DNA from: Nitratifractor sp.
GTDB lineage: Bacteria > Campylobacterota > Campylobacteria > Campylobacterales > Sulfurovaceae
Assembly: GCA_015488535.1 (NCBI GenBank)
Contig: WFNP01000050.1
Location: forward strand, 1-32,875
Reading direction: 5' to 3'
Length of the DNA: 32,875 nt
The notes beneath the pieces were generated by a model that saw only the letters and a program-made list of their open reading frames with translations, was not told the origin of the DNA and did no database searches. Made by a program: the position numbers and the translations under genes. Positions 1 to 32,875 of this stretch are shown one piece after another (within the stretch, counting starts at the first letter, position 1; each line of letters begins with the position of its first letter).

Positions 1-58
1 ATAAAAATAGCTTTTTGTTTTGCTAAACTTCCACAAAAAATATAAAAAATGTAGTTTT

Positions 59-955
59 ATGAATATAATTAAAAATTTAGACAGAGGAGTTTTATTTATG
101 ATATTAGCCTCTGTTACATTTGCCTTTATGGGAGGCTTTGCCAAAATATTAGGAGAGAGTATTCCACCTCTTGAAGTAACATTTTTTAGAAATATATTTG
201 GTGTGGCTATTATCGGTTTTGCTCTGTTAAAAACTCCCACTACCAAAAAGGGAGGCAAACTCTGGCTATTGGTATTTAGAGGCTCCATAGGATTTTTGGC
301 ACTTTTGGCATACTTTTATGATATGGCATATATTCCTCTTGGTGAAGCAGTAACTTATAATAAAACTTCTCCTCTTTTTTTGGCATTTTTTGCATGGCTG
401 TTTTTGAAAGAGAAATTAAATAAAAATGCCATCTTTGCTCTGATAATAGGCTTTTTGGGAATAGTATTTATAGCCAAACCGATAGGTGGAACATTTGATA
501 AATATGATATCTTGGGGATATTCTCAGGTATTGGGGCGGCACTTGCATATACATCTATAAGAGAGCTTAAAAACTATTATGATACCCGCACAATAGCTAT
601 GTCATTTATGTTGGCTGGAACTATTGGACCTGTTATATTAATGCTGATATCCCAATTTATAGATATTCCAAAAGATTTGGATTTTTTATTTGCCAAATTT
701 CAAATGCCACAGGGTAAAGAGTGGATATATATAGTAATGCTTGGCACATTAGCCACAGCTTCACAGCTATTAATGACAAAGGCTTACTCTCTAACCAAAG
801 CCGGAATTGTAGGGACTATTACATACTCTCAAATTGTATTTGCTGTAATAATAGGCACACTTCTTGGAGATAAATTTCCAGACATTTATACATGGATAGG
901 TATTATTATGGTTATTGTAGCTGGAGTTTTGGTAAGTATGCCACAAAAGAGATAA
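59..955 (+). CDS. DMT superfamily transporter (EamA family)
   Basis: This is an inner-membrane permease of the drug/metabolite transporter superfamily with about ten hydrophobic helices in two EamA-like halves. The first half contains the family-typical stretch PPLEVTFFRNIFG, where an Arg follows the first helix. The second half contains YTSIRELKNYYDTRTIAMSFM and ends in a short basic tail. The family exports or imports small metabolites and the substrate cannot be read from sequence. I start it at the ATG at 59. The frame stays open to a TTG at 20, but that adds a charged lysine-rich stretch that does not fit an N-terminus leading into the first helix. Neither start has a good Shine-Dalgarno. 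It stands alone and converges with the minus-strand gene after it. Family assignment is secure and function is unknown. Confidence 0.85.
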   Translation: MNIIKNLDRGVLFMILASVTFAFMGGFAKILGESIPPLEVTFFRNIFGVAIIGFALLKTPTTKKGGKLWLLVFRGSIGFLALLAYFYDMAYIPLGEAVTYNKTSPLFLAFFAWLFLKEKLNKNAIFALIIGFLGIVFIAKPIGGTFDKYDILGIFSGIGAALAYTSIRELKNYYDTRTIAMSFMLAGTIGPVILMLISQFIDIPKDLDFLFAKFQMPQGKEWIYIVMLGTLATASQLLMTKAYSLTKAGIVGTITYSQIVFAVIIGTLLGDKFPDIYTWIGIIMVIVAGVLVSMPQKR

Positions 956-1260
956 CAAACTTTTATCTCAACCATATATCTTTAGACTCATTAGTTACAT
1001 ACCCTCTCCATCTATCACATCGGTATTTAGGCTACTGCCTTTTTTCCCGCATATCCGCACTCTTTACATTTAATTACTATTGAATATTCATAATAAATTC
1101 AGCATCTTGGCACAAAGTTTAACTGACTTTATAGAAAACTGTATTAAAACTTCTCAATATGTGAGGCTAAAACCTCACCCCACAAAATAAATTACATTTA
1201 AACAATGTCGTTTCAAATTATATGTGCAACATCAGTAAATATATATTATTATTCTCTGAC
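956..1260. other. Intergenic region between convergent genes
   Basis: These 305 bases separate the 3' ends of two convergent genes. The only clear structure is the hairpin at 1161-1178, listed separately. No RNA gene or credible ORF is seen. An open frame at 892-1083 overlaps the transporter gene and has no ribosome binding site or recognisable content. Confidence 0.5.
1161..1178. repeat. Short palindromic hairpin (GTGAGG-N6-CCTCAC)
   Basis: Six-base perfect arms GTGAGG and CCTCAC enclose CTAAAA (TTTTAG on the minus strand). The site lies between two convergent genes. There is no U-tract on either side, so it is not a standard intrinsic terminator. It shares arm pattern and loop with the hairpin at 10956-10973 and resembles the pair at 26424-26459. 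Confidence 0.6.
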
Positions 1261-1761
1261 CTAATATGATCTCAAATACTTGGAATAAGCCCATCCTACC
1301 AAATTACCATATCTGATTCGGCACCATCTATTTACACACTCCAGTATCTCTATGCCGGTTGCATCAGGTGGTAAATCACCTATTCTCATATAACCTGTAG
1401 ATGGTCCGCTTCTTACTGCAAGTGTATCATCATATCTGATACCGCTGACTTTTGCATAACCTCCGCTTCTACTGTATCCACTACTGCTATATCCGCTATT
1501 TCCGTTGCATCCTTTGACTCCCTCCCAGTATTTAATCCTGCTTACTTCATCTTTTTCCCATCTGCTCAATCTTCCGTATGGAGGGTAGCATCTTCTTCCA
1601 AATACACTCAACGCTTTTCCACTCTGAAAACAGTATCCTTTATCTGCAAAAATAGAGTTTCGTGCATACCATAAATCATAACAACTCATTGATGAATAAT
1701 CAGCAGCTGACAATAAAGTCATACTCAATACACCTATTGATACAAGCCATTTTTTCTTCAT
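1261..1761 (-). CDS. Secreted YARHG and SH3 domain protein
   Basis: A 166-residue exported protein. Residues 1-19 form a signal peptide (MKKKW, then a hydrophobic run ending LLSA). Residues about 26-78 match the YARHG domain: CYDLWYARNSIFADKGYCF, then a GRRCYPPYGRLSRWEKDEV segment with conserved cysteines. A Gly/Ser/Tyr linker (88-103) leads to a C-terminal bacterial SH3 fold (104-166) with the LAVRSGPSTGY and GWAYSKYL signatures. Such proteins are thought to act in the envelope, with the SH3 part possibly touching peptidoglycan. No catalytic domain is present. AAAGGAG sits seven bases before the ATG and fixes the start. It is divergent from the dehydrogenase gene, and promoters for both must lie in 1762-1872. 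The exact role is unknown. Confidence 0.82.
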   Translation of the reverse strand: MKKKWLVSIGVLSMTLLSAADYSSMSCYDLWYARNSIFADKGYCFQSGKALSVFGRRCYPPYGRLSRWEKDEVSRIKYWEGVKGCNGNSGYSSSGYSRSGGYAKVSGIRYDDTLAVRSGPSTGYMRIGDLPPDATGIEILECVNRWCRIRYGNLVGWAYSKYLRSY

Positions 1762-1872
1762 AATTACTCCTTTTGTAATTCTTAGATAAATACTATCAAA
1801 AGAATCTTTAAATACTTTTTATGCTGATAGTTCGGATATAATTTCAAAAATTCTCAATTTTGGGGAGAGTAT

Positions 1873-2697
1873 ATGAAAAAGAGTAATAATACCGTCATCG
1901 TAATCACAGGTTGTAGCAGCGGAATAGGCAGAGTTACAGCCAAATATCTAAAAGAGAGATTTATTACAGTCTATCCTACTGCTAGAAAAGCTGAGGATGT
2001 AGAATCTCTCAAACAAGAGGGATTTGAAAATGCCATGAAGCTTGATGTAAGAGATCACAATGAGATAAAAAGTGTCATATCCAAGGTGCTAAAAAAAGAG
2101 GGCAAAATAGATGTATGGTTTAATAATGCCGGATATGGACAGATGGGAGCGATTGAAGATGTGCCAACAGATACCCTAAGAGAGCAGTTTGAGACTAATG
2201 TTTTTGGACTTCATGAATGTACTAGACAAATTGTTCCAATAATGAGAAAACAGGGCTTTGGCAAAATAATTCAGCACAGCTCAGTGCTAGGGTTAGTGGC
2301 TCTTCCAATGAGAGGAGCATATAATGCCAGTAAATATGCCGTAGAAGGGCTTACTGATACCTTGAGATTAGAGCTAATGGGGAGTGGAGTATATGTAACT
2401 TTGCTAAATACCGGTCCAGTTACCAGCAAATTTAGAGAAAATGCTCTAAAGACTTTAAAAAATATAGAGATTAACCACTCAAGATTTGCTACCAAATACA
2501 GAAAAGCTCTAAGAGGAGAGGGTAAAAGAGTGCCATTTAATCTACCGGCTATTGCAGTAGCCCAAAAGGTGCATCATATCATACTCACTGACAGACCAAA
2601 ACCTAGATACTATATCACAAAAGCTACATATATTTTGGGTTATCTAAAGAGGATTCTTAGCACTTCTATGCTAGATAGAGTTTTGTTAAAAGTTTAA
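1873..2697 (+). CDS. Short-chain dehydrogenase/reductase (classical SDR)
   Basis: A 274-residue NAD(P)-dependent oxidoreductase with a Rossmann fold. The TGxxxGIG cofactor loop is at 12-19 (TGCSSGIG), NNAG at 84-87, the catalytic serine at 136 or 137 (HSSVLG), and the YxxxK pair at Tyr150/Lys154. A GP motif follows at 181-182. Arg38 after the second strand (PTARKA) suggests a preference for NADP, which is an inference. The C-terminal extension with KPRYYITKATYILGYLKR resembles SDRs that act on hydrophobic substrates near the membrane, but the substrate is unknown. GGGGAGA lies just upstream of the ATG. It is followed 48 bases later by ppa on the same strand. Confidence 0.88.
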   Translation: MKKSNNTVIVITGCSSGIGRVTAKYLKERFITVYPTARKAEDVESLKQEGFENAMKLDVRDHNEIKSVISKVLKKEGKIDVWFNNAGYGQMGAIEDVPTDTLREQFETNVFGLHECTRQIVPIMRKQGFGKIIQHSSVLGLVALPMRGAYNASKYAVEGLTDTLRLELMGSGVYVTLLNTGPVTSKFRENALKTLKNIEINHSRFATKYRKALRGEGKRVPFNLPAIAVAQKVHHIILTDRPKPRYYITKATYILGYLKRILSTSMLDRVLLKV

Positions 2698-2745
2698 TAT
2701 GATAAAATCATATCAAATAATAAAAATAAAGAAAGGATATAAATA

Positions 2746-3267
2746 ATGGATATCAGTAAAATCGGATACGGAGAGAATCCAGACGCAGTAAAAGCAATAA
2801 TTGAGGTGCCTTATGGCTCAAATGTGAAGTATGAACTAGATAAAGAAAGCGGTGCGATTGAAGTAGATAGAGTATTATACTCAGCTATGTTTTATCCGGC
2901 AAATTACGGATTTGTAGCAAATACACTCTCAGATGACGGAGATCCGGCTGATATACTTGTAATCAGCGAATATGCCCTGCATCCTGGCTCATATATCAAA
3001 TGCAGACTAATTGGTGTATTGATGATGGAAGATGAGAGTGGAATAGATGAGAAACTGATTGCCGTTCCAGCTGATAAGATAGACCCTAGATACAAAGATA
3101 TCAAAGATATTGAAGATCTGCCTGAGCTTACATTGAGCAGAATTAAAAACTTCTTTGAGACATACAAGATGCTTGAGCCTAACAAGTGGGTAAAAGTTAC
3201 CGGATTTAAAGGCAAAGATGACGCTCAAAAAATCTTGCAAACTGCAATTGAAAATTACAAAGGCTAA
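2746..3267 (+). CDS. ppa: Inorganic pyrophosphatase (family I)
   Basis: This 173-residue soluble enzyme hydrolyses pyrophosphate to two phosphates and pulls biosynthetic reactions forward. The family I signature DGDPADILV is at 64-72, with metal-binding Asp64, Asp66 and Asp69. Upstream are the expected KYELDKESG segment with an active-site Lys and Glu and the MFYPANYGF strand. Downstream are the KIDPRYKDIKDIEDLP stretch and the usual FFETYKMLEPNKWVKVTGF C-terminal helix. Length is normal for bacterial hexameric enzymes. GAAAGGA precedes the ATG. The stop is only three bases before the GTG of the hemoglobin gene, so the two are probably translationally coupled. Confidence 0.96.
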   Translation: MDISKIGYGENPDAVKAIIEVPYGSNVKYELDKESGAIEVDRVLYSAMFYPANYGFVANTLSDDGDPADILVISEYALHPGSYIKCRLIGVLMMEDESGIDEKLIAVPADKIDPRYKDIKDIEDLPELTLSRIKNFFETYKMLEPNKWVKVTGFKGKDDAQKILQTAIENYKG

Positions 3268-3270
3268 TTT

Positions 3271-3768
3271 GTGGAACTCAAAATTACACCTGTAGCAAAG
3301 GGTGAAAAGATAGAGTTTAAAAACCCGACTAAATTTTATGAAGCCATAGGCGGTGAAGAGGGAATGAAGAGGCTGATGTATGACTTTTATGACAGAATTT
3401 ATGAGAGTGATATAGCCCATTTTTTCCCTCAGGATGAAGATGAATTTGAAAAAGTCAAAGAGAAAAATACCAGATTTTTTATCCAAATCTGTGGCGGTCC
3501 AAAAGTTTATGATGAAGCAGATGGAATGGATTTGAATGAGTATATGATTAGGCTTCATGATGAATTTTCCATCAATGAAAAAGCACGAATTGAGTGGCTT
3601 GGCACTATGAAAGAGGCACTTGATAATGTAAAAGATTTGGATGAAGAAGCCAAAGCTGAATTTTGGGACTATTTGGAAAATTTTTCCAAACTTACAGTAA
3701 ACAGTTTCAGTGACGGTAGCACATATTATGCTAGTTACACTCAAGCTATAGATAAATCAGCAAACTAA
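3271..3768 (+). CDS. Truncated hemoglobin (group II-like)
   Basis: A 165-residue heme protein of the 2/2 globin family. The core runs from YEAIGGEEGMKRL (22-35) through the B helix (MYDFYDRIYESD, candidate B10 Tyr at 37 or 40). It continues to FFIQICGGPKVYDEADG (69-85), the proximal His96 in YMIRLHDEF and Trp109 in IEWLGTMKEAL, the G8 Trp typical of groups II and III. The GGP-x-Y stretch favours group II over the group III Ctb known from Campylobacter. Such globins bind oxygen or nitric oxide in oxidative or nitrosative stress and redox signalling. The start is a GTG three bases after the ppa stop, and AAAGG inside the ppa 3' end serves as ribosome site. An eighteen-residue N-terminal extension precedes the globin core. 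Confidence 0.85.
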   Translation: MELKITPVAKGEKIEFKNPTKFYEAIGGEEGMKRLMYDFYDRIYESDIAHFFPQDEDEFEKVKEKNTRFFIQICGGPKVYDEADGMDLNEYMIRLHDEFSINEKARIEWLGTMKEALDNVKDLDEEAKAEFWDYLENFSKLTVNSFSDGSTYYASYTQAIDKSAN

Positions 3769-3778
3769 AGGCTAATAT

Positions 3779-4030
3779 ATGGATATCTACCTCTTGCTCT
3801 TTTTATTGATAGTCGGCATTGGGGTAGTAGCCGTGTATGTATATTATCTCAAAGAGAAAAACTCTCATCTAAAGACTATTCAAAGCGGTATCTGTCCAAA
3901 ATGCGGACAAAAAAGTATCTATATCTCTGATACCCGCGGGGGCGGGTGCGGTCCGAAGACAGTATCTTTTAGATGCACCAATTGCAGATATGAAGACAGC
4001 TTCAGTATGGAGGGGAGTTGCGGGATATAA
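3779..4030 (+). CDS. Small membrane-anchored zinc-ribbon protein
   Basis: An 83-residue protein with one N-terminal transmembrane helix (3-23) followed by a short linker and a cysteine-rich domain. CPKCG gives Cys39 and Cys42, and CTNC gives Cys66 and Cys69, the two knuckles of a zinc ribbon. Additional Cys57 and Cys81 lie in GGGCG and GSCG motifs. I recognise no named family and give no function. It lies ten bases after the hemoglobin gene and is probably in its operon, which raises but does not prove a redox or metal-linked role. Its TAA abuts the TAA of pstB on the other strand, leaving no untranslated gap. Confidence 0.7.
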   Translation: MDIYLLLFLLIVGIGVVAVYVYYLKEKNSHLKTIQSGICPKCGQKSIYISDTRGGGCGPKTVSFRCTNCRYEDSFSMEGSCGI

Positions 4031-4816
4031 TTATCCGAATTTTCCGGTAATATACTGCTCTGTCATATCCTCTTTTGGAGTGATAAACAGCTCTTCTGTT
4101 ACTCCCATCTCTATCAAATCACCCATATACATAAATGCAGTATAATCACTAATTCTTGCAGCTTGTTGCATATTGTGTGTAACTATGGCAATAGTTACTT
4201 TATCTTTTAGTTTAAGCACAAGCTCTTCTATTGATTGGGTTGAAATCGGGTCAAGTGCTGAGGTTGGCTCATCAAATAGTAAAACTTCCGGTTCTACTGC
4301 TATGGCTCTGGCAATACAGAGTCTTTGCTGTTGCCCACCAGATAGAGCTGAAGCTGGATTTTTTAGTCTATCTCCTACCTCATTCCACAAAGCTGAATCT
4401 TTTAAAGCAGTCTCTACTCTACCTTCAAGCTCACTTTTGGATTTAATACCTTGAAGCCTTAATCCGTAAGCTACATTATCAAATATACTCATTGGAAAAG
4501 GTGTTGGCTTTTGAAAAATCATACCTACTCTTGTGCGTAAAGCTATTAAATCCTCTTTTTTACCCAATATATTTTTACCATCAAGCAGTATCTCTCCATC
4601 ATATCTATTTCCAGGATACAAATCATGCATTCTATTAAAACATCTCAAAAGTGTAGTCTTACCACAACCGCTGGGACCAATCAGTGCTGTTACTGCATTT
4701 TTGCCAATTGGCATATTTATCTTTTTTAGATTTGGCTTATCAGCTCCGGCGTATGTAAAACTGAAATTTTTAACCTCTATAATATGCTCTTCTTTTACTT
4801 CACAAACAGTTGCCAC
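4031..4816 (-). CDS. pstB: Phosphate ABC transporter ATP-binding protein PstB
   Basis: The ATPase subunit of the high-affinity phosphate importer PstSCAB, about 261 residues. Walker A is GPSGCGKTT (about 47-55), the Q-loop lies in [17 protein letters not shown], the signature is LSGGQQQRL (about 158), Walker B is [13 protein letters not shown] (about 178) and the switch His is in VTHNMQQA. The [11 protein letters not shown] and YDGEILLDG segments are PstB-specific. The frame is open upstream into pstA, but I choose the GTG at 4816. It lies three bases after the pstA stop with GGAG ten bases before it, and it gives the normal PstB length. Last gene of the pst operon. Confidence 0.95.
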
Positions 4817-4818
4817 GA

Positions 4819-5667
4819 CTATTTTTCTCCTTTTTTCTTTCTTATTAAAAATCTGGCTGTAATATTGGCACCCAATACAAACAGAGCCAAAATGAGTGCT
4901 GCTGACCATCCCATATCTATCCAATCTTCATAAGGACTTGTAGCATAATTGAACATTGTAACAGTCAAAGATGCAATAGGCTTATTTAAATCTGTGCTAA
5001 AGAAATTGTTACTAAATGATGTAAAGAGTAACGGTGCAGTCTCACCTGCAATTCTTGCAATTGATAATAGTATTCCAGTTACCAATCCACTCTTTGCACC
5101 TCTATATACCACTTGAATTATCATTTTATATTTTGGAGCTCCAAGAGCAACTGCTGCTTCTCTTAGACTTCCCGGGACCAATTGGAGCATATCATCAGTG
5201 GTTCTTAAAACTATTGGTATCATCATAATAGCTAGTGCAATAATTCCAGCCCAACCGCTAAAATGTCCCATAGGTGCTACCACAATAGCATATACAAATG
5301 CACCTATTACAATACTTGGAGTACTCATCATAATATCTGATATATCTCTAACTAATTTAGCAAGTTTTCCATTTCTGCCGCCATACTCACTAAGATAGGT
5401 CCCTGCCAATACTCCAACCGGCACACCGATTAATGAAGCTCCGGCCACCAAAATAAGCTGACCAACCAGTGCGTTTCTCAATCCACTCTCAGCTCTTCCC
5501 GGAGGTGCCATATCATATATAAAAGTGTGCAAATTCAAAGCAGTAAAACCTTTATAAAAAAGCACTCCAAGTATCCAAAAAAGTGCTGCTATCCCTATAA
5601 ATGAAGCTATGAATGAAAGAGCTGTAATAATCTTGTCTGTTAATACTCTTCTATCTTGTCTTGTCAT
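4819..5667 (-). CDS. pstA: Phosphate ABC transporter permease PstA
   Basis: An inner-membrane permease of 282 residues that forms the phosphate channel with PstC. An N-terminal helix (about 13-38) is followed by the binding-protein-dependent transport domain. The cytoplasmic coupling loop [15 protein letters not shown] begins at 169. The [13 protein letters not shown] segment near 204-216 carries the conserved Arg and Glu of Pst permeases. The ATG overlaps the pstC stop by four bases (ATGA), with GGAGAAGAAA upstream, so the two permeases are translationally coupled. Confidence 0.95.
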
Positions 5668-6527
5668 ATTTTCTTCTCCTGGACTCTTTTAAGAAAGAGA
5701 AATTTAGCTATTGCTATAACTGTAAAGCTAATTACCAAAAGGATTAATGCTAAATAAAATAGACTTGAATAATAAAGATCAGTATCTGCTTCTGTAAATT
5801 CATTAGCCAAAGTTACAGGGATACTTGTAGCTGCTTCAAATAGTGAATGAGGCACTTTATGGGCATTACCCATTACAAAGGTTACCGCCATTGTCTCTCC
5901 TATTGCTCTACCAAGAGCTAATATAATTGAGCCTATAATTCCACTCTTTACATAAGGAATTACTACATCTTTAAGCACTTCCCATCTGGTAGCTCCCATA
6001 CCATAAGCTGACTCTTTTAAAATATCCGGAGTAGTCTTCATAGCATCTCTAGTAATTGCTGCCATAAATGGAATTATCATAATTGATAATACCACTCCGG
6101 CTGTGGCAAGTCCAAGCCCACTACCTCCCCATATATCTTTTAGGATAGGAGCCAAGTAAAAAAGACCCCACATACCATAAATGATAGATGGAATTGCAGC
6201 CAACAACTCTACTGCCATACCTACAATTGCAGCTACAAGTGGCGAAGCCAATTCACTCAAAAATATAGCAATACCAATAGCAATGGGAGTAGCAATAAGC
6301 ATAGCAATAGCCGTAGATACTATTGAGCCGTAAATTGCAGGATATCCGCCAAATATATCCATATTTGGAGCCCATCTGGTATTGGTAAGAAATTGCAGAC
6401 CAAAAGCATCTATTGCAGGTTTTGCCTCTTTGAAAAGCACAATAAACAGAGCCACCAATACAACCAATACAGTAATAGCAAATATTCTGGAAGTATTCAA
6501 AAAGAGTGAATCCAAAAATTTATCCAC
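5664..6527 (-). CDS. pstC: Phosphate ABC transporter permease PstC
   Basis: The partner permease of PstA, 287 residues with about six membrane helices. The first helix is at 14-32 and the transport domain starts near 65. The coupling loop KESAYGMGATRWEVLKDV starts at 171, and LGRAIGETMAV (205-215) holds the conserved Arg207 and Glu211. The start is a GTG preceded by AAAGGAA at good spacing. A 150-base gap with a hairpin separates it from pstS upstream, consistent with higher pstS expression than the rest of the operon. Confidence 0.95.
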   Translation of the reverse strand: MDKFLDSLFLNTSRIFAITVLVVLVALFIVLFKEAKPAIDAFGLQFLTNTRWAPNMDIFGGYPAIYGSIVSTAIAMLIATPIAIGIAIFLSELASPLVAAIVGMAVELLAAIPSIIYGMWGLFYLAPILKDIWGGSGLGLATAGVVLSIMIIPFMAAITRDAMKTTPDILKESAYGMGATRWEVLKDVVIPYVKSGIIGSIILALGRAIGETMAVTFVMGNAHKVPHSLFEAATSIPVTLANEFTEADTDLYYSSLFYLALILLVISFTVIAIAKFLFLKRVQEKKI

Positions 6528-6638
6528 TTATATTCCTTTGAAAATATTTTTATAAGGATAGAGTGAGCCTTTATCTCATCTCTTTTAGATAATAAATTTA
6601 AATTTATCATCTGAAAAAAATGTAAAATGTAGAGATTG

Positions 6639-6663
6639 GGAGCCAACTTATAAAAATGGCTCC
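6639..6663 (-). terminator. Hairpin between pstS and pstC
   Basis: Seven-base perfect arms (GGAGCCA and TGGCTCC) surround an 11-base A/T loop, 15 bases downstream of the pstS stop. On the minus strand the run of seven Ts comes only after about 18 bases, so full intrinsic termination is doubtful. A partial attenuator or mRNA-end stabiliser that leaves more pstS than pstCAB transcript is the likelier role. Confidence 0.5.
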
Positions 6664-6677
6664 ACAAACTCTATTAT

Positions 6678-7673
6678 TTAAAAGATACCGTTACTTTTCC
6701 AGTAAGCTCTAATCATATCTTTTGTCTCTTTTGGTAATGGGATATATCCAAGCTTTTTAGCTGTCTCATCTCCATTTTTAAAGGCATAATCAAAGAATTT
6801 TGTTACCTCTTTATCTTTGGCTTTTGCTTCTCTTGGAAGTAAAATAAATGTAGCTGCTACAATTGGATAACTATCATCACCCGGTTGAAGAGCAAGGATT
6901 TGATAAAAGTGCTTTTTTGCTGTCCATTTTGCATGTTTTGCAGCTGCTTTGAAATTATCTTCTGTCGGAGATACCCATTTACCGCTTTTAGTCTTTAAAA
7001 CTGCTGCAGAGAATTTATTTTTAAGTTTATAAGCATACTCTACATAACCAATACTATATGGATTTTGCTTAATTAGAGATGATACACCCTCATTTCCTTT
7101 ACCGCCTAAGCCTACTGGCCAATCAAGAGCTTTTCCTATACCGATATTATTAGCCCAATCACTACTTGCATGACTTAGATAGTAACTGAAATTGAATGTA
7201 GTTCCACTACCATCAGCTCTGTGGCATACTATAATTTTTTTATGAGGAAGTTTTAGATTTGGATTATCTTCAGCAATTGCTTTATCATCCCAAAATTTTA
7301 TTTTACCCATAAAGATAGCTGCCAAATCTTTGTTTTCAAGTTTAAGCTTCATATCACCAATACCAGGGATATTATAAGCTGCTACGATAGAACCGATAAC
7401 TGCCGGGAATTGATACAGACCTTTTTTATCAAGTTTTCTAGGTTTAAGTGGCTTATCACTTGCACCAAAATCTACTACTCTAGCACTGATTTGCTTGATA
7501 CCGCCACCTGAGCCGATAGATTGATAATTTACTCTGTTACCTGTAGCTTTTTGGAAACTATATGCCCAATCAAAATATAGAGGTGCCGGGAATGATGCTC
7601 CTGCTCCATTGATATCATAAGCACTTGCAGATACTGCTGCCAAAGCAGCCAACGCTAATAGTGATTTTTTCAT
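6678..7673 (-). CDS. pstS: Periplasmic phosphate-binding protein PstS
   Basis: The substrate-binding protein of the Pst importer, 331 residues. A signal peptide covers 1-18 (MKKSLLALAALAAVSASA). Phosphate-binding segments follow in the usual order: GAGASFPAPLYFDW (23-36), GSGGGIKQI (54-62), VDFGASDKPL (67-76) and RADGSGTTF (152-160). There is no lipobox, so it is predicted to be soluble in the periplasm. AGGAG lies five bases or so before the ATG. It is first in pstSCAB and sits directly behind a Pho-box promoter, so phosphate starvation should induce it. Confidence 0.96.
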   Translation of the reverse strand: MKKSLLALAALAAVSASAYDINGAGASFPAPLYFDWAYSFQKATGNRVNYQSIGSGGGIKQISARVVDFGASDKPLKPRKLDKKGLYQFPAVIGSIVAAYNIPGIGDMKLKLENKDLAAIFMGKIKFWDDKAIAEDNPNLKLPHKKIIVCHRADGSGTTFNFSYYLSHASSDWANNIGIGKALDWPVGLGGKGNEGVSSLIKQNPYSIGYVEYAYKLKNKFSAAVLKTKSGKWVSPTEDNFKAAAKHAKWTAKKHFYQILALQPGDDSYPIVAATFILLPREAKAKDKEVTKFFDYAFKNGDETAKKLGYIPLPKETKDMIRAYWKSNGIF

Positions 7674-7675
7674 CT

Positions 7676-7699
7676 TGTAACTCCTGTTTTTTAGTTACA
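7676..7699 (-). promoter_or_regulatory. Inverted repeat over the pstS ribosome binding site
   Basis: Seven-base perfect arms TGTAACT and AGTTACA flank the stretch that contains the pstS Shine-Dalgarno AGGAG, ending two bases before the ATG. If transcription starts about seven bases after the -10 at 7703-7708, the upstream arm is only partly transcribed. The repeat may therefore act as DNA rather than as an RNA hairpin. The TGTAAC core also matches the Pho-box half-site. Confidence 0.4.
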
Positions 7700-7702
7700 G
7701 GA

Positions 7703-7736
7703 ATTGTAGGATAGAAAAGATACAGTTTGGTTACAA
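7703..7736 (-). promoter_or_regulatory. Pho-box promoter of pstSCAB
   Basis: Reading the minus strand, two seven-base direct repeats TTGTAAC (7736-7730) and CTGTATC (7725-7719) are four bases apart. Ten bases later comes the -10 hexamer TACAAT (7708-7703). The 11-base period and the place of the repeats in the -35 region are the architecture of PhoB-activated promoters. The same arrangement faces phoU at 8022-8055. The binding factor is inferred to be the PhoB-like regulator encoded next door. Confidence 0.72.
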
Positions 7737-8021
7737 ATACTGTTGCTATCTTAATCTCATCTAACTCTTTATCTCCAGCTATAAGCCCCTTTGAGATAAT
7801 TTATCTTCGATTTTTCTTCTGTCAAACGGAAAATTCGGATACTCTTTATACTGATATGGTAAATCCTGATAGTGTTATAAATAGCTTGAATAATTATAAC
7901 ATTTTATGTAAAGTTTATAGAGCTTATTTATAACAATCACTTCCCTATCCTGTTATTTATCCTCTTGAAAGCGATTGCAAATTTCAAACTAACCTAATTA
8001 TTACATCATAAATATACTTCA
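7737..8021. other. Spacer between the two divergent Pho promoters
   Basis: About 285 bases between the pstS and phoU promoters. An open frame (7727-7933) has no ribosome site, begins inside the pstS Pho box and has no recognisable protein content, so I do not call it. No further Pho box, RNA gene or terminator is seen. Confidence 0.4.
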
Positions 8022-8055
8022 TTGTAACAGAACTGTAACCATTTTCATATATACT
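8022..8055 (+). promoter_or_regulatory. Pho-box promoter of phoU-phoB-phoR
   Basis: Direct repeats TTGTAAC (8022-8028) and CTGTAAC (8033-8039) are four bases apart and are followed by ten bases and the -10 hexamer TATACT (8050-8055). Spacing is identical to the pstS promoter on the other strand. The downstream operon encodes the likely binding protein, so this would be an autoregulatory loop. Confidence 0.72.
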
Positions 8056-8099
8056 TATATGTAAAATACTTTTCATATTATAAATAAGGATGATTACAG

Positions 8100-8771
8100 A
8101 TGTTATCTAGTTTCAATCAAAAATTAGGCGAAATTGACAATATGATGAAAGAGTTTATATCCAAACTGATAAAAGCTCAGGAGCTATGTCATCAGGGATA
8201 TACCCAGTCAGATACAGATATTTTAGAGAGTGCAAAAGATACACTCAAAGGTTACACAAACAGTGCCAATGAGATAGATAATGAGATAATAAAAACACTC
8301 GCTCTCTATGGTCCTGAAGCAGGAAACCTCAGAGAGATGGTAGGATATCTCAAAATTACAAACGAATTGGTGCTGACAGCAGAAAATATCATATCATATG
8401 CAAAATCCAATAAAATATTAATCACCAATGACTTTGGCATAGATAAGATGCCTTCAGGCTTGGATTCACTTCATAAAAGTGCCTTGAACTCTTTGAAATA
8501 TGTAGTAGAGATGTTTACAAGAGAAATAAGTGAAGAAAAGACCAGAGAGCTATACCGTTCTATCAAGGTAGAGGAGTCCAAATCTGATGATTTGCACTCT
8601 ATCATCCAAAAAGAGCTCTCAGAGATAATATGCAAAACTGATATAGACCCTATAAATTATATGACCACACTCAAACTATCCAGAAAACTAGAGCATATAA
8701 GTGATCATACCAACAATATAGCCAAGCTTATGCTATTTATCAAAGTAGGCGGAGAGATGGAGATATACTGA
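8100..8771 (+). CDS. phoU: Phosphate signalling protein PhoU
   Basis: A 223-residue cytoplasmic all-alpha protein of the PhoU family, which links Pst transporter state to PhoR kinase activity and restrains phosphate uptake. The sequence shows the paired three-helix organisation, with amphipathic helices such as FNQKLGEIDNMMKEFISKLIKAQEL at the N-terminus. The C-terminal half has KLSRKLEHISDHTNNIAKLMLF, the typical RxLEHIxDHxxNIAE-like metal-binding helix (His696-type numbering not assigned). AAGGATGA lies before the ATG. Its TGA overlaps the phoB ATG (TGATG). Being in the regulator operon rather than behind pstB differs from the enterobacterial order. Confidence 0.88.
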   Translation: MLSSFNQKLGEIDNMMKEFISKLIKAQELCHQGYTQSDTDILESAKDTLKGYTNSANEIDNEIIKTLALYGPEAGNLREMVGYLKITNELVLTAENIISYAKSNKILITNDFGIDKMPSGLDSLHKSALNSLKYVVEMFTREISEEKTRELYRSIKVEESKSDDLHSIIQKELSEIICKTDIDPINYMTTLKLSRKLEHISDHTNNIAKLMLFIKVGGEMEIY

Positions 8772-9439
8772 TGGCTTTGGTTGTCGTCATAGAAGATGAG
8801 AGTGATTTACTTGAACTTCTGGAGTATCATCTGCAAAAAGAGGGATATGAAGTATTTGCTTCACTCTCTACTATGCCTGTAGAGAGACTCCTTGAAGAAG
8901 AGACTCCCGATTTGATGATAGTAGATAGAAATCTGCCCGGAGTAGAGGGTAGTGAATTTGTCCTCTCTTTGAGAAATAGAGGGATAGATATACCAGTAAT
9001 ATATCTTAGTGCCAAATCATCTGAGAGTGATATAGATGAAGGCTTTTTAAGAGGAGCAGATGACTATGTAACCAAGCCTTTTAATTACAGAGAGCTTATG
9101 CACAGAGTCAAAGCAGTATTAAACAGATGCAAACCGCAACTCAAAGATATCATAAAATACAAAGATATAGAGATACACCAAAAATCAAGAGAAGTATATA
9201 TTGGCGGTAAAAAAATATCACTGACCAAATTGGAGTATGACTTGCTTTTGGAACTTTATAACAATCTAAATATAGTACTATCCAGAGACTATCTTTTAGA
9301 CAAAGTGTGGAATAATCCCGAAGATCATCAGGCAAAAACAGTAAATGTAGCTATCAACAGACTAAAAGAAAAAATAGACCCCGATAAAAATAAAAACTAT
9401 ATAGTTTCAATCAGAGGAATAGGATACAAAATGGTATGA
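8771..9439 (+). CDS. phoB: OmpR/PhoB-family phosphate response regulator
   Basis: A 222-residue DNA-binding response regulator. The receiver domain (1-115) has the acidic pair Glu8/Asp9, phospho-acceptor Asp52 (MIVDRNLPG), Ser80 as the switch residue and Lys102 in TKPF. A winged-helix domain (about 126-222) shows LTKLEYDLLLELYNN, LSRDYLLDKVW and the recognition helix region AKTVNVAINRLKEKI, ending in the usual IRGIGYKMV. Its operon, with phoU before and a histidine kinase after, supports the phosphate assignment. The start overlaps the phoU stop and the stop overlaps the phoR ATG by four bases (ATGA). Confidence 0.9.
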   Translation: MALVVVIEDESDLLELLEYHLQKEGYEVFASLSTMPVERLLEEETPDLMIVDRNLPGVEGSEFVLSLRNRGIDIPVIYLSAKSSESDIDEGFLRGADDYVTKPFNYRELMHRVKAVLNRCKPQLKDIIKYKDIEIHQKSREVYIGGKKISLTKLEYDLLLELYNNLNIVLSRDYLLDKVWNNPEDHQAKTVNVAINRLKEKIDPDKNKNYIVSIRGIGYKMV

Positions 9440-10845
9440 AAAAGCACTACAAACTCTCACAAATATTTTTTATAAACTTCATAATACTCTTTACCTCCAC
9501 TTTGGCAATAAGCTCTCTTATAATATATTACTCAATTTTAAATATCGAAAAGGAGCAATACTCCAGACAGCTTCGCAGTGAAATAGCCTATATTACAAAC
9601 GAATTAAGTCAGGGAAAATCTCTCCTTGAAGCTACACAGGATATCAGTAAAATTACAGGAAGTAAAATTCGCTCTACTCTGATAGCCAGAGACGGAACTC
9701 CTCTGTATGACAGTGAAGCAGATGTCAAACAGATGGAAAACCACTCAAACCGTCCAGAGGTGATGCAGGCATGGAGAGAGGGCTTTGGCACATCAGTAAG
9801 ATACTCCAAAACTATAGGTAATGACAGAATATATGCTGCAAAAATAATCAACTGGAACGGAAAAAAAGATATCTTGAGACTCTCTTTGCCACTTAACAGT
9901 GTGATGAGTGATTTTACTACACTGTGGAAGAGACTCTTTATTGTATTTGTAATTGCATTGATTATAGCTTTGATTATAAGTTATATCATACAAAAAAGCA
10001 TAGGCAATGAACTGGATAAAATCACAAACTATCTGTCCATGATAGCTGATAAAAAATACTCTGCCTCTTTTAAGGCTGGATTTTCTCAAGAGTTTACAGA
10101 TATTTCTTATCTATTGAAAAAACTCTCCAAAAGGCTGGAAAAGAGTGACAGAAAAAGACGAAAATATACAGCCAAACTCAAACTGGCAAATAAACAAAGA
10201 GGTGATATCATATCAGCAATCGGACATGAATTCAAAAATCCAATAGCTGCAGTAATAGGATATGCCCAGACACTCAATGAAGATGATGAGATACCTCTTG
10301 CTATACGCAAAAAATTTCTGCAACGAATAGAGCAAAACAGCAAAGTTATAGATAATATGATAGACAGACTGGCAATCATAAGCAAACTAGAAAACAGTGA
10401 AGTAGAGCTAAAAAAAGAACAGTTTTGTATTTGCGAAGTGATAAATGATGCTGTAGCAACCATCCAAAAAAAGTATATCGATAGAAAAATCATTGTAAAT
10501 TGTGAACATCTTAAATTGATGGCAGACAGAGTATTGATATCGCTCTTAGTCATTAATATCATGGAAAATGCTCTAAAATACTCGGAAGATGAAATAGATA
10601 TTACATTAAAAAATTCAAAATTAGAAATAGCAGACAAAGGTATAGGCATAAAAGAAGATGAACTAAAAAATATTCACAAAAAATTCTATAGAGTAAATAA
10701 AAACAGTTGGAACAACTCTTTGGGATTGGGCTTGGCAATAGTAGATTATATTGTCAAACTTCATAATATAGATATGGATATAAAATCCAAAATAGGGGTT
10801 GGAACTACAATCACTATAGATTTTAAAAATATAGCTTTAGACTAA
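9436..10845 (+). CDS. phoR: PhoR-like sensor histidine kinase
   Basis: A 469-residue membrane sensor kinase. Transmembrane helices lie at about 10-33 and 166-186, enclosing a periplasmic sensor of about 130 residues with RDGTPLYDSEADVKQMENHSNRPE, a segment common in PhoR-type sensors. The dimerisation domain contains the phosphorylated His264 in AIGHEFKNPIAAVIGYAQTL. The ATPase domain has the N box NIMENALKYS (Asn378), G1 box DKGIGIKEDEL (400-410), F box FYRV and G2 box GLGLAIV (430-436). The linker 190-250 is charged and helical, perhaps a degenerate HAMP. It should phosphorylate the regulator encoded just before it, and PhoU and Pst probably control it. Confidence 0.88.
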   Translation: MKKHYKLSQIFFINFIILFTSTLAISSLIIYYSILNIEKEQYSRQLRSEIAYITNELSQGKSLLEATQDISKITGSKIRSTLIARDGTPLYDSEADVKQMENHSNRPEVMQAWREGFGTSVRYSKTIGNDRIYAAKIINWNGKKDILRLSLPLNSVMSDFTTLWKRLFIVFVIALIIALIISYIIQKSIGNELDKITNYLSMIADKKYSASFKAGFSQEFTDISYLLKKLSKRLEKSDRKRRKYTAKLKLANKQRGDIISAIGHEFKNPIAAVIGYAQTLNEDDEIPLAIRKKFLQRIEQNSKVIDNMIDRLAIISKLENSEVELKKEQFCICEVINDAVATIQKKYIDRKIIVNCEHLKLMADRVLISLLVINIMENALKYSEDEIDITLKNSKLEIADKGIGIKEDELKNIHKKFYRVNKNSWNNSLGLGLAIVDYIVKLHNIDMDIKSKIGVGTTITIDFKNIALD

Positions 10846-10955
10846 TTTCATTTATAATGCTCAAATAAATCTGAAAAATTTAACTTTTTAATTATTAACT
10901 GAACTTACGCACAAAAAATTATATTGAATCATATAGTATTTTAATACCGCATTAT

Positions 10956-10973
10956 GTGGGACTAAAATCCCAC
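10956..10973. repeat. Short palindromic hairpin (GTGGGA-N6-TCCCAC)
   Basis: A perfect six-base inverted repeat with loop CTAAAA (TTTTAG on the other strand), in the 143-base gap between the convergent phoR and GspF-like genes. It has the same loop and arm pattern as 1161-1178, also between convergent genes. No U-tract follows on either strand. Confidence 0.65.
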
Positions 10974-10988
10974 TAATCTTGATTTTCT

Positions 10989-12233
10989 TTAATTTTTGGC
11001 GGCTTTTCCCAAATCCCACATAGGCAAAAATATTCCCAATGCCATCAACAAAACCAAGCCTGCAATAAAAAACATCATGATAGGCTCAATATAAGATGAG
11101 AGGTTTTCTATAATCTCTTGAAACTTCATATTGTAATAAGAAGTTACTTTTAAAAGCATGGCATCTAACTGTCCTGATGCTTCACCGGCTTTTATCATCT
11201 GAAGCAACATATTTTCAAAGAGTCCGGTCTGCTCAAATGATTCTGTCAAACTCAATCCCCGTCCGATATTTGCATTTACAGTCTCAAATTTCTCTCTCAT
11301 ATAGGCATTTTCTACCATACCTACTGCTGTATCTAGTGCTTCAGCCACGGGGATACCGGCTTTTACCAATTCTCCAAATATCAAAGTATAAGTGTACATT
11401 GTAGAAAGATATATAATTTTGTTTATCAAATAAAATTTGGGGCTTATTAAAAGATGATCCATCTTTCGCCTGAAATCTTTGTTTGTTTTGTACATAAATT
11501 TTATACCAAAAATTATCCCAAACAAACCTGCAAGAAGATATAAACCAAAATGACTAAAAGCATATTCCAATTTCAATAATATTACAGTAGGTAAAGGCAG
11601 TTCAGTATGCAACTCTTCAAATATAGCTCTAAACTTGGGAACAACAAGCATAATCAAAATAACAAAAGCTATACCCATGGCAACCAAAGTAATAATCGGA
11701 GATTTCATAGCCTTTTTAAATTTGGTTTTATTATCTCTGGTATTTTCCAAAATCTCAGAGAGTTTATAAAATGCTTCCGGAAAGTTACCTGTCTGCTCAC
11801 CAAGTCTAACCATTGCCATTACAATATGACCAAATTCATCTTCAAACTGTTGCATAGCCTGAGACATACTTTTACCAGCATTTATATCATTTGCAAGAGA
11901 GTGATATATTTCAGATAATCTTTTATCATCTGTATTTTTAGCTACATCATCTAGGATATCATGAATAGGAATACCAGCATCTGCCATAACGGCTATCTGC
12001 CTTATTGTCGCAATTTTATCATCTTCATTTATTTTAGGTGTGAAAAAATTACTAAATTCTGCAGTAATTTTACCAAAGATATCCTCAACCGGAGCAGATG
12101 TCTCTTCTGTAGATACAATTACTGCTTTTGGATGCTCTTTTTTTACTTTGGCTACTGCAAATCTCTTATTGTCAGCTTCAATTACATGATCGGTCTTTTT
12201 ACCCTTTTCAAGGATTGTTACTTTAAAATACAT
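10989..12233 (-). CDS. GspF/PilC-like inner-membrane platform protein (CtsF-like)
   Basis: A 414-residue polytopic protein of the type II secretion F family, the inner-membrane platform on which the assembly ATPase acts. Two T2SSF domains are visible. One runs from about 75 to 195 (IRQIAVMADAGIPIHDILDDVA, then MAMVRLGEQTGNFPEAFYKLSEIL). The second runs from about 280 to 400 (TLIFGELVKAGIPVAEALDTA, then LLQMIKAGEASGQLDAMLLKVTSYY). Hydrophobic helices lie near 186-204, 231-250 and 385-405. The N-terminal 60 residues resemble the small adaptor domain of PilC and MshG. It starts two bases after the stop of the ATPase gene. Position at the end of the operon matches ctsF in Campylobacter jejuni. 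Confidence 0.88.
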   Translation of the reverse strand: MYFKVTILEKGKKTDHVIEADNKRFAVAKVKKEHPKAVIVSTEETSAPVEDIFGKITAEFSNFFTPKINEDDKIATIRQIAVMADAGIPIHDILDDVAKNTDDKRLSEIYHSLANDINAGKSMSQAMQQFEDEFGHIVMAMVRLGEQTGNFPEAFYKLSEILENTRDNKTKFKKAMKSPIITLVAMGIAFVILIMLVVPKFRAIFEELHTELPLPTVILLKLEYAFSHFGLYLLAGLFGIIFGIKFMYKTNKDFRRKMDHLLISPKFYLINKIIYLSTMYTYTLIFGELVKAGIPVAEALDTAVGMVENAYMREKFETVNANIGRGLSLTESFEQTGLFENMLLQMIKAGEASGQLDAMLLKVTSYYNMKFQEIIENLSSYIEPIMMFFIAGLVLLMALGIFLPMWDLGKAAKN

Positions 12234-12235
12234 TA

Positions 12236-13981
12236 TTACAGCCTTGCCACTCTGAATATCTCATCTACTGTAGTTTTACCCTCAAGTGCTTTGTTTATAC
12301 CATCTTCAAACATTGTAATAAACCCCTCTTCCATAGCCTGTTTTGTAATCTCCTCTTTTGAAGCATCAGCAGCAATCATTCTGGATATTTTATCACTGAC
12401 TGTTAAAACTTCAGATATCATCTCCCGTCCCATATATCCACTGTGATTACACTCTTTACACCCTTCACCTTTATAAAATGTCGGATTTTCAGGAATATAT
12501 GGTTTTATTTCATCAAGTAATTTGGCATTTATATTTGTTTTTACTCTACAATGAGGACATATCTTTCTAACAAGTCTCTGAGCTTGAATTGCTACCAAAG
12601 CACCACTTACCAGATAACTCTCAATCCCCATATCTACAATTCTAGTAACCGCACTAATAGCATCATTTGTATGCAGTGTAGAAAGAACAAGGTGACCGGT
12701 AAGTGCAGCCTGAATTGCAATTCTAAGTGTCTCAGCATCCCTGATCTCACCAATCATTATCTTGTCAGGGTCCTGACGCAAGATAGATCTAAGAGCAGCT
12801 GCAAATGTCAATCCTGCCTGTACATTTACCTGAACCTGTTGCAAACCTGCCATCTGATACTCCACCGGGTCTTCAACTGTAATAATCTTGTCTTTTACAT
12901 CTCTGATGGCATTTAACGCTCCATATAGAGTAGTTGTTTTACCACTTCCTGTAGGTCCGGTTACCAAAACAATACCATATGGAGCAGAGATACCTTCTGT
13001 AAATCTGTCATAACAAAATTTGCTCATACCGGCATCTTCAAGTCTAATCATTGCTTTTGTTTTATCAAGAATCCTCAAAACGATAGATTCTCCAAAGAGT
13101 GTAGGTAGAGTTGAAACCCTGAAGTCATACTCTCTTTGATTTATTTCCATAGTAAAACGACCATCTTGGGGTTTTCTCTTTTCTGCAATATCCAAATTGG
13201 AGAGAAGTTTCATTCTAGATGAGAGAGGATTAAATATATCTTTATCAAATATAAAACTTTGCTGAAGCATACCGTCAATTCTGTCTCTGACTATACAGTT
13301 TTTTTCAGTTGCTTCTATATGTATATCACTTGCTCTTGAAAATATAGAGTTTTTGATAATCAACTCGATTAATTTTAAAACGGCCGGAGACTCTTCATCA
13401 GCCTTGTCAATACCACCACCCTCTCTCAAGTCTTTGCGTATATCATCAATATACCCTTTGAGACTCTCTGATATCTCCATTCGCTGAAGATATTCAGATA
13501 TTTTTTTAGGCAAAGCTGTAGCTACAGCAATTGGTTTGCGTGGAAAAAGTCTCTGTATAGCATCCTGTGCACCCATATCTAGTGGGTCTTCAAATACAAC
13601 AAGAATATTCAAGTCATTCTCTTCGACAGGAATTGCATGATATTTTGTCAGCTGGGAATATGGGACTCTGTTGAAAAGCTGGATATCAATTTCTACTTCA
13701 TCCAAATCTATATATTTAATATTAAGCTCTTGAGCTACCTTCTTCACTATGGGTTCTACATCTACACCCTCTTGCTCAACTTCGCTCAAACGCTTGACAG
13801 GAAAGATACCTTCTCTTATTTTTTTGGCTAAATAATCTTGAACCTGCTCTTCGGTAATAATACCGGTCTCAATCATATTGGCAAGATTGATTTTTAGAGG
13901 AGGCCTTCTTCTTACCAAAGCACCCAAATCAGACTTTTTGACTATACCGTCTTTCACCATCCACTCAATAAGCTCAACCAT
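12236..13981 (-). CDS. GspE/PilB/MshE-family assembly ATPase (CtsE-like)
   Basis: A 581-residue cytoplasmic hexameric ATPase that powers pseudopilus or pilus assembly. An N-terminal MshE-N-like domain (about 5-160) precedes the catalytic core. Walker A is GPTGSGKT (342-349), the Asp box is ITVEDPVEY (367-375), Walker B is IMIGEIRD (408-415) and the His box is STLHTND (434-440). The tetracysteine zinc motif is Cys475, Cys478, Cys508 and Cys511, as in GspE and PilB. GAAGGTG is seven or so bases before the ATG. A -10-like TATAAT lies 57 bases upstream, so this gene and the platform gene may also be transcribed separately. The C. jejuni counterpart, ctsE, is needed for DNA uptake. Confidence 0.92.
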   Translation of the reverse strand: MVELIEWMVKDGIVKKSDLGALVRRRPPLKINLANMIETGIITEEQVQDYLAKKIREGIFPVKRLSEVEQEGVDVEPIVKKVAQELNIKYIDLDEVEIDIQLFNRVPYSQLTKYHAIPVEENDLNILVVFEDPLDMGAQDAIQRLFPRKPIAVATALPKKISEYLQRMEISESLKGYIDDIRKDLREGGGIDKADEESPAVLKLIELIIKNSIFSRASDIHIEATEKNCIVRDRIDGMLQQSFIFDKDIFNPLSSRMKLLSNLDIAEKRKPQDGRFTMEINQREYDFRVSTLPTLFGESIVLRILDKTKAMIRLEDAGMSKFCYDRFTEGISAPYGIVLVTGPTGSGKTTTLYGALNAIRDVKDKIITVEDPVEYQMAGLQQVQVNVQAGLTFAAALRSILRQDPDKIMIGEIRDAETLRIAIQAALTGHLVLSTLHTNDAISAVTRIVDMGIESYLVSGALVAIQAQRLVRKICPHCRVKTNINAKLLDEIKPYIPENPTFYKGEGCKECNHSGYMGREMISEVLTVSDKISRMIAADASKEEITKQAMEEGFITMFEDGINKALEGKTTVDEIFRVARL

Positions 13982-14037
13982 ATTACACCTTCTTTAAACT
14001 ATTTATCTATATCAATATCAAATCAGTTCGATATATC

Positions 14038-14043
14038 ATTATA
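14038..14043 (-). promoter_or_regulatory. Candidate internal -10 (TATAAT) before the ATPase gene
   Basis: In the only sizeable gap of the pilus operon (95 bases) the minus strand has TATAAT preceded by ACTATAG, with no obvious -35. It would allow independent transcription of the ATPase and platform genes. Confidence 0.3.
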
Positions 14044-14076
14044 CTATAGTTTCACTCCTTAGTGGATATCAATATA

Positions 14077-14763
14077 TTAAAAATTTTTATTTTTTCGTAT
14101 AGTATCTATCAATTCGAGTGCATTTGTAGAGCCTGTTTTATTGTAATAGGCATTCAATACTTTCAAAGCCTCTACTCTATGACCACTTTTTGCCTTTGCC
14201 TTTGCAAAAATCATCCAACTGTCTTCAGGAATACTATCCACAATGTTTGCTTGCATTGCCCAGTATCCTGCCTTTTTATAATCTTTTCTTGAATAGTAGT
14301 ATTCAGCCAGATATATTGCATCATCATAATTTTTGGATTCTTGAAATCTCTTTTGAATCTCTTTTATTACACTTCTGTTTTTAGGCTCTGATATTACTAT
14401 ATCCAATTTTGGTTTTGGTTTTGTAGCTCTAGTCTCAGTTTCACTCTGAGCAGTAGATGCCATCTCTTCATTATCAAAACTGGCACTTTTTTGAGTTTCA
14501 TCCTTTTTCATAGAAGGAACTTCTACATTCATACCCTCTGCTCTTTTATCTTTTCTTTTTACAATAATATCTTCATCTTTTGAGACAGTGTCTTTTTTGA
14601 CTACTTCTGTCTTTTGGAGTTTATCTCCTCTGCTACTGTTTAAAATAAAATAAGATATTCCACCGACTAAAGAAATAGTAAATATTACTGATGAAGCTAT
14701 AATAGTGAGCTTCCTTCTTCTGTATTTTAACCATTTTTTTTCTAACTCTTCTATATCATACAT
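14077..14763 (-). CDS. MshN/CtsX-like bitopic membrane protein with TPR tail
   Basis: A 228-residue protein with a basic cytoplasmic start (WLKYRRRK) and one transmembrane helix at about 18-42. A long charged, Lys/Glu/Thr-rich linker (45-120) follows. The C-terminal helical region (about 130-228) looks like tetratricopeptide repeats: NYDDAIYLAEYYYSRKDYKKAGYWAMQA and SWMIFAKAKAKSGHRVEALKVLNAYY. The position between the MshM-like ATPase and the GspE-like ATPase is that of ctsX in C. jejuni, and topology fits both CtsX and MshN. AGGA precedes the ATG, and the first eight bases overlap the upstream gene. Function as a periplasmic or inner-membrane scaffold is an inference. Confidence 0.65.
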   Translation of the reverse strand: MYDIEELEKKWLKYRRRKLTIIASSVIFTISLVGGISYFILNSSRGDKLQKTEVVKKDTVSKDEDIIVKRKDKRAEGMNVEVPSMKKDETQKSASFDNEEMASTAQSETETRATKPKPKLDIVISEPKNRSVIKEIQKRFQESKNYDDAIYLAEYYYSRKDYKKAGYWAMQANIVDSIPEDSWMIFAKAKAKSGHRVEALKVLNAYYNKTGSTNALELIDTIRKNKNF

Positions 14764-15568
14764 CGATAAATCCTGTCTTTATTGCAGCCATTTCCAAAAT
14801 TTTCATAGGTATCTTGCCATATTCCACTTTGTCAGGTTTATTGCTCTCATAATACTCATATATTTCAAATGCTGAATAGAGAAGTTTGTTACACTCTCTG
14901 AAATTACCCTTGGTACATTTGAAAATAAATTTATATTGTCTATCGGCAAATTGATTGGCGATATCTACCAATCCTCTGTTTAACAATCTTTTATAAACAT
15001 AAGTTTTTAATTCTGATATATCTGCATTTTTCAATTCAAGCTTTTCCCAGATTCTTGATTGAAAATGACTCTTGGCAAGTAAATCACCATCTTCTGTCAT
15101 ATGAGCTGAGAGAATAAACTTCATTGAACCTGTATCTGAAAGCATTCTTATCTCTTCTAGCATCTCATCAGGATATATCTGTGCCTCATCAAGCAAGACA
15201 ATGATATTTCTTTTACCATTCATCTTTTTGCCATACTCTACATAGGTATCAAATGATATATGCCCGTCAACAGGCATCATCTGACCTGTTATGATTTGAA
15301 ATAGTCTTCGGTAAAACTCTTTTTTTGTACCAATAGGCGTATCGATAAAATGTATATCTTTTTGATGTCTGAAATTATGATATATCCTATTTAGCATCAA
15401 AGTTTTACCAGTTCCAGGCTCTCCATAGAGTAGAATCATCTTGATATCTCTGTCTAGAGAATTTATCAATTTTTCATATACAAGTCTGCTCCCCTCCAGA
15501 CCTATATAATCATCTACTCTTACTTCATCAATAAAGGCATTTTTTGCATCTGTAAAACTCTGCATCAT
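14756..15568 (-). CDS. MshM/ExeA-like AAA ATPase (CtsP-like)
   Basis: A 270-residue P-loop ATPase. Walker A is GEPGTGKT at 49-56, Walker B is IIVLLDEA at 122-129, and a sensor-like FILSAHMTE follows at 151-159. A C-terminal helical lid contains NFRECNKLLYSAFEIYEYY. This is the MshM/ExeA group that accompanies MSHA-type pili and type II secretion. Unlike ExeA it lacks a peptidoglycan-binding C-terminal domain and has no membrane segment. ATGA overlap with the secretin stop and an eight-base overlap with the next gene show tight coupling. Its place matches ctsP of C. jejuni. Confidence 0.78.
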   Translation of the reverse strand: MMQSFTDAKNAFIDEVRVDDYIGLEGSRLVYEKLINSLDRDIKMILLYGEPGTGKTLMLNRIYHNFRHQKDIHFIDTPIGTKKEFYRRLFQIITGQMMPVDGHISFDTYVEYGKKMNGKRNIIVLLDEAQIYPDEMLEEIRMLSDTGSMKFILSAHMTEDGDLLAKSHFQSRIWEKLELKNADISELKTYVYKRLLNRGLVDIANQFADRQYKFIFKCTKGNFRECNKLLYSAFEIYEYYESNKPDKVEYGKIPMKILEMAAIKTGFIDV

Positions 15569-17088
15569 CTCAACCGACTGTAACCCAAATCTTTGAGTGT
15601 AATATTTTTACCATTTCTGATTATATGAGGAGTAATAATTACCACCAACTCTTCTGTAGTATCAATAATCTCTTCATGCTTGAATGCGTAGCCTATCAGC
15701 GGCATATCACCCAGCAGAGGCACTTTGTTACTTTTAGTTCCTTTTCCTCTTGTTATCAAACCACCCAATATCGCATGGTTCCCATCTTTGACTTTGATAA
15801 CAGAGGCAAGTTGTCTTCTTACCAAATCCGGTGGCATAGTTCTCTCTTTATCCGGAGCAAGCTCTTCGACAGTCTTGGAGACAGATGGATTTATTTTGAG
15901 TGTGACCATACCTCTTTCATCTACTTCAGGAGTAATATCCAGCAATATACCGGCAAATACAGATTGAACAGAATCACTCTCAGATGTAGCAGTATCAGAG
16001 CCTCCTACTTTGTTTGTAGTTTTCAATTTATAGAATATCTCTGTACCCACACTAATCATGGCAGGCTGATTACTCATAGTCATAATTCTAGGACTTGAAA
16101 TAGAAGTTACATCACCTTGTGTCTGCAAAAATTTTATAATATCTTTTACTGTAGCCAACATTCTCACTTTCGCATATCCACCGGCTTTTACACCTTCAAG
16201 ACCGCTTACATCTCCTACACCTATACCAGTAGTATCAGTTTGTGTATAAGCACCCGCATCTATAGAAATATTTTGCAGACCATATAACTGACTCCAATCT
16301 ATACCTGTAGTCTTACCTTTATCTAGATTTACACTCAAAATTCTGACATCTATTAAGACCTGTGTTTTGATTTGACGCATTAATGTAGCTATATAACGCT
16401 GAACTCTGTTTATCTGTCTATTTGTTCCTGTTACGGTTATCATCCCTGCTTCAGGATTGACTATAGGTTCTGTAGGATTATACTCCCACTTTTGACCATC
16501 AGGTCCTATCCATGCATCGCCCACTTTTGTATAGTGTGTACTTCCGTCTCCCGCACTGGCAAGTATTCTATGTATCTCATCTTTGACAGTTTTCCAAAAT
16601 TGAAACTGATCCTGAGTTTTTATTGTTATACTTGAACCTTTACCACTATTACCACCATCACCTGTAGATGAGCCTGTGCTACCTGCTATTGTAACACTGG
16701 CACTACTCTCACCACTTCTTTGTCCGGCTATATAATGGACTTTGAATGTCCTTGTAACCAGATATGAAAGAATTAACTTGTTTCCTATCAGAGAGTAATT
16801 CAAATCATTATCTTTCAAAATAGTATCAAGAAATGTTTTCAGTGTGGCATTTTTCAATTTGACAAAATATAACTTTTTTTCCAATCTGTGTTTTGCGCCG
16901 GAGTCTCTGACAACTACTGTAAATCCACACCTCTCGGCAAGATTATTTATAGCATCTCCTATAGTCAGATCATTATTTATTGTAACACTGAAAAGTTTGT
17001 CACTACACTCCTCAGCATACACAGCAGAACCGGCTACAGTGAACATCATTATTCCGATTATCACTTTTTTAAGCCACTGTATCTTCAT
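15565..17088 (-). CDS. mshL: MSHA-type pilus secretin MshL (CtsD-like)
   Basis: The outer-membrane secretin of the system, 507 residues. A signal peptide (1-25, ending VYA) is followed by a secretin/TonB short N-domain (about 32-108, SVTINNDLTIGDAINNLAERCG). A Gly/Ser-rich low-complexity segment (126-155) comes next. An N1-like domain follows near 216-245, and the secretin domain occupies about 310-490. It ends in the secretin signature VPLLGDMPLIGYAF and ELVVIITPHIIRNGK. The protein forms a multimeric gated ring for pilus or DNA passage. No lipobox is present, and no pilotin is encoded nearby. GAGGGG lies seven bases before the ATG. The C. jejuni equivalent is ctsD. Confidence 0.9.
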   Translation of the reverse strand: MKIQWLKKVIIGIMMFTVAGSAVYAEECSDKLFSVTINNDLTIGDAINNLAERCGFTVVVRDSGAKHRLEKKLYFVKLKNATLKTFLDTILKDNDLNYSLIGNKLILSYLVTRTFKVHYIAGQRSGESSASVTIAGSTGSSTGDGGNSGKGSSITIKTQDQFQFWKTVKDEIHRILASAGDGSTHYTKVGDAWIGPDGQKWEYNPTEPIVNPEAGMITVTGTNRQINRVQRYIATLMRQIKTQVLIDVRILSVNLDKGKTTGIDWSQLYGLQNISIDAGAYTQTDTTGIGVGDVSGLEGVKAGGYAKVRMLATVKDIIKFLQTQGDVTSISSPRIMTMSNQPAMISVGTEIFYKLKTTNKVGGSDTATSESDSVQSVFAGILLDITPEVDERGMVTLKINPSVSKTVEELAPDKERTMPPDLVRRQLASVIKVKDGNHAILGGLITRGKGTKSNKVPLLGDMPLIGYAFKHEEIIDTTEELVVIITPHIIRNGKNITLKDLGYSRLR

Positions 17089-17098
17089 CTTTTACCCC

Positions 17099-17506
17099 TC
17101 ATTTAATTTGTATTTGTGGAATTTTTACAGGTTTGTTAGGTAAAAAGAGTTCTATTACACTTTTACCTTTTTGCAATTTAACTTCACTACCACTTATATT
17201 GGTAACATTATAGTCATTCATCATATCTCCTACCTTATACCATCTACCATTGATAAATGCACTGTTATTAATAATTGCACTCAAGTCAAATGATATTTTA
17301 TGAGTAGGAGATTTAACAATAGTAGTGTTTGAATCTTTATCTTTTTTTATGACTATAAAAGGACTCGGAACAGTTTTATAATCAATATCCATTTTACTGA
17401 CTCTCTTTTTCTGTATTTTTAAAACCATATTATCTATCTGCCCTATGCTCAGTTCTGCATTACATGAGAGAGATAATAACAGGGTAAATATTATTAACTT
17501 TTTCAT
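17099..17506 (-). CDS. PilP-like periplasmic protein (CtsR-like)
   Basis: A 135-residue exported protein with a signal peptide (MKKLIIFTLLLSLSCNAE) and a C-terminal beta-rich part. The segment INGRWYKVGDMMNDYNVTNISGSEVKLQKGKSVIELFL reads like the GspC/PilP homology-region fold that contacts the secretin. LLSLSC could be read as a lipobox with Cys16, so a lipoprotein is possible, as with PilP. I start at the ATG at 17506, which overlaps the previous TAA by one base (TAATG) and begins with a clean signal peptide. An ATG at 17524 adds six residues and overlaps the upstream gene by 19 bases. It directly precedes the secretin, as ctsR does. Confidence 0.6.
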   Translation of the reverse strand: MKKLIIFTLLLSLSCNAELSIGQIDNMVLKIQKKRVSKMDIDYKTVPSPFIVIKKDKDSNTTIVKSPTHKISFDLSAIINNSAFINGRWYKVGDMMNDYNVTNISGSEVKLQKGKSVIELFLPNKPVKIPQIQIK

Positions 17507-18159
17507 TAATGATTTACCCCCCATACTGAAATTTTGATATTTGCATCAACTATACTCTTTTCGTTATCAATTGATAACTGTGTATGATAAACATCAGTTA
17601 CCAGTTTACTCTGCTCTATATCATTGATAAAACTTAAAATATTTCCATATCTTCCTTCACAATCTATTTCCATCTCCAAAACATGTCCAAAACTCTCATT
17701 TTGATCTACATATTTGCTTGTCAAACTTATAAGTTCTACATCATTTTCGTTGGCTCTATTTGAGATAGACTCAAGGAATGTTGCCCAATTCTTTTTATTA
17801 AATAAAATCTCTGATAAAAGTTGAAATTTATTATCCAAGAGGGTAATCTTCTTATTATATGTAACTATATTATGTTTTATATTTCTAATCTCTGTGTTAA
17901 ATTTCTTGACATAATAACTCCTGTCTCCTCCAACTGTAATTGAATTTAGATATTTTTGTTCTTCAGCTATTTGCTTTATAATCTGCTCTTTTTCGACTTT
18001 TGAAGTCTTATATTTACTGTCAGCATAAGGAAAAAGATATGTATATAAAAGATAACCAAATACTGATGCTACCAATATTATCATTACCCACTTTTCACTC
18101 TCTTTTTTATTTTCAAAATAGTGGTCTAGTTCTTCTAGTTTATCAGCTATTGCTCTCAT
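17506..18159 (-). CDS. PilO-like bitopic alignment-complex protein
   Basis: A 217-residue protein with a short cytoplasmic N-terminus, one transmembrane helix (about 25-44) and a coiled coil (about 52-115, rich in Lys/Glu/Ile). A small C-terminal ferredoxin-like domain (about 120-217) has LISLTSKYVDQNESFGHVLEMEIDCEGRYGNILSFINDIEQSKLVTDVYHTQLSI, the typical PilO pattern of a beta strand and a helix in an INDIE-like stretch. It probably pairs with the PilN half of the upstream protein to build the inner-membrane ring. The ATG overlaps the stop of that gene (ATGA). Confidence 0.7.
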   Translation of the reverse strand: MRAIADKLEELDHYFENKKESEKWVMIILVASVFGYLLYTYLFPYADSKYKTSKVEKEQIIKQIAEEQKYLNSITVGGDRSYYVKKFNTEIRNIKHNIVTYNKKITLLDNKFQLLSEILFNKKNWATFLESISNRANENDVELISLTSKYVDQNESFGHVLEMEIDCEGRYGNILSFINDIEQSKLVTDVYHTQLSIDNEKSIVDANIKISVWGVNH

Positions 18160-19769
18160 TTTAAATCCACCTTAAGCTCACCTCTGTATAAAGAGCTGTT
18201 ATCATCCATATATATTTTGGCTATATTGATATTTTCTATCTCTTTATCATACTTTTGGGTGATTCCTTTCACAAAATTAGTTATTCTCTCATCTTCATCT
18301 GATATCAATCCCAATCTGTATTTACTGTAATCACTTCTCATATAATCTGTCTTGACATTATACGCTTTCATATCATTTGCAAAGAGTGCCAATTGCTCAG
18401 ATTGTAATCTATAAAAGACTTTTTTTCTATATACCTGTACCAGAGTCTTTTCTTTGGAATCATACAATGTTTTTTTGTCTTTTAAAATTTTATTTAATCT
18501 TTTTTTCTCTCTCTGTTTACTAGCAAGTATCTGCTTATATTTTCTAACCTCTTTGCCAATAGGAATCTCCTCTTTCTTTTTCTTATATATAACCGCTTCA
18601 TTCATATATGCCATTATCAAAAAGGATACAGGATATGCAGATGCTAAAATTATCGCAGCCACTATAGAAATAGCAAATTGTCCACTTGGTCTTTTATAAA
18701 ATACAGGTGGTCTTTTATATTTTGTATAATTTATTAAATATGGTTCATCTGTATGTTCGATATAAGATATTGCAGTCAAAACCATCATACAGTGATACTG
18801 ATCTACATATGTATCTTGTGTTTGAAAACCATAATCCAGTAGCATAGGAATAGCATACATTCCAAGATAGTTCTGAGCATAATCTTCTATACCGCTGATA
18901 GGACCTATTTCACTACCTATATACATATGGTCTATCACATCTATCTTATATGCTCTTTTTGTATATATGACAATATCATTTACTGTAATAAAAATTTCAT
19001 TAAATAGCTTTATAAAATTCTGTTGATACTCAATATTTGAAGTTTTTATTCCCTCTTTTTGGAAAACAGTAAAAAACTCATTCTCATCAATAGTTTTACC
19101 TACTATTTCACAATATCTCTCGTAAATCTGTTTCAGTGAATAGTTTATAGATTTAGAATAGAGATATTCACCATTTCTATAAAAAACAATAGTGGCATCA
19201 TATGAACCGAAATATAAAAAGCAGTGAAGCTCATTCTTTTCCAATACTTCATGATCATACAAAGATTTATACAAAAGAGGAGCAGGCACTATAAAATCTA
19301 CATATTTTATCTCTTCTCGTAAATTAGAGAAAAGTTCATAATATTTATCCTCTTCAAGTATAAACAGTTGAAATACTCTGTTATCTTCTGCAGCCTGAGA
19401 TGATGTTTCTATATATTTGATAATATACTCTACAGCAGGATCTAAACCAAGCTCTTCATAAGCCTTGTCTTCAAGAGCACCATCTATACTATCATCAGGA
19501 ATACCCCTGCTCAGCTCGATAGGAGCTATTATCATATCTTTGTTAGCTATATAGGTAATATTTAGATGAGAATTACTATATGCCAGCTTCCTCAGAGGGA
19601 AAATAGTGCCATTCTCAAATTTGTAATAGTTCTCAGAGTAATTGTCAATAGTGATTAACTTGACATTTCTATCCTCTACTTTTTTATCAGCACCATCTGC
19701 TGTTTTAGCATCTTTCCCGTTTTTACTACCTCGTTTTGGTAACTTTATCTTCTTCTTCAATCCAATCAT
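18156..19769 (-). CDS. PilM-PilN-type fusion protein
   Basis: A 537-residue protein. The cytoplasmic part (about 35-345) has the outline of an actin-like PilM/MshI domain, with CFLYFGSYDATIVFYRNGEYLYSKSIN (183-209) in the place of the second phosphate loop. The Asp normal there is replaced by Tyr or Phe, so nucleotide binding is doubtful. A transmembrane helix follows at about 365-388. A lysine-rich coiled coil (394-450) and a small C-terminal domain resemble PilN. One polypeptide thus seems to do the job of two in other bacteria. Start: AAAGGATATAT before the ATG. First gene of the operon, with a -10-like TATAAT 28 bases upstream. Confidence 0.65.
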   Translation of the reverse strand: MIGLKKKIKLPKRGSKNGKDAKTADGADKKVEDRNVKLITIDNYSENYYKFENGTIFPLRKLAYSNSHLNITYIANKDMIIAPIELSRGIPDDSIDGALEDKAYEELGLDPAVEYIIKYIETSSQAAEDNRVFQLFILEEDKYYELFSNLREEIKYVDFIVPAPLLYKSLYDHEVLEKNELHCFLYFGSYDATIVFYRNGEYLYSKSINYSLKQIYERYCEIVGKTIDENEFFTVFQKEGIKTSNIEYQQNFIKLFNEIFITVNDIVIYTKRAYKIDVIDHMYIGSEIGPISGIEDYAQNYLGMYAIPMLLDYGFQTQDTYVDQYHCMMVLTAISYIEHTDEPYLINYTKYKRPPVFYKRPSGQFAISIVAAIILASAYPVSFLIMAYMNEAVIYKKKKEEIPIGKEVRKYKQILASKQREKKRLNKILKDKKTLYDSKEKTLVQVYRKKVFYRLQSEQLALFANDMKAYNVKTDYMRSDYSKYRLGLISDEDERITNFVKGITQKYDKEIENINIAKIYMDDNSSLYRGELKVDLK

Positions 19770-19796
19770 ATATATCCTTTATAGCCCATCAATCGC

Positions 19797-19802
19797 ATTA
19801 TA
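19797..19802 (-). promoter_or_regulatory. Candidate -10 of the pilus operon (TATAAT)
   Basis: A TATAAT on the minus strand lies 28 bases before the ATG of the PilM-PilN gene, in a 92-base gap after the PBP gene. No -35 matches the consensus, which is usual for Campylobacterota sigma-70 promoters. Confidence 0.35.
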
Positions 19803-19861
19803 TATGTTATAATATTAAAATTATCTTATCTTTGTTTTCTTTTTTACAATCTCTTTGTAAT

Positions 19862-22024
19862 TTAAAAGAGTGAACCACTGTCACTCTGAATATCTTTCAT
19901 TTTATTCTTCACATTATCATGTGTTAACTCTTTTGCTTTTTCATCATTTGTAGCATTATCTATGCTATAATCATTATCTCCAATCATAGTTGAATTTGTA
20001 ATATCAGTATCTTTTTTATTTTCAGCTGTACCTACAGAATAATCATCATCTCCACTTATATTTTTTTTATCTTTTGCAGGTGAAAATCCTTCATCAAATA
20101 TATCATTGTCACCACTTTTTGGCAAAGGTGATATATCAGTATAGTACTCTTTTTTACCATCAATCTCACCTATATATACACCATCTGGTATATCAAACTC
20201 TCTATTTAAATCAAAGCCCGACTTTAGCAATCCTTTGTAAAACATAGCAAATGCAGGAGCCGCTACTGAGCCTCCGGTAGCTTTTTTGCCCACAGGTTTG
20301 TTGTCATCCCGTCCATACCATACTATTGTAGTTATATCAGGAGAATAGCCACAAAACCATGTATCTATACTCTCATTTGTCGTTCCTGTTTTACCTGCCA
20401 AAGACAAACCTTTTACTTTGGCATTTCTTCCAGTTCCTCTTTTTATGACATCTTCTAATATCGTAGTCATCAAAAATGCCTGTTTTGGTTCGGTAAAATT
20501 GGCTATCTCCATTGGATTTGTCTCATACAATACAGCATTTTTAAGTGATACAATTTTACTTACAAGCCTTGGAGCTATCATATGACCATAATTTGAAAAG
20601 ACTGTATAAATTTTTGCCATAGTTTCAGGACTAATAGCCAGATTTCCCAATGCTATTGACATATCTTTTGGGATATTTTTGACTCCAAGTAATTTCAGTC
20701 TATTTCTGATTGTCTGAACTCCTATATCATATACCAGATTTATAGTAGCCAGATTACGAGAATGCACCAGTGCATCTCTGAGTGTGATAAAACCTTTGAA
20801 ATCATGCTCATAATTTTTTGGAGCCCAGATTTTGAGTTTGCCATGAGAGTAATATCTAAATGTCCTTGCCAAATCTGTCAATTTACTGGCAGGATTATAT
20901 CCCATATCAAGTGCTGTTTGATAAATAAAAGGCTTAAATGCTGAACCTGGTTGTCTTTTGGTCATAGTTACTCTGTTAAAAGCACTCTTTTTATAATCCA
21001 CTCCGCCAACCATTGCCAATATATTACCTGTTTTGTTCTCTACTGCTATCAAAGCACCATTTAATTCATGCTTGCCTTTACCTGCACCAAATCGTTTGGA
21101 AGCTTTGATATATCCCTTTTTTACAGATTTTTTTGCAATATTTTGCATATCCAAATCTATGGTTGTATATATTTTATATCCACCACTAAACAGGTCAGGA
21201 AATTTGCCTCTAAATCTCCTGATAACCTCATCTACAATATATGGTGCCACATTCTGCGTCAGAGAGCTTCTGTATATCTTTGGCACCTCTTTTGTGGCAT
21301 CTTTATACTCTTTTTCTGTAATCCAGCCAAGAGATTTCATTCTATACAGTATATTATTTGCCCGATTAAGTGTCCGCTTGTAATGTTTTAGAGGATTGTA
21401 ATATGTAGGAGCATTTGGGATACCTACCAAAATAGCAGCCTCTTTTAGTGTCAAATCCTTTAATTTTTTATGAAAATAACCCTGTGCGGCAGTCTTTACC
21501 CCATAATAGTTATTTCCATAAAATATCTCATTGAGATATCTCTCTATGATATCTTCCTTGCTTAAAAGATTTTCTATCTTTATGGCTAAAATTGCCTCTT
21601 TTATCTTTCTTTCTAACTTTTTCTTGGAGCTTAGGAGTTTGTTTTTTACCAATTGCTGAGTAAGAGTACTGCCACCCTCTACAAATCGCCGTGCTTTTAT
21701 ATCTTTTATCATTGCCCTGAATATGGCATCAGGATTTACACCTTTATGCTCAAAAAAAGCAGTATCCTCAGTAGCAATAAGTGCCTCTACCAGATATCCT
21801 GGAAACTCTTCAAAATTTGCATAGAGCCTGTGTTTACCTCTGAATATATAAGCTATTCTTCTACCTTTTCTGTCAAGAATTTCACTTGATACCTTTGGGG
21901 AGTAGTTTACTATCTTATCAGCATCAAACTGTATCTGCCTGTAAGCATAAGTAAAAGCTATTGCAAGAAACAGTATAAAAACAGATGCCAGTATAATAGA
22001 GACCTTTATAAAACGACTAATCAC
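19862..22024 (-). CDS. Class A penicillin-binding protein (PBP1A-like)
   Basis: A bifunctional peptidoglycan synthase of 720 residues anchored by an N-terminal helix (about 7-28). The glycosyltransferase GT51 domain (about 60-225) has the catalytic Glu86 in ATEDTAFFEH, and VEGGSTLTQQLVKN at 115-128. The transpeptidase domain has SAFK (nucleophile Ser361, Lys364), SRN at 422-424 and KTGT at 545-548. A 90-residue acidic tail (about 632-720) repeats a GD-N/D-D-I/Y motif at 638, 658 and 682. Start: a GTG whose last two bases and the next A make the TGA stop of the ABC gene, with AAGGGAG upstream. Gene symbols mrcA or pbpA would both be used for this family. Confidence 0.93.
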   Translation of the reverse strand: MISRFIKVSIILASVFILFLAIAFTYAYRQIQFDADKIVNYSPKVSSEILDRKGRRIAYIFRGKHRLYANFEEFPGYLVEALIATEDTAFFEHKGVNPDAIFRAMIKDIKARRFVEGGSTLTQQLVKNKLLSSKKKLERKIKEAILAIKIENLLSKEDIIERYLNEIFYGNNYYGVKTAAQGYFHKKLKDLTLKEAAILVGIPNAPTYYNPLKHYKRTLNRANNILYRMKSLGWITEKEYKDATKEVPKIYRSSLTQNVAPYIVDEVIRRFRGKFPDLFSGGYKIYTTIDLDMQNIAKKSVKKGYIKASKRFGAGKGKHELNGALIAVENKTGNILAMVGGVDYKKSAFNRVTMTKRQPGSAFKPFIYQTALDMGYNPASKLTDLARTFRYYSHGKLKIWAPKNYEHDFKGFITLRDALVHSRNLATINLVYDIGVQTIRNRLKLLGVKNIPKDMSIALGNLAISPETMAKIYTVFSNYGHMIAPRLVSKIVSLKNAVLYETNPMEIANFTEPKQAFLMTTILEDVIKRGTGRNAKVKGLSLAGKTGTTNESIDTWFCGYSPDITTIVWYGRDDNKPVGKKATGGSVAAPAFAMFYKGLLKSGFDLNREFDIPDGVYIGEIDGKKEYYTDISPLPKSGDNDIFDEGFSPAKDKKNISGDDDYSVGTAENKKDTDITNSTMIGDNDYSIDNATNDEKAKELTHDNVKNKMKDIQSDSGSLF

Positions 22025-22719
22025 TCCCTAAACTCCCTTCTTGCAAAACTAGCCTCCATCAACTCTTTTGTATAGCTCTGTTTTGGTGTATCTATAATTT
22101 GACTGCTTCTACCGGCTTCTACTACTCTACCCTCTTTTATCACCAGCATATCTTCGCATAATCTTGAGGATAATTGAATATCATGACTTACAAACAGCAT
22201 ACTAAATCTGTATTTCTTACGCAATTGTATCAAAAGAGTAAGCATATCTTCCCTCAAACCGGGATCTAGTGCTGTAGTAGGCTCATCAAGCAAAATCAGT
22301 TTAGGGGATACAGAGAGTGCCATAGCCAAAACTACCCTCTGAAGCTGACCTCCACTAAGCTGAGTAGGATATCTATCCAACAATTTTATATCAAGTCCCA
22401 TATTATCAAATAACTCTCTGGCTCTTTCTGTACTTTCAAACCATTGCTTTTTTATTGTTGTCCTAGGTGATAGTGCAGTAAATGGATTTTGAGGCACAAA
22501 TGAGAGGCTCTTGCCTCTTTGCAGTTGAAATGGAGCATCTATATCAATATCAGCTTTCAAATTATCAGGCAACATACCCAAAATTGCTTTGAGAGTCAAA
22601 GACTTGCCACTACCACTCTGCCCCACTAAAGCAAGAGAATTTATAATATCAAAAGAGATATCTACCAGAGGTTTTTTATTTTCAGAATATATCTTGAGCT
22701 TTTTAATCGATATCATCAT
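22021..22719 (-). CDS. Orphan OppD/DppD-like ABC ATPase
   Basis: A 232-residue ABC ATPase. Walker A is GQSGSGKS (33-40), the Q-loop is in FVPQNPFTALSP, the signature is LSGGQLQRV, Walker B is LILLDEPTTALDP and the switch His is in VSHDIQLS. The QNPFTALSPRTT and late PKQSYTKELMEAS segments place it with the peptide/nickel importer ATPases (OppD/DppD/NikD). Those are usually 260-330 residues with a C-terminal zinc or HPY extension that is missing here. No permease or binding-protein gene is adjacent. It may serve an importer encoded elsewhere, or have a different job. AAGGTAA precedes two tandem ATGs, and I take the first. Confidence 0.8.
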   Translation of the reverse strand: MMISIKKLKIYSENKKPLVDISFDIINSLALVGQSGSGKSLTLKAILGMLPDNLKADIDIDAPFQLQRGKSLSFVPQNPFTALSPRTTIKKQWFESTERARELFDNMGLDIKLLDRYPTQLSGGQLQRVVLAMALSVSPKLILLDEPTTALDPGLREDMLTLLIQLRKKYRFSMLFVSHDIQLSSRLCEDMLVIKEGRVVEAGRSSQIIDTPKQSYTKELMEASFARREFRE

Positions 22720-22793
22720 TTACCTTATGGCAATTATTACAAAACTGTATCTTTATTTACATTGTCATTGTATAATATATGTTTTATTATAAA

Positions 22794-22884
22794 ATAACCA
22801 ATAACCAATAACCAATAACCAATAACCAATAACCAATAACCAATAACCAATAACCAATAACTAATGCCTAATGCCTAATGCCCA
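22794..22884. repeat. Heptanucleotide tandem array, 13 units
   Basis: Nine perfect ATAACCA units (22794-22856) are followed by ATAACTA, two ATGCCTA, then ATGCCCA, all in the same seven-base register. The last units run into the 3' end of bioF on the minus strand, where they supply its last residues and the TAG stop. A perfect array of this length is likely to vary by slippage. On the minus strand the perfect part is open and would encode repeating GYWLLVI. Confidence 0.95.
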
Positions 22885-23968
22885 ATTCCTCTATTTCCAT
22901 ACATAACTTCTCCAATACCTCCACACTCTCTCCTAACCTTGGAATCACTCTCAAAATAGCACTCTCAACTGTAGGCTGTCTGATAGCTCCTACCAAAAAG
23001 CTTTTTTCAAGCAGTTTTGATTGAATCTCCATCACTTTGGAATTTGAGCCTATCTCTATGGGTAAAATTAATGACTCCATATCTATATCCAAAATCTCTT
23101 TTACTATTTGCCGTCTCTGGTATATCATCTCATTATAATATGAGCTTCCATAATAAATCTCCCTCATATTTTCAAGTGCCAATGCTATATCAAACACAGA
23201 CGGAGCAGTAGAGTAAATGACAGGTTTTGCTCTGTTTACAAGATAGCTTATTATCTCATTTGAAGCACAGATATATGCTCCATAGCTCCCATACGCCTTG
23301 CCAAGAGTCCCCATTTTGATATGGTTTGGCTTAATCTCTATGCCATAATGCTCAAATACTCCCGTCAAATTATCACCTATCACCCCTGAGCTGTGAGCCT
23401 CATCTACTATCAACAGAGTATCAAATTCATCTGCTATATCAAAGATAGCTCTATTTAGAACATCTGCACCCATAGAGTAAACACCTTCTACTGCTATTAT
23501 TACTCTGTTGGCATCAATATTTTTGAGTTTTTCTCTCAAATCTTCAGGATTATTGTGTCTGAATTTGATACTCCTGTTACCGTGCAAAAGAGATGGCACT
23601 ATTCCACTTGCATGATACTCTTCATCTATCAACAAAATATCATTTTTTCGCACAAGAGACTCTATCAGCGAAATATTTGCCAAAAATCCGCTACCTACAC
23701 AGAGGGCATCTTCAAATCCATTTATAGAGGCTACAAACTCTTCAAACTCTTTATGAATCGGGTGATATCCGTTTACAAGCATACTGGCTTTTGGCGTGAT
23801 AGAACTGTATGATGATAATTTTTCAAATACTACTTTGATTCTGTCTGCATTATCTGAAAATCCCAAATAATCATTTGATGCAAAATCGTATAAAGAGTCT
23901 GAAAATATTTTCCTCTCTCTAAATCTGCCACTTCTTTTCAGTGCTTCAAGCTCTTTGTCATAAAACAT
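22868..23968 (-). CDS. bioF: 8-amino-7-oxononanoate synthase (BioF)
   Basis: A PLP-dependent alpha-oxoamine synthase of 366 residues that condenses pimeloyl thioester with alanine in biotin synthesis. Visible landmarks are NDYLGF (32-37), the GFLANISLIESL segment, EGVYSMGAD (161-169), DEAHSSGVIG (189-198) and the PLP lysine Lys224 in TLGKAYGSYG. YSTAPSVF follows at 252-259. The related 2-amino-3-ketobutyrate ligase is the main alternative. The C-terminus (EELGIRH) is encoded by degenerate units of the heptamer array. The ATG directly follows the maf stop with no gap, so it is probably coupled to maf. Confidence 0.85.
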   Translation of the reverse strand: MFYDKELEALKRSGRFRERKIFSDSLYDFASNDYLGFSDNADRIKVVFEKLSSYSSITPKASMLVNGYHPIHKEFEEFVASINGFEDALCVGSGFLANISLIESLVRKNDILLIDEEYHASGIVPSLLHGNRSIKFRHNNPEDLREKLKNIDANRVIIAVEGVYSMGADVLNRAIFDIADEFDTLLIVDEAHSSGVIGDNLTGVFEHYGIEIKPNHIKMGTLGKAYGSYGAYICASNEIISYLVNRAKPVIYSTAPSVFDIALALENMREIYYGSSYYNEMIYQRRQIVKEILDIDMESLILPIEIGSNSKVMEIQSKLLEKSFLVGAIRQPTVESAILRVIPRLGESVEVLEKLCMEIEELGIRH

Positions 23969-24526
23969 CTATTCACCTATCCAAGGTATTATAATCTCTA
24001 CCTGCAACCCCATAGCAGTGCTTTCAAGTCCTCTCATACTCTTGATATATTTTTTGCAAAAGCCCTCTACCATACAGGCACCGGCTTTGCCTCTCCATTC
24101 ACCGCTGTCTATATAATGTTTTAAATCACTCTCATCAAATTTATCAAACAGATAGTGTGTAGCAGAGATATCCACAAAGAGCCTTTTTTTACTATTCAAA
24201 TGAACACAACTTACAATAGCTATCTCTGAGCCACTGATAGTATGCAGTATTCTAAAAGCATCATCTTCATCTTTGGCTTTTCTAAGTATCTCACCACCAC
24301 TGCCTACTACCACCGTATCAGCAGTAAGCAGAGGCAAATCGAGTCCATAGAGCTTTTTGGCCTCCTCCAATTTACCTTTGGATGCATGATATATAAATGC
24401 CCTTGCATCATCATATCTCAGATTATCTTCATCAAATTCAACTGATGATTGAATAAAAGGGACTCCAAAGCGTTGCAAGAGTTTGGCTCTTGTAGGTGAT
24501 GATGAGCAGAGTCTGACTCTATTCAT
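23969..24526 (-). CDS. maf: Maf-family nucleotide pyrophosphatase
   Basis: A 185-residue house-cleaning pyrophosphatase of the Maf/YhdE/YceF family, which hydrolyses dTTP, UTP or modified nucleoside triphosphates to monophosphates. The N-terminal loop CSSSPTRAKLLQRFGVPF (7-24), Lys50 in ASKGKLEEA and ADTVVV (69-74) are the family's substrate and metal sites. RKAKDEDDAFRILHTISG (82-99) is the usual helix after the second motif, and GKAGACMVEG (about 146-155) corresponds to the GKAGAYxIQG motif, with Cys-Met in place of Tyr-x. It starts four bases after the stop of the upstream CopD-like gene. Confidence 0.92.
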   Translation of the reverse strand: MNRVRLCSSSPTRAKLLQRFGVPFIQSSVEFDEDNLRYDDARAFIYHASKGKLEEAKKLYGLDLPLLTADTVVVGSGGEILRKAKDEDDAFRILHTISGSEIAIVSCVHLNSKKRLFVDISATHYLFDKFDESDLKHYIDSGEWRGKAGACMVEGFCKKYIKSMRGLESTAMGLQVEIIIPWIGE

Positions 24527-24530
24527 AGTA

Positions 24531-25010
24531 TCAATACCCTCTCAAACTTATCCCAAGCCACAAAGCAGTAATACCTAAAACAATATTTATCGGAAGCAAA
24601 ATATTTGGAATGATTTTCACTTTTGCTGCTGCTTCTTTGATGTTACCTTGTTCAAATATTTTCCATGCTTTTTGTCTGAGTATATACATATATGTATAAT
24701 TTATTGTCATAATTGTCCATATGGCTTCTTTTGAGATAAAGAGTATTTTCATCTCTGATTTATGTCCGTTCATAGCTACTGCCATAATAAGTGCAGTTAT
24801 TAAAATCACAGCAATAAATGGCATCACAAGATTAAACAGTCTGCCTGTAATCCTGAGTGTGCTACCTACTCTAACTCTCGGCTCATCTATGCTCATCATC
24901 ACAGGATGCACAGCTACTCTTGTAGCTATCATACCACCTATCCAAATAATTGCACCCAATACATGTAAAAATATGATGATATGTGCATAACTGCTGAATA
25001 TTTCACTCAT
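24531..25010 (-). CDS. CopD-like four-helix membrane protein
   Basis: A 159-residue inner-membrane protein with four hydrophobic helices (about 8-27, 53-77, 87-110 and 133-155). The N-terminal AHIIIFLHVLGAIIWIGGMIATRVAVHP, with His10, His16 and His35, matches the CopD/HemJ-like group, where the histidines bind heme or copper. The copper-transport name is by family only; protoporphyrinogen oxidase HemJ is a related possibility but usually has a different pattern. AGGAG is positioned well before the ATG. It leads a likely operon with maf, bioF, the ABC ATPase and the PBP, with no large gaps except at the heptamer array. Confidence 0.7.
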   Translation of the reverse strand: MSEIFSSYAHIIIFLHVLGAIIWIGGMIATRVAVHPVMMSIDEPRVRVGSTLRITGRLFNLVMPFIAVILITALIMAVAMNGHKSEMKILFISKEAIWTIMTINYTYMYILRQKAWKIFEQGNIKEAAAKVKIIPNILLPINIVLGITALWLGISLRGY

Positions 25011-25082
25011 TTTATAACTCCTGTCAATAAATTTTGTAATCTTATAACATCTATATCTTGATATTTATCTTACACTATCACA

Positions 25083-26414
25083 CTAAAAATTTATTATCTT
25101 TTGAAGAGTATTGCTTAATTCACTCTTTTTTCTGATATTTAGCAACTCATCTCCGGGTGAGGTAGTAGTAATAATCGTTCTACATAATGGATATTTACTC
25201 CAGTCTTTTTGTCTGATACCCCAATAGCTGTGCATAATAACTGGTTCATTTTTATAGTGTCCAATATACAAAACTATATGACCCGGCACATACAACAAAG
25301 AGCGGAATGGTTTGGCATATTTGAGTATCGCTCTTTTTTTAGCTACTCCTTTGAGGGCTTTGATATTGATACTTTTGCCCTCTTTTGCCTGCTGGGCAGA
25401 ATTTCTCTTTAGAAATATTCCAAATACTCCCAAAAAATCCCTAGTCATTGCCGAGCAGTCTCTTCCATAATCTTTGCCTCCCCACCCATAGGGTTCTGCA
25501 TACAACTGAGAGGCTATTTTGGCCACATTTTTTGGAGTAAAAGCAAACGGTTTTGTAGCTAAGTATGGTTTTGAGGGTATTGGTATTTTTACAATTTTGG
25601 CATAAGCTTTTTTATCTTTGACAGCCAAAAGCAGATGTTTGGTATATCTACTTTTTGGAAAAATTGTGCCAAGCTTTAAGAGAGCTTCTCTTTTTCCATT
25701 TTTCATCAGATAGAGATTATCTTTTATTGTCACCATGTATCTGCCACTTCTAAAAAGTCGCCTGAATTTTGCATCACAAAATGCGATATCTCTTAGCTTT
25801 ATCCATCCAAAAGCGTGTGCAGCCTGAACAAAAGCCCATTTGCCATCTTTGGATATATGCGATACAAAAAGTGGTGTATTGATATGTATCTCACTATGCT
25901 GAAAATAGTCAAATGGATACCCCTCAGTATTTTTCCAAGGATCCCTGTATGCCGGAGTATCGGTAGGAAAAGAGCGAAGATTACTATCTGTTAAAGTAAT
26001 AGCATATCTTTTATCACTATTTAAAGCTGAGAAGTTGGAATTTCTTATCCACCAATCTATACTAGAGCGTTTAATTTTGTGATAATTACTGTCATATATC
26101 TTTTTTCTATTTACAAATCTTAATTGCCATGTGAGTTTGTCTATACTCTCACTCATCTTGTTCAGACTCCAAGGCTCAAAATATCTCCTGTTGTAATCAT
26201 TATCATATATCAATTGCTTACTTCTATCCAATGGTATCAGTTGAGATGAATAATAAGATGGCTTTTGCGGAATTTTGTGCATATCTGCTACACTTTTAAA
26301 GTGCAATCTATCCAGTCTGCTTGGCGGTCTTGTACCCTGCACTATAGCATAATCTGCAAAGAGTATATTGATAAAAAGAAGTGGAAATATTAAAAGTCTG
26401 AAAAGAAATATCAT
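25083..26414 (-). CDS. Secreted SH3/NlpC-P60 peptidoglycan hydrolase
   Basis: A 443-residue exported cysteine peptidase predicted to cut peptide stems in peptidoglycan. A signal peptide (1-20, ending ILFA) precedes the N-terminal stabilising domain typical of these enzymes (HKIPQKPSYYSSQLIPL and YNRRYFEPWSLNKM, 46-87). Two bacterial SH3-like domains follow (about 135-210 and 225-280). The NlpC/P60 domain (about 290-410) has Cys320 in YGWGGKDYGRDCSAMTRDFLG, His379 in PGHIVLYIGH and a third polar residue near His395 (MHSYWG). The frame is open to a GTG at 26438, but that lies inside a hairpin and adds eight residues before the signal peptide. Neither start has a clear Shine-Dalgarno, so the start is uncertain. 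Confidence 0.85.
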   Translation of the reverse strand: MIFLFRLLIFPLLFINILFADYAIVQGTRPPSRLDRLHFKSVADMHKIPQKPSYYSSQLIPLDRSKQLIYDNDYNRRYFEPWSLNKMSESIDKLTWQLRFVNRKKIYDSNYHKIKRSSIDWWIRNSNFSALNSDKRYAITLTDSNLRSFPTDTPAYRDPWKNTEGYPFDYFQHSEIHINTPLFVSHISKDGKWAFVQAAHAFGWIKLRDIAFCDAKFRRLFRSGRYMVTIKDNLYLMKNGKREALLKLGTIFPKSRYTKHLLLAVKDKKAYAKIVKIPIPSKPYLATKPFAFTPKNVAKIASQLYAEPYGWGGKDYGRDCSAMTRDFLGVFGIFLKRNSAQQAKEGKSINIKALKGVAKKRAILKYAKPFRSLLYVPGHIVLYIGHYKNEPVIMHSYWGIRQKDWSKYPLCRTIITTTSPGDELLNIRKKSELSNTLQKIINF

Positions 26415-26423
26415 ATCAGAAAA

Positions 26424-26459
26424 GGTGGTAAAATCCACCCTCTGTGGGAAAATCCCACA
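26424..26459 (-). terminator. Twin hairpins after slyD
   Basis: Two hairpins lie three bases apart between slyD and the NlpC/P60 gene. The first read on the minus strand (26459-26443) has seven-base arms TGTGGGA/TCCCACA with a TTT loop. The second (26439-26424) has five-base arms GGTGG/CCACC with an ATTTTA loop and is followed by TTTT. The second could be a weak intrinsic terminator for the tolB-ybgF-slyD unit. Arms and loops resemble those at 1161-1178 and 10956-10973. Confidence 0.55.
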
Positions 26460-26468
26460 ATTTATATT

Positions 26469-26975
26469 TTAGTGACCGCAACCACAACTGCCATCTGTGC
26501 AGTGACCACCGCCTACTTCACCGGTAGCTGCTTCATCTTGAGTAGCTTCTCTTACGCTTGATACTGTCACATCAAATACCAAATCTTTACCAGCAAGTGG
26601 ATGATTCATATCTATTGTAACACTCTCATCATCAAAATCTTTTACAGTAACCTGAATAGTATGACCATCTTCACCCTGACCATACAGACTCATACCTTTT
26701 TGCAAATCAATACCTTCAAACTGCTCTTTTGGAAGAGTCTGCACAGCACTCTCATCATACTCACCATAAGCTTCAGCTGCTGGGACAGTGATAGTCTTGC
26801 TATCACCCTCACTCATACCTACAAGCTCTTTTTCAAGACCTGGAATAATTCTTCCTTTGCCTGTAACAAACTCCAAAGGTGCTGCACCTCTGTTTGAATC
26901 CAAAACAGTATCACCGCCTTCTTCTTTCAATTCGTATTCAATACCTACCACACTGTTTTCAGCTTCTATTGACAT
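26469..26975 (-). CDS. slyD: FKBP-type peptidyl-prolyl isomerase SlyD
   Basis: A 168-residue cytoplasmic prolyl isomerase and chaperone. The FKBP fold is split by an insert-in-flap domain as in SlyD. EFVTGKGRIIPGLEKELVGMSEGD (35-58) and the C-terminal NHPLAGKDLVFDVTVSSV (124-141) are FKBP strands, and the chaperone insert lies between about 70 and 120. The C-terminal tail has the metal-binding cluster HCTDGSCGCGH (158-168), a short version of the His/Cys tail that binds nickel. AGGATATAT precedes the ATG. It follows tolB and ybgF, a neighbourhood also seen in Campylobacter. Confidence 0.94.
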   Translation of the reverse strand: MSIEAENSVVGIEYELKEEGGDTVLDSNRGAAPLEFVTGKGRIIPGLEKELVGMSEGDSKTITVPAAEAYGEYDESAVQTLPKEQFEGIDLQKGMSLYGQGEDGHTIQVTVKDFDDESVTIDMNHPLAGKDLVFDVTVSSVREATQDEAATGEVGGGHCTDGSCGCGH

Positions 26976-27038
26976 ATATATCCTTCTAAAAAATTTGGGA
27001 TATTGTAACGGTTAATTCTTAATGAATTATTAATCAGA

Positions 27039-27818
27039 CTATTTTAGTCTCTTTTTTGCTATTCTTGCACTGCTAGTACCAGGATATCCATCTATGATGG
27101 CTTGATAGAATTTCATAGCCTGCTCTTTGTTACCGTCATTTTCCAGAGATATACCGGTATGCAAAAGCAATCTATCCATATAAGCTGCATTCTCATTCAA
27201 CTCTGCACTACTTTGATAATACTTTATAGCATCTTTGTATTTTCCGGTCCTGTATGCAATCTCTCCCAAATAGAAATTGGTTGATGCAGGTTTGTACCTA
27301 CGATTTAAAAGCACCTCAAATATATTTTTTGCCTCTGAATAACGCTTTCTGTCAAAGAGTATCACTCCCTTTTTATATAGTTTGGCAGATGATGTATCTT
27401 CTGTAGCACTACTTTTGGCAACACTGTTATTAGTGTGATTACTGCTTACACTATTTATATTAAAACTGCTGTTACTGTTGTTTTTGGCAGGTAGTGGAGA
27501 CTGCTTTACACTATTGCTGTTTTTACTCTTTACAATAGCTTCAAGCTTCTCTACCCTTTTTCTCAATAACTCTATCTCAGATGAGTTACTGTTTGGTGTT
27601 TTACTACTATTACCTGCTCTTGCAGAAAGAGATTCTACTATGCTCTTGAGTCCATCTACTTCCTCCCGCAAAGATGCCACCTGCTGTTTTAGAGCATATA
27701 TACTGCCTGAATTATCTCCTTTGTAAGTAACTGTTCTGCTATAAACAGATGGCTCGGCAAAGATTACAGGTGTGGATATTACCAATATCGTCATATATTT
27801 CATATAATTTTTTATCAT
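27039..27818 (-). CDS. ybgF: Tol-Pal-associated TPR protein YbgF/CpoB
   Basis: A 259-residue periplasmic protein. A signal peptide covers about 1-21 (cleavage near VIFA). A coiled coil (about 38-100, SLREEVDGLKSIVESLSARA and ELLRKRVEKLEAIVKS) mediates trimerisation in the family. An Asn/Ser-rich linker (100-140) leads to C-terminal tetratricopeptide repeats (about 145-259, such as LYKKGVILFDRKRYSEAKNIFEVLL and KDAIKYYQSSAELNENA). The end matches the YbgF signature with PGTSSARIAKKRL. CpoB couples outer-membrane constriction to peptidoglycan synthesis in E. coli. AAAGGAG fixes the ATG. It begins 17 bases after tolB, with no pal between. Confidence 0.88.
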   Translation of the reverse strand: MIKNYMKYMTILVISTPVIFAEPSVYSRTVTYKGDNSGSIYALKQQVASLREEVDGLKSIVESLSARAGNSSKTPNSNSSEIELLRKRVEKLEAIVKSKNSNSVKQSPLPAKNNSNSSFNINSVSSNHTNNSVAKSSATEDTSSAKLYKKGVILFDRKRYSEAKNIFEVLLNRRYKPASTNFYLGEIAYRTGKYKDAIKYYQSSAELNENAAYMDRLLLHTGISLENDGNKEQAMKFYQAIIDGYPGTSSARIAKKRLK

Positions 27819-27835
27819 TCTTTTTCTCCTTTTAT

Positions 27836-29071
27836 TTACCAGTCAATAGACTGTAATCTACCATCATTGATACGATACTGTAGTGACTCTCCACTCTCCA
27901 AATTTTGATAATGTATCATTCCGGAATACTTGTCTATATAAGATACTACACTTCCATCTGAAGAGAATCTTGGAAATTGATTTACACCTCCACTGCTCAA
28001 TGGTCTAATATCACTTCCGTCACTGTTTACAATATATACATTATAGGTTCTTGGATTGGCTCTGCCTATAAATATAATTTTATCTCCAAAAGCATCGCAG
28101 GAGTTATTATTTTTTCCTGCAAAAACTATCTGATTAACATCAGGACTATCTATATCTTTGACAAATATATTTGGATATCCTAATCTGTTGGATACAAATA
28201 CTATTCTCTTCTCTCCTGATAGATAGTGAGCATTTACATCTATACCACTAAAAAATGTCACTCTTTTGGCTTGGTTTGTGACTGTATTATATTCATATAT
28301 ATCTGCCTGTCCTTCAGGTGCCATGGTAAGCAACAATTTTTTACCGTCTCTGCTGACATCTGAGCATGCAAGCATACCCTGCGAAGTAGTAACTGTATCA
28401 ATCTTGCCGGTATATAGACTCAAACGCTTCAACTTTGGCAATTCACCATTATAATCACTGAAATAGAGTATCTTTTGAGATTTGTCACCCCAACACGGAA
28501 ACAGAGACAGACCACCTTTTATAATGGCTTTTTTATAACGAAAAGTATAATCTGCCAAAACTATTGCAGTCCTTTTTTTACCGGTATATTTGGCATATAC
28601 CACATATCTGTTGAGCCAGTTTACAGACTGAAATCCCATAGCATCATTCATTTCACTTACTGCTTTATGCACCAAAAATGGGTATTTTCTCTCAACTGAT
28701 ATTTTATATTCACCACTGAATACTCTATTGTTTGAGCTTTTATCAATAAGACTAACTGAGACTTTTGCTATACCATCTTTATCTTCATATCTGTATTTGA
28801 GTATATATTTGACTTTTGTCATATCATAGGGATTACCGGTTTCTCTGTTGTTATATCCACCCTCTATCTTAAAATGACCACTTATCGTCATATCTTCACT
28901 GAAGATATTATATATCTCTTGGCTTTGGCTACTCAATGTAGCAGATTCATCCATTATCAAAACCCTGGCTCTAGGATCAACATCTTTTTCTATCTTTATA
29001 GTAGCATCCAATGCAAAAAGATGTATCACAGATACAATCCAAAGTAATATAAAATATCTCATTTTTCTCAT
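27836..29071 (-). CDS. tolB: Tol-Pal system protein TolB
   Basis: A periplasmic protein of about 411 residues that links the Tol inner-membrane complex with Pal at the outer membrane. After the signal peptide (FILLWIVSVIHLFALDA) comes the N-terminal alpha/beta domain (about 20-160). A six-bladed beta-propeller follows with WD40-like repeats: GLSLFPCWGDKSQKILYFSDYNG, GMLACSDVSRDGKKLLLTM, AHYLSGEKRIVFVSNRLGYPNIF, and GGVNQFPRFSSDGSVVSYI. Three starts are possible: TTG 29083, ATG 29071 and ATG 29062. I take 29071, which has GGA nine bases before it and a good signal peptide. First gene of the unit, divergent from the deaminase gene. Confidence 0.93.
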   Translation of the reverse strand: MRKMRYFILLWIVSVIHLFALDATIKIEKDVDPRARVLIMDESATLSSQSQEIYNIFSEDMTISGHFKIEGGYNNRETGNPYDMTKVKYILKYRYEDKDGIAKVSVSLIDKSSNNRVFSGEYKISVERKYPFLVHKAVSEMNDAMGFQSVNWLNRYVVYAKYTGKKRTAIVLADYTFRYKKAIIKGGLSLFPCWGDKSQKILYFSDYNGELPKLKRLSLYTGKIDTVTTSQGMLACSDVSRDGKKLLLTMAPEGQADIYEYNTVTNQAKRVTFFSGIDVNAHYLSGEKRIVFVSNRLGYPNIFVKDIDSPDVNQIVFAGKNNNSCDAFGDKIIFIGRANPRTYNVYIVNSDGSDIRPLSSGGVNQFPRFSSDGSVVSYIDKYSGMIHYQNLESGESLQYRINDGRLQSIDW

Positions 29072-29108
29072 TTTAAAATCCAAACAAATTAATCTTGATA
29101 TATTTTAT

Positions 29109-29146
29109 ATTATACAATATTATAGCTGTATGAATTGAGCTATAAT
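29109..29146. promoter_or_regulatory. Divergent promoter region of tolB and the deaminase gene
   Basis: Two minus-strand TATAAT hexamers (29109-29114 and 29119-29124) face tolB. A plus-strand TATAAT at 29141-29146 faces the deaminase gene, 32 bases before its ATG. No consensus -35 is seen. Which -10 is used cannot be told. Confidence 0.35.
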
Positions 29147-29178
29147 TACTCATAAAAAGTGAATACAAAGGTCAATAT

Positions 29179-30384
29179 ATGAAAAGAGCAATAAAAGTAT
29201 CCAAACTATTTGATGGATATGAATACAAAGATGATATGATAGTGGTATTTGATAATAAAATAGAGAGCATAACACCTGCTGATAGTTTTTCACAGGATAT
29301 AGAAATAGAAGATTTTTCAAATGAATATATTCTATATCCTGGATTTATCAATACTCATACACATCTGGAATTTGCTACAAACAGAACTACCCTGAAATAT
29401 GGTAACTTTGTAGAGTGGTTATACAGTGTCATAGAGCATAGAGGCGATTTGATGAATGAAGCTGATGATGAAGCTATGATGAAGTGCTGTAAAGAGATGC
29501 TAAATAGTGGTATCACCACTTTTGGAGCAATATCTAGTATGGGACTTGATTTGCAAGTATGCAAAAAGACTCCTCAAAAGGTGGTATATTTCAATGAAGC
29601 TATCGGCTCTGTCCCCTCAGCAGTAGATGCCCTCTTCAGTGATTTCAAAGAGAGAGTTACCAATTCAAAATGCACTACCCCCAAAGACAAAATCACTCCG
29701 GCTATTGCAATCCACTCCCCCTACTCTGTCCATCCAATACTAGCTAAAAGAGTAATAGAGATAGCAAAAGACTTGAATATGCCAATATCCACACACTTTT
29801 TGGAATCCAAAGCCGAAAGAGATTGGCTGGAAAATAGTAGTGGAGAGATGGCTCCTTTTTTCAAAGAGTTTTTCAATACTGATAGAGCAGTAAATAATAT
29901 TCAAGGATTTTTAGAGCTTTTTGATGATACACAAACACTATTTATCCACTGCACACAAGCTACACAAGAGGAGTTGCAATACTTGCAAAACAAAGGTCAT
30001 ACCATAGCCCACTGCCCACGCTCAAACAGGCTTCTTGGCAACGGCAGACTCTCAATCGAAAATATATTCTCACCTCTTAGCGTAGCTACAGACGGATACA
30101 GCTCAAACTGGTCTTTAAATATATTTGATGAATTAAGAGCATCTTTGATGATGCATAGTCTTGGAGATTTGAATAAATTAGCTTTTAGATTAATACGCTC
30201 TGTTACATCTGATGCAGCCAAATGCCTAAGAAGTGATGCCGGAGTATTGAATATTAACAGACCTGCCGATATGGTTTTGGTCAAACTACCATCTAAAATA
30301 CCAAATGACTCTGTAGCACTACATACAATCCTACATACACAAAAAGCAGAAAGAGTATGGATAGATGGAGAAGTTATAAATTAA
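29179..30384 (+). CDS. mqnX: Aminodeoxyfutalosine deaminase (COG0402 amidohydrolase)
   Basis: A 401-residue metal-dependent amidohydrolase. Metal ligands are His60 and His62 (INTHTHLEF), His206 (STHFLES) and Asp305 (ATDGYSSN), with His257 (FIHCTQ) as a further active-site histidine and HSPYSVHP near 179-186. This is the cog0402 deaminase group. From established work, a Nitratiruptor member deaminates 6-aminodeoxyfutalosine to futalosine in menaquinone synthesis and had been misnamed chlorohydrolase. Assigning that substrate here is by family and by phylum, not by a motif unique to it. No other mqn gene is near. AAGG lies ten bases before the ATG. Confidence 0.75.
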   Translation: MKRAIKVSKLFDGYEYKDDMIVVFDNKIESITPADSFSQDIEIEDFSNEYILYPGFINTHTHLEFATNRTTLKYGNFVEWLYSVIEHRGDLMNEADDEAMMKCCKEMLNSGITTFGAISSMGLDLQVCKKTPQKVVYFNEAIGSVPSAVDALFSDFKERVTNSKCTTPKDKITPAIAIHSPYSVHPILAKRVIEIAKDLNMPISTHFLESKAERDWLENSSGEMAPFFKEFFNTDRAVNNIQGFLELFDDTQTLFIHCTQATQEELQYLQNKGHTIAHCPRSNRLLGNGRLSIENIFSPLSVATDGYSSNWSLNIFDELRASLMMHSLGDLNKLAFRLIRSVTSDAAKCLRSDAGVLNINRPADMVLVKLPSKIPNDSVALHTILHTQKAERVWIDGEVIN

Positions 30385-30420
30385 GCTAATATCTTCTCAA
30401 GTGCCTCCACTGCCCATCTT

Positions 30421-30439
30421 TAGTGCTATATCAGCACTA
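30421..30439. repeat. Perfect hairpin after the deaminase gene
   Basis: Seven-base arms TAGTGCT and AGCACTA enclose ATATC, 37 bases after the deaminase stop and at the 3' end of the truncated minus-strand gene. No U-tract follows in either direction, so it is a possible mRNA-end or palindromic element rather than a proven terminator. Confidence 0.5.
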
Positions 30440-30550
30440 TGGGCTTCTAGTGGATTGATACGAATTAGTATATTTTTTAGAAATCAAATCCCTTATATCT
30501 TCAATTGATTTGAGATTATCTTCAAAATCCTTATCAAATTTAATCTGCAT
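30437..30550 (-). pseudogene. Probable truncated partner of a small TA-like pair
   Basis: A 37-codon frame starts MQIKFDKDFEDNLKSIEDI and ends in a TAG near the hairpin at 30421-30439. Its ATG overlaps the last 11 bases of the 56-aa gene before it, a spacing usual for toxin-antitoxin pairs. It is too short for a known toxin. After codon 23 a second minus-strand frame (about 30483 down to about 30400) stays open for 28 residues, including LIRINPLEAHSADIALKMG. A frameshift near 30480 is therefore possible. I do not recognise the family, and the call is tentative. Confidence 0.35.
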
Positions 30551-30710
30551 ACTTTAAATCCAATTCAGCCTCAAATCTAATTATCCTGTTTTCCAAATCA
30601 TCAAAAGATAGTAATTTTCTCTCACCACTCTCTATTTTCTCTCTAATCTCTTCACTATTTTTGGCAATATAACTCATAAAATCCTCTATATACTCATCTT
30701 TTACCTGCAT
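30540..30710 (-). CDS. Small antitoxin-like protein, 56 residues
   Basis: An ATG frame begins MQVKDEYIEDFMSYIAKN and is highly charged (many Glu, Lys and Asp), predicted helical, with RKLLSFDDLENRIIRF in the second half. Such small acidic proteins preceding an overlapping frame are typical of type II antitoxins. The family is not recognised. A -10-like TATAAT lies on the minus strand at 30740-30735, and a 14-base perfect palindrome at 30758-30771 sits upstream of it as a candidate operator. The ribosome site AGGGG is very close to the ATG. Confidence 0.5.
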   Translation of the reverse strand: MQVKDEYIEDFMSYIAKNSEEIREKIESGERKLLSFDDLENRIIRFEAELDLKYAD

Positions 30711-30734
30711 GACCCCTATTTAGGATTTTTGGTG

Positions 30735-30771
30735 ATTATATCATAGATACAGGAGTCTTTGATATATCAAA
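30735..30771 (-). promoter_or_regulatory. Promoter and palindromic operator of the 56-aa gene
   Basis: TATAAT at 30740-30735 on the minus strand is preceded, 17 bases upstream, by the perfect palindrome TTTGATATATCAAA (30758-30771), which covers the expected -35 position. A second palindrome, AAAAGCTTTT, adjoins it at 30769-30778. This fits autoregulation by the encoded small protein or its complex, an inference. Confidence 0.4.
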
Positions 30772-30822
30772 AGCTTTTAAAATTTTAGATTTTAAGTTAG
30801 CGACTAACCCCTTTCCCCCTGT

Positions 30823-31224
30823 TTAACCTATATATCTTAAAACAAAACTGCTACTGTCAAGCACTTCAATATTGTCTTTATAAAAAGATTTGTCATCAGT
30901 TACTATAAGAGAACAACCTGTCATTTTTGCACAGATATACTGCACACTGTCCTCCAAGTCATCGTTATCGATTTTTAAAGCTTTGCGAAACAGAGAGTTA
31001 TCAACTCCTACAACTATAAAAATATCATTTACAATCTTTAAAAAATCACGGATGTTTTTTGTCTGTTTCGATGCTATATAGTCTATATTAAGCAGTGTAA
31101 TATCACACACTACACATTGAAATTTACCGCTACTGCAAGCATTGAGTATCAAACGGGCATTTTCATATCCTTCTCGTTTGAGAAGCAGATTGAGAAAGAT
31201 ATTTGTATCTATGAAGATTTTCAA
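30823..31224 (-). CDS. PIN-domain toxin (RNase)
   Basis: A 133-residue PIN nuclease, the toxin of a Phd/YefM-paired system (VapC-like). Acidic residues are Asp6 in MKIFIDTNIFLNLLL, Asp92 in DDLEDSVQY and Asp110/Asp111 in LIVTDDKSF. The Glu expected in the second conserved block is Asn46 (ITLLNIDYI), a replacement also common in one PIN subgroup, so it does not by itself mean loss of activity. The start is TTG, overlapping the antitoxin stop by four bases (TTGA), which couples the two and keeps toxin expression low. Target RNA cannot be read from sequence. Confidence 0.85.
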   Translation of the reverse strand: MKIFIDTNIFLNLLLKREGYENARLILNACSSGKFQCVVCDITLLNIDYIASKQTKNIRDFLKIVNDIFIVVGVDNSLFRKALKIDNDDLEDSVQYICAKMTGCSLIVTDDKSFYKDNIEVLDSSSFVLRYIG

Positions 31225-31469
31225 GAGACAATCCTGTTGTATTTTGCATCATCAGTTTTGAAGTCATCATCTAATATACCGACAAAACGATCGAATATTC
31301 CCTCTTCTTGGGATTTAGAAGCTGATGCTCGTTTTACAAGCCGTTCATACTCTTCATAAGGTAGTATCACCGCTTTTTTATTGTGTGATTTTTTATCGAC
31401 TACGAGAACACTTTGAGAAAGTAGCTTTGTAAACTGCGACTGAGCCTGTGAGATGCCTAACTCAATCAT
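31221..31469 (-). CDS. Phd/YefM-family antitoxin
   Basis: An 82-residue DNA-binding antitoxin for the PIN toxin downstream. The N-terminal MIELGISQAQSQFTKLLSQ and VVDKKSHNKKAVILPYEEYERLVKR form the Phd/YefM fold that binds operator DNA. The C-terminal part (EEGIFDRFVGILDDDFKTDD) should wrap around the toxin. AAGGAGAG sits at good spacing before the ATG at 31469. The reading frame is open 48 codons further upstream, but that stretch is the remnant of an older ParE gene and is not part of this protein. Confidence 0.88.
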   Translation of the reverse strand: MIELGISQAQSQFTKLLSQSVLVVDKKSHNKKAVILPYEEYERLVKRASASKSQEEGIFDRFVGILDDDFKTDDAKYNRIVS

Positions 31470-31487
31470 AACACTCTCCTTAAAAAG

Positions 31488-31514
31488 ATATGTACATATT
31501 ATAGCATATATACA
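31488..31514 (-). promoter_or_regulatory. Candidate Phd/YefM operator
   Basis: A perfect 12-base palindrome ATATGTACATAT (31488-31499) with core TGTACA is followed by a second near-palindrome around TATACA at 31509-31514, 18 bases centre to centre. YefM-type antitoxins are known to bind paired TGTACA-core palindromes at their own promoter. It lies 19 bases before the antitoxin ATG. Confidence 0.5.
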
Positions 31515-31725
31515 TATATTAACATTAACTATAACTAAAATCTTATCTTTTGGGGTATAAGCAAGTGTAATCCTCATTTCCTCAAAATAACTAAATCTAT
31601 TCTGCTTTTTCAAAGAATTTTGAAACTACTGTTCTAGCATAGATTTAAGAGTCTTTTTCTATATAAGAGGCGATGGACTCAATATCTTTAAGAGCTTCTT
31701 CTGACCATTTTAGAGTGAAAGCCAT
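31500..31725 (-). pseudogene. Broken ParE/RelE-type toxin gene
   Basis: The frame opens with an ATG at 31725, overlapping the antitoxin stop, and reads MAFTLKWSEEALKDIESIASYIEKDS before a TAA at 31647-31645. In the same frame IYARTVVSKFFEKAE follows, as in intact ParE proteins. Then a second stop at 31599-31597 forces a shift to another frame that reads NRFSYFEEMRITLAYT and PKDKILVIVNVNICIYAI. This matches the usual ParE C-terminal strands that end in a YRIIY-like motif. At least one nonsense change and one frameshift have therefore disabled the toxin, and the 3' end runs into the promoter of the next TA module. Confidence 0.75.
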
Positions 31726-31895
31726 TTAGCCATTCTTTGTTTTGCTTTTTCATGTGAAGAGACTTCACCATTTTCAACACGGTTCATACCATTTTTTATT
31801 TTCTCAACAACATAGAGATGATATTGGATATCTTCATAAGTACAATCCTCAGGAAGATTTTTAATGAGTTTTTGCACTTCTTCTTTTACTGCCAT
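31710..31895 (-). CDS. ParD/RelB-like antitoxin (partner toxin broken)
   Basis: A 61-residue helical protein: MAVKEEVQKLIKNLPEDCTY, then EDIQYHLYVVEKIKNGMNRVENGEVSSHEKAKQRMAKWL. The pattern of a helix with LPED, a YHLYVVEKIK helix and a final GEVxSHEEAKxRMxKWL segment is that of antitoxins paired with ParE/RelE toxins. The frame is intact although the following toxin gene is not. It may persist as a solitary antitoxin. AAAGG lies before the ATG. The palindrome TGTTATAACA at 31920-31929 is a candidate operator. Confidence 0.7.
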   Translation of the reverse strand: MAVKEEVQKLIKNLPEDCTYEDIQYHLYVVEKIKNGMNRVENGEVSSHEKAKQRMAKWLSL

Positions 31896-32287
31896 CGTAA
31901 TATACTACCTTTTTGTTTGTGTTATAACATATCTTGATTACTGAGTATAACAGGGTAAGGATATTCATTCCGTACCCCGTTGTCTTGGTCACTAAGCGTC
32001 TGAGATAACTATTTATCAAAGGAACATAATAGCGGAGCTAATCTGATACTTGAGAATTGAAAGAACACTTAAAAATGTCCTGTTATTTATAAAAAATGTA
32101 GCAAAATGTTACTTTTGTAGTGATTTTGAGCATTTTTTTTAATAGCAGATAAAAGGAAATCTATTACTATCACCTGGAACCTATTTTTCCTATTTTTTTA
32201 GTGTATTATAATTCAATAAAATCAAGCTAACACTTCCTTAACACTTATATCATATAATTCTATATAAATTTAAAACAGGAGTTTAAT
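31896..32287. other. Intergenic region with palindromes and a DUF2202 promoter
   Basis: These 392 bases lie between divergent genes. Seen are TGTTATAACA (31920-31929) and an imperfect 12-base inverted repeat at 31949-31960 and 31970-31981 with nine-base loop. The eight-base direct repeat TAACACTT at 32228-32235 and 32239-32246 is followed by TATAAT at 32253-32258. No RNA gene or ORF is recognised in the rest. Confidence 0.5.
32228..32258 (+). promoter_or_regulatory. Direct-repeat promoter of the DUF2202 gene
   Basis: TAACACTT occurs twice with an 11-base period, then six bases later comes the -10 hexamer TATAAT. Paired direct repeats one helical turn apart over the -35 region are typical of OmpR-family response regulator sites. 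The half-site differs from the Pho box in this window, so a different regulator is implied. Confidence 0.45.
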
Positions 32288-32875
32288 ATGATGATTAAAA
32301 AAAGTACGACAGTTATATTGTCTATAATCACAGTAGGTGTGTTATTAAGTGGTAGCATCTCAGCACGTGGCAGTTCAGCAAGTTATAATAAAGATGGTGA
32401 GTTTAATATAAATAACCATCCTAAAACAGAAAATTTAACTCAAGAACTTAAAGATTCACTAGCACATATGGGAAATGAGGAGCGTTTAGCTTACGATGTT
32501 TATATGAATCTTTACAATTACTATAAAGAACAAGGTATTGAGATAAAACAGTTTTATAATATTGCTACTAACTCAGAGGTTAAGCATATCGCTACTGTGC
32601 AAGATTTAGTTAAAAAATATAATTTAAGTGTAACAGATTTTACAAATGTAAATGAAACTGTTGTAAATCAGAATAATATGTCACCTAATAATATGCCAAG
32701 CGGGGTTTATGATATTCCTGAAATTCAAGAACTTTACGATACTCTTTATGCATTAGGACAAGAATCACAAGAGGATGCTCTAAAGGTTGGTTGTATGGTA
32801 GAGGTAACAGATGTGAATGATTTAGATAAGTATATAAAACAAGCACAAGACTCTAATGCACAAGATGTAGTTTCA
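32288..32875 (+). CDS. Secreted DUF2202 (ferritin-like) protein, 5' part
   Basis: The frame is open from the ATG at 32288 to the window edge (196 codons, no stop). A signal peptide covers about 1-26 (KKSTTVILSIITVGVLLSGSISA). The DUF2202 domain starts near 50 with LAHMGNEERLAYDVYMNLYNYY. It continues through FYNIATNSEVKHIATVQDLVKKYNL and GVYDIPEIQELYDTLYALGQESQEDALKVGCMVEVTDVNDLDKY. The Glu and His residues in these helices are those expected of a ferritin-like di-metal fold. A function in metal or oxidative stress is only suggested by the fold. AGGAG lies six bases before the first of two tandem ATGs. Confidence 0.88.
   Translation, partial: MMIKKSTTVILSIITVGVLLSGSISARGSSASYNKDGEFNINNHPKTENLTQELKDSLAHMGNEERLAYDVYMNLYNYYKEQGIEIKQFYNIATNSEVKHIATVQDLVKKYNLSVTDFTNVNETVVNQNNMSPNNMPSGVYDIPEIQELYDTLYALGQESQEDALKVGCMVEVTDVNDLDKYIKQAQDSNAQDVVS

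Follow-up and report, generated by a model that had tools for sequence, protein, structure and literature searches.

Probable variant Pho boxes facing pstSCAB and phoU-phoB-phoR in a Nitratifractor genome, within a unit that looks laterally acquired

The PhoB boxes of E. coli, located in the promoters of pstS, phoA, phoE and phoB, are composed of 7-bp CTGTCAT direct repeats with a 4-bp spacer, lie 10 bp from the -10 element and are not accompanied by a -35 element. The pstS promoter of E. coli K-12 contains the half-sites CTGTCAT and CTGTCAC, with TATTTT located 10 bp downstream of the second box. In Campylobacter jejuni, a member of the same phylum as the organism investigated here, the phosphate-responsive two-component system PhosR/PhosS controls pst and phoX (PMC3197622, PMC9449129). 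Our literature searches returned neither TTGTAAC Pho boxes nor Pho boxes of Campylobacterota. The repeat length, the spacer, the distance to the -10 element and the lack of a -35 element described for E. coli are all shared by two elements in the genome of Nitratifractor sp. (contig WFNP01000050.1; the window, i.e. the whole stretch of DNA analysed, comprises 32,875 nucleotides), whereas base 5 of the half-site, which is C in the E. coli repeats, is A in both of them. With a probability that we estimate at about 90%, both elements are Pho boxes for a PhoB-like regulator, activating pstSCAB and phoU-phoB-phoR in a unit that looks laterally acquired.

The minus strand carries pstS, coding for the periplasmic phosphate-binding protein (6678-7673; TIGR00975 and NF008171), the permease genes pstC (5664-6527; TIGR02138) and pstA (4819-5667; TIGR00974), and the ATPase gene pstB (4031-4816; TIGR00972), for which the start was placed at about 4816 in a frame that is open to 4924. 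All four subunits of PstSCAB exceed the curated cut-offs of these models. The plus strand carries a phoU-like gene (8100-8771), a phoB-like response regulator gene (8771-9439) and a phoR-like sensor kinase gene (9436-10845). The phoU-like product contains a PhoU domain (PF01895) above the cut-off and scores 62.7 bits with TIGR02135, for which the cut-off is 130 bits. The regulator combines a receiver (PF00072) with a winged helix (PF00486), the pair of domains that defines OmpR/PhoB response regulators, and has the recognition helix KTVNVAINRLKEKI and the wing SIRGIGYK; its best-ranked NCBIfam model is PhoB (TIGR02154), yet the score of 183 bits is below the cut-off of 296, and it is therefore named PhoB-like. 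HisKA (PF00512) and HATPase_c (PF02518) domains are present in the phoR-like product, whose best NCBIfam model is PnpS (NF046044), with phoR_proteo in third place and all of them below their cut-offs. Since the PhoB, PhoR and PhoU products score below the curated NCBIfam cut-offs, orthology to E. coli PhoB and PhoR rests on gene order and the rank of the best hits. The start of phoB overlaps the stop of phoU (TGATGG) and phoR overlaps phoB by 4 bases, so that the three genes probably form one operon.

The box on the phoU-phoB-phoR side (8022-8039, plus strand) reads TTGTAAC-AGAA-CTGTAAC, two 7-bp direct repeats with a period of 11 bp, and is followed after exactly 10 bases (CATTTTCATA) by the -10 hexamer TATACT (8050-8055), which is separated by 44 bases from the ATG of phoU at 8100. 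On the pstSCAB side, the box (7736-7719, minus strand) reads TTGTAAC-CAAA-CTGTATC, again with exactly 10 bases (TTTTCTATCC) between it and the -10 hexamer TACAAT (7708-7703), and 29 bases separate this hexamer from the ATG of pstS at 7673 on the minus strand. Both elements therefore consist of two 7-bp direct repeats 4 bp apart and stand in place of the -35 element, about 10 bp from the -10, as Pho boxes do. A TTGACA-like -35 hexamer 16-18 bp upstream of the -10 was found in neither promoter and, as expected from its absence, a scan for consensus sigma-70 promoters picked up neither pstS nor phoU. The E. coli consensus half-site CTGTCAT is absent, the half-sites being TTGTAAC, CTGTAAC and CTGTATC with A as base 5; as the Pho-box consensus varies from species to species (PMC4415409), the elements are regarded as a variant Pho box and not as non-members of this class. 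A preliminary description of this DNA had proposed two boxes of PhoB architecture facing the two operons, half-sites unlike CTGTCAT and ten-base intervals to TACAAT and TATACT, all of which direct reading confirms, with the relatives agreeing on the architecture. The circuit that it outlined also stands in so far as the operon of the regulator carries its own box, but the claimed exact duplication on the two strands does not, because 15 of the 18 bases are equal and 3 differ, the second half-sites being CTGTATC versus CTGTAAC. The 285-bp spacer between the boxes (7737-8021) is AT-rich (28% G+C), and neither an Rfam match in the gap nor a second copy in the genome was detected. A weak inverted repeat with the arm CTGTAACT (7673-7702, minus strand) surrounds the ribosome-binding site of pstS and may be due to chance, since this leader hairpin does not fold clearly better than shuffled sequences (z-score -1.3).

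Direct repeats might simply occur by chance in AT-rich intergenic DNA, with the genes read from ordinary promoters, and the window indeed has many YTGTAWC repeats if up to 3 mismatches are allowed (55 versus 36 expected). The exact sites, however, are unique: the pattern YTGTAWC-N4-YTGTAWC (YTGTAWCNNNNYTGTAWC) is found exactly twice in the genome of 1,871,039 bases, both times in the divergent gap between pstS and phoU, and its reversed-pattern control has 0 matches in the same genome. The probability that two randomly scattered matches would both land in this gap is about 5e-8, a figure computed post hoc, as the pattern had been derived from these very sites. A matrix of 34 positions, for which 75 sites from other genomes served as the training set, assigned scores of 33.3 to the phoU box and 25.2 to the pstS box, compared with a best score of 12.4 in simulated sequence (60 first-order Markov copies of the window, together about 2 Mb). 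Along with the conserved -10 spacing, the lack of a -35 element and the recurrence before phosphate genes in relatives, these results make a chance origin scarcely credible, in agreement with the preliminary judgement that chance was unlikely. Pattern-based search of the same genome revealed no further sites, the closest candidates with a correctly spaced -10 deviating by 2 mismatches that mostly affect the conserved core; thus no wider regulon follows in this genome.

Comparison across 175 genomes of the family revealed 73 sites of the form YTGTAAC-N4-YTGTAAC among the matches listed, in 53 genomes (control 18), and 128 sites of the form YTGTWAY-N4-YTGTWAY-N10-TAHAMT among the matches listed, in 94 of the 175 genomes, with 0 matches for the reversed control. 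In a count for which the -10 spacing was not imposed beforehand, a -10-like hexamer followed 41 of the 70 distinct strict boxes at offset 10, and every other offset was represented at most 3 times. Genes for porins, PstS, PstC, metallophosphoesterases or PiT transporters are preceded by 31 of the 37 distinct strict boxes with a -10 (porin cluster 20, pstS 4, pstC 3, calcineurin-like phosphoesterase 3, PiT, PF01384, 1); 2 others stand before genes for proteins of unknown function and 4 have no called gene, some of these at contig ends. The porins downstream of family boxes include Porin_O_P (L198) and Porin_5 (L229). Among strict boxes without a -10, one out of 28 precedes a phosphate-type gene, coding for a phosphate-binding-like protein. 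A location before phosphate-acquisition genes was thus found for the window and for its relatives alike, and relatives sharing the divergent layout have boxes upstream of both phoU and pstS. The 128 A/T-type matches among those listed versus 0 in the control, with the strict ones standing before phosphate genes, argue that the elements of the window are Pho boxes. In many family genomes that have pst, the box pattern finds no match in its vicinity, hence the site is either tolerant of change or located elsewhere. The preliminary description had suggested looking for the motif upstream of phosphate genes, and in the relatives it is found there, porins included; its expectation that the motif would disclose the rest of the regulon proved useful for the relatives but not for the genome itself, which shows the two sites alone.

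Several further occurrences of box-like sequences were observed in the family. A calcineurin-like phosphoesterase gene directly follows a Pho box in three cases (L187:8469-9209, L240 and L242). Its product resembles PlcP, which acts in lipid recycling under phosphate stress, and its boxed gene suggests phospholipid replacement in the family. Within one genus, CTGTAACTTTACTGTAAC is conserved about 24-26 bp upstream of the start of a cbb3-type oxidase subunit gene (ccoN-like; L045:1501, L211:2750, L210:197) with no -10 at the Pho distance, and it may belong to another regulator or be due to chance. Tandem TTGTAACAACC repeats in genome G133 (L224:2955-3292) yield four strict box matches, which look like simple repeats and not promoters. 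The congeners' own boxes use CTGTTTC and TTGTTTC half-sites (L134:7008, L132:12126). The PhosR box of C. jejuni reportedly reads GTTTC-N6-GTTTC, and the congener box TTGTTTC-N4-CTGTTTC (L134 at 7008) would fit it as a sister variant.

When repeats upstream of pstS were scored with base 5 ignored, this base was C in 34 of 36 half-sites of betaproteobacteria and A or T in all 30 half-sites of Campylobacterota; the strict pattern with a -10 had almost no matches upstream of betaproteobacterial pstS. In the family, the C/G form of the box has 3 matches (control 1) as against 128 for the A/T form among the matches listed, and base composition alone would produce roughly a threefold and not a fortyfold difference. 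In Campylobacterota, the half-site takes the form YTGT(A/T)A(C/T) and departs from the YTGTCA(C/T) of E. coli and betaproteobacteria mainly at base 5. The recognition helix contains TVDVH in all betaproteobacterial regulators aligned and TVNVA or close variants in Campylobacterota, the helix TVNVAINRLK going with A/T boxes and TVDVHIRRLR with the C boxes of E. coli and betaproteobacteria, a comparison that constitutes an association because it involves just two phylogenetic groups. Aligned to the C-terminal sequence of E. coli PhoB, the regulator of the window keeps T194, V197, R201 and R219, the base-contacting residues of the E. coli protein (PMC3973317, PMC3264566), in line with the shared TGT core, and has N, A, N and K in place of D, H, R and R at positions 196, 198, 200 and 203. 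The substitution D196N was considered as the sole cause of the change at base 5 and was dropped, since D196 of E. coli PhoB has been reported as not contributing to DNA interactions in the complex (PMC3264566). Several PhoB-like proteins of the family have Trp in place of the wing Arg219 (VWGVGYK), and one type has Ala in place of Thr194, both being base-contact positions in E. coli. What appears to be new at this locus is that the TTGTAAC spelling is common to related bacteria and is accompanied by a changed DNA-reading helix.

What the sequences show is the DNA elements together with their conservation and placement; binding, phosphorylation, activation, the response to phosphate, autoregulation and the cause of the base-5 change are matters that we infer from what is established for PhoB. 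The PhoB-like regulator (8771-9439), as a phosphorylated dimer, would bind the head-to-tail 7-bp half-sites, 11 bp apart, and, as the box occupies the place of the -35 element, the bound dimer would contact sigma-70 and recruit the polymerase to the -10 located ten bases downstream. When phosphate is scarce, PhoB would be phosphorylated by the Pst/PhoU/PhoR complex and would then activate both pstSCAB and the divergent phoU-phoB-phoR operon, the regulator boosting its own level through positive feedback on its own operon. The boxes might instead be bound by another regulator of the OmpR/PhoB family, a paralogue encoded elsewhere, with the adjacent PhoB-like protein serving other targets. Two or more PhoB-like regulators, all with similar helices, are indeed encoded near pst in several genomes of the family, and many members have two of them (L166, L167, L170, L172, L180), but both boxes flank the operon of the regulator itself and are absent elsewhere in this genome, and kin with the same layout keep phoB beside the boxes, which makes the involvement of a paralogue quite improbable.

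As regards the origin of the cluster, PstS of the window joins Nitratiruptor (support 96/92) within a 14-row clade of other families (98/94), with rows of Arcobacter, Sulfurimonas and Sulfuricurvum type, and PstB joins Hydrogenimonas (100/96); PstS and PstB of the congeners sit in the other large group of the trees. For PhoB, identity amounts to 64% with the Nitratiruptor row and to 47-48% with the congeners. The secretion-type operon next to the cluster, on the other hand, is native on this evidence, its GspE being 87% identical to that of the nearest congener (G047) and the genes following in the same order as far as gspF. The cluster (4031-10845), which groups with Nitratiruptor, Hydrogenimonas and Sulfurimonadaceae and not with its own genus, has the appearance of a self-contained module, both boxes included, that was acquired laterally. 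Vertical inheritance, with loss and replacement in other species of the genus producing the absences and differences, would agree with the patchy distribution of Pst, as PstB of at least 72% identity occurs in 5 of the 13 genomes of the genus, this one included. It is nevertheless unlikely in view of the tree positions given above, of the congeners' PstS and PstB falling elsewhere in spite of the close GspE match, and of G047, the congener closest by GspE, lacking pst, with no PstB above 38%. Lateral gain of the whole unit is the simplest reading, the direction of transfer being inferred as well. A more far-reaching reading would posit a Campylobacterota-specific Pho-box code, YTGT(A/T)A(C/T), set by D196N, H198A, R200N and R203K, and a unit that, because it takes along its transporter, its sensor, its regulator and the two boxes, passes from one family to another as a self-contained module with a regulon that in the new host consists of the unit itself alone; we advance it tentatively, as a possibility rated somewhat below even.

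The present analysis provides a tested Pho-box motif and a fixed promoter geometry for a family without a published one in the literature searched. The motif allows the phosphate regulon of many uncultured Campylobacterota to be read, comprising pst, porins, PiT and a possible lipid-recycling enzyme, and it sets up a question of protein/DNA specificity with four candidate residues and one base. Among the known loci, the phoUBR-pstS loci of Sulfuricurvum, Nitratiruptor and Arcobacter type (L090, L091, L098-L101, L129) have the same divergent order with a box facing each side, although their boxes are about 12-14 bp apart and those of the window 285 bp. In the phoE box of E. coli, CTGTAATATATCTTTAAC (CTGTAAT-N4-CTTTAAC), both half-sites carry A as base 5, as in the window, and N10 leads to TAAAAA, so that E. 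coli has the same geometry and, in phoE, this base as well; phoE is, however, a variant among C-type boxes, whereas in Campylobacterota the A/T form is the rule. The label "non-enterobacterial" given to the boxes earlier is consequently apt for base 5, which is A or T instead of C, and not for the TGT core or the spacings (11 bp and N10), which E. coli shares. In kind, the locus is ordinary, representing a PhoB operator of known type with a lineage-specific spelling in what is probably a portable module.
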